This document shows positions 1 to 40,747 of a DNA stretch of 40,747 bases, one piece after another. Origin of the DNA: Kordiimonadaceae bacterium (GTDB lineage: Bacteria; Pseudomonadota; Alphaproteobacteria; Sphingomonadales; Kordiimonadaceae); assembly GCA_030148905.1 (NCBI GenBank), contig JASBSO010000070.1, positions 1 through 40,747 of the forward strand, written 5' to 3'. The notes beneath the pieces are model-generated. The model saw only the letters and a list, made by a program, of their open reading frames with translations. It searched no databases and was not told where the DNA came from. The translations under genes and the position numbers were made by a program. The first letter of the stretch is position 1. Every line of letters begins with the position of its first letter.

Positions 1-2396
1 TGGCCAAGTTTTTTGCCAATGACAATGCCGACACCCGCAAAAACAAAACCATGGGCTTGCTGCTGGCCTTGTCGAAGGACGACATCGACAGCGCCGATAC
101 GGTGGCCCGGCAATTGGTGACCGCCTCGGGCTTTGGCGAAAAAGAATTCAATGCCTATGTGTCGCTGGTCAAAACGGCTTTGAGAGAATGCCAAGTTGAC
201 GACGATGTCGCCGACGAGGCCGCCATGTCGCTGGAATTGGTGCGCGATGCCATTTTGTCTGCGTCCAAGGGGCTGACCAACGCGCAACAAAAACCGGGCC
301 AGCAATCGGGCGGCACCGCAGGCGGCAGCGAACCCAAGCGGGCCACCCAATCCATTCGTGTCAATGTGGAACTGCTGGAAGAGCTGATGACCATGGTGTC
401 AGAGCTTGTTCTGACCCGAAACCAGCTGTTGCAGATTGTCCGCAACATGGACAACACCGAACTGACGGTGCCGCTGCAGCGCCTGTCGCAGTGCACGACC
501 GAACTGCAAGAAAATGTGATGAAAACGCGCATGCAGCCGATCGGCAATGCCTGGGCCAAGCTGCCACGGATTGTGCGCGATTTGACGGTCGAACTGGATA
601 AGAAGATCGAGCTTGAAATGCGCGGTGCGGAAACCGAGCTTGACCGCCAGGTGTTGGAGCTGATCAAAGATCCGTTGACACATATGGTGCGCAACTCGGC
701 GGACCACGGCGTTGAAACCCCGGCCGAGCGCATGGCCGCGGGCAAACCTGAAACCGGCACGATCATTCTGAACGCCTATCATGAAGGCGGCCACATCATC
801 ATGGAAATCCGTGATGACGGGAAGGGCATTTCGGCGTCGAAACTGTCGAAGAAGATCATCGAAAAAGGCCTGGCGACCGAGGCTGAAGTTGCCGAGATGA
901 CCGACAACCAGATTCAACGCTTTATCTTCCACCCCGGTTTCTCGACCGCTGAACAGGTCACCAGCGTGTCCGGTCGCGGCGTTGGCATGGACGTTGTGCG
1001 CTCCAATATCGAAAAAATCGGTGGCACCATCGACATGAATTCGGTCGAGGGCAAGGGCACCGTTTTCCAAATTAAAATCCCGCTGACCCTGGCGATCGTT
1101 GCCGCGATGATTGTCGAGGCCTCGGGTGAACGCTACGCCATTCCACAGATCAGTGTGTTGGAGCTGGTGCGCGCCAGCACCGACAGCGAGCACCGGATTG
1201 AAACCATCAAAGACACGCCGGTGCTGCGTTTGCGGAACCGGTTGTTGCCGCTGATTTATCTCAATGAGGTGCTGGGCTTTACGTCGGCAGAAAACCGCGA
1301 TGACGAGTCCGGCTTTATTGTGGTGACCCAGGTGGGCACCTTCAATTTCGGGATCGTGGTCGATCAGGTGTTCGACACCGAGGAAATTGTGGTGAAACCG
1401 GTGGCGCCGCTGTTGAAAAGCCTGTCGGTCTATTCGGGCAATACCATTTTGGGGGATGGCAGCGTCATCATGATCCTTGACCCCAACGGTATCGCAGCGA
1501 TGACCAGCAATGCCGCAGGCGATCACGGACATGATGAGGCCGAGGCCGCAACCGAGCAGCGCCAGGCACGCGCCAACGATAAGGAAAGCATGTTGCTGTT
1601 CCGTGCAGGTGACGAAAGCCCCAAAGCGGTTCCGCTTGCGCTTGTTGCCCGACTTGAGGATATCGAGGTTGATCAGGTCGAGATCACCGACGACAAAACC
1701 ATGGTGCAATATCGCGGCAGCCTGATGCCGATCATTATGGCCGACCCGCAGATGAGCTTGCAGGAAAGCGGGCGTCAGCCGGTGCTGGTGTTCTCGGACC
1801 GCAATTATACCATGGGGCTGGCGGTGGACGAGATTCTCGACATTGTCGAAGAAGATCTCGATATCAAGCTGGCCTCGGACCAGCCGGGCGTTGTCGGCTC
1901 GGCGGTGATTGCCGGCAAGGCCAGCGAGGTGATCGACGTTGCGCATTATCTCAGCCTGGCCTTCAGCGACTGGCTGGGCAGCCGTGAACCCGACGACGAG
2001 GGCGTCGACGCGCGCGGCTACAGCCTGTTGTTGGTCGACGACAGCGACTTCTTCCGCAATATGCTGCGCCCGCTGCTCAGCGTTGCAGGCTATCAGGTGA
2101 CCGCCGTGTCATCGGCGTCGATGGCGCTCAACCTGCGCGAAGAAGGCGTGATGTTTGACGCCATCGTATCCGACATTGAAATGCCCGAAATGAACGGTTT
2201 TGAATTCGCCAAAGCGGTGAAATCAGGCGGCATATGGCAATCGACACCGCTGATTGCTCTGTCGGCGCTGGCAACCGAGCGCGATGTCAACCGCGGTCAC
2301 GAAGCCGGCTTTGATGATTATATCGCCAAGTTCGATAAAGAAACGCTGCTGCACAGCCTGTCTGTCCAGCTTAAAATCCAGGGAGACGCCGCATGA
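1..2396 (+). CDS. cheA: Chemotaxis histidine kinase CheA, hybrid with C-terminal receiver (5' partial)
   Basis: CheA is the cytoplasmic kinase that autophosphorylates in response to chemoreceptors and passes phosphate to CheY and CheB. The reading frame is open from base 3, so the listed ATG at 51 is internal and the P1 (Hpt) phospho-histidine domain lies outside the window. Counting from that ATG, I see a Gln/Gly-rich linker near 75-95, the dimerisation helices (VNVELLEELMTMVSELVLTRNQLL) from ~103, an HATPase core with N-box HMVRNSADHGVE (~213), G1 DDGKGI (~254) and G2 GRGVGMDVV (~308), then a CheW-like domain (~350-480). A second, more divergent CheW-like stretch (~520-640) follows, and then a receiver domain from ~657 with VDDSD and the phospho-acceptor region SDIEMPEMNG (~706). 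The receiver fusion and apparent double CheW module distinguish it from enteric CheA. The stop overlaps cheW (ATGA), so the genes are translationally coupled. Confidence 0.95.
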   Translation, partial: AKFFANDNADTRKNKTMGLLLALSKDDIDSADTVARQLVTASGFGEKEFNAYVSLVKTALRECQVDDDVADEAAMSLELVRDAILSASKGLTNAQQKPGQQSGGTAGGSEPKRATQSIRVNVELLEELMTMVSELVLTRNQLLQIVRNMDNTELTVPLQRLSQCTTELQENVMKTRMQPIGNAWAKLPRIVRDLTVELDKKIELEMRGAETELDRQVLELIKDPLTHMVRNSADHGVETPAERMAAGKPETGTIILNAYHEGGHIIMEIRDDGKGISASKLSKKIIEKGLATEAEVAEMTDNQIQRFIFHPGFSTAEQVTSVSGRGVGMDVVRSNIEKIGGTIDMNSVEGKGTVFQIKIPLTLAIVAAMIVEASGERYAIPQISVLELVRASTDSEHRIETIKDTPVLRLRNRLLPLIYLNEVLGFTSAENRDDESGFIVVTQVGTFNFGIVVDQVFDTEEIVVKPVAPLLKSLSVYSGNTILGDGSVIMILDPNGIAAMTSNAAGDHGHDEAEAATEQRQARANDKESMLLFRAGDESPKAVPLALVARLEDIEVDQVEITDDKTMVQYRGSLMPIIMADPQMSLQESGRQPVLVFSDRNYTMGLAVDEILDIVEEDLDIKLASDQPGVVGSAVIAGKASEVIDVAHYLSLAFSDWLGSREPDDEGVDARGYSLLLVDDSDFFRNMLRPLLSVAGYQVTAVSSASMALNLREEGVMFDAIVSDIEMPEMNGFEFAKAVKSGGIWQSTPLIALSALATERDVNRGHEAGFDDYIAKFDKETLLHSLSVQLKIQGDAA

Positions 2397-2878
2397 GTAA
2401 CCTGATCACACGCGACGATTTCAGCCTGGTGGAAACCGGCAGCCAGGATTTTGTCACGGTCCTCTTGGACGGCCAGTTGCTGGGCATTCCGGTGTTGGCT
2501 GTGCACGACGTTCTGAACGCGCAGAAAATCACCAAAATCCCCTTGGCGCCGTCGTGGGTGTCGGGTGTTTTGAACCTGCGCGGACGGATTGTGACGGCCA
2601 TTGACCTCCGTCAACGTTTGGGTTTGGGCCCGCGCGAAGACGGCCAGGCCAGCATGTCGGTTGTGGTCGAACATAAGGGCGAGCCCTACAGCCTGCAAAT
2701 TGACAATGTCGGCGAGGTGTTGTCGCTTGAAGACCAGCTGTTTGAAAAAAATCCGGTGACGCTGGACGCTGTATGGCGCGATGTCAGCAAGGGCATTTAC
2801 CGCCTGGATAATCAGCTATTGGCCATTCTTGATGTCAACAAGTTGCTGGACTTTGACGACGCTTCAAAAGCAGCATAG
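2393..2878 (+). CDS. cheW: Chemotaxis coupling protein CheW
   Basis: This 161-aa protein is a single CheW domain, the cytoplasmic scaffold that couples methyl-accepting receptors to CheA. Recognisable features are the opening strand FVTVLLDGQLLGIPVLAVHDVLN, the conserved PLAPSWVSGVLNLRGRIVTAIDLRQRLG core (receptor/CheA contact), and the closing DAVWRDVSKGIYRLDNQLLAILDVNKLL. Length is typical for the family. The ATG overlaps the cheA stop by four bases and has a GGGAGA Shine-Dalgarno just upstream inside cheA. It lies between cheA and cheY, as expected for an alphaproteobacterial chemotaxis operon. Confidence 0.96.
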   Translation: MSNLITRDDFSLVETGSQDFVTVLLDGQLLGIPVLAVHDVLNAQKITKIPLAPSWVSGVLNLRGRIVTAIDLRQRLGLGPREDGQASMSVVVEHKGEPYSLQIDNVGEVLSLEDQLFEKNPVTLDAVWRDVSKGIYRLDNQLLAILDVNKLLDFDDASKAA

Positions 2879-2951
2879 CGTAACACTTTAAGTTGAGTAT
2901 AGCGGGGGGCGTAATCATCGTGGCACATATTCTTTTATGCGGAGACTGGGG

Positions 2952-3317
2952 ATGAAAACATGTCTCGTGGTGGACGACTCTCGGGTGATCCGCAAAGTCG
3001 CACGGCGTATTTTGGAAGAACTGGATTTTGAGGTTGTCGAAGCCGTTGACGGTCAGGATGCGCTTGATGCGTGCGACCGCGACATGCCTGACGCTGTGCT
3101 TCTGGACTGGAACATGCCGGTCATGGACGGGCTGGAGTTTATGAAGCGCTTGCGCGCGCAAGAGGGGGTGGAACAGCCCATTGTTGTTTTCTGTACCACC
3201 GAAAACGATATGGCGCATATTCGCACCGCCATCGAGGCGGGTGCCAACGAATATATCATGAAGCCATTTGACCGCGAAATTATCGAGGCCAAGTTTGTTC
3301 AAGTTGGCCTGATCTAG
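2952..3317 (+). CDS. cheY: Chemotaxis response regulator CheY
   Basis: This is a stand-alone receiver domain of 121 aa that, when phosphorylated by CheA, binds the flagellar switch. The acidic pocket is VDDS near residues 8-11. The phospho-acceptor lies in LLDWNMPVMDG, followed by the conserved Thr in FCTTEND and the Lys in IMKPFD. I moved the start from the ORF-track ATG at 2937 to 2952 because GGAG at 2941-2944 sits 7 nt before it and MKTCLVVDDS is the usual CheY N-terminus. The 73-nt gap after cheW shows no terminator, so it is probably co-transcribed. The small size and lack of an output domain argue against a transcriptional regulator. Confidence 0.94.
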   Translation: MKTCLVVDDSRVIRKVARRILEELDFEVVEAVDGQDALDACDRDMPDAVLLDWNMPVMDGLEFMKRLRAQEGVEQPIVVFCTTENDMAHIRTAIEAGANEYIMKPFDREIIEAKFVQVGLI

Positions 3318-3341
3318 GCACAGTCAAGGATTTCCCAACGC

Positions 3342-4658
3342 ATGTCATCGGCGCCCTCTGCCCAGCCCTCCAATGGAAATGGCCCGTTTCGGGTTATGGT
3401 CGTTGACGACAGCGCCATCATCCGTGGGTTTTTGTCGCGCTATTTGGGTGAAGACCCGGATATCGAGGTTGTAACCACGGCCAATAACGGCGTTGTCGCC
3501 CTGCGTCAGTTGTCACAACACGATATTGAAGCCGTCGTGCTCGATATCGAAATGCCGGAAATGGACGGTATGACCGCCCTGCCGCGCATGATCGATGCCC
3601 AACCCGACCTTGTGGTTGTGATGGCGTCCACGCTGACCCGGAAAAACGCGGAAATCAGCCTGAAAGCCCTGCAGATGGGGGCCGTTGATTATGTGCCCAA
3701 GCCCGAAACCGCGCGCAGTGTCAATGCGTCCATCGATTTCCGACGCGAGCTGGTGGACAAGGTCAAGGCCTGGGCGGGACGCCGCCGCACGAAGCGCGGT
3801 GAAGCCTTGCCGCCATCCGTGAACCGGCACTCGCTTGGCACCGGGCAATCGCGCATTTCGGGCGACCGCCCTGCGGCCGAGGGTTTTGTCTCGGCGGACC
3901 GTATGCGCCGACCCACGCCCAGCTTTACCGCATCTTCGGCCCGGGCCCCGGCGCCGGCGGCCGCGCCCGTTCGCGAGGTCAAGCCCGCAGAGCGGGCCCC
4001 GCAACCGGGCGCTCAGTCGGCTTCTCAGCCTGCGCCGCGCGCCAGAGCCGATATCAAGCTGGTCAAGGCGTCGGGATACCGCCCGAAGATCTTGGCGATT
4101 GGATCGTCAACCGGCGGGCCGCAAGCCTTGATGAAGTTTTTTGCGCAGTTCGAGCGTGCGCCCAAAGTGCCGATTTTGATCACCCAGCATATGCCCGCCA
4201 CGTTTACGGCGATTTTGGCCAATCACCTGGGACAGGCCACCGGTTGGCCCAGCCAGGAGGGCCAAAACGGCATGGCGGTGCAGCCGGGGCAGATTTATCT
4301 TGCCCCCGGAGGCAAGCACATGCTGCTGGAGGACAGCGGTGGCGGCCTGGAAATCCGGTTGGACGACGGCCCGCCGGAAAACTTTTGCAAGCCTGCGGTT
4401 GACCCGATGTTAAGAAGCGTCGCGAAACTTTTTGGACAGCATGCGTTTTGCACTATTCTGACCGGTATGGGACATGACGGGTTGAAGGGTGGTCGCGATC
4501 TTGTAAAAGCAGGCGGAACAGTGGTGGCTCAGGACGAAGCCTCCAGCGTGGTGTGGGGCATGCCGGGGGCCGTGGCAACGGCCGGGCTGTGCGCCGAGGT
4601 TTTGCCGCTTGATGACCTGGCCAAATATGTGGTTCGACGACTAGAAGGGACGATGTAA
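3342..4658 (+). CDS. cheB: Protein-glutamate methylesterase/deamidase CheB
   Basis: CheB removes methyl groups from (and deamidates) chemoreceptor glutamates during adaptation. The 438-aa protein has an N-terminal receiver domain (MVVDDSAIIRG; phospho-site LDIEMPEMDGM), then an unusually long Pro/Ala/Arg-rich linker (~residues 145-235), and a C-terminal methylesterase domain from ~245. The catalytic triad is visible as Ser in GSSTGGP, His in ITQHMP and Asp in GMGHDG. The extended linker makes it longer than enteric CheB (~350 aa). It ends TAATG, one base overlapping the cheR start, so translation is coupled to its antagonist methyltransferase. Confidence 0.96.
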   Translation: MSSAPSAQPSNGNGPFRVMVVDDSAIIRGFLSRYLGEDPDIEVVTTANNGVVALRQLSQHDIEAVVLDIEMPEMDGMTALPRMIDAQPDLVVVMASTLTRKNAEISLKALQMGAVDYVPKPETARSVNASIDFRRELVDKVKAWAGRRRTKRGEALPPSVNRHSLGTGQSRISGDRPAAEGFVSADRMRRPTPSFTASSARAPAPAAAPVREVKPAERAPQPGAQSASQPAPRARADIKLVKASGYRPKILAIGSSTGGPQALMKFFAQFERAPKVPILITQHMPATFTAILANHLGQATGWPSQEGQNGMAVQPGQIYLAPGGKHMLLEDSGGGLEIRLDDGPPENFCKPAVDPMLRSVAKLFGQHAFCTILTGMGHDGLKGGRDLVKAGGTVVAQDEASSVVWGMPGAVATAGLCAEVLPLDDLAKYVVRRLEGTM

Positions 4659-5503
4659 TGCGGAGTGAGGATTTTAAGTTCATTTCGCAGTTGCTGCACG
4701 ACCGTTCGGGCCTGATGCTGACCGAGGACAAAGTCTATCTGCTTGAAAGTCGGTTGACACCGCTTGCCCGCAAACGCGGGTTGGACGGCCTGGAAAGCCT
4801 CATCCAAAAATTGAAATTGTCGCGCGACACCGCCCTGACCAATGATATTGTCGAGGCGATGACGACGAACGAGTCGTTCTTCTTCCGTGACAACACACCC
4901 TTTGATCTGTTCAAACAATATGTCCTGCCCGCCATGGAAAAAGGGCGCGGTTCAGGTAAGCGGCTGCGGATTTGGTGCGCGGCGGCCTCGACCGGGCAAG
5001 AGCCCTATTCGCTTGCCATCATTTTGCGCGAGGCGTGGCACAAATGGCGCGACTGGAATATCGAGATCATCGGCACCGATCTGTCGTCGCAAGTGCTCGA
5101 TAAGGCCGTTGAGGGCGTCTACAGCCAGTTTGAGGTGCAGCGCGGGCTGCCTATTCAGATGCTGATCAAATATTTTCAGCAGGAAGGTGATGTCTGGCGG
5201 CTCAACAATGACATTCGGTCGATGGTGAAGTTTCGTAAATTCAATCTGTTGGACAATTTCGCCGGGCTCGGCAAATTCGATGTGATTTTCTGCCGTAACG
5301 TGCTGATTTACTTTGACCAGCCCACCAAAAGCGGTGTGTTGAACCGGATGCGCAAAACCCTGTCGGACGATGGGGCATTGTTTTTGGGTGCCGCCGAAAC
5401 GGTGCTGGGCATTACCGATCAATTCAAACCGGTTACGGGCCAGCGCGGACTGTATGTGCCCACAGGCGGCAAATCAGAAGAGCTGATGGGATTGAACGGA
5501 TAA
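4658..5503 (+). CDS. cheR: Chemoreceptor methyltransferase CheR
   Basis: CheR uses S-adenosylmethionine to methylate glutamates on chemoreceptors. The 281-aa protein has the N-terminal all-alpha CheR domain (SEDFKFISQLLHDRSGL...NESFFFRD) and a C-terminal Rossmann methyltransferase domain. The latter contains the SAM-binding stretch RIWCAAASTGQEPYSLA, the acidic residue in GTDLSSQVLDKA, and the DVIFCRNVLIYF motif. The length is standard. It starts on the last base of the cheB stop codon, with AAGGGA as a ribosome binding site, and closes the chemotaxis operon. No cheD or chemoreceptor gene follows. Confidence 0.96.
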   Translation: MRSEDFKFISQLLHDRSGLMLTEDKVYLLESRLTPLARKRGLDGLESLIQKLKLSRDTALTNDIVEAMTTNESFFFRDNTPFDLFKQYVLPAMEKGRGSGKRLRIWCAAASTGQEPYSLAIILREAWHKWRDWNIEIIGTDLSSQVLDKAVEGVYSQFEVQRGLPIQMLIKYFQQEGDVWRLNNDIRSMVKFRKFNLLDNFAGLGKFDVIFCRNVLIYFDQPTKSGVLNRMRKTLSDDGALFLGAAETVLGITDQFKPVTGQRGLYVPTGGKSEELMGLNG

Positions 5504-5579
5504 AGCCTTGGAAAGTCTTGGAAAGCTTTGGGCAGACCAAAATGGCGGCCCATAGACGAATCTCGGTCAATCGACGCGG

Positions 5580-6281
5580 TTAGCTGGCGGCTTTTTTCGC
5601 CTCGCTGTCTGGTTCCACCAACATATAGCCCCGGCCCCAAACCGTTTCGATATAGTTTTCGCCGCCTGTTGCCTGCGACAGCTTTTTCCTGAGCTTGCAG
5701 ATAAACACATCAATAATTTTCAGCTCGGGCTCATCAATGCCACCGTACAGATGGTTGAGAAACATCTCTTTGGTCAGCGTCGTCCCCTTGCGCAGGCTTA
5801 AAAGTTCCAGCATCGCATATTCTTTGCCGGTCAGATGAATGCGGCTGCCGTCCACCTCAACAAGTTTGCTGTCCAGATTAACCGACAGTTGACCGGTGTT
5901 GATCACCGACTGCGAATGGCCTTTGGACCGGCGCACAATGGCGTGGATACGGGCGACCAATTCTTCCTTGTGGAAGGGTTTGGTCAGATAGTCATCGGCA
6001 CCAAAGCCCAGGCCTTTGACTTTGGACTGCATTTCCGACAGGCCCGACAAAATCAGGATCGGCGTACCGACCTTTGCCGACCGCAATTGCCGCAACACCT
6101 CATACCCGCTCATATCCGGTAGGTTCAGGTCAAGGAGAATGATGTCATAGTCATAGACCTTGCCAAGGTCGACGCCTTCCTCACCGAGGTCGGTGCTGTA
6201 CACATTGAAGCCTTCCGACTTCAACAACAGCTCAATGGTGCGGATCATTGTTGGGTCATCTTCGACCAAGAGCACGCGCAT
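5580..6281 (-). CDS. ctrA: Cell-cycle response regulator CtrA
   Basis: CtrA is the essential or master OmpR-type regulator of alphaproteobacteria, controlling motility genes and, in Caulobacter, cell-cycle events. The 233-aa protein has a receiver domain ([24 protein letters not shown]; phospho-Asp in [15 protein letters not shown]; Lys in [10 protein letters not shown]) and a winged-helix DNA-binding domain ([33 protein letters not shown]...[13 protein letters not shown]...[10 protein letters not shown]). This wing sequence is highly characteristic of CtrA. I set the start at 6281 rather than 6356 because GGAGAG lies just upstream and MRVLLVEDD is the canonical N-terminus. The C-terminus is a short Lys/Ala tail (EAKKAAS), as in CtrA orthologues. 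It sits between the che operon and fliI, divergent from the latter. Confidence 0.95.
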
Positions 6282-6463
6282 ATTCTCTCTCCGTGACCAT
6301 ATATTCAGACGCCCAACGCTTGTTGCACTGTTGCATTCGAGCGCGGGAATTGTCAATTGCTCAACCCCGTGAGGCGTGGCACCTTATAGGGGTTTCTACG
6401 ACCGATGTGTTGGCTTTGGACCACAGTGCCAAAGATGCAACATCACATGACAAGGACGTCACC
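6282..6463. promoter_or_regulatory. Divergent ctrA / fliI intergenic region
   Basis: The 182 nt between the two divergent starts must hold both promoters. I looked for a CtrA box (TTAA-N7-TTAA) and a sigma-54 site (TGGCAC-N5-TTGC) by eye and found neither intact. TGGCACC occurs at ~6377 but lacks the -12 half. A small inverted repeat CTTTGG-N9-CCAAAG lies at 6414-6434, close to the fliI start, and could be an operator or mRNA hairpin. The existence of promoters here is inferred only from gene orientation. Confidence 0.45.
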
Positions 6464-7843
6464 ATGAGCGGCTTGCGCCCTCTCATACACGATATTTCAT
6501 CGATCCAGCCCGACGCGCGCCACGGCAAGGTGCGCGTGGTGCGCGGCCTGCTGATCGAGATTGTGGGGATCGAACCCTTTCTGGCCGTTGGGTCGCGATT
6601 GTCTGTCGCAACCCTCGACGGGCGCGACTTGCCGGTTGAAATTGTCGGCTTCAGCGAAACCGGCGCGCTGGCAATGCCTTATGGCTCGGTTGAAGGGGTC
6701 GGCGTCGGTGCCAGGGCGACGCTGTTGTCTCGCCACGGGGCCGTGTATCCGGACCGGTCCTGGCTGGGGCGGGTGGTCAATGCGTTTGGCGAGCCGATCG
6801 ACGGCAAAGGCCCTATTCGCCAATCCAGCGAGGCCCGGCTTCTGCGCGCCGACCCACTGGCTGCACATGAACGCCAGCGCGTTGGCCCGCGCCTCGACAT
6901 GGGCGTGCGCGCGCTCAATACTTTTGCCACCATGTGCCGCGGCCAGCGCATGGGGATTTTTGCGGGCTCTGGGGTTGGCAAGTCGGTTTTGATGTCGATG
7001 GTCGCGCGCTATTCCAGCGCCGATGTCAACATCATCGGCCTGGTGGGCGAGCGCGGCCGCGAGGTGAAGGAATTTCTTGAGGACGACCTCGGCCCCGAGG
7101 GGCTGGCGCGGTCTGTTGTGGTTGTGGCCACCTCGGACGAAAGCGCATTGATGCGCCGCCAGGCCGGATATCTGACCGTAACACTGGCGGAATATTTTCG
7201 CGATCAGGGGGCCGAGGTGATCTGTTTGATGGACAGCGTCACGCGCTTTGCCATGGCCCAGCGCGAGATCGGCCTGGCCGGGGGCGAACCCCCAACAACC
7301 AAAGGCTATACGCCGACGGTGTTTACCGAATTGCCGCGCCTGTTGGAACGCGCAGGCCCAGGCCGGCAGGGTAGCGGCAACATCACCGGTCTGTTTACCG
7401 TGCTGGTCGAGGGCGACGATCATAACGAGCCGGTGGCCGACGCCGTGCGCGGTATTTTGGACGGCCATGTGGTGATGGAGCGGTCGATCGCCGAGCGCGG
7501 GCGTTATCCCTCGATCAATGTATTGCGGTCGGTGTCGCGGACCATGCCGGACTGTCACGGGGACGGCGAAAATGCCCTGATTCGCGAGGCACGGCGGTTC
7601 ATGTCCACATACAGCGATATGGAGGAAATGATCAGGCTGGGGGCCTACCGCCCGGGCACCAACCCCGAGGTTGACGCCGCTATCCAATATCATCCCAAAT
7701 TCGAGGCGTTTTTGAGCCAGCACAAAAGCGAGCGCACCTCTATCGAGGATGGGTTCAAGCAGCTGTATAGCGATTTGGCGACAGGGCCCGCCGACCTGGG
7801 CTCGGTGACGATGCCAACATCTGATACGCCCGGTGGTGACTAA
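6464..7843 (+). CDS. fliI: Flagellum-specific export ATPase FliI
   Basis: FliI is the cytoplasmic hexameric ATPase that energises flagellar type III export with FliH and FliJ. From the chosen start it has 459 aa, the normal length. It shows a Walker A ([14 protein letters not shown], ~167), a Walker B region ([26 protein letters not shown]) and the F1-beta-like core [16 protein letters not shown]. The frame is open upstream to 6248, but MSGLRPLI preceded by AAGGA fits the family N-terminus better than the track start, which would overlap ctrA. fliJ follows 3 nt after the stop. Confidence 0.95.
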
Positions 7844-7846
7844 GCT

Positions 7847-8251
7847 ATGGCGCGCCTGAAAGGTTTGATCAAATATCACCAATGGCAGGTGGACGAAAAA
7901 CGCCGTGATCTGGCCCGCCTCGAGGGGGAGCTTGCAACGCTGATCCATCATATCGAGCAGTTGGACATCGAAGAGGCGCGCGAAATTCGATTGGCCAAAT
8001 CAAAAGAATCGCTGGAAATTTTGGGCCGCTACCGGCTTGCGGTCGAGGCGAAGCGCAAAACCCTGCTGGCAGAGCGTGCCAAAAAGGAAAGCGAGTGCGA
8101 GGCCCAGCGTGATAAGGTGGCAGCGGCGTTCAAGGAATTGAAAAGCTTTGAGATTGCCCAACAGCAAGCCGACGCCCGCGAAGCCAAAGAGCAAGCGCGA
8201 CGCGAACAGGCCGCCCTCGACGAACAGGCGCTTCGGCAAAGTCAGAATTAA
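7847..8251 (+). CDS. fliJ: Flagellar export chaperone FliJ
   Basis: This 134-aa, highly charged protein is predicted to be almost entirely coiled coil (heptad-like stretches such as YHQWQVDEKRRDLARLEGELATLIHHIEQLDIEEARE and a long Lys/Glu/Arg/Gln C-terminal half). FliJ is a small coiled-coil component of the FliHIJ ATPase complex that contacts FlhA. The identification rests on size, coiled-coil character and position directly behind fliI (3-nt gap). Sequence identity alone would be weak, since FliJ diverges fast. Confidence 0.85.
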   Translation: MARLKGLIKYHQWQVDEKRRDLARLEGELATLIHHIEQLDIEEAREIRLAKSKESLEILGRYRLAVEAKRKTLLAERAKKESECEAQRDKVAAAFKELKSFEIAQQQADAREAKEQARREQAALDEQALRQSQN

Positions 8252-8275
8252 GCAAACCGGCGCGGGTCTTGCTTA

Positions 8276-8301
8276 AAGGATATTAAATTAAGGATATCAA
8301 A
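8276..8301 (+). repeat. Tandem 12-nt direct repeat downstream of fliJ
   Basis: AAGGATATTAAA and AAGGATATCAAA occur with a 14-nt period, together with three TTAA tetramers (8273, 8283, 8288). It lies between fliJ and the aminotransferase. It may be part of a promoter or regulator site for the aminotransferase. The TTAA spacing is 6 nt, not the 7 nt of a CtrA box, so I do not call it one. Confidence 0.4.
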
Positions 8302-8315
8302 CCTAGAGGGTCTCA

Positions 8316-8330
8316 AAGGGTTTATCCCTT
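8316..8330 (+). terminator. Weak hairpin after fliIJ
   Basis: AAGGG-TTTAT-CCCTT forms a 5-bp stem in the fliJ-aminotransferase gap, without a following T-run. It could end fliIJ transcription or lie in the aminotransferase leader. Low confidence. Confidence 0.25.
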
Positions 8331-8357
8331 CGCGAAGTCGACAAAGGACATGCGATC

Positions 8358-9770
8358 ATGAATCAACTCAAGGCGGGGGATATGATCCCCGATACGCTTG
8401 ATGAAACGCTAACGGCCAAATTGCAGGGCTGGGATGCTCAGCATCACTTGCACCCGTTTACCGACACGCAAACCCTGACCAAAGCACCGCCTTTTTTGAT
8501 CGACAGGGCCGAGGGCTGTTATATCTCGGGGGCGGGGTTCCGCATTTTGGATGCCATGGCAGGGCTTGGCTGCGTCAACATCGGCTATGGCCGCGCCGAC
8601 ATGGCGGAAACCGCCCGCGCCGTGACCGAACGCATGACCTATTATCACAATTTTGCCGCTGTTGCGCACCCATACGGTGCTGCGCTCGCCGGCACCATTG
8701 CCGACAAGGCGGGCATGGGCCAGGCGCGGGTATTTTTCGGCAATTCAGGCTCGGAAGCCAATGAAACGCTGGTCAAGCTTGCCTGGGCCTATTGGCGGAT
8801 CAAGGGCAAGCCTGAAAAGCGTATGATCATCACCCGCGACTATGCCTATCACGGCAGCGGTATTTTCTCGGCCGCGCTCAACGGCAATCGCAGCATGATC
8901 GACAATTTTGGCCTTGAGCATCCCGATATCGCCCACGGTCCTGCGCCCTATTGGTTCCGCTGCAGCGAGGGCATGGCCCCGCCCGAATTTGGTGAGGCCG
9001 CTGCCGACGCCATTGGCGCTAAAATCGACGCGGTCGGCGCCGACAAGGTAGCAGCGGTCATCGCCGAGCCGATCCAGGGCACCGCCGGAGCCATCATCCC
9101 GCCCAAAACCTATTGGCCGCGCCTGGAGACCATTTGTCGCGAAAAGGGCGTATTGTTGATCTCGGACGAGGTGGTCACCGGTTTTGGCCGCACGGGGCAC
9201 TGGTTTGCCAAGGATGCCTTTGGCTATACACCCGATATGATGACCCTAGCCAAGGGGCTGTCGTCAGCCTATGCGCCGATCTCGGCTGCGGTGATCAGCG
9301 GCGAAATTGCCGAGGTGCTGCACGGCGAAATGGGCCTATTCCAGCACGGTTATACCACCAGCGCGCACCCGGTGTCGGCGGCATTGGCGCTGAAAAATAT
9401 CGACATTCTGGAATCGGAAGGCCTGGTCAACCGCATTCGCAGCGACATCGGTCCTTATTTTGAAACCGCCATGCGGCGCCTGGAAATGCACCCCCTTGTC
9501 GGCGAGGTGCGGGTGATGGGCTTGATGTGCGGGATCGAAATTGCCAAGGATAGGCGTGCGCGCACGCAGTATCCGGCAGAGTTTTTGGTGGACGAGCATA
9601 TCAGCAATGCGTGTCTGCGGCGCGGGGTGATCTTGCGCGCGGTCGGCAATGCGCTGGTCTTGTGCCCGCCCTTCATCATCAAACAAAAAGAGGTGGACAC
9701 GATCGCGGCTGCGCTCAAAGAGGCGCTGGACGAAATTTACGCCGCGCTGAAAGAGCAGGGCTACGCCTGA
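8358..9770 (+). CDS. Class III PLP-dependent aminotransferase (omega-aminotransferase type)
   Basis: This 470-aa protein belongs to the class III aminotransferases, which move an amino group from an amine or omega-amino acid (polyamines, beta-alanine, GABA-like substrates) usually to pyruvate. Family marks are the phosphate-binding GNSGSEANE, the YAYHGSG loop, the cofactor Asp in LLISDEVVTGFGRTG and the Schiff-base Lys in MTLAKGLSSAYAPISA. The arrangement resembles putrescine/spermidine-pyruvate transaminases of the SpuC type, but substrate cannot be fixed from sequence. The start has AAGGA 9 nt upstream. It is unrelated to motility, sits between two flagellar gene groups, and converges on the DMT permease. 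Confidence 0.9.
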   Translation: MNQLKAGDMIPDTLDETLTAKLQGWDAQHHLHPFTDTQTLTKAPPFLIDRAEGCYISGAGFRILDAMAGLGCVNIGYGRADMAETARAVTERMTYYHNFAAVAHPYGAALAGTIADKAGMGQARVFFGNSGSEANETLVKLAWAYWRIKGKPEKRMIITRDYAYHGSGIFSAALNGNRSMIDNFGLEHPDIAHGPAPYWFRCSEGMAPPEFGEAAADAIGAKIDAVGADKVAAVIAEPIQGTAGAIIPPKTYWPRLETICREKGVLLISDEVVTGFGRTGHWFAKDAFGYTPDMMTLAKGLSSAYAPISAAVISGEIAEVLHGEMGLFQHGYTTSAHPVSAALALKNIDILESEGLVNRIRSDIGPYFETAMRRLEMHPLVGEVRVMGLMCGIEIAKDRRARTQYPAEFLVDEHISNACLRRGVILRAVGNALVLCPPFIIKQKEVDTIAAALKEALDEIYAALKEQGYA

Positions 9771-9802
9771 TCGCATCTGGCCTTGATGACGTTTGGCGGT
9801 GA

Positions 9803-10756
9803 TCACACCTGACCCGGTTCGGGCCGTTTCAGCGGCAGGTCGGGTTCGGCTTGCGGCACGGGTGTTTTGTCACCTTCTGGTGCACGCTGGCGGCTGCGGA
9901 TCATCATGATATTGCCGATCAGGATCAGCGCCAGACCGGCAGCCCCCATCACGGTCCATTCAAAGCCCTCGAACAGCGTCGAAATAATCAGCGCCACAAC
10001 GGGCGTCAGCACCGCCATATAGGCACTGCGTGCCACGCCCCAGGTGGCGATCAGCCACATATAGACGGTAAAGGCGGCAACGGTACCAAAGACCGATAAA
10101 TACAGCAGTGACCCGACATATTGCATCGAGGTGTCAAACACCGGCGCACCGCTGACAATAAGGGCAATACCGGCGTTAAAGGCGGTGCCGTACAGCATGC
10201 CCCAGCCATTGGCGACCAGCAGCGGCATTGATGCCATGCTGCGGGTGGCGGCCATGGTGTTGCCAAATGACGCACAAATGGTCGCGGCAACGCCGTATCC
10301 CAACCCGATCAGCGTTGCATCGCCCAGCGACAGCGAGCCCACTTCTTCGGCAAATACCAGAATGAGCCCAATGATGCCCAACACCGAGGCGACCAGCACA
10401 CTGGCCTGAATGGTGGTGCCCAGAAAAAACCGCGCGTTTAAAATATTCAGGATCGTCAGCAGCGAAAATGCCACCGCCACCAGCCCCGAGGTCAGATACT
10501 GGGTGCTGCCATAGATCAGGATATAGTTGGTGGAAAACATAAACAGCCCGATCACCGCCACCGTCAGGTGCTGGCGCGCGGTGAGGCGCAGCGAATGGCC
10601 GCGCAGACCACTGAGCGCAAACAGCAGCACCGACGCCAGGGCAAAGCGGTACGCCACCGACCATTCTTTGGGCACAACGCCCAATTGAAGCGCGACAAAA
10701 TACCATGTCGAGCCCCAAATCAGGACACAGATCAGAAAACCCAAAGGACGGGGCAT
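9803..10756 (-). CDS. EamA/DMT-family inner-membrane permease
   Basis: The 317-aa protein has about ten hydrophobic helices in two repeated EamA halves, beginning with the typical LICVLIWGSTWYFVALQLGVVP and YRFALASVLLFAL. The second half contains FGTVAAFTVYMWLIATWGVARSAYMAVLTPVVALIISTLFEGFEWTVMGAAGLALILIGN, a family signature. Such drug/metabolite transporters usually export amino acids or other small metabolites; the substrate is unknown. The C-terminal tail is cytoplasmic and Pro-rich. It begins 39 nt after the 755-aa flagellar protein, so it may be the last gene of the long minus-strand operon. Confidence 0.9.
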   Translation of the reverse strand: MPRPLGFLICVLIWGSTWYFVALQLGVVPKEWSVAYRFALASVLLFALSGLRGHSLRLTARQHLTVAVIGLFMFSTNYILIYGSTQYLTSGLVAVAFSLLTILNILNARFFLGTTIQASVLVASVLGIIGLILVFAEEVGSLSLGDATLIGLGYGVAATICASFGNTMAATRSMASMPLLVANGWGMLYGTAFNAGIALIVSGAPVFDTSMQYVGSLLYLSVFGTVAAFTVYMWLIATWGVARSAYMAVLTPVVALIISTLFEGFEWTVMGAAGLALILIGNIMMIRSRQRAPEGDKTPVPQAEPDLPLKRPEPGQV

Positions 10757-10795
10757 CGCGCGGCTCCAACTGCGAAACAGAGCGCCGACTATAGG

Positions 10796-13063
10796 CTAGG
10801 CACCGCGTTGGGCAAGCAAGGAATCCAGGTCGATCAGGAAAGTTTCGCTTTCGCGGATCCGCAGCATGCCGGCGTAGCCATTGGCATCCAGCGCGCCTGT
10901 AAACAGCGTAACCAGGTCTTCGCCGAGGCCCGTGGGCAGCACATGCTCGGTGCGCAGGGTCAAATCAAAATGCCGCCCTTCAATTAGGCCGTCCAGTTGC
11001 ACCTCGCCGATCACTGAAAAGGCCACATCAACAACAAAACGCCGCGCGGGTGGTGCTGCACCCTCGCCGTCGTCTGGGCTGCGGCGGTTGCCGTCGCGGT
11101 CGGTGACCTCATCGCGCCACCAGAACGACAATACCGACACCGCCGTATCGCGCACCTCAAACGGCAATTGCAGGACCCGCCAGTCCGACCCGGTGCCGTC
11201 AGCCGGGGCAAAGAGGCGGGCAAAATTCTGCCGCAAACTGTCGATCAGCCCTGCGCGCGCGCCGCTTGTATCGCGGCCCAGCCACGCATCGCCCGGGGCC
11301 TCGCGCCCACGGCCAAGGGCACTTAGGAGGAACAGCACGCTATTGGTCAGCTGCGGCCCGCCAGCCGCACTGCGGGCTTGCAGGGCCTCGACAAGTCCGG
11401 GGTCGCCGACGGCGGCAAGCTGGCTCAGCACCGCCTCGGCCTGTTGGCGTGTGTCGCTAAAATTGGGTGGCGGTGTGTACAGGCTTGCGCTGGCGCTGGC
11501 AGCGACCTGAGCGTTGACTGCGGCATCGCCTGGGGTGGCATCCCCAGGGACGGCTCCCAATGGGGCGGCTGCAGCAAGCGTTGGGTCCGGCACCTCTGCG
11601 TCTGCGGCGCTTGGGGTGGGCAGCACGGTCAGGATATCACCGATCGCGGGTCGCTCGGCCGATGGCAGGGCGACGCGAAAGGTCCCAATGGCGGTTGTCA
11701 GGTCCACGGTGGTTTGCGGCCCGCTGGCGGCAAGACCCGTGCTCAGGATGGTCTCGCCCTGGATCAGCACACTGCCAAGCGGCGGGGCGGCGCTGCCCGA
11801 CGGGCGCAGCTGGATGTCCACGCTTGGTCCAAGCGGAGCTGGGGCCTGCGTCTGCAGGCGCTGCGGGGCCGCCGATGCGGCGGCATTTTGCGGCGCCTCC
11901 AGCGGCGGGCTGCCCGGTGCCGCGAAGGATGCGGCATAAACCGGACCGTTTTGCACGGCGTCTGCAGGGTTTTGCAGCGACACCGACTGCGGCACGGGAA
12001 AACTGGGTGGCCGCGGGGCCGCAGGGCTGGGCAGGTCAATCGACGCCGCAAAAACCGGGCGTCCCACAAGCGGCGAAACCACCGGCAGTGGGGCATACAC
12101 CACAGGCCCGCGCGCGCCGTCCGGGCGCACCGTTTCCACCCGTGTCAGTGGGCTGTCGCTGTTTTGCAGGGACTGGATCGGTAGGGCCAGCATGCGGATT
12201 TCTTCGAGCGTTAGCGAGGTGACCGACTGCACCCTGAGTGCATCCGACGGGATCAGCGCGGCCAGGCCTTCTGATATCGGGTTGAGCGACAGCGGCGCGC
12301 CCGCCGCAGTGACCGCAATGGCCGGGCCAAGCGCGGTTGGGGCCGTGGGGGCGGATACGGGCTGCGTGGTGGCGGCACCAATGCCCTGTTGCTCGCTGAC
12401 GAGGGCGGCGATGGCGGAAATGGGGTTTGTCACAGTCGCAGCAGCATCAGGGGCGGCTGCACTGCTGGTGGCGGTGCTGGCAAAGGCGGCGCGTGTGGCA
12501 GCCAGCAAGGCTTCGCCCGCAGGCTGTCCGCCGTCCGCTCCGCCGGGTCGCTGCAAGGGGCCGTAGCGCGCGGCCTCGATCGGGGTGGCACCAGCATCTG
12601 CCACCCCGTCGACATGCAGCGCGGTCACGGTCAGGTCAAGGCGAACAGGGGGATCTATCGGTGTGCCATTGCGCGCAACCAGATCAGCCGTCAATTGGCG
12701 CTCGGTGTCCCGAATAATCAGCTGGACGGCGTCGCCCGGACGCAAGCCCGCATCGGGGCGCAGCGCATAATTGGCAACCGGTGTTTCCAATACGGGCCGA
12801 CCGGCGCTGTCGATCCGTGACACCATTTCCACAATGCGGTCCCCGGCCCGGAGGTCAGCAATCGAAGCGGCGATCGAGACCGCGGGATCGCGCACAGTTT
12901 GCGGCTCGTCGCCGACCTGCGCCTGGCCCAGCGACTGCCCGCCGGTTTGCGGGGTGGACGCACCGCCTTGCTCGCCGCCGGTGCGGCGCACGCCGGTGAC
13001 GCTGTCGGTGACCCGGTCGCTGCCCGAAAGCCCGTCAGGGGGAGATGAGATACCGTCGCTCAA
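10796..13063 (-). CDS. FliK-like flagellar-cluster protein, function unknown
   Basis: I do not recognise a named family for this 755-aa protein. It has a short disordered head, a beta-rich module (~65-150: LRAGDRIVEMVSRIDSAGRP...GDAVQLIIRD), a long Ala/Pro/Ser/Gln-rich low-complexity stretch, a second beta-rich module (~430-480: SVLIQGETILSTGL...IGDILTVLP) and a folded C-terminus. The latter reads VVDVAFSVIGEVQLDGLIEGRHFDLTLRTE, a pattern reminiscent of FliK C-terminal domains. This modular plan resembles hook-length control proteins, but a genuine fliK is present at 25537-27483. The start is TTG, preceded by a GGGGGGG run; an in-frame TAA just upstream excludes a longer form. It follows flhG by 18 nt, so it is part of the export/positioning operon. 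Flagellar role is inferred from context. Confidence 0.7.
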   Translation of the reverse strand: MSDGISSPPDGLSGSDRVTDSVTGVRRTGGEQGGASTPQTGGQSLGQAQVGDEPQTVRDPAVSIAASIADLRAGDRIVEMVSRIDSAGRPVLETPVANYALRPDAGLRPGDAVQLIIRDTERQLTADLVARNGTPIDPPVRLDLTVTALHVDGVADAGATPIEAARYGPLQRPGGADGGQPAGEALLAATRAAFASTATSSAAAPDAAATVTNPISAIAALVSEQQGIGAATTQPVSAPTAPTALGPAIAVTAAGAPLSLNPISEGLAALIPSDALRVQSVTSLTLEEIRMLALPIQSLQNSDSPLTRVETVRPDGARGPVVYAPLPVVSPLVGRPVFAASIDLPSPAAPRPPSFPVPQSVSLQNPADAVQNGPVYAASFAAPGSPPLEAPQNAAASAAPQRLQTQAPAPLGPSVDIQLRPSGSAAPPLGSVLIQGETILSTGLAASGPQTTVDLTTAIGTFRVALPSAERPAIGDILTVLPTPSAADAEVPDPTLAAAAPLGAVPGDATPGDAAVNAQVAASASASLYTPPPNFSDTRQQAEAVLSQLAAVGDPGLVEALQARSAAGGPQLTNSVLFLLSALGRGREAPGDAWLGRDTSGARAGLIDSLRQNFARLFAPADGTGSDWRVLQLPFEVRDTAVSVLSFWWRDEVTDRDGNRRSPDDGEGAAPPARRFVVDVAFSVIGEVQLDGLIEGRHFDLTLRTEHVLPTGLGEDLVTLFTGALDANGYAGMLRIRESETFLIDLDSLLAQRGA

Positions 13064-13065
13064 AA

Positions 13066-13074
13066 CCCCCCCTT
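13066..13074 (-). promoter_or_regulatory. Polypurine ribosome binding site for the TTG-start FliK-like gene
   Basis: On the minus strand AAGGGGGGG lies 2 nt before the TTG at 13063, in the 18-nt gap after the flhG stop. No ATG is available between the upstream in-frame TAA and the conserved part of the protein, so this site decides the start. The homopolymeric G7 could also be a slippage tract. Confidence 0.55.
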
Positions 13075-13081
13075 GTTTGCG

Positions 13082-13849
13082 TTAGATTTTCAGCAAGTTA
13101 TCAGCCAAGCGTAACACATCTTGCGCCGCTTGGCTTTGGGGATGCCGGGTTAAAAGCGGCACCTGGCTGCGAATGGCGTCCACCACCTTGGCGTCCTGAT
13201 GCACAATGCCCAACAGCGGCGGGCTGAATTTCAGGAAGCCTTCGCAGGCGCGGCGAATGGCTTCATAGGCTTTTTCGCCCGCCTGCTTGCTGGCCACATT
13301 GTTGACGACAATGCGGATATCGGTGCTGGGGTCGCGCTGATGCGCAAGCTTGATAAAGGCATAGGCATCGGTCAGCGAGGTCGGGTCGCCGGTCATCACC
13401 ACCAATACCAGACCCTTGTGCGATGACAGGGTGACAACCGAGGGGTCGATCCCGGCGGCAAGGTCCAGCAGGACCCGGTCATAATCGGCAGCCAGCGCCG
13501 CCAGGCTGGAGCGGATATGCACAAGCCGTTCCTTGGTCAGATTGCCGAGCGCCCCCGAGCCCGACCGCCCGGCGATGACGTCGAACCCGTCGCCGTCCTT
13601 GTCGCGGCACGGCAGGCACACCTGCGCCAGCGTGGCATCGCCCGAGATAAACATCCCCAGGTCTTTTTCGGGCATCATGCCCAGCTGAATATCCACATTG
13701 GCCAAGCCCAGATCGCCGTCGAACAGCACAATCTTTTTGCCGCGCGTCGACAGCGCATGCGCCAGCGTGATCGAAAGCCAGGTTTTGCCAACGCCGCCCT
13801 TGCCAGAGGCAATGGTCAAAAGGCGTTTTTCAGCAGAACTGTTGTCCAT
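13082..13849 (-). CDS. flhG: Flagellar number regulator FlhG (MinD-like ATPase)
   Basis: The 255-aa protein is a MinD/ParA ATPase. It has the deviant Walker A GKGGVGKTWLSITLA (residues ~15-29), the switch region LFDGDLGLANVDIQLG that is typical of FlhG/FleN, and Walker B VLLDLAAGIDP. FlhG acts with FlhF to limit the number and place of flagella. It lacks an obvious extended N-terminal FlhF-activating helix of the Bacillus type, and has only a short charged head (MDNSSAEKR). It sits directly downstream of flhF (15-nt gap), which distinguishes it from a chromosome-partition ParA or a cell-division MinD. Confidence 0.9.
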   Translation of the reverse strand: MDNSSAEKRLLTIASGKGGVGKTWLSITLAHALSTRGKKIVLFDGDLGLANVDIQLGMMPEKDLGMFISGDATLAQVCLPCRDKDGDGFDVIAGRSGSGALGNLTKERLVHIRSSLAALAADYDRVLLDLAAGIDPSVVTLSSHKGLVLVVMTGDPTSLTDAYAFIKLAHQRDPSTDIRIVVNNVASKQAGEKAYEAIRRACEGFLKFSPPLLGIVHQDAKVVDAIRSQVPLLTRHPQSQAAQDVLRLADNLLKI

Positions 13850-13864
13850 GGGTGGTGGTCTTCC

Positions 13865-14878
13865 CTAACTAGCGTTCGAAAGCGTGCGTTCGCCGCGCGC
13901 GGGCGGCAGGGTGGTCAAAAGGCGGGCAAAGGCCGTTGCCGATGCGGGCTCCAGCCCTTCGGCGACATAGGGGCTGCGCGATATCGCCGCCAGCGACAAT
14001 TTGCCCGGCCGTGCCGCGGTGATAATCCCGGCATAGCGGCGCGCAACATCGAGCCGCGTGGCAATAAACCGCTGGCAGCCAAGCTTGTTGAAAATCTCGG
14101 CCATTTCTTCGGCGTCATAAGGGTCAAGGCCCGCAGGCATTACTGCAATCGGTTCGGCGTCGACGGCGCGAATGAACTTCAAAAGCTGGCTCAACTCGAG
14201 CATATCAAAGGGGTTGATGCCGTAGGTATCAATGATCGTGACCTGCGCCGGGTCGCCGCTGGACAGCACCGATTTCAGCTCGCCGGGGGATTCCGCCGTC
14301 AGCACGGTTTGCTTCATGATCTGGGCAAAATGGTCAAGCTGGGCAACGCCGCCGGCTTTCACCGTGTCGGTTGTGATCAGCTTGACGGTCTTGCGGTGCA
14401 ACACCGCGCCCGCCACCAATTTGGCCGAGCAGATGGTTTTGCCAACCCCGCCAGGCCCCACCAGCATGATCGGGCGCGCGGTCACATTGGTCAGCGGTGA
14501 AAATTTGATGCTGGCATCCAGGGCTGCGGCAAAGGCATCCACCAACGAGGCGGCTGCGATCGAGTCGATGGCTTCGGTCAGGCGCGCGGCGGTGCTGGGC
14601 GGCAGGCCGTGGTGATGCAAAACGGCAGAGACGTCGGCCTGGTCAAATTCGCGCGTAACCGCCAGCGGGATTGCCAGTTCCGCACTGGGCGGCGTTTCAT
14701 CGACGGTGGGGGCAACTTTGGGCGGTGGCGGTGTGGCATCAGCCTCAAGCGCCGCTGTCACCCGTACGCTTGTCGGTGTTTCGTCCGTTGAAATAATGAT
14801 CGCATCGGGGCCAAGCGTGTGGCGGATATCCTCCATCACATCGCGCATGGTTTTGCCGTGGAACGTCTTTAGCCGCAT
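13865..14878 (-). CDS. flhF: Flagellar biosynthesis GTPase FlhF
   Basis: FlhF is an SRP-type GTPase that marks the pole for flagellar assembly. The 337-aa protein begins with the typical MRLKTFHGKTMRDVMEDIRHTLGPDAIIIST B-domain. A Pro/Ala-rich linker, an N-domain-like helical part and the G-domain follow. The G-domain has G1 LVGPGGVGKTICSAKL (~155), the TDTVKAGGVAQLDHF region and G3 IIDTYGINPFD. The linker is shorter than in gamma-proteobacterial FlhF. Its neighbours flhA upstream and flhG downstream are the classical order. GGAGG lies 13 nt before the ATG, a little far. Confidence 0.92.
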   Translation of the reverse strand: MRLKTFHGKTMRDVMEDIRHTLGPDAIIISTDETPTSVRVTAALEADATPPPPKVAPTVDETPPSAELAIPLAVTREFDQADVSAVLHHHGLPPSTAARLTEAIDSIAAASLVDAFAAALDASIKFSPLTNVTARPIMLVGPGGVGKTICSAKLVAGAVLHRKTVKLITTDTVKAGGVAQLDHFAQIMKQTVLTAESPGELKSVLSSGDPAQVTIIDTYGINPFDMLELSQLLKFIRAVDAEPIAVMPAGLDPYDAEEMAEIFNKLGCQRFIATRLDVARRYAGIITAARPGKLSLAAISRSPYVAEGLEPASATAFARLLTTLPPARGERTLSNAS

Positions 14879-14895
14879 GGGATGTCACCGGCCTC

Positions 14896-17028
14896 CTAGA
14901 CTTGTCCAAGCGTGCGGATGCGCGCCTGCGGATGGATTTCGTTTTGGCTCATCACCACCGTGGCGGGCCGGAAACGTTCAATGACCGAGCGCACATAAGG
15001 CCGCACCATCGGGCTGGTCAGCAGCACCGGGCTTTCGCCGCGCTCGGCCTGTTGGTCGAAGGCCATGCGTACGCTGGTGATAAATTCCTGCAAGCGTGTG
15101 GGGGCCATGGCAAGCTGCCGGTCGTCGCCCTGACCCACCAGGCTTTCGGCGAAGGCCTGTTCCCATTCGGGCGACAGGGTCAGCAGCGGCACAACATTGT
15201 CCCCCGACGAATTGGCGGCGCACAGCTGGCGCGCCAGCCGCGTGCGCACATGCTCGGTAATGGTGATCACATGGTTGGTAAAGGCGGTGGCCTCGGCGAC
15301 GCCTTCCAGAATTTTGGGCAGGTCGCGGATCGATACCCGCTCGGCCAGCAAGGTTTGCAGCACGCGCTGAACCCCCGACATGCTGATCTGGTTGGGGATG
15401 ATATCGGCCACCAGCTTTTGCTGGTCCTTGTTCAACTCGTCGAGCAGTTTCTGCGTTTCGGCATAAGACAGCAGCTCGGCGGTGTTGTCTTTGATCAACT
15501 CGGTCAAATGCGTGGTGATTACGGTGGCGGCATCCACCACGGTGTAGCCGCGGAAACCGGCTTCTTCCTTGGCGCTTTCATCGACCCATGTCGCGGGCAG
15601 GCCAAAGGCGGGCTCGTTCGTGGCCTCGCCCGGAATTTCAACCGGCAGGCCTTGCGGGTCCATCACCATCAACATGCCGGGGCGCACATCGCCCTTGCCA
15701 ACCACGGTTTCCTTGATCCGCACCACATAGGCATTGGGCTGCAGTTGCATATTGTCGAGAATGCGCACGCTGGGCATCACAAAACCAAGCTCGCTGGCCA
15801 GCTGGCGTCGCAGGGATTTGATCTGGTCGGTCAGGCGGAAGTTTTGCTTGTCATTGATCAGGGTCAGTAGGCCGTAGCCCAGCTCAAGCCGAATGGCATC
15901 AAGCGCCAGCGCCGATGAAATCGGCTCTTCGGCGGGTTTGGCCTCTTCGGCGGTTTTCGCCTCGGCCTTGACCGCGGCTTCCTGTTGTTCGGTTTCCTTG
16001 CGGGTTAGCGAATAGGCAAAATAGCCCAGCGCGCCGCCAACGGTGACAAAGGGCACGAAAGGCAGGCCCGGCAGAACCCCCATCAAAATCAGCAGTCCGG
16101 CGGCAATGCCAATGCCCTTGGGATACGCCGACAGCTGGCCCACCATGGCCATATTATCGCCGTCGTCGCCGCCAGCGGCCCCGGCCTTGGTGACCATCAG
16201 GCCCGCCGATGTCGACACAATCAATGCCGGGATCTGGCTGACCAGGCCGTCGCCAATGGTCAACAGGGTATAGCTTTCCAGCGCGCGCTGAAAGGGCAGG
16301 TCGTTGAACACAACACCGATCAATATGCCGCCGATCACATTGATGAAGGTGATCAAAATGCCCGCAACGGCATCGCCGCGCACAAATTTGGCGGCACCGT
16401 CCATGGCGCCGAAAAAGGTGCTTTCGTCTTCCAGTTCACGGCGGCGGCGGCGGGCTTCGGCTTCGTCGATCAGCCCGGCGGTGAGGTCAGCGTCGATGGC
16501 CATTTGCTTGCCCGGCATCGCATCCAGCGAGAACCGCGCCGATACCTCGGCGATCCGGCCCGAACCCTTGGTGATCACCATGAAATTGACGATGACCAAA
16601 ATGGCAAACACAATAATGCCGATCACCGCCTGGCCGCTCATCAGGAAATAGCCAAAGGCCTCGATCACCTCGCCTGCGGCGTCGGTGCCTTTGTGCCCTT
16701 CGGACAGGATCAGCCGCGTTGATGCCATGTTCAGCGACAGGCGCAGCATGGTCGCCACCAGCAAAACCGTCGGAAAGCTTGAAAACTCAAGCGGTTTGCG
16801 AATGAAGATCGCGGTCATGAAGATCATGAACGAAAAGGTGATCGATGCGGTCAGCGCAACGTCCAGCAGCCAGCTGGGCATCGGCATCATCAGCATCATG
16901 ATGATCAGCACCATGCCGATGGCAAAGCCAAAATCGCTGTTGCCGATCAGGGACGAGAAACTGGCAAAGATCGCCCGCGAGCCGCCGCCCGTGTCTTTGC
17001 CTGATTGCTCGCCTGCTGCGTCGCTCAT
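14896..17028 (-). CDS. flhA: Flagellar export gate protein FlhA
   Basis: FlhA is the large integral-membrane subunit of the flagellar export gate. The protein is 710 aa. It has an N-terminal half with about eight transmembrane helices (from FGFAIGMVLIIMMLMMPMPSWLLDVALTASITFSFMIFMTAIF) and the conserved FHIPEP-family loop (ARFSLDAMPGKQMAIDADL; FVRGDAVAGILITFINVIGG). A C-terminal cytoplasmic domain (ALALDAIRLELGYGLLTLIN... to QNEIHPQARIRTLGQV) docks the chaperone-substrate complexes and FliHIJ. I prefer the ATG at 17028 over the GTG one codon earlier because GGAG is 6 nt upstream. Length is normal. Confidence 0.96.
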   Translation of the reverse strand: MSDAAGEQSGKDTGGGSRAIFASFSSLIGNSDFGFAIGMVLIIMMLMMPMPSWLLDVALTASITFSFMIFMTAIFIRKPLEFSSFPTVLLVATMLRLSLNMASTRLILSEGHKGTDAAGEVIEAFGYFLMSGQAVIGIIVFAILVIVNFMVITKGSGRIAEVSARFSLDAMPGKQMAIDADLTAGLIDEAEARRRRRELEDESTFFGAMDGAAKFVRGDAVAGILITFINVIGGILIGVVFNDLPFQRALESYTLLTIGDGLVSQIPALIVSTSAGLMVTKAGAAGGDDGDNMAMVGQLSAYPKGIGIAAGLLILMGVLPGLPFVPFVTVGGALGYFAYSLTRKETEQQEAAVKAEAKTAEEAKPAEEPISSALALDAIRLELGYGLLTLINDKQNFRLTDQIKSLRRQLASELGFVMPSVRILDNMQLQPNAYVVRIKETVVGKGDVRPGMLMVMDPQGLPVEIPGEATNEPAFGLPATWVDESAKEEAGFRGYTVVDAATVITTHLTELIKDNTAELLSYAETQKLLDELNKDQQKLVADIIPNQISMSGVQRVLQTLLAERVSIRDLPKILEGVAEATAFTNHVITITEHVRTRLARQLCAANSSGDNVVPLLTLSPEWEQAFAESLVGQGDDRQLAMAPTRLQEFITSVRMAFDQQAERGESPVLLTSPMVRPYVRSVIERFRPATVVMSQNEIHPQARIRTLGQV

Positions 17029-17065
17029 CACTTACTCCGTTACACCTGCCACGCCTGTTATACGC

Positions 17066-18451
17066 TTAGGCGCGTTGTCCGTCACCCGGTTGCGGGACCG
17101 ATATGCCGTCGGATTGATACTGGTTCAGTTTGTTTCTCAGTGTGCGAATGGATATGCCCAAAATATTGGCGGCGTGGGTTCGGTTGCCCAAACAGTGCTT
17201 CAAGGTATCGATGATCAAATCCCGCTCAACCTCGGCCACGGTTTTGCCCACCAGCGATGCAGCCTCTGCATCGTCGCCTGCCGTGGGCAGTGCGCCGCCG
17301 TCTGCGGCCCCAGTCGGTGCGGCTGGCGTTGCCCCGCCAAGAATAACCTGCCCGTCAGCATCGGGCAGCAAAATTGCTGCCTCGCCGATTTCATCGCCGC
17401 TGGCTAGCAGAACAGCGCGGTGCAGGGTGTTTTCCAGCTCGCGCACATTGCCAGGCCAGGAATGCGCCAACAATTTTTTCATCGCGGTTTCAGAAATCGG
17501 CCGATTTTGAATTTTGTTCACATCGGCATATTTTTCGGCAAAAAATTCGGCAATGGCGCGGATGTCGCCGGGCCGGTTACGCAGCGACGGAACCTGCAAG
17601 TTCACCACATTGAGGCGGAAAAACAGGTCTTCGCGGAAATTGCCAGCCTTGACCTCTTCCTGCAGGTTGCGGTTCGAGGTGGCGATGATGCGGATGTCCA
17701 CATCCACGGGCCGCGCACCGCCCACCCGGTCAATTTGTTTTTCCTGAATGGCGCGCAGCAGCTTGGCCTGCAGCCGCACATCCATTTCCGATATCTCATC
17801 GAGCAGCAGAGTACCGCCATGCGCTTCTTCAAACTTGCCGATCCGGCGGGCAACCGCCCCGGTAAAGGCCCCCTTTTCGTGGCCGAACAGTTCCGATTCC
17901 AGCAGGTTTTCGGGGATCGCTGCGCAGTTGACCGCAACAAAGGCCTTGTTGGCGCGGCGGCTTTTGGCATGAACAAAGCGCGCCATCACTTCTTTACCGG
18001 TGCCGCTTTCACCGGTCACAAGGATGCTGGCCTCGGAGGGGGCAACCTGTTCGGCCAGGGCCGAGACATTTTTCATCACCGGGTCGCGGTAAATGAAGGT
18101 TTGGTCGTCTTCAGCCACGGCCTCAAGAACGGCGGCGATCAATTCGGCGTCGGGGGGTAGGGGGATATATTCCTTGGCGCCCGCGCGAATAGCGGCGGCG
18201 GCGGTTTTGGAATCGGCGCCAATGCCACAGGCCACCACCGGCAGCGAGAAATGCTCGGAGCGCAGGCGCGGGATGATCGTCGGGATGTTGAGGCTGACCT
18301 CCACCATCATCAAATCGGCCCCTTTGCTGCGCAAAATGGCAAGCGCCATATCGAGGTCCTGGGCGTGGGTGACCTGCGCGCCGCGTTCAATGGCGATTTG
18401 GCTGGCCGCACCCAATTGCCCATCAAGCGTTCCAACAATAAGCAAGCGCAT
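17066..18451 (-). CDS. flbD: Sigma-54-dependent flagellar activator FlbD
   Basis: This 461-aa protein is an NtrC-family activator: an N-terminal receiver-like domain (1-115), a sigma-54 AAA+ domain and a Fis-type HTH (HAANILGISIRTLRNKLNQYQSDG). In the AAA+ domain I see Walker A GESGTGKE (~147), the GAFTGA loop that contacts sigma-54, Walker B GTLLLDEISEM and the WPGNVRELEN sensor-2 region. The receiver is degenerate: the usual phospho-Asp strand reads DLMMVEVSLN, so it probably does not take phosphate. This resembles Caulobacter FlbD, which activates late flagellar genes and depends on FliX. Position between motA and flhA supports the call. GGAG lies 7 nt before the ATG. Confidence 0.93.
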   Translation of the reverse strand: MRLLIVGTLDGQLGAASQIAIERGAQVTHAQDLDMALAILRSKGADLMMVEVSLNIPTIIPRLRSEHFSLPVVACGIGADSKTAAAAIRAGAKEYIPLPPDAELIAAVLEAVAEDDQTFIYRDPVMKNVSALAEQVAPSEASILVTGESGTGKEVMARFVHAKSRRANKAFVAVNCAAIPENLLESELFGHEKGAFTGAVARRIGKFEEAHGGTLLLDEISEMDVRLQAKLLRAIQEKQIDRVGGARPVDVDIRIIATSNRNLQEEVKAGNFREDLFFRLNVVNLQVPSLRNRPGDIRAIAEFFAEKYADVNKIQNRPISETAMKKLLAHSWPGNVRELENTLHRAVLLASGDEIGEAAILLPDADGQVILGGATPAAPTGAADGGALPTAGDDAEAASLVGKTVAEVERDLIIDTLKHCLGNRTHAANILGISIRTLRNKLNQYQSDGISVPQPGDGQRA

Positions 18452-18491
18452 TCTTAGTCTCCATCAGGGCGGCGCATGGCGGGCCGCCCCA

Positions 18492-19256
18492 TCAATTAAA
18501 AAACGCCACGCGCTTGGCGGGCGGTAGAACCGTGTTCAGCAGCATTTCAAGCCGACGCGGATTTTCGCGCCGGCGGATTGACGTTGCCGCCATGGTATAA
18601 AGCGTGTTGATCAGGGCTTCTTCCGAGGTGGTGTGCTCGGTTTTCGCCGCCAGCGGGATAAACACCAAATGCGCCATCAAAGCCCCGTAGAGCGTCGTCA
18701 GCAGCGCCACCGCCATCGCCGGGCCAAGATCAGCAGGGTTGCTGAGATTGCCCAGCATTTTCACCAGACCAATCAATGTCCCGATCAATCCCATGGCCGG
18801 TGCAACCTCGCCCGCGCGGCGCAAAAAGTCGACCGCGCGCATGTGGCGGCCCTGTGTCGCGCTCGACTCGCGGCGCAGGATATGTTCGATTTCCTCGGTG
18901 GTTTGACCGTCTACGATCATCTTGACCGCCTGCTGCAGAAACGGGGCATCCTTAAGCTGCGGCAGCAGTTTTTCAAGAATGAGAAAGTCATTATGTCGGC
19001 GGGCTTCGCTGGCAATTTTTAAAACCTTCAACGCTTCTTCGGCGGGATCGCGGCGACCGTGCATCAACAGCATCAGAATATTGCCGGGAATGGTGATCAT
19101 TTCCTGAAAGCGAAAGCTGATCGCGGTCACGGCAACCGTGCCCAGCACGACGATCAACACACCCTGCAGGTTGATAAACGCACCGATCGATGTGTCGATG
19201 ATGATGGCGACAATCACCAACAAAAAGGCGACAACCATGCCGATCAAAGTGGTCAT
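18492..19256 (-). CDS. motA: Flagellar stator / MotA-family proton channel subunit
   Basis: The 254-aa membrane protein has the four-helix MotA/PomA layout: helices at ~1-25 (MVVAFLLVIVAIIID) and ~30-48, a large cytoplasmic loop (EEALKVLKIASEARRHNDFLILEKLLPQLKDAPFLQQAVKMIVDGQ), then VAPAMGLIGTLIGLVKMLGNL and AMAVALLTTLYGALMAHLVFIPLAAKTE. The stator converts ion flow to rotation against FliG. It is nearer the short PomA/MotP type than the longer enteric MotA. The partner MotB is not in the window and must be elsewhere. Its place between fliN and flbD favours a flagellar rather than ExbB/TolQ role. Confidence 0.85.
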   Translation of the reverse strand: MTTLIGMVVAFLLVIVAIIIDTSIGAFINLQGVLIVVLGTVAVTAISFRFQEMITIPGNILMLLMHGRRDPAEEALKVLKIASEARRHNDFLILEKLLPQLKDAPFLQQAVKMIVDGQTTEEIEHILRRESSATQGRHMRAVDFLRRAGEVAPAMGLIGTLIGLVKMLGNLSNPADLGPAMAVALLTTLYGALMAHLVFIPLAAKTEHTTSEEALINTLYTMAATSIRRRENPRRLEMLLNTVLPPAKRVAFFN

Positions 19257-19277
19257 GCTGTGCGTCCTCGCCCTGTG

Positions 19278-19628
19278 TTAATTGCCGCCGTCAAGCTTGA
19301 CAATTTCGGTCATGGTGACACCAAGATGCTCTTCAACTAGCACAACTTCACCGCGGGCAACCAGTCGATTGTTGACATAAATATCAATGGCTTCGCCAAC
19401 CCGGCGGTCGAGTTCGATCACCGCGCCCGGGGCAATTTTCAGCAGTTGGTTGACCTCCAATGTGCTTTTGCCCAAAACCGCCTGAACCCGAACGGGGACA
19501 TCGAAAACCGGCTCCAATTCGGTTGCGGTGCGCACCTGTCCGTCTTGCTTTTTGGCAAGTTCGGGGTTGTTGGCATTGCCTTGCATGTCTTCAAGGCCGA
19601 CGCTTTCGCCTTCGGTTTCATCCGCCAT
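19278..19628 (-). CDS. fliN: Flagellar motor switch protein FliN
   Basis: FliN is part of the C-ring that reverses rotation. The 116-aa protein has an acidic, Asn/Gln-rich head and the C-terminal SpoA domain: VFDVPVRVQAVLGKSTLEVNQLLKIAPGAVIELDRRVGEAIDIYVNNRLVARGEVVLVEEHLGVTMTEIVKL, which is very typical. Its ATG is 7 nt after the fliH stop. fliM is not present in this window. Confidence 0.95.
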   Translation of the reverse strand: MADETEGESVGLEDMQGNANNPELAKKQDGQVRTATELEPVFDVPVRVQAVLGKSTLEVNQLLKIAPGAVIELDRRVGEAIDIYVNNRLVARGEVVLVEEHLGVTMTEIVKLDGGN

Positions 19629-19634
19629 AATGTT

Positions 19635-20285
19635 TTAAGCCCCCTTGTCCTTGCTCTGATAGTCAGTGTCTTGAGCAAATGACATTTTGAGAAATTCTGA
19701 AACCTTGTCGCGCACAGCCTGATCAATTTTCTCTTGCGCGCGCTCCAGCCCGCCGTCGCCCCACGAGATGCGGCAGTCAGCAGGCGCCATATCTGCAACG
19801 CCCACCACCTCGATCCGGCCTTCGTGACCGCGCTCGGACGCGGCGGTATGCAGAACCTGCTGCAGGCGCTCGGCAATATCCGCGCTTGCATGAACGCGAA
19901 TGTCGGCCTGATTGTGCAAGGCGTCCAAACATTCTTCCACCAGGCGGTCGATACCGGCAAGGTCAAGTTTTTCCCGCAAGCCGGCGGCCAGTCGCTCGCC
20001 AATGGTATAGGCCAGCAACCCCATGTCTGCGGTGATGCGGGCTTCGACCTCGGCATGCTGGTCAAACAGGGCGCTGGCTTTGCCAACCAGATCCTGGGCG
20101 ACGCTGTGCGTTGCGGCTTCGATTTCGCTGCGCATTTGGTTGCGGCCTTCCTCGAGACCTGCGGCATAGCTTTCCTTGCGGGTCACCTCGATTTCCTGAC
20201 GCAGATTGGCGACCTCAAGGTCAAAGCGGTTTTTGGCCCCGCCGTCAAAAGCCTGATCAAAGGTGTATTTTACAGGATCACTCAC
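19635..20285 (-). CDS. fliH: FliH-like flagellar export ATPase regulator
   Basis: This 216-aa protein starts with YTFDQAFDGGAKN and a charged coiled-coil segment (RFDLEVANLRQEIEVTRKESYAAGLEEGRNQMRSEIEAATHSVA). A C-terminal part similar to the V-ATPase E-subunit/FliH fold follows (ADMGLLAYTIGERLAAGLREKLDLAGIDRLVEECLDAL...DCRISWGDGGLER). FliH binds FliI and the C-ring and restrains ATPase activity. Identification rests on this architecture and on the fliG-fliH-fliN order seen in Caulobacter (where it is FlbE). The start is a GTG 18 nt after fliG. Confidence 0.85.
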   Translation of the reverse strand: MSDPVKYTFDQAFDGGAKNRFDLEVANLRQEIEVTRKESYAAGLEEGRNQMRSEIEAATHSVAQDLVGKASALFDQHAEVEARITADMGLLAYTIGERLAAGLREKLDLAGIDRLVEECLDALHNQADIRVHASADIAERLQQVLHTAASERGHEGRIEVVGVADMAPADCRISWGDGGLERAQEKIDQAVRDKVSEFLKMSFAQDTDYQSKDKGA

Positions 20286-20303
20286 TGAAAGCCCGATTCC
20301 GGT

Positions 20304-21341
20304 CTAGTAAATCAACTCGTCTTCGCCCTTATTATCGGACAGGACGATTTCGCCCGCATCGGCGAGGTCTTTGGCCTTATTAACCATGTCCATTTGCGCT
20401 TCATCAACATCTTTCAGCCGCACAGGGCCCATGGCTTCCATATCTTCGCGCAGGATTTTGGCCGCGCGTTCCGACATGTTGGAGAAAAACAGATCGCGCA
20501 GCGTATCGGACGCGCCCTTCATCGCCATCGCCAGCTTGTCCTTGTCGACATTGCGCAACAGGGTTTGTACGCCCTGCGGGTCAAGCTTGTTGAGGTCTTC
20601 AAAGGTGAACATCAGAGCGCGAATACGCTCGGCGCTGTCGCGGTTGCGGTCCTCAAGCGAACCAAGGAAGCGCGATTCCGTCGAGCGGTCGAGAAAGTTG
20701 AAGATATCCGCAATGGTTTCGTGGCTGTCCTTGCGCGATGTGCGGGCGAGGTTGTTCATAAACTCCACGCGCAGGGTTTGTTCAACCTTGTCGAGGATGT
20801 CTTTTTGCACGGCCTCCATACGCAGCATGCGCATGACCACTTCCATCGAAAAATCTTCGGGCAAGACCGACAGCACCCGCGCGGCGTGTTCGGGTTTGAT
20901 TTTTTGCAGCACCACCGCAACGGTTTGCGGATATTCGTTTTTGAGATAGCTGGCGAGCACCATCTCATTCACATTGCCCAGCTTGTCCCACATGGTGCGC
21001 CCGGCGGGTCCGCGAATTTCGTCCATGATCACGCCGACCTTGTCCGGCGGCAACAGCTTGCGCAATAGGCGTTCGGTGTTGTCATAGCTGCCGTTCAGGC
21101 TGCCAACCGACGATACGTTCGACGCAAATTCGACAAACAGTTCCTCCACAATGCCCGCCGACACCGGCCCCAGCATGGACATCTGGCTGGACAGCTCCTT
21201 AACCTCTTCCTCGCTCAGCAGATTCCAGATCTCGCGCCCGGCGTCGTCGCCGATTGCCAGCATGAAAGCGGCCGCCTTTTGCGCGCCGCTCATTTTGCTC
21301 AGATCGCCAGCAATGGTATTTGGAAGTGCTCCTTCATCCAT
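20304..21341 (-). CDS. fliG: Flagellar motor switch protein FliG
   Basis: FliG forms the upper C-ring and receives torque from the stator. The 345-aa protein has the N-terminal MS-ring-binding domain ([41 protein letters not shown]), the middle domain with the EHPQ-equivalent region ([32 protein letters not shown]), and the C-terminal torque domain ([32 protein letters not shown]...[32 protein letters not shown]). I set the start at 21341, 5 nt after the fliF stop. The track start at 21368 would overlap fliF by 22 nt and add nothing conserved. Confidence 0.96.
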
Positions 21342-21346
21342 GACGC

Positions 21347-23044
21347 TTATGTCTCCGCATATAACCAACTCCGGACAATTTGTGCTGAGTCATCAGGGTT
21401 AGACTTAATCAATTCGGCAACCTTCTGCATAACCGAATCCTGAATACGGCCCTCCACCTGTGCCATGTCGATCCGACTATCGGTTTTCAGGCTAGTGGTA
21501 TCCAGCGCGCCTGTCATCCGCGATTGTCGCACCAGGTCTTGCGCGGCCTCGTCGCCGGCGGCGGCGCGGGCAATCAGGTCAGAGTCGATGGACGCAGGCC
21601 CGGTCAGGGCAGGGGCGGCTTCGGCCTGTTCCAGTTGCGGCTGTTCGGGCGGCGGCGCATCGGGGATCGCCTCGATCACCCGCACCACAATCGGTCGCAC
21701 CACAATCAACAGGAACAGCACCAGCACAATAAACGCTCCGCCATTGCGCACCAGCGCCAGCAGCGAGTCCGTGTCCAGGCCCAGGATGTTGAACTCGGTC
21801 GGCGCCTCACCAATGGGGTCAGGGTCGGCAAAGCGCAGCGACTGCACCGTCACCACATCGCCGCGGTCGGCATCGAAGGGAATGGCGCTTTCCACCAGCG
21901 ACTGCAGCGCTTGTAGTTCTTGCGGGCTGCGGTCCTGATAGTCGGTAGTGCTGCCTTCCTCGTCAAAGGTCCGAATGCCGTCCACCAGCACCGATACGCG
22001 AATTTGGGTCACCTCGCCCGGCTCGGTCACGGTGACCGTTTCGGTTTTTGAATTTTCAAAATTGGTGCGTTCTTCGGTTTTGGTCTCGAGGCTGCTGTCG
22101 CCGCCGCCGGCCGGGTTGGCCGTGGGCACATTGTTGGACACCGACACCGTGTCAATCGAGCCGTCGCTTTCCTGCGCCTGTTCTTCGATGGTGGTGGACG
22201 ACAGCACCACTTGGGTGTCGGGGTCAAACTCGACCTGGCTGGTGGTGGTACGGCTGCGGTTCATGCTGACCGCCACCTCGGCGCGCACCGCGCCAACCCC
22301 CACCCGGCTGGCCAGCAGGTTTTCAATCCGGTCGCGGAACAATTGCTCGCGGGCAAGCTGGGCCTGCTCCAGCGTCGAGGCCGCCCCTTGCGCTGACGAC
22401 GGGCGCCCGTCGCTCAGAAGGCGGCCCGAAGTGTCGGAAATCGCGACCCGGTCCGCCGACAGGCCAGGCACGGCCGCCGCCACCAACGCCTGAATGGCTT
22501 CGGCCTGACGCGGGCCAAGCCCGCCCGCACCAGTGCGGATCAAGATTGACGCCTTCGGCTCGGACGCCTCACGCTGAAAGGGGCGGCGCTCGGGCATGAC
22601 GATATGCACGCGCGCATCGGTCACCGAGCGAATTTCGCGGATGGTGCGCGACAGTTCGCCCTCGATCGCGCGCACCAGATTGACGTTCAATTCAAAGGTT
22701 GTGCGCCCGAAGGACGAATCGCGGTCAAAAATTTCCTTGCCGATCACGCCGCCGCCAAGGCCTTGCCCTGCCAGTTGCAGGCGCAGGCGCGCCACGTCGT
22801 TCGCCGGTACACGGATGATCGAGCCACCCGCATCAAGCTGGTAATCGGCGCCCTGTTGATCCAGCGCGCTAACAATTTCTGCGGCTTCCTGCTGTTCGAG
22901 GCCCGAATACAGCACGTCGTAGCTACCGCCACCGGCCCCGTTGATCAGGAAGGTCAAGATGATAAAAAAGATAACGCCGACAACGGCCAAAAGCACCAGT
23001 CGACCCGTCCCGATATTCTTTAAAAATAATGCAAACTGTTCCAT
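21347..23044 (-). CDS. fliF: Flagellar MS-ring protein FliF
   Basis: FliF is the inner-membrane ring on which the basal body is built. The 565-aa protein has an N-terminal transmembrane helix ([19 protein letters not shown]), and the YscJ/FliF ring-building motifs ([67 protein letters not shown]). The periplasmic region is long, with an acidic Ser/Thr-rich insert. A second transmembrane helix ([26 protein letters not shown]) and a C-terminal FliG-binding tail (IVRSWLYAE) follow. It is the first gene of the long minus-strand operon; no fliE precedes it. Confidence 0.96.
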
Positions 23045-23240
23045 CGGTCCTGTCTAACGCTCTCTGTTACGAATGCCATAATAGTGCGCGATGAAGGCCG
23101 TTTGCAAAAATTCCTTCCCGAAATTTTAGGCAAATTTTGCCGAAAAACTCTACGAAAAAGACGACTTGACCCGACACTTTCATCCCCAATGACGTAGCAC
23201 CAAGACAGTAATATAGATTGATTTCCTTGCAAAACAGTAA
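23045..23240 (-). promoter_or_regulatory. Upstream region of the fliF operon
   Basis: This ~200-nt AT-richer stretch must carry the promoter for fliF-fliG-fliH-fliN-motA-flbD-flhA-flhF-flhG. I searched by eye for a sigma-54 GG-N10-GC pair and for TTAA-N7-TTAA on the minus strand and found no intact copy. A near-palindrome GGCAAATTTTGCC lies at 23129-23141. Promoter class therefore stays undetermined. Confidence 0.4.
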
Positions 23241-23270
23241 ATACCGGCCCGCAAAGCTGCGAGCCGGTAT
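23241..23270 (-). terminator. Intrinsic terminator of the fliK-flgD-flgE unit
   Basis: ATACCGGC and GCCGGTAT form a perfect 8-bp stem. An inner CGCA/TGCG stem closes over AAGC with one mismatch between the two stems. On the minus strand it is followed by TTTACTGTTTTG. It lies 32 nt after the flgE stop and before the fliF promoter region, so it separates the two minus-strand units. Confidence 0.8.
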
Positions 23271-23301
23271 CCGAGGGCAAAATGAGTTGTCTTAACCGCG
23301 T

Positions 23302-24696
23302 TTAGATCGAGTTCAACTCGGCAAGAATTTCATCGGAGGTGGTGATGATCCGGGTTGAGGCCGAGAAGGCCCGCTGAATACGGATGAGTTCGGAAAACTC
23401 ATTGGCCAGATCAACGGTGGACAGCTCCAAGGCGTTCGGTGCCACCGAACCCGCACCGCCTTCACCCGGCTCCTGCAGGGCCTGAAGGCCCGACAGGCTG
23501 GAGAGGCCAAAGGCGTTGCCCTGCAGGCGCTGCAGGCCGTCCGGGTTCGGGAAGGTGGCGATGGGCAGGCGGAACGGCGTCACCGACAGGCCGTTGTCAA
23601 ACAGCGCGGTCACATCGCCGTTCTCACCGATTGACACCCCGGCGACATTGCCGAACAGCGCCCCGTCAACCGCCGAACTGATCAGCGCGGAGGGGCTGTC
23701 GAACTGCGACACGCCGTCTGCCTGGCCATCCGTGCCAAAATCGAAGGTGATGTTGCCGGGTGCGCGGCTGGCGGGACCCGTGTTGTTATAAGCGAAGGTG
23801 AGTGGGCTGACAGCACCTGTCGTATCATCCAGCAGGTCTGGACCAGTTGTTGTGACGGCTGCGGTAGCCGCATCAACGGCAAATAGTGAAGAGCCAGGCA
23901 GATCGATTGTTCCATCGGTGTTGAAATTCAATGTCCCAACCCCGACCACGCCCGGTGCGTTGGCGGGAGAATCCACCTGCGCAGGATCAGCGAAGGAGAT
24001 CTCATAAGAAAATTCGCTCGTGCCGGTCCGCAGGAAGCTGATGGTCAGGGTTTGCCCACCACCCAAGCTGTCAAAAACTTGGATGTTGGTTTCAAAATCC
24101 GGGGCCGTAGGCGTGGCAGAATTCAAGTCACCAAAAGCATAGCCCGTGGTAATCGGCGTGCTGGCCTGCAGGTTGAGGCGCAGCGCCGCATTTTGCGTTG
24201 CTTCACCAAACCCGTTGAGGTTCGAGATGTTGATCGGCTGCAACAGGCTCAAATCCTGGGTATTGGCCGGGACATTGCCCTGCGAGTCCAGCGGATAGCC
24301 CAATAGCGACAGACCCGCCGTGTTGCGCAAAAAGCCCTCAGAGTCAGGCGTGAAGCTGCCTGCGCGGGTGAAGACGGTTTGCGAGTTGGTAAAATCTTCG
24401 GGGTCGTTGCCGAGGCGCACCACGAAAAAGCCCGCGCCGTCCACCGCAAGGTCGGTCGCCGAGCCCGAGGGCTGCAGCAGGCCCTGCTGCGAGACCAGTG
24501 TCGAGGTCTGCGAAATCACACCGCCGGGCGAAAAGCTGGAAATCGCAGCGGTTTCGGTCACCAGGGTCGAGAAGTTGGACCGCGACTCCTTAAAGCCAAC
24601 GGTGTTCACATTGGTAATATTGTCGGCGATAACCCCAACGCCTTCGGTGAAGGCTTGCAGGCCGGATACGCCAGCCGAAAGAGCAGCAAAAGCCAT
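23302..24696 (-). CDS. flgE: Flagellar hook protein FlgE
   Basis: FlgE polymerises outside the cell into the hook. The 464-aa protein has the conserved N-terminal rod/hook signature (LSAGVSGLQAFTEGVGVIADNITNVNTVGFKESRSNFSTLV), the GGV...QQG segment, the AVDGAGFFVV motif and the conserved C-terminal coiled coil (ELSTVDLANEFSELIRIQRAFSASTRIITTSDEILAELNSI). The middle domain (about 190-330) is variable and slightly lower in GC, as usual for surface-exposed hook domains. GGAG lies 7 nt before the ATG. It is the last gene of its unit. Confidence 0.95.
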   Translation of the reverse strand: MAFAALSAGVSGLQAFTEGVGVIADNITNVNTVGFKESRSNFSTLVTETAAISSFSPGGVISQTSTLVSQQGLLQPSGSATDLAVDGAGFFVVRLGNDPEDFTNSQTVFTRAGSFTPDSEGFLRNTAGLSLLGYPLDSQGNVPANTQDLSLLQPINISNLNGFGEATQNAALRLNLQASTPITTGYAFGDLNSATPTAPDFETNIQVFDSLGGGQTLTISFLRTGTSEFSYEISFADPAQVDSPANAPGVVGVGTLNFNTDGTIDLPGSSLFAVDAATAAVTTTGPDLLDDTTGAVSPLTFAYNNTGPASRAPGNITFDFGTDGQADGVSQFDSPSALISSAVDGALFGNVAGVSIGENGDVTALFDNGLSVTPFRLPIATFPNPDGLQRLQGNAFGLSSLSGLQALQEPGEGGAGSVAPNALELSTVDLANEFSELIRIQRAFSASTRIITTSDEILAELNSI

Positions 24697-24822
24697 TGTT
24701 ATTCTCCTAATCGTTACTCATTTTGCCAGTTTTGCTATTGCTCAACATTCTGCTGTTTGGCGGGGCCGGACATCCGGTGATCTCGCCGTTAAAGTCGACC
24801 ATTGTGCCGACCGTCTTCAAAC

Positions 24823-24836
24823 GGCCCCGAGGGGCC
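24823..24836 (-). terminator. GC-rich hairpin between flgD and flgE
   Basis: GGCCCC-GA-GGGGCC is a near-perfect inverted repeat 11 nt downstream of the flgD stop, followed on the minus strand by GTTTGAAG. With no proper T-run it is more likely a partial terminator or mRNA-stabilising structure that sets flgD:flgE ratios than a full stop. Confidence 0.4.
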
Positions 24837-24846
24837 AAAGCCTTGG

Positions 24847-25527
24847 TCAGAGGCGAGCGCCGCCCGCCACCAACCGAAGAAGTTCATCCTGCGTGACAAT
24901 CTGCGCACCCACCGTCAAAATCGGTGTATCGGTGCTGGTGTCGATGCTGGAAATTTCGTCTTGTACAAAGGTCTGGCTGCCAAGCGCCGCGCCGTCGCGC
25001 GAGGCGTTGACCGTCAGGCTGTAAATGCCGTTTGGCAGGACGTTACCAAGGCCGTCTGTGCCGTCCCAGATAAACTCCTGCGTGCCGCTGATCAGCTGGC
25101 CGGGGCCCTGAAACACGATCTGACCACCGGCATCGCGCACCTGGAACTGCACGGCGTCGGGCGCTTCGGCGAAGTCGACTTCAAAGCGCACCCCATTGCC
25201 CTCGTGCGTGCCCACATTGCCTTCAACCAGACCTTCTTGGCCCAAAAGGCCCGCAAGGCCGTTCAAATTGTCTTGCCCGACGATATCCAGCAGCGATTCC
25301 AGATTGGAATTGGTCTGAATTTGCTGCTCAACCCCGGTGAAGTTCACCAACTGATTGGTAAATTCGTTGCTGTCCAGCGGGTCAAGCGGGTCCTGATTTT
25401 GCAGCTGCGTCGTCAGCAGGGTCAAAAAGGTGGTGAAGTCGTCCGCCAAGGACGCCGCCGAGGCCTGACTAGCCGAGGGCGCACTGGCTGCCGATGATGC
25501 GGCTACGGAGGATAGGGAGTCGACCAT
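24847..25527 (-). CDS. flgD: Flagellar hook assembly (cap) protein FlgD
   Basis: FlgD caps the growing hook. The 226-aa protein has a Ser/Ala-rich export-competent N-terminus, the highly conserved FlgD N-terminal motif (FTTFLTLLTTQLQNQDPLDPLDSNEFTNQLVNFTGVEQQIQTN), and a C-terminal FlgD Ig-like/tudor domain (VQFQVRDAGGQIVFQGPG...FIWDGTDGLGNVLPNGIYSLTVNA). Length and motif order are normal. GGAG is 7 nt upstream of the ATG and fliK ends 9 nt before it, so they are co-transcribed. Confidence 0.96.
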   Translation of the reverse strand: MVDSLSSVAASSAASAPSASQASAASLADDFTTFLTLLTTQLQNQDPLDPLDSNEFTNQLVNFTGVEQQIQTNSNLESLLDIVGQDNLNGLAGLLGQEGLVEGNVGTHEGNGVRFEVDFAEAPDAVQFQVRDAGGQIVFQGPGQLISGTQEFIWDGTDGLGNVLPNGIYSLTVNASRDGAALGSQTFVQDEISSIDTSTDTPILTVGAQIVTQDELLRLVAGGARL

Positions 25528-25536
25528 AATTGTCTC

Positions 25537-27483
25537 CTAAACGCGAATATCGATGCCGCGGCTCAGGTCAACCTGACCCAAAATTGCTGCGATATCGCTG
25601 TCGATGTCGGCGTCGCCCTCTGCAAGGGGTCGCCGTTCAAATTCGGAAAGCAGGTCGCCGTCCAGTCCGTCTTGCTCGGCGCGCAGCTGGTCTTCCAGCA
25701 GCGCGTCGGCAAAGGCGCGGCCTGCGCTTTGTTGTCCGTCGTCGTCCAACTGATAGTCGATGGCATCGCTGTCGACGCTATGCCCGCCTTCCGACAGGGC
25801 CTTTTCAAGCGCCTTTTGGTCGCGCTGCAACAGGTTCAGTGTGTCCTGATTGTCGGCAAAGACCGACGCCTGCAGGCTGCCATCGTTCAGGAAGTTTAGC
25901 CGCACGGTCACCCGGCCCAATTCGGGCGGATCAAGGCGCACGGTAAATTCGTTGCTGCCCTGGCGCACCGCCTGGCCGATTTGCACTTTCACCTGACGCA
26001 CGGCCTGCTGGCCAACAGCAGGATTGGGGGCGCCGCTGAAAAAGGGTGCGATATTGTCCAGTGCCCGTTCGGCGCCGGGGGTAAAGACGCCCGCCGCCAG
26101 CGGATCGGCATGCCCGGTGCGGAAGGCCAGTTGTTCAAGCGACTGCGCAGACTGCCCCTGCGTGCCGGATGGCGTGCTTTTGGCCTGCGCCTTGGCTTGT
26201 GCCAGCGCCTGGGCTTGCTGGTCCACCTGTGTGGGGGGCGCGGTCTCTGCGTCGGCTGCCGCCGTTTGTGCCGCAGCAGTGTGCAATGGGGCGGTCGGGT
26301 CGGCAAAAGCCTGTTGCGCGGTTGCTGCCGGGGCTTGCGCGGTCGGCGCAGAGGCAGGCGGCGTGGCAGCCGCCGTCTGCTGCGCTGAGCTTTGCGCCGC
26401 GGTACCGGTTGCGGAGCTGCTGTCAAATGGCGTTTGACCCGCAGAGTTGCCGTTTGTCTTTGGCGTTTGCTGCGCGTTGGCGTTCGCAGTCAGGGCCGGA
26501 TTTTGCGCGGCTTGGTTCAGGACAAGCGGCTGACCATCCTGCGGCGCTGATTGAAGCGCTGCATCCGCTGCTTGCGTTTGACTTTGGGGCGCAGCTACGG
26601 CTGCACCCGCACCACTTTCAAGCGATGTGGGTGTTTGTGCAGTCTGCTCGGTCCCGTTGGAGGCCGGTGCCGTTTGCGGCTGACTGAATGTGCGGCTGTC
26701 GGCATTGGCACCGGCGGCGGCCAGGTCTGCGTCAGACAACGGAGCAATGCTGTTTTCTACCGCAACACTATCGCGTGGAGCGCCCGCAGCGGCACTTTGG
26801 ACAGTTTGAACGGCTGGCGGTGACACATCGCTGCTGATGGTCGCAGTTGCGGACTGCCCCGTTTGTGCGAAGACCGATTGCTCAGCCCCGCCAGCGCCGC
26901 CTTGGGCAGGCAATAGCGGGTTCGTAGGCTCAGCTTGTGCGGCGCGCAGGCTGGCGGCTTCGGCTGATAATATTTCAAAACTGCTGGACTTGCTTATCTC
27001 TGCACCAGGCGCGGCGATTGGCGCACCAGCAACCGGATGTGCGGCGGGTTGCGCCGCACCGGTGGCCACATCCACAGCATAGGGATTGCTGATCAGCGAC
27101 AGGATGGACGGCGCGGCGGACGTGCCAGCACTGCCGGGTGCGGCCTCTGCGCCCGTCGTGATGAGCGGTGCGTCAGTGTCGGCACTCAGGTCAACAGCAA
27201 AGCTGGACGGCGCAACAAAACTGGCATCCACCGGTCCGGTTTCGGGGATGGTGGCAAGGACGGCTTCGATGGCCTCGGTCGACAGCCCGTCATCGAGTGC
27301 AAGCGCATCTGCGCCTGTCAGTCCCTCAAGCTCCGCCTGAAAGAGGCCAGGCGCGCCGGACGGGTCGGCGCTGAGGGGTGCTTGTGTGCCTGCAATGTCA
27401 AAAAGCGCATTAAGCAGAAAATCCGCGTTGACGTTCACAACTGTTAAACCTTGATTGGCGTCTAGGCGTTCTGCCGCTTCCAT
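25537..27483 (-). CDS. fliK: Flagellar hook-length control protein FliK
   Basis: FliK is the secreted ruler that measures the hook and switches export specificity. The 648-aa protein is largely low-complexity Ala/Gln/Thr/Pro sequence (a long flexible ruler). It ends in the typical folded domain FTVRLDPPELGRVTVRLNFLNDGSLQASVFADNQDTLNLLQRDQKALEKALSEGGHSVD (about 515-575), whose LDPPELGRV motif is diagnostic. It is longer than enteric FliK (~400 aa). An acidic tail follows the domain. It is the first gene of the fliK-flgD-flgE unit; its start is 205 nt from the divergent mnmA start. Confidence 0.93.
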   Translation of the reverse strand: MEAAERLDANQGLTVVNVNADFLLNALFDIAGTQAPLSADPSGAPGLFQAELEGLTGADALALDDGLSTEAIEAVLATIPETGPVDASFVAPSSFAVDLSADTDAPLITTGAEAAPGSAGTSAAPSILSLISNPYAVDVATGAAQPAAHPVAGAPIAAPGAEISKSSSFEILSAEAASLRAAQAEPTNPLLPAQGGAGGAEQSVFAQTGQSATATISSDVSPPAVQTVQSAAAGAPRDSVAVENSIAPLSDADLAAAGANADSRTFSQPQTAPASNGTEQTAQTPTSLESGAGAAVAAPQSQTQAADAALQSAPQDGQPLVLNQAAQNPALTANANAQQTPKTNGNSAGQTPFDSSSATGTAAQSSAQQTAAATPPASAPTAQAPAATAQQAFADPTAPLHTAAAQTAAADAETAPPTQVDQQAQALAQAKAQAKSTPSGTQGQSAQSLEQLAFRTGHADPLAAGVFTPGAERALDNIAPFFSGAPNPAVGQQAVRQVKVQIGQAVRQGSNEFTVRLDPPELGRVTVRLNFLNDGSLQASVFADNQDTLNLLQRDQKALEKALSEGGHSVDSDAIDYQLDDDGQQSAGRAFADALLEDQLRAEQDGLDGDLLSEFERRPLAEGDADIDSDIAAILGQVDLSRGIDIRV

Positions 27484-27688
27484 TCGGCCCTACATAAGCA
27501 AAGCCGATGCCAAACAGGCAGAATGAGAGATTTCCTTGTGTTTTCGCCGCAATGCTGAGGGGGTCGGTGCACCCGCGGGTCAAGACTGCCCGGCAAGAGT
27601 CGTCCTATGCCGGGTTGTGCGTTGCCCGTCTCTTGTTTGCTGGGCCCCAAAGCCTTATATGTGGCCGCGCAGCGAAGAAAGCAGAGCA

Positions 27689-28822
27689 ATGAACAGCCTA
27701 GGATTTGACCGAGACCCCAAAGATACCCGCGTCGTTGTTGCGATGTCGGGCGGCGTGGACAGCAGTGCCACGGCGGCCTTGCTGGCGTCCGAGGGCTATG
27801 ACGTGGTGGGCATCACGCTGCAGCTTTATGACCACGGCGTCGCCGTGCAGAAAAAGGGTGCGTGCTGCGCGGGGCAGGATATTCACGATGCGCGCCGGGT
27901 GGCCGAAGACATCGGTATCCCGCATTATGTGCTGGATTATGAAAGCCGCTTCCGCGATCAGGTGATGGAAGACTTTGCCGACAGTTATCTGCGCGGCGAA
28001 ACGCCGGTGCCCTGTATCCGCTGTAATCAGACGGTGAAGTTTAAAGACCTGCTGGATACCGCCAAAGACCTGGGCGCCGACTGTATGGCCACAGGCCATT
28101 ATATTCAGCGCTTTGTCTCAGATGCGGGCAAGGCCGAACTGCACAAGGCGGTCGATCAGGGCCGCGACCAAAGCTATTTTCTCTTCACCACCACGCAGGA
28201 ACAGCTGGATTTTCTGCGCTTTCCGCTCGGAGGGCTGGAAAAGCCCGAGGTGCGGGCGCTGGCCGAGCGCTTTGGCCTGGAGGTCGCCGATAAGCCCGAC
28301 AGCCAGGACATCTGTTTTGTGCCCGAAGGCCGCTACACCAGCGTCATCGAGCGCCTGCGCCCCGGCGCCATGGAGCCCGGCGACATTGTTGACCTTGACG
28401 GCAATGTCTTAGGCGAGCACCGCGGCATTGTGCGTTATACCATCGGCCAGCGGCGCGGCATTGGCGTTGGCGGGCAGGACGACCCTTTATATGTCGTCAA
28501 GCTCGACCCGGCGCAAAAGCGTGTGATTGTCGGCCCCAAGGCGGCGCTCGATTGCGCGGCGATTGAGGTGAAGGAGCTCAACTGGCTCGGCGAAGATATC
28601 CCTGATGCGGGCCTTGATGTGGACGTGAAAATCCGCTCAACCCGCCCGCCGGTGGCTGCCACGCTGACGCGCACCGGTACAGACACCGGCACTGTGACCT
28701 TCAAAGACGGCGAAAGCGGTGTGTCGCCGGGACAAGCGGCGGTGTTTTATGACGGCACGCGCGTGCTGGGCGGCAGCTGGATCACCCGCGCCGTCGCCGC
28801 CGATCCTCGACTGGCGGCATAG
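27689..28822 (+). CDS. mnmA: tRNA 2-thiouridine(34) synthase MnmA
   Basis: MnmA thiolates U34 of Lys, Glu and Gln tRNAs using ATP and sulfur from the IscS/Tus relay. The 377-aa protein has the PP-loop [34 protein letters not shown] at the N-terminus, the first catalytic Cys in [16 protein letters not shown], the TGHY and [11 protein letters not shown] motifs, the second catalytic Cys in [10 protein letters not shown], and the C-terminal beta-barrel ([24 protein letters not shown]). The frame is open upstream to 27536 but MNSLGFDRD with a purine-rich leader fits; the extension is unlike any MnmA. It is a housekeeping gene unrelated to the flagellar cluster. Confidence 0.96.
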
Positions 28823-28850
28823 GCGAAAGCGCGGCGATACAGGCGACTGT

Positions 28851-29153
28851 TCAGCCCAGCGGGCTTTCGGTGCCGCCTTCGATTTTCTTGATCGCCGAGG
28901 ACAGGATCTTCATACCGGCAAGCGCGGCGCGAAATTCACCCATATGCGGGGTTTGCGCGTGGGCAGCGAGCGCGGCCATGCTTTCCCATTCTTCATACAC
29001 GCGGAACCGGCCCGGCACCTCCACATCTTCATAAAAGGCATAGGTGATGCAGCCGTCCTCGTCCCGCGTGGCTTCGGCCATTTTGGCGGCGGCGATTTTG
29101 GCCGCGTCGCGGTCAGCGGGGTCAATCTCAATAATTCCAGTCACAACGAGCAT
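28851..29153 (-). CDS. ABM-domain (YgiN-like) monooxygenase / heme-degrading-fold protein
   Basis: The 100-aa protein has the dimeric alpha+beta barrel ABM pattern: LVVTGIIEIDPADRDAAKIAAAKMAEATRDEDGCITYAFYEDVEVPGRFRVYEEWESMAALAAHAQTPHMGEFRAAL. Members oxidise quinols or polyketide-like substrates without a cofactor, or have unknown roles. The start at 29153 has AAGGA at the right distance; the track start at 29222 would run into the preceding gene. It follows the sulfatase-like gene by 43 nt on the same strand. The substrate is unknown. Confidence 0.85.
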   Translation of the reverse strand: MLVVTGIIEIDPADRDAAKIAAAKMAEATRDEDGCITYAFYEDVEVPGRFRVYEEWESMAALAAHAQTPHMGEFRAALAGMKILSSAIKKIEGGTESPLG

Positions 29154-29196
29154 GGATATATCCTTTTCTGGGAGGCAGTTTTTTGGGAGGCGGCGC

Positions 29197-30756
29197 TTAA
29201 GGCCGGGAATTGGGCACATCAAAGCCTGCCGCGCGCATCACTTCAAGGCCAAAATCTTCAGCGCGGGCGGTGGCGGGCATGGACATCGCGGCGCGGTCGC
29301 TGCGTGCCAGCAGCCAATCCACCCGCCGGTCGTCAAAGCCAAGCCGGTCAAACAGCGCCCCGTGCGCGGGCATATGGTCACCGTACAAGCCCAGGACGCG
29401 GGTGCGCGCACCCGAGGCCGACAACAGCCTGTCGGTAAGCGCAAGAAGGTTTTGCATATGCTGGCGAAACAGGGCGAAGGCGAGGTCGCCGGTTGGCTCT
29501 GCGGCAAGCAGGGCCGCTTCATCCGCATAGCCCTTCAGCCGCCCGGCATCCCAGGGGCCGTGGCTTTCCATCGTAATCAGGTGCAGAAACAGCGGCGTGT
29601 CGCTGTCGGCCATCAGGGCCTCGGCCATGTCGGCGAGCGCGGTGTCGGCAATATAAGGCCCAAAGCGCTCGGCACCGGCAAAATCGCGCGCCGAGAGAAA
29701 CCGGTCAAAGCCCAGATTGCGCATGGCGGCATCGCGGCGGAAAAAGCCCGGCTTGGCCGGGTGCAGGCACAGCGTCGCGTACCCCGCCGCCTTGGCCGCG
29801 CGGGCGAGCGACCAGATGTCCATTTTGCTGGCGGCTGCCTGATAGGGGTTGAGGCTGGCGGTCCCATATGCGCCGCGGTCGATGCCGGTGAGGACCGCCA
29901 TTTCGGTCTGCATGGTATAGGCCCCCCACGCCGGCACATCCAGCAGGCCCGCCGCCGCGCTGTGTTTGGCTTTCAGGGCTTCATAGGCCTGCCAGGGGGC
30001 AGGTTTGTTCAGCGCCAGCGTGTCGGCGCGCGCAAGGTCGAAAAAGCTTTCGCCTTGCACCAGCAGAATATGCGGTTTTTCGGCCTTTGGCGGGGCCATG
30101 GGTTTGGGCGCTGCCGCCACCGCGGCCTTGACGGGTGCTGTGTCGCGCAACATCAGCCGGTGCAAAACAAAGCTGCCAAAGAGGCCGTAACGCGCCATGT
30201 CGGCATCGGCGTCGCCCACTAGACGGTAATTGGTTTTTCGACGCTCGCGGAAGATCAGCCCGCCCACAGCCATAATCAGGGCATAGGCCGTCAACCAGAC
30301 CACCAGCCCCGCCGCCCATGTGGCGAGCGCCAGGTCGGGCATCGCGATCAGCAATAATGGCTGGTCAATCATGATCAAAGCCGCCAACACGCCAAACGCC
30401 AGCAACGCAACACAAACGCTGCGGGCGATGCCCACATGGACGAAATAAAAATCGGGATAGAGCAGCATATGCCGCAAGTTTTCCGTGTCCTGGGCCGCCA
30501 ACCCCATGCGCAATACGCGCAGCTTGGCATTGTTGGCGATCACCAAAAATGCATAGCCGCCGATATTGAGCGCCGTCGCCGCCAGCGGAAAGGGGATCAG
30601 CGTCAGGGTGAACCAGCCGCTCATCATGCCCGTGGCGGCAAGCAGGATATAGGCGCCAAAGCGCAGCCGCTTGGGGTGGTCAGGGTGTGTGCGGGCAAAG
30701 GCCTCGGCGACAAACGGGGTGAGGACCGACAGCAGCACATACAGGCTTATGGGCAT
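29197..30756 (-). CDS. Membrane-anchored sulfatase / LTA-synthase-like phosphotransferase
   Basis: The 519-aa protein has about five to six N-terminal transmembrane helices (residues 1-190; for example LYVLLSVLTPFVAEAF, IMIDQPLLLIAMPDLALATWAAGLVVWLTAYALIMAVGGLIF). A periplasmic alkaline-phosphatase-superfamily domain follows: HILLVQGESFFDLA (metal-binding start), LDVPAWGAYTMQTEMAVLTGI with the likely catalytic Thr in the TMQTE region, HLITMESHGPW, and LGLYGDHMPAHG (metal ligands). This family transfers phosphoglycerol or phosphoethanolamine to surface glycans. The GGAGG Shine-Dalgarno fixes the start at 30756; the track start lies far inside the upstream gene. It overlaps the KpsS-like gene by 10 nt, which suggests joint work on a capsule. 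Confidence 0.85.
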   Translation of the reverse strand: MPISLYVLLSVLTPFVAEAFARTHPDHPKRLRFGAYILLAATGMMSGWFTLTLIPFPLAATALNIGGYAFLVIANNAKLRVLRMGLAAQDTENLRHMLLYPDFYFVHVGIARSVCVALLAFGVLAALIMIDQPLLLIAMPDLALATWAAGLVVWLTAYALIMAVGGLIFRERRKTNYRLVGDADADMARYGLFGSFVLHRLMLRDTAPVKAAVAAAPKPMAPPKAEKPHILLVQGESFFDLARADTLALNKPAPWQAYEALKAKHSAAAGLLDVPAWGAYTMQTEMAVLTGIDRGAYGTASLNPYQAAASKMDIWSLARAAKAAGYATLCLHPAKPGFFRRDAAMRNLGFDRFLSARDFAGAERFGPYIADTALADMAEALMADSDTPLFLHLITMESHGPWDAGRLKGYADEAALLAAEPTGDLAFALFRQHMQNLLALTDRLLSASGARTRVLGLYGDHMPAHGALFDRLGFDDRRVDWLLARSDRAAMSMPATARAEDFGLEVMRAAGFDVPNSRP

Positions 30757-32057
30757 GGGCCGACCTCCGTTTGGCCGTCTTGGCCCAGGGTCAGGCGCGG
30801 TATTCGGCCCATAATTACGTCCAACGCACGGTCGGTGCCGGTTGCGATACCGGCCTTGGAAAACAGGTCGCCCGGGATCATGCACGCGCCCTTCAGCACG
30901 GCAATCAGCGCATCCACGACGGCGGGGTCGGGTGCGGCCGGGGCCGACCAAAACGCATCGAGCGGCTGGTCGCTGGTGATGCCCGGCATCCGGTAGATCG
31001 CCTTGCCGCTGGCATGCACAGGCACGCCGCGCGTCAATGCCGCAAGCCCCACGGTGGAATTGACCAGGACGGTGCCTTGTGCGGCGTCCAGCATGGCCTC
31101 GAGGTCGCCGCCGTCGATAAAATCCACCCGGTCGGCGATGCCCAGTACAACACTACGCCGGTCGATCTGCGCCCGGTAGTCCAGAACGCCGTTGTCAAGC
31201 GGGTGATTTTTGATCAAAAGCCTTACATCCGCAGGCGCGTGCGCGGCGAAGGACGCCAGCACCGTGTCGAGAAAGCCGTCCACGCCGCCGACATCGGCGT
31301 GGATGCGCATTTGCGTGTCCGAATTCAGCTGCAGCGGCAGGAGGAAAAATTTTGGCCGCGTGTCGCGGTAATGCTGCCACACGCGCGCGGTGTGTCGCCG
31401 CATTTCGCCGCGCCGGGCCAGGCGGCGCAGCCACCCAGCCGCCTCGCGCCGCATCGGGTAGGGCCGGTGGGTCCGGTACCCCCGGTAGCGCCAGCCGAGC
31501 GCGATATTGGCGGCCTTGTGCCACAAATCCCACCGCACGCGGGCGGGAAAGTCGGTGGCGATGGGGGGGTGTTCGTCGTGGGTCGCTGTGCTGGTCGCAT
31601 TAAGCTGCGCAGCCAGCGCTTGTAGCGTATGTGCGTCGCGCGGCAGCAGCGAGGCGGCGTTGGTGCCGCCGTGCTCCAGCGTCAACCATCCGGGGCGCAG
31701 ATAGCCCTCTTCGATGCACAGCACTGCCAGCCCGCGTTTGCGGGCAAGGGCGATGGCGGGCCTGTGCACCGGGCGCTGGTCACCAAATAGCAGGATGCCG
31801 CGCGGGGTGTAGGTGTCAAAGAGATGCGTGTAAAAGGCCGTAAGGCCGTCCTCACGGCCGCGGTACGCCACCTGCGCCTCGGCCCCACCAAAGACCTGAT
31901 CGCCGCCGCAGAAATTCACCCGGATGGCTTTCCCACCCACGGCTTCGATCTTTTCGGCCAGCACCCGGAAAAACGGCGTGCCAAGCCCCTGCAAAATCAG
32001 CCAGCAGCCGGGGCTGTGCGGATGGGCGGTCGCGCTCTCATGTGGGTGGTGCGGCAT
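30747..32057 (-). CDS. KpsS/LipB-like capsular polysaccharide export protein
   Basis: The protein (~436 aa) carries the capsule-synthesis signature of KpsS-type proteins, which build the poly-Kdo linker on the lipid anchor of group 2 capsules at the cytoplasmic face. I see LILQGLGTPFFRVLAEKIEAVGGKAIRVNFCGGDQVF, VLCIEEGYLRPGWLTLEHGGTN, PKFFLLPLQLNSDTQMRIHA and VLVNSTVGLAALTRGVPVHASGKAIYRMPGI, in family order. The ATG at 32057 is preferred to the TTG at 32081, which has no ribosome binding site. No transporter genes (KpsMTED) are in view. The downstream membrane sulfatase-like gene overlaps it. Confidence 0.88.
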   Translation of the reverse strand: MPHHPHESATAHPHSPGCWLILQGLGTPFFRVLAEKIEAVGGKAIRVNFCGGDQVFGGAEAQVAYRGREDGLTAFYTHLFDTYTPRGILLFGDQRPVHRPAIALARKRGLAVLCIEEGYLRPGWLTLEHGGTNAASLLPRDAHTLQALAAQLNATSTATHDEHPPIATDFPARVRWDLWHKAANIALGWRYRGYRTHRPYPMRREAAGWLRRLARRGEMRRHTARVWQHYRDTRPKFFLLPLQLNSDTQMRIHADVGGVDGFLDTVLASFAAHAPADVRLLIKNHPLDNGVLDYRAQIDRRSVVLGIADRVDFIDGGDLEAMLDAAQGTVLVNSTVGLAALTRGVPVHASGKAIYRMPGITSDQPLDAFWSAPAAPDPAVVDALIAVLKGACMIPGDLFSKAGIATGTDRALDVIMGRIPRLTLGQDGQTEVGPCP

Positions 32058-32275
32058 GTGGTTATCGTCCGGCAGGGTCAAGGGCCTGTGCCCCCTCTAG
32101 CCTTGGACGCGGACGGCGACAAGGGAAACCTTTGCAAGGCCGCCAGCGGCAGGGGGTACATCCATGACGCAAATTTGCGCCGCCACGCGCGATCAAAGGC
32201 TTGACGCGGCGCGCGCATGTCAGTAAACCACCGCCACTTCGGGCCGCAGGCGGCACCGATATGTCTCAGATTTGG

Positions 32276-32326
32276 GGCGGAGTAGCTCAGGTGGTTAGAG
32301 CAGCGGAATCATAATCCATGTGTCGG
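32276..32326 (+). pseudogene. Decayed tRNA-Met (CAT) copy
   Basis: GGCGGAGTAGCTCAG...GCGGAATCATAATCC matches the intact tRNA 73 nt downstream through the acceptor 5' strand, D-arm, anticodon loop (CAT) and variable loop, with only a few differences. After GTGTCGG it diverges into CCCGGAGTTGAAAATT, leaving no T-arm, acceptor 3' strand or CCA. The anticodon stem also has a mismatch (GCGGA against TCCAT). It is therefore either a broken duplicate or the remnant of an integration site. Confidence 0.75.
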
Positions 32327-32348
32327 CCCGGAGTTGAAAATTTGGTAT

Positions 32349-32425
32349 GGCGAAGTAGCTCAGCTGGTTAGAGCACCGGAATCATAATCCGGGTGTCGGG
32401 GGTTCAAGTCCCTCCTTCGCTACCA
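32349..32425 (+). tRNA. tRNA-Met (elongator, anticodon CAT)
   Basis: The full 77-nt cloverleaf is visible: acceptor GGCGAAG/CTTCGCT (position 1-72 a G-U pair, usual in alphaproteobacterial tRNA-Met), D-arm GCTC-AGCTGGTTA-GAGC, anticodon stem CCGGA/TCCGG around ATCATAA (CAT), T-arm GGGGGTTCAAGTCCCTC, discriminator A and encoded CCA. The G1-U72 and full stem exclude initiator tRNA. A tRNA-Ile2 (CAU) is a less likely alternative, since the arms match alphaproteobacterial elongator tRNA-Met. It marks the border between core genes and accessory DNA. Confidence 0.93.
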
Positions 32426-33032
32426 AAATTCCTTCAAAAACAGACGTTTATACCAAAAATACGAGCTCTACGCAAGCTCATTTCTTACTGCCGAATTACC
32501 TTGAAATTTGGAAAATATCCACGTGTGTTTGGGCGTGTTTTGGCGCATTTGAATTGCGCCTAAAATTCTCTAAGACCGTTCTGAGACCTTGTTAGGGAAA
32601 TGTATGGAACTTATGCAGGGCCTAATCTCGAATCAAAATTCAGCTGCCAGAATGATTAATCTTCGAAGCCGTCAACACCTTAGCTTATCACACAGATCGT
32701 GCCAAAATAGCGAAATTGATGTGCTGAGCCAAATTCACACTGTTTGGTTTCCAGTATTCGTGTCATACGCATTTCTAAGAATGTATTGGCCTGATTAAAT
32801 TTACCGGCTGAATTTTTCATTGGCTGTGATCTGAGTTTTCAAGAGGCAATATCGGTGGGATAACAGTTTGGTTCGTAACTCGGTAAGAACACTTTTAGAT
32901 TGCGTTTGTACAAATAGGCACGCTGATGTATTTTAGAGACATGGAAGGGTACACACTTCAGCGCTTAATGTTGGGTAGGGCTGGTGTGGGCCATTTGAGG
33001 AATGTCTAAAATGGGTAGGACATAACAATTCT
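32426..33032. other. AT-rich non-coding stretch at the left edge of the accessory region
   Basis: I see no convincing gene here; the 69-aa ORF at 32589 has no motif and poor codon use. It holds a 6-bp hairpin GGCGCA-N7-TGCGCC (32542-32560), a 10-nt palindrome TTTGTACAAA (32905-32914) and an interrupted inverted pair TTTTAGAGACAT / ATGTCTAAAA (32931, 33002) just upstream of the HTH gene, which may be its operator region. Confidence 0.6.
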
Positions 33033-33395
33033 ATGACCCCATCAACGCGCAAAAGTGGTAATTACAAGGCGGGTATGCGCCCACAGCGGATGGCTGATGA
33101 TCTGCCGACGCGTCTTCGTTATGCGCAAAAAGGCCGTGTCTTGCGCGGCGCGATGAAGACCCTCGGTCTGACTATCTCTGAAATTGCAAATGAAATAGAT
33201 GTTTCGCAAGGGCACCTCTCAAAAGTTCTCGATACATACTGTGACCTCGAGATAACAACGTGCGATATGTACCTCGCGAAGGTGGCTGCTGCTCTGGCGA
33301 AGCGAGGTGTCAGGATTACAGAAAGTGATGAGCAGATCATGTTGATGTATGAGCGTTCGGGCTTTGACATCGATTTTAAGATACCCACCGACTAG
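33033..33395 (+). CDS. Small helix-turn-helix DNA-binding protein
   Basis: The 120-aa protein contains one HTH of the XRE/Cro type: GRVLRGAMKTLGLTISEIANEIDVSQGHLSKVLDTYCDLEITTCDMYLAKVAAALAKRG (about residues 34-92). The N-terminus is basic, and the acidic C-terminal tail has no recognised domain. It could be a repressor of the element or of neighbouring genes. GGTAGGA lies upstream of the ATG. Its 3' end overlaps the opposite-strand XRE gene by 20 nt. Composition is lower in GC than the core, consistent with transfer. Confidence 0.7.
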   Translation: MTPSTRKSGNYKAGMRPQRMADDLPTRLRYAQKGRVLRGAMKTLGLTISEIANEIDVSQGHLSKVLDTYCDLEITTCDMYLAKVAAALAKRGVRITESDEQIMLMYERSGFDIDFKIPTD

Positions 33396-33627
33396 AATTA
33401 TCTATTCCTTTTGTTTTGAGTAGTTCTACCCAGGCGACAGCTATGGCCGATGGGTCCGTTCCCATCGCGTGTGCGATGTCCGCTAGCTCTTGATCTGTCG
33501 GTGTTTTGCCGTTCTCAATTTGATTGTAACGTTTTGGCCCCAAGCCGGATGACCATGCAACATACTTTTGGAGCATGCCCTTGCTTTTGCGTACCTTTTT
33601 TATCGCCGTACTGAAAGAAGGTTCCAT
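33376..33627 (-). CDS. XRE-family transcriptional regulator
   Basis: This 83-aa protein is little more than a Cro/C1 HTH: FSTAIKKVRKSKGMLQKYVAWSSGLGPKRYNQIENGKTPTDQELADIAHAMGTDPSAIAVAWVELL. The two helices and the NQIENGKTPT turn are typical. I chose the ATG at 33627, where GGGGGA lies 7 nt upstream, rather than the GTG at 33651. A short inverted repeat GATA-AAC-TATC (33655-33665) in front could be an autoregulatory operator. It converges on the plus-strand HTH gene. Confidence 0.75.
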   Translation of the reverse strand: MEPSFSTAIKKVRKSKGMLQKYVAWSSGLGPKRYNQIENGKTPTDQELADIAHAMGTDPSAIAVAWVELLKTKGIDNSSRWVS

Positions 33628-33654
33628 TTTCTCGTCCCCCACCTCTGTCACTCG

Positions 33655-33665
33655 GATAAACTATC
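33655..33665 (-). promoter_or_regulatory. Possible operator in front of the XRE gene
   Basis: GATAAACTATC is an 11-nt inverted repeat, with a further GATAG direct copy nearby (AGATAGCGTGATAG on the minus strand), about 28 nt upstream of the XRE ATG. Autoregulation of small XRE repressors is common. This assignment is inference. Confidence 0.3.
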
Positions 33666-34230
33666 ACGCTATCTCGCAAGACATAGGCAGCATTTGTGTA
33701 AATCTATCAGGTGAAAGACGACATTTAGCGTGCATCAATCTCTTACCCGAGCCCCCTCAAGCAAGACCAATTATACTCAAAGTAGATTAAAATTCAACCG
33801 AATCGTCAAAGAAGAATGAATGCCGTATTCATAATTGCATAAAAATCGAAGCCTGTAAGGCACTGAAAATATTCATAAAAGAGGGTGAATCATATAAAGT
33901 CATCGCTAACGCAATGCATAAAATATGCATGGTGTGAAAAAAATAGAGCCATTTTTGCCCAATTTGAAATCGCCAAAAACGCAATGAAATCAATATTGTA
34001 TAACTAACAACATAAAAAGTTACCAAGCTGGCATGCCAGCCCGGTAATCGTTAGCGCTTTGAAAATCCCAAATTTCGCGGGACCCTAATGGCACGTCCGG
34101 AAGGGGGGCGAGATTGAGTTTCCGAAGACGCACGCTTTTGTAGATCGAAACATCATCACATTCACTCTCCTGTCGGGTTCAACGGCCAATTTTTGGCGAA
34201 GGGTCTGACGCCCGCAATGGAGATTGAACT
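33666..34230. other. AT-rich intergenic region with a strong palindrome
   Basis: About 370 nt (33650-34019) are very AT-rich and hold only a 65-aa hydrophobic minus-strand ORF (33829-34026) that I do not trust. At 34020 composition becomes more balanced. The following ~190 nt look like the leader of the DsbC-like gene, ending in a GGAG ribosome binding site 8 nt before its ATG. Confidence 0.55.
34020..34047. repeat. 28-nt interrupted palindrome
   Basis: TTACC-AA-GCTGGCATGCCAGC-CC-GGTAA: a perfect 14-nt core palindrome (GCTGGCATGCCAGC) flanked by matching 5-nt arms with two mismatched bases on each side. It lies where AT-rich DNA gives way to the conjugation-gene leader. There is no T-run, so a terminator is unlikely. 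An operator, recombination site or transfer-origin element is possible. Confidence 0.55.
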
Positions 34231-35016
34231 ATGTCTTTATCACGAACCTTATTATCGAGCGCTGCCACGATTGCGATGTTCGCCAGTATCACACTATCGC
34301 CGCCGCTTGCCGCAGCAGCAGAGGATGCAGTTGCACCCGATGATATTCAGGCGGAAGCCGAACAGCTGCTCAAGTCGAGCTTTGCAAACTTTCAGTTCTA
34401 TTCCGTCAAACCGTCCGCAGTCGACGGCCTCTATGAGATCGATACGGGCGGCAAGATTGTTTATTATTCAGCTGACGCCAATGTGCTCATCTTCGGCGAA
34501 ATGTATAATGATCGCGGCGAAAACCTTTCTGAAGCCGCCATTTCAAAAGCAGCGGCGGAGCGACTGAAGGGTTTGGACCTGAGCGTCGCGCTCGAATTTG
34601 GGCCGGAAGATGCTCCGCTCCTCACCGAATATTCAAATCCGCTTTGTGGCTGGTGTCAGCGCTTGCATGGCTGGTTTGACGGCGAGGGTCGTGATCTGAA
34701 TGTGCGCCGACAGATTATTTTTGCGGTCGGTCATTCAACAAAATCTCAGGAACTTGCCGAGCATATCCTTTGCTCTGCCGATCCTGAGCAAGCGTTTGCG
34801 GATGTCTATAACCGCAGAACCCCGAGACGTCTGGAGCGATGTGACGACGGCTATGCCCGCGTGCAGCAACATATCCAGATAACGCAAGCTGCAGGTGTCT
34901 CATCCACCCCAACCTTGTTCGCTGACGGCGAACGCATCCGAGGCTTCGATGCGATGAAAATTCGTGAGTATCTCATCGCTGCGAGCCCTCCTGAAATCCC
35001 ACGAGGAGACGATTAA
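34231..35016 (+). CDS. DsbC-family periplasmic thiol:disulfide protein of a conjugation module
   Basis: The 261-aa protein has a Sec signal peptide (TLLSSAATIAMFASITLSPPLAAAA), a small N-terminal cystatin-like domain (YSVKPSAVDGLYEIDTGGKIVYYSADANVLIFGEMYNDRGENLSE) and a thioredoxin-fold domain. In the latter NPLCGWCQRLHGWF carries the CxxC redox pair (CGWC here, where DsbC usually has CGYC) and STPTLFADGERIRGF holds the cis-Pro. DsbC-type isomerases are common in F-type conjugation clusters, where they help fold disulfide-rich pilus-assembly proteins. It overlaps the pilin-like gene by one base (TAATG), supporting this role. Confidence 0.85.
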   Translation: MSLSRTLLSSAATIAMFASITLSPPLAAAAEDAVAPDDIQAEAEQLLKSSFANFQFYSVKPSAVDGLYEIDTGGKIVYYSADANVLIFGEMYNDRGENLSEAAISKAAAERLKGLDLSVALEFGPEDAPLLTEYSNPLCGWCQRLHGWFDGEGRDLNVRRQIIFAVGHSTKSQELAEHILCSADPEQAFADVYNRRTPRRLERCDDGYARVQQHIQITQAAGVSSTPTLFADGERIRGFDAMKIREYLIAASPPEIPRGDD

Positions 35017-35378
35017 TGACTTTTTGGAGGAACCCCCGTTGTTTGGGCCACATGCAATCTGAAGGCATCGGGCTTGAGCGCATCTTTTTGAATACGATGG
35101 ACCGCGTCGCACTGTTGTTTTTGTTTTTGGTCCTTTCTGTACCGGCACTTGCCTTTACTGCTCCAACAACTGGTGATCTTGCGTTCGAGATTTACGACAT
35201 CATCGTCAACGACGGCATTGAAGGCCCGATCGGCGCCATGATCGCTGTTGCGAGTGTTGTGTTCGGCATCTTCGGGATCGCCAACCGTAACTGGTGGGCA
35301 ATGGGCGGCGGCTTTGCGGGCACAACGGCGATGGTCGCTGGCGAAGACATCGTCACCACCGTTGGCTTTTTAGTTTAA
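35016..35378 (+). CDS. traA: TraA-like conjugative pilin
   Basis: The 120-aa protein has a basic cytoplasmic head, a long hydrophobic leader (MDRVALLFLFLVLSVPALAF) and a short mature part with two further hydrophobic helices (IEGPIGAMIAVASVVFGIFGIANRN and WWAMGGGFAGTTAMVAGEDIVTTVGFLV). This is the leader-plus-two-helix plan of F-type TraA/VirB2 pilins. The family is too short and variable for identity by motif, but the next genes (TraL, TraE) fit the traA-traL-traE order exactly. An internal Met (MDRVALL, at about 35097) could be the true start. Confidence 0.75.
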   Translation: MTFWRNPRCLGHMQSEGIGLERIFLNTMDRVALLFLFLVLSVPALAFTAPTTGDLAFEIYDIIVNDGIEGPIGAMIAVASVVFGIFGIANRNWWAMGGGFAGTTAMVAGEDIVTTVGFLV

Positions 35379-35403
35379 CCCCCCTGCACCTTGGAGAGGA
35401 CAC

Positions 35404-35667
35404 ATGGAACGGATGCCGCAGTTTCTTCACAAACCAACCAAGTTTATCGGACTTGAGGATCAAGAATTTGCTGTGGTCTTCCTTGCCTACGTCCTCTCTC
35501 TTTTTTTCAAGGGCTATTCATTTTTCTATTTTCTCGGAGCGGCAGCATTGTTCATTCCGTTCAAACGCTCCAAGCCGAGAGGCTATATCGGCCATCTTTT
35601 TTACCGGGCCGGGTTCGGCAAACTACGCGGATATCCGGTTGCAGTCGCGGAGACATTCCATGAATGA
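35404..35667 (+). CDS. traL: TraL-like type IV conjugative transfer protein
   Basis: TraL is a small inner-membrane protein of the F-type transfer apparatus, equivalent to VirB3. The 87-aa sequence reads PQFLHKPTKFIGLEDQEFAVVFLAYVLSLFFKGYSFFYFLGAAALFIPFKRSKPRGYIGHLFYRAGFGKLRGYP. It has the two closely spaced hydrophobic segments and the RxxG(Y)xxHxxYrxG signature near the C-terminus. GGAGAGGA lies 5 nt before the ATG. It overlaps the traE start by 8 nt. Confidence 0.8.
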   Translation: MERMPQFLHKPTKFIGLEDQEFAVVFLAYVLSLFFKGYSFFYFLGAAALFIPFKRSKPRGYIGHLFYRAGFGKLRGYPVAVAETFHE

Positions 35668-35983
35668 GCATTCGCCAAAACAGCATTACGAACCGCGCGG
35701 CCCAGCAAACGAAGTACCCTACAAATCTTTTGTCTCGCGCTTCACAGATGCCACGTCAAACATATGGGCGGAAAACCGCGTCTTGCGTTTTATGGCGGTT
35801 TGCGTACTCGCTGCGTCCTTTGTGCTTGGTTATCTCGTACTTGCGGCCATGAACAAGCAGAAGACCATCATCGTTCCGTTCGGGCAGGGTGTTGAACATC
35901 TCTATCTTGTGGGCGACGAACCATCGGACGCCTATCTGGTTGCCATTGCACGCAACGTGGCCGTTATGCCGATGTCGGCATAA
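35660..35983 (+). pseudogene. traE: TraE-like conjugation protein, 3'-truncated by the RIT element
   Basis: TraE (VirB5/VirB8-type) is a mating-pair-formation membrane protein of ~190 aa. Only ~100 codons remain: a hydrophilic head, the transmembrane helix (VLRFMAVCVLAASFVLGYLVLAAM) and the start of the periplasmic domain (KTIIVPFGQGVEHLYLVGDEPSDAYLVAIARNVA). The frame then runs into a 20-nt palindrome that supplies the stop codon (VMPMSA*). The missing C-terminal half was not found on the far side of the recombinases. The track lists this frame as a longer ORF from 35294; the real start at 35660 overlaps traL. Confidence 0.78.
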
Positions 35984-36072
35984 AGGCCATAATGCCGCGC
36001 TTCGGATTATGCCGCGCTGACCCATCAATCTTTCGGTAACATAGATCTTTCAGCGCGGCACATCGGCATAAT
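35964..36072. repeat. Nested palindromes at the C-gene end of the RIT element
   Basis: A perfect palindrome TTATGCCGA-TG-TCGGCATAA (35964-35983) is followed by a 10-nt direct repeat ATGCCGCGCT (35992, 36009). A 10-bp inverted pair GCCGCGCTGA / TCAGCGCGGC (36011-36020, 36050-36059) comes next, and then ACATCGGCAT (36060-36069), the reverse complement of the first palindrome's left half. It abuts the stop of the third recombinase. This is the expected position and style of a RIT terminal repeat. Confidence 0.75.
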
Positions 36073-37071
36073 CTACAGGGCCTCCAAGAACGACAACAGC
36101 TCGTCGCCGGGTCGATAACGCCCATTTGGAGCATTGACAGGTTTCGTCAAAGCCATCGCTTTTTCCTTCAGTTCGATATCAGCGTGGATATAGACCTGCG
36201 TCGTCTCGACGGATTCATGGCCCAGCCAAAGGGCGATGATGGTTCGATCTACACCGCTTTGTAGAAGCTGCATTGCAGCAGTGTGGCGCAGAACATGTGG
36301 TGTGACGCGCTTCAATCTAAGGGTCGTGCTATTCAGCGCTGCCTTGGCCGCATTTTTCCGAACAATTCGCTCAATCGCGTCCCTGCTCAAAGGCGTGCCT
36401 CGGATCGTCGCAAACAGCGGATCGTTGGATGCCGCACAGGTTTCGGCCAACCACACTTTCAATGCGTTTCGGCTGTCTGTCCTTAGAGGTGTTGCGCGCT
36501 CCTTTCGGCCTTTGCCCACGCATCTGACATGAGACCCCGTTCCGAGTTCAACATCAGCCACGCGCAGGCCGATCAATTCCGAGACACGCAAGCCCGTCTG
36601 GAGCGTGGTCAGCAGTAGGACCCGATCACGCCGACCGAACCAAGTCGACTGATCGGGTGCCTTCAGCAATGCCTCCATCTCATCGCGTGTCAGAAAGTCC
36701 ACAACACGTTTTTCGTGCCGCTTGGACGGCATCGCCAGCACCCTTTGGCAATGATGCAACAATTGAGGTTCACAACCTGCCACATATTTGAAGAATGACC
36801 GAATGGCGGCAAGGCGCGTGTTTCGACTTCGTGCGCTATTGCCTCGTTCTTCTTCGCAAAAAGTTAAAAAATCCCCGATGATGTCGGCGTCGATATGTGC
36901 AACATGTAGGTCTGTTGGGGGCCGCTTGGTTTGCGCTTCCGCGTATTTGAGCAAGAGCCTGAAGGTGTCACGATAGCTGGCAATCGTGTTCGGGCTTGCC
37001 TGCATTTGCGTCAAGAGCCGCTCGGTAAAGAACCGTTGCACGAACACTGGCAATGGATAGGTCGCAATCAT
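36073..37071 (-). CDS. RIT tyrosine recombinase C
   Basis: The 332-aa protein is a phage-type integrase with an N-terminal SAM-like domain (FVQRFFTERLLTQMQASPNTIASYRDTFRLLLKYAEA) and a catalytic domain. Catalytic residues can be read as Arg in TGLRVSELIGL, Lys in VGKGRKERATPL, His/Arg in TPHVLRHTAAMQLL, His in WLGHESVETTQVYIHAD and Tyr in the same VYIHAD. Its start overlaps the stop of recombinase B by ATGA. It is the last gene of the trio; its stop touches the terminal repeats. In RIT elements all three recombinases are usually kept intact, although the role of each is not settled. Confidence 0.92.
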   Translation of the reverse strand: MIATYPLPVFVQRFFTERLLTQMQASPNTIASYRDTFRLLLKYAEAQTKRPPTDLHVAHIDADIIGDFLTFCEEERGNSARSRNTRLAAIRSFFKYVAGCEPQLLHHCQRVLAMPSKRHEKRVVDFLTRDEMEALLKAPDQSTWFGRRDRVLLLTTLQTGLRVSELIGLRVADVELGTGSHVRCVGKGRKERATPLRTDSRNALKVWLAETCAASNDPLFATIRGTPLSRDAIERIVRKNAAKAALNSTTLRLKRVTPHVLRHTAAMQLLQSGVDRTIIALWLGHESVETTQVYIHADIELKEKAMALTKPVNAPNGRYRPGDELLSFLEAL

Positions 37072-38012
37072 GATGCATCCTCCAAAACCCGCTGTTCGGC
37101 CCGCGCGGCGGCGAGCTGCATGAGTTCTGGCACGGCTTCGATGTACCAGAATGTGTGCTCCGGCTTAGAGTGTCCGAGATACGTGCTGAGCTTGTACATT
37201 TCGCATTCAATGTCCCTGCCATCGCGGAACCAATCCAGAATGGTGTGGACGGCAAAGCTATGTCTCAAATCGTGAATGCGAGGTCCGTGACCGTGGCGGT
37301 TGAAGGATTGAGGGGATCGCAACCCGATATTTTGGCTAACTTGCGCGAAGTTGTAACGCGCCCCGCAATCGCCAGCCGGTTCACCATCTTCCTTGATGAA
37401 GAACCGTCGCGACTGATCGTCGACCAACCGATCTCTCAAATTGGCATAGGATGCTAGCCGCGTGGCGGTATCCTTGTTGATCGGAAGCTGTCGATCTTTT
37501 CCGTTCTTGGTGTTCCTGACGACCAGAACAGCGTTGTCCAGATCAATATCATGTTGATCCAAAGACAGTGCTTCATTGACCCGCATTCCTGTCACAGCGA
37601 TCAATCCGAAGAGGGTTTGCCACAATGCAGCCCGCAGGCCATACGGTGACGTTAGTCGACCGGCCTCAGCGACGATATCTGCAATTTGCTTGGGTGCATA
37701 TATGTACGGGACACGCCTTCTATAGCGGCCTGCAACAAGCTGGCTGGGCGGGATCTCGGTCTCATCGTCGTGTTCCGCAAGCCAGAAGGCAAATCTACGA
37801 ACCATGCCGAGGCGACCAAACCACGTGTTGTTGTCCGCACTGCCATAGTTCTCTTTCCAGTCGAGGAACAAGGTTGTTGAGATCAGATGACGCCCGCTCT
37901 CATCGCCGTAAGTCGCGAACTTGCGTAGGACTCGTTCTTCGAAAGATAGGTCAAAACCCATCGCGCGGCGCAGTGCCAGATATTCGTCAAGCCGTTGTGA
38001 GAGCGTCTTCAT
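37068..38012 (-). CDS. RIT tyrosine recombinase B
   Basis: The 314-aa protein has an N-terminal core-binding domain (MKTLSQRLDEYLALRRAMGFDLSFEERVLRKFATY, typical of the second RIT recombinase) and a catalytic domain. The catalytic domain has Arg in TGMRVNEALSL, Lys in NTKNGKDRQLP, HxxR in HDLRHSFAVHTIL, His in LGHSKPEHTFWYIEA and Tyr in FWYIEA. I use the ATG at 38012, which overlaps the stop of recombinase A (ATGA) and matches the family start; the track start at 38036 would overlap A by 28 nt. All catalytic residues appear intact. Confidence 0.92.
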   Translation of the reverse strand: MKTLSQRLDEYLALRRAMGFDLSFEERVLRKFATYGDESGRHLISTTLFLDWKENYGSADNNTWFGRLGMVRRFAFWLAEHDDETEIPPSQLVAGRYRRRVPYIYAPKQIADIVAEAGRLTSPYGLRAALWQTLFGLIAVTGMRVNEALSLDQHDIDLDNAVLVVRNTKNGKDRQLPINKDTATRLASYANLRDRLVDDQSRRFFIKEDGEPAGDCGARYNFAQVSQNIGLRSPQSFNRHGHGPRIHDLRHSFAVHTILDWFRDGRDIECEMYKLSTYLGHSKPEHTFWYIEAVPELMQLAAARAEQRVLEDAS

Positions 38013-39256
38013 TGCACGTCCCCCGCAGTTGGCCAAGGGCGCGAGATTGAGCCCAGGGCATCCACATCGTGTTGCGCATAAATCGTCGTGGTCAGCGGAG
38101 ACCGGTGACGCAGCACGTCCCCAATGTCAGAGAGCGATGCACCCTTACGCAACATGTCAGTGGCAAGGCTGTGTCGTAGAATATGGGTGCCGATATAGGC
38201 TTGTGGCGGGCTGATTCCTGTTGCGTCATAAGCGTCACGCAAAATCCAGCGCAGGATTTGAGCATCCTTAAACCTCTTGAATGGCGGTTTTACCGAGACA
38301 AACAACGCACGGGCCTGCCCCCGGCGTTCGTTCTGAATGTAATCCACAATCGCTTCGCCAACCTCTGCGGACATCGGCATCCGGTCTTGCAACTGTCCTT
38401 TGCCCCGGATCAGTATCTCACCCGCACGCCAATCGATGTCATCTAACTCTATCGCTGTCACCTCTGGGGCTCGAAGGCCCAGACGGGCGATAAGCATCAG
38501 CATTGCATAGTTGCGTCGGCCTGTTTTCTTGTGACCTCGAACCACATCTAACAGGCGGTTGACTTGGTCTGGCTCGAGATATCGGGGGATGCCGGTCGGC
38601 TTTGGTTGCCGCGCCTTTGGCACCGATTTGCTCAGGTTCCGTTCTGTTTTTCCGCTCCAAAACAAGAATTGGAAGAGATTGCGAAGATGTGACGGACCAG
38701 TTTTGTCGCGCGGCGCATTTTGCTCTTCGCGTAGTCGGAGAATGAAGCCCGATATGTCGTCGGGTTTGATCGCATTCAAATCACCCAAACCCATACCGAA
38801 TTTTGCAGTCAAAAAACGCTCGTAGAAGCGAAGGCAATGATAGATCGTATCGCTGGACAGCCCACGCTGAACGCGGAGATAGGTCTCGTACTCGCGTTTA
38901 AGGCAGGCTCTAGGGGTCATGTCCAACGGAGGGGGCAGACGTGTAGGGGCATCTGCGTTCTCAATCAAATAGTCCCTGAACCGATTCAGGCGGTATCGAC
39001 AATGTTTTTGGTCTTTCGGAGAAGCGGCGTTGATGATCGGCAAGGCAAGTTGGTCCATGCGGTCATCGGTCAAATCAGCGGGACCAAGCTTGGCCGCATC
39101 CATTACAGACCAAAGGGTCCCGGCTGTGGTGCCGTATTTGGCAACGGAACCCTGACTGTAACCCTCAGCCTCAATCTGTGACGCGAAGCGCTCCGAGTGG
39201 TTGCCCGTGTGCTTACTTGTCTTCGTCGGGCGATCTGATTGCGTGTCGTTTTCCAT
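38009..39256 (-). CDS. RIT tyrosine recombinase A
   Basis: The 415-aa protein is the longest of the trio and is transcribed first. It has a charged N-terminal arm, a core-binding domain (LKREYETYLRVQRGLSSDTIYHCLRFYERFLTAKFG) and a catalytic domain with Arg in LGLRAPEVTAI, Lys in RGKGQLQDRMPM, HxxR in GTHILRHSLATDML, His in LRHRSPLTTTIYAQHD and Tyr in TIYAQ. The ATG at 39256 has AAGGA 7-8 nt upstream; earlier GTG/ATG choices at 39295 and 39271 lack one. Its stop overlaps the B start. Confidence 0.92.
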   Translation of the reverse strand: MENDTQSDRPTKTSKHTGNHSERFASQIEAEGYSQGSVAKYGTTAGTLWSVMDAAKLGPADLTDDRMDQLALPIINAASPKDQKHCRYRLNRFRDYLIENADAPTRLPPPLDMTPRACLKREYETYLRVQRGLSSDTIYHCLRFYERFLTAKFGMGLGDLNAIKPDDISGFILRLREEQNAPRDKTGPSHLRNLFQFLFWSGKTERNLSKSVPKARQPKPTGIPRYLEPDQVNRLLDVVRGHKKTGRRNYAMLMLIARLGLRAPEVTAIELDDIDWRAGEILIRGKGQLQDRMPMSAEVGEAIVDYIQNERRGQARALFVSVKPPFKRFKDAQILRWILRDAYDATGISPPQAYIGTHILRHSLATDMLRKGASLSDIGDVLRHRSPLTTTIYAQHDVDALGSISRPWPTAGDVQ

Positions 39257-39601
39257 AGGTATTTCCTTCATTTGGTTGAAGGGTAAACTTATCACAGATC
39301 ACGAATGCAGACGCTCAGCGCGTGAACTTGGAGGTGCACACTGCGGACGAAGCGGACATCCTCAGTTCATACTTGAACGTCTGGATTTCGCCAGAAGCGG
39401 AAGGTCATCGGAGTCAAAATCACGACAGTTGAAAGGCTCGAACCGACCCAACGCGGACAGTTTTAATCCCCGGTATAAGGGTGTGTGTGGGCAAAAACAT
39501 TTAACCCATGTGCCAAATAAAAAAGCCACCGCTCGTCTGTGCTTATTTGTTTAGGCATTCCTTGGATTTCAAACCTATCAATACCAGGATTTGCTTAAAT
39601 A
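39257..39601. other. Non-coding stretch right of the RIT element
   Basis: I see no gene in these ~345 nt. It must include the promoter of the recombinase trio and probably the right end of the element and the junction with host DNA. I note a short stem GTTCA-TACT-TGAAC (around 39367) and TCAGCGCG (39315-39322), shared with the left-end repeats. No TraE continuation is present in any frame. Confidence 0.5.
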
Positions 39602-40033
39602 TCAGTAAGGATTTGCTTTGTGGCAACTGATACAGGCACCAGTAACGCGGCCTGCCATATAGTAACGTTCTCTCTGAGCATACCGTATAGCCATATCCAC
39701 ATCAGAAAGGAATTCATCCATTCCGTCTGCCAAGAACTCATGCCTGGAACGGATGTCACCGTATCTTAGGTTCCTTCCGATACGCTCAATTCTATTAAGG
39801 CTATCAATAACGGATTGCTGAAAAAATGGGGTCTCATCATATTCGTCTGAAAGAGCGCCATCGAGCCTTTGTAGTGCATATGCAAGCTGGTGCATACCCG
39901 AGCGTAATTCCTCGCCGTCCTCGTAATCAAAAGCAGGAGGGTTTGCGACCTGAGGAAAACTGCCATTATTGCTTGCGCACCCCGCTAAGGTTAGACACAT
40001 GCAAGCGCCTATGGATAAAGACAAATATTTCAT
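39602..40033 (-). CDS. Monoheme c-type cytochrome lipoprotein (cytochrome c'-like)
   Basis: The 143-aa protein starts with a lipoprotein signal (SIGACMCLTLAGC, lipobox LAGC) and is therefore probably anchored to a membrane on the periplasmic side. The body is helical (ELRSGMHQLAYALQRLDGAL; SVIDSLNRIERIGRNLRYG; ADGMDEFLSDVDMAIRYAQRERYYMAG) and ends with VTGACISCHKANPY. CISCH is a CxxCH heme-attachment motif at the extreme C-terminus, as in four-helix cytochromes c' and c-556. The function could be electron transfer or ligand (NO) binding; no partner gene is seen. Its lower GC sets it apart from the motility genes. Confidence 0.8.
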   Translation of the reverse strand: MKYLSLSIGACMCLTLAGCASNNGSFPQVANPPAFDYEDGEELRSGMHQLAYALQRLDGALSDEYDETPFFQQSVIDSLNRIERIGRNLRYGDIRSRHEFLADGMDEFLSDVDMAIRYAQRERYYMAGRVTGACISCHKANPY

Positions 40034-40214
40034 ATCAAACGCTCTACCTGTTTATGTTGAACTCCAAGCCTATTAAAACACAAATGGTGTGAAATTACTG
40101 CTCGATAAAAGGTTTAGGGGCGCCTTACGGCCTGCATGAACACTCTACCCACCAACCTTACTGTCCGCTCATGGCGAGAAGCGCATTTAGTACGGGTGGT
40201 AGTGTCGTTAACTC

Positions 40215-40298
40215 AAAAAAAAAGTGACCGGGCGCATCTGTGGGAAGGATGACCTGCTTACAGGAGAGAAAACGGGATTTTCTCGTCGCCCGATCACT
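40215..40298 (-). ncRNA. Candidate small RNA with intrinsic terminator
   Basis: Read on the minus strand, a 12-bp helix AGTGATCGGGCG / CGCCCGGTCACT (one G-U pair) closes a 52-nt interior and is followed by nine Ts, the shape of an RNA 3' end. Inside are a 7-bp hairpin GAGAAAA-TCCCG-TTTTCTC, a 4-bp hairpin CCTG-TAAG-CAGG, and a single-stranded CATCCTTCCCAC whose CCUUCCC could pair with Shine-Dalgarno sequences. No ORF explains it. I do not recognise a known RNA family. Transcription has not been shown. Confidence 0.5.
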
Positions 40299-40321
40299 AG
40301 CTGGGTAGACTAACAAATAAT

Positions 40322-40337
40322 TGTTTCCATGGAAACA
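40322..40337. promoter_or_regulatory. Perfect 16-bp palindrome, probable operator
   Basis: TGTTTCCATGGAAACA is its own reverse complement and resembles binding sites of dimeric LacI- or IclR-type repressors. It lies between the thioesterase start (52 nt downstream on plus) and the candidate RNA (23 nt downstream on minus), so it could control either or both. Confidence 0.55.
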
Positions 40338-40389
40338 TATAATTGATATGACCATGTGGTGACGCATTTTTCCAAATATCGAGGTGTAA

Positions 40390-40747
40390 ATGACAAATTC
40401 AGGTCAGTTTGAGCAATCCTTCGACGACAACTCCCATTCTTTGTTTTCTCTGCTAAAGCTTCGCGATGTTAGCGCAGGCGGCGCACAGGTGTGCGCATGC
40501 CTTCCCTATCAAGAGAGCTTCAGTGGCGGAGCGGACAGGGGACTAGCCAAAGGATGGTCGGTTATCACGCTGGATACACTTCTTGGCATGGCCGTCTATG
40601 GCCGATTGCAAGAAACCAGACCGATTGCGACCATCGATCTTGCTGTAGATTATCTGGAGCCTGCCGGTAAAGGGGCAGATTTAATTTGTGAGGCAAATTG
40701 CCACGACATCAAAGACAATATTGCCTTTGTCAGCGGCTGTATCAGCG
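40390..40747 (+). CDS. PaaI-like hotdog-fold thioesterase (3' partial)
   Basis: The frame starts at ATG 40390 with GAGG 5 nt upstream and is still open at the window edge (119 codons seen). After a polar N-terminus the sequence fits the PaaI/YbgC-like hotdog fold: the central helix region RGLAKGWSVITLDTLLGMAVYGRL and the strand RPIATIDLAVDYLEPAGKGADLICEANC. Enzymes of this family hydrolyse acyl- or aryl-CoA thioesters. Substrate and neighbours are outside the window. It was missed by the ORF track because it has no stop. Confidence 0.75.
   Translation, partial: MTNSGQFEQSFDDNSHSLFSLLKLRDVSAGGAQVCACLPYQESFSGGADRGLAKGWSVITLDTLLGMAVYGRLQETRPIATIDLAVDYLEPAGKGADLICEANCHDIKDNIAFVSGCIS

Follow-up and report, generated by a model that had tools for sequence, protein, structure and literature searches.

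Near one end of a 40,747-nucleotide stretch of DNA from a Kordiimonadaceae bacterium (contig JASBSO010000070.1; hereafter the window), a noncoding gap carries inverted repeats and a run of Ts, which raises the question of whether it encodes a discrete small RNA and, if so, in what regulatory setting that RNA would act. In this study, we performed a computational analysis of this locus and its relatives. Our analyses suggested that it looks like a hitherto undescribed bacterial small-RNA gene of ∼84 nt, probably a new gene of a familiar type whose regulatory setting is of interest. The gene is predicted on the minus strand at 40215-40298, where a preliminary description had correctly located it, on the basis of its fold, an intact homologue in genome G023, a truncated homologue in genome G013 and a conservation above that of the adjacent noncoding DNA.

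The RNA, read on the minus strand from 40298 to 40215 (AGTGATCGGGCGACGAGAAAATCCCGTTTTCTCTCCTGTAAGCAGGTCATCCTTCCCACAGATGCGCCCGGTCACTTTTTTTTT), is closed by a helix of 12 bp as first described, in which positions 40298-40287 pair with 40234-40223 and one U.G pair is included. Its 5' arm, AGUGAUCGGGCG (40287-40298), is invariant in G023 in all but the terminal pair, and its 3' arm, CGCCCGGUCACU (40223-40234), forms a U-A pair in G023 at the place of the U.G pair in the window. A U9 tract (40215-40223; U7 in G023) is the predicted intrinsic terminator. The nine Ts reported earlier are all present at 40223-40215, but the first doubles as the final helix base, so that eight Us follow the 12-bp stem. 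The folding energy of the 84-nt RNA was -33.9 kcal/mol (z -5.06), and none of 200 shuffled sequences folded as well. Furthermore, a direct scan for perfect stems with 12 or more bp, 7 or more GC pairs and a following run of 7 or more Ts yielded a single case in the window and none in 200 dinucleotide shuffles of its full length, which bears out the early impression that the structure is unlikely by chance.

Two inner hairpins had been proposed, and they fared differently. The first, GAGAAAAU-CCC-GUUUUCUC (40266-40284), was described with a 7-bp stem, counts 8 bp with its U.G pair, has a pair probability above 0.95 and is identical in sequence in the window, G023 and G013; its loop, UCCCG, is the firmly open loop of the RNA. 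The second, a candidate 4-bp hairpin CCUG-UAAG-CAGG (40253-40264), competes with a CUGU/ACAG pairing: in the window the CCUG/CAGG pairs reached a probability of 0.11 and the alternative 0.87, in the G023 copy 0.62 and 0.36, respectively. As a result of this competition, the ensemble predicted for the window shows the motif CCUUCCC (40248-40242) as partly paired and not as a simple open loop, so its description as exposed was not upheld. The motif lies in a C-rich segment, CAUCCUUCCCACAGAUG (40235-40251), which reads CAUUCUUCCCACAGAUG in G023 and is missing from the truncated G013 copy.

A covariance search of the window and the two homologous loci against Rfam 15 returned no family above the gathering threshold, in line with the initial failure to recognise one, and at E up to 5 no meaningful match for the RNA appeared. 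DNA and covariance searches, which covered the family and overlapping samples of 401 genomes from the order, 385 from the class and 399 from the phylum, recovered homologues from G023 and G013 alone, both of which belong to a different genus within the family, and each genome holds a single copy. The plasmid, phage and IMG/VR collections gave no match to the RNA. Several weaker candidates were set aside: an 18-mer of loop DNA had 8 matches in 84,980 species genomes, scattered over phyla and taken as chance; a weak covariance match in G1067 lies antisense within a helicase-like gene and was likewise attributed to chance; and of two weak blast matches read in same-genus genomes (L015 and L017), one was a copy of the operator discussed below and one a probable chance match.

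The intact G023 copy is identical to the window at 79/84 bases (94%). By comparison, nearby noncoding DNA outside the operator is identical at 40/60 positions, namely 12/19 in the 19-nt stretch that separates the operator from the RNA and 28/41 in the thioesterase leader (63-68%), and the difference in identity between the RNA and these two adjacent segments was significant (Fisher p = 3e-5). The operator segment itself is identical at 30/31 positions between window and G023 (operator identity 97-100%). In the helices, the window and G023 differ by one U.G/U-A exchange, one C-G/U.G exchange and the loss of the terminal A-U pair, so the substitutions in G023 preserve the stems except at that terminal pair. 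No pair changed on both sides, and hence no covariation was found between the two intact copies; the compensatory changes for which a homologue alignment had been proposed were not seen. The G013 copy departs from the alignment at about nt 47, and an IS66-type element starts 30 bases further on. A full-length covariance match in G013 was rejected as a false join, since its 3' arm, GCGCCCGGTGATC, matches the left end of an intact copy of the IS66-type element in that locus (L046:2301 onward). The G013 copy is thus taken as broken, and the RNA is therefore dispensable there.

The surroundings on the promoter side are shared by the three genomes. In G013 and G023, an RND pump gene (AcrB family), a membrane-fusion protein (MFP) gene, an operator, a MarR-family gene, a double-4HBT thioesterase gene, a second operator and the RNA follow one another in this order. 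The window holds the divergent, PaaI-like double-4HBT thioesterase gene (40390-40746, plus strand; Pfam PF03061/PF13622 on the full G013 orthologue, with which it shares 92% amino-acid identity); its contig stops inside this gene, the MarR and pump genes are absent from it, and a search for the MarR gene in the window's assembly (93% complete) did not find it. In all three genomes the palindrome TTGTTTCCATGGAAACA separates the RNA from the thioesterase gene. In the window it forms a palindromic operator, TTGTTTCCATGGAAACAT (40321-40338), the predicted site of the local MarR-family repressor. Without mismatch, TTGTWTCCATGGAAACA occurs once in the window's assembly and in exactly two places in each of G013 and G023, the second lying between marR and the efflux genes. 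As the exact sequence is thus confined to the module's two promoter regions in G013 and G023, the palindrome is, judged from sequence, very likely the operator of the module's MarR.

A putative promoter overlaps this operator. The predicted -35 element, TTTCCA (40330-40335, minus strand), lies within the operator, 17 nt from a predicted -10 element, TAGTCT (40307-40312, minus strand; TAAGCT in G023 and TATGCT in G013), both assigned by pattern, and in the window, G013 and G023 alike the pattern TTTCCA-17 nt-TAnnnT lies across the palindrome in the same position. A generic sigma-70 promoter scan did not include this arrangement among its listed promoters, so we infer the promoter from its pattern. 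The predicted RNA start would then be ∼40300, at the foot of the closing helix. This start also bears on an open reading frame (40367-40158) that reads across the RNA, in a frame likewise open in G023, and might suggest a small protein. We rejected that reading as highly improbable, since its start codon is upstream of the predicted transcript start, its ATG is kept in neither G023 nor G013 and the frame ends differently in each genome. Taken together, the fold, the U tail, the promoter/operator anatomy common to the three genomes and the RNA's selective conservation in G023 support the original proposal of a discrete RNA gene.

The same anatomy could be read in another way, with the structure doing no more than halting unwanted divergent transcription from the MarR operator/promoter, away from the thioesterase, and the RNA being a target-less by-product. 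The terminator form does lie immediately 3' of the divergent promoter, G013 lost the 3' half while retaining the module, and a relative of the module in G029 lacks the structure. However, a plain terminator needs neither an invariant 8-bp inner hairpin nor conserved loops, and conservation over the RNA's 5' part amounts to 96-98%, exceeding that of the flanking noncoding DNA; we therefore consider this explanation unlikely, although it is the strongest of the competing ones.

Downstream of the RNA the three genomes differ. In the window, a small lipoprotein gene with a C-terminal CISCH (CxxCH) and no Pfam match (39602-40033, minus strand) begins ∼180 nt away on the same strand, which would allow the helix to be a regulated terminator in its 5' leader. 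At the other two loci (L003/L004) this gene is absent: G023 has unrelated reverse-strand ORFs instead, recombinase-like fragments of which one resembles a serine recombinase by eye with no Pfam match, and G013 an IS66 remnant. The window and G023 part ∼14 nt beyond the T-run, and a competing antiterminator was not noticed. Because its 3' neighbours differ in each genome, the RNA does not serve any conserved gene as its leader; the three loci share no same-strand downstream gene of the kind that would mark a cis-regulatory leader or riboswitch, and we judge attenuation improbable. The foreign DNA just 3' of the RNA in all three genomes, including a tyrosine recombinase trio near the window's copy besides the fragment in G023 and the remnant in G013, could instead suggest that the inverted repeat is targeted by recombination or insertion and yields no RNA. 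Yet the break points vary, falling within the RNA in G013 and beyond the T-run in G023 and the window, each genome has one copy, and the T-run and promoter would be left unexplained, which makes a DNA site a still more doubtful choice.

FlhA of the window shares 71-72% identity with FlhA of G013 and G023, against 92% for the thioesterase and 94% for the RNA, and this disparity suggests that the efflux/thioesterase module, together with the RNA, was probably transferred between genera. In the window, the module is located beyond the tyrosine recombinase trio (36073-39295). These three adjacent, overlapping genes, all minus-strand and accompanied by inverted repeats (36010-36060), resemble a recombinase-in-trio (RIT) element, which appears to split a TraE-like conjugation gene near 35983. 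The region 32349-35983, in which a tRNA-Met gene precedes a DsbC-like gene and fragments resembling F-type conjugation genes (pilin-like and TraE-like), may be the relic of a conjugative element integrated at a tRNA. In G013, a gene for a 1044-aa DEAD/ResIII helicase (L046:10757-13891) adjoins the module, and this neighbourhood may form an island of defence or accessory genes.

As the best explanation of the locus we favour, with modest confidence, a MarR-controlled, stand-alone sRNA gene of the Hfq type on a horizontally spread module. First, the RNA promoter would overlap the operator of a MarR-family repressor from the same efflux/thioesterase cluster, so that the RNA, the thioesterase and the RND pump would be produced together when the repressor leaves the DNA. 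Second, the transcript would run from the base of the 12-bp helix to the U9 tract, and the closure of its 5' and 3' ends would stabilise it. Third, the RNA would probably act by Hfq-assisted base-pairing through its C-rich loops, UCCCG and CUUCCC. A U tail of at least seven residues fits Hfq binding, as in Hfq sRNAs; such tails are found in the window (U9) and in G023 (U7), and an Hfq gene is present in the window's genome, G013 and G023. In a duplex test of 26 gene starts of the window and 8 neighbour starts in relatives, the neighbours scored low and the top window match was indistinguishable from background. The anti-Shine-Dalgarno (anti-SD), trans-acting role first suggested for CCUUCCC is a tentative proposal: the predicted fold pairs the motif in part, it is unlike CCUCCUCCC, which marks known anti-SD RNAs of Alphaproteobacteria, and no target stood out among these starts. 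The start regions of the thioesterase, MarR, MFP and RND genes (G013/G023) gave low duplex energies with the RNA, and this low rank of the module's own genes makes action on unlinked mRNAs more likely; the most likely effect would be their translational repression under exposure to pump substrates. As a counterpoint, upstream of the related thioesterase gene in G029 there is an incomplete palindrome but no sRNA.

If produced and regulated as predicted, the RNA would represent an undescribed sRNA family wired directly to a MarR-type sensor and carried with efflux genes, and so a small and testable example of how an accessory module can import its own post-transcriptional regulator. A bolder version, which we put forward only as speculation, is that the mobile module brings along an sRNA governed by the same MarR switch, by which an arriving pump also reprograms envelope or metabolic mRNAs of its host.

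Known systems offer partial likenesses. The AbcR/alpha-r families share the size class and the U-rich 3' end, but the Rfam search matched none of them at the gathering score or meaningfully at E up to 5. MarR-controlled RND efflux operons similarly combine a divergent MarR gene with a palindromic operator before MFP/RND genes, whereas here a second, predicted operator would drive the thioesterase and, divergently, the RNA. The anti-SD sRNAs SmelA075 and SmelA099 of Rhizobiales contain three to four hairpins that all bear CCUCCUCCC (PMC3927594), and resemble the present RNA in displaying C-rich loops on hairpins; in contrast, the RNA lacks CCUCCUCCC, and therefore the three or more hairpin loops with this motif, and has a single UCCCG loop, a CCUUCCC segment and a closing helix of 12 bp. 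In Enterobacteriaceae, MicF and further envelope sRNAs of the mar/sox/rob network serve efflux and permeability control by base-pairing at ribosome binding sites (PMC7355843). The likeness to MicF, an sRNA tied to the same kind of control, would be a functional analogy only: the two have no sequence relation, and here direct control by a local MarR operator is predicted and the RNA is carried with the pump genes.

At L048:2900-3018 in G029, the orthologous thioesterase gene is preceded by a partly degenerate palindrome, ATGTTTCTGCGGAAACAT, without the sRNA, and the DNA upstream of this gene contains a different 9-bp inverted repeat, CCTATTTCA/TGAAATAGG.
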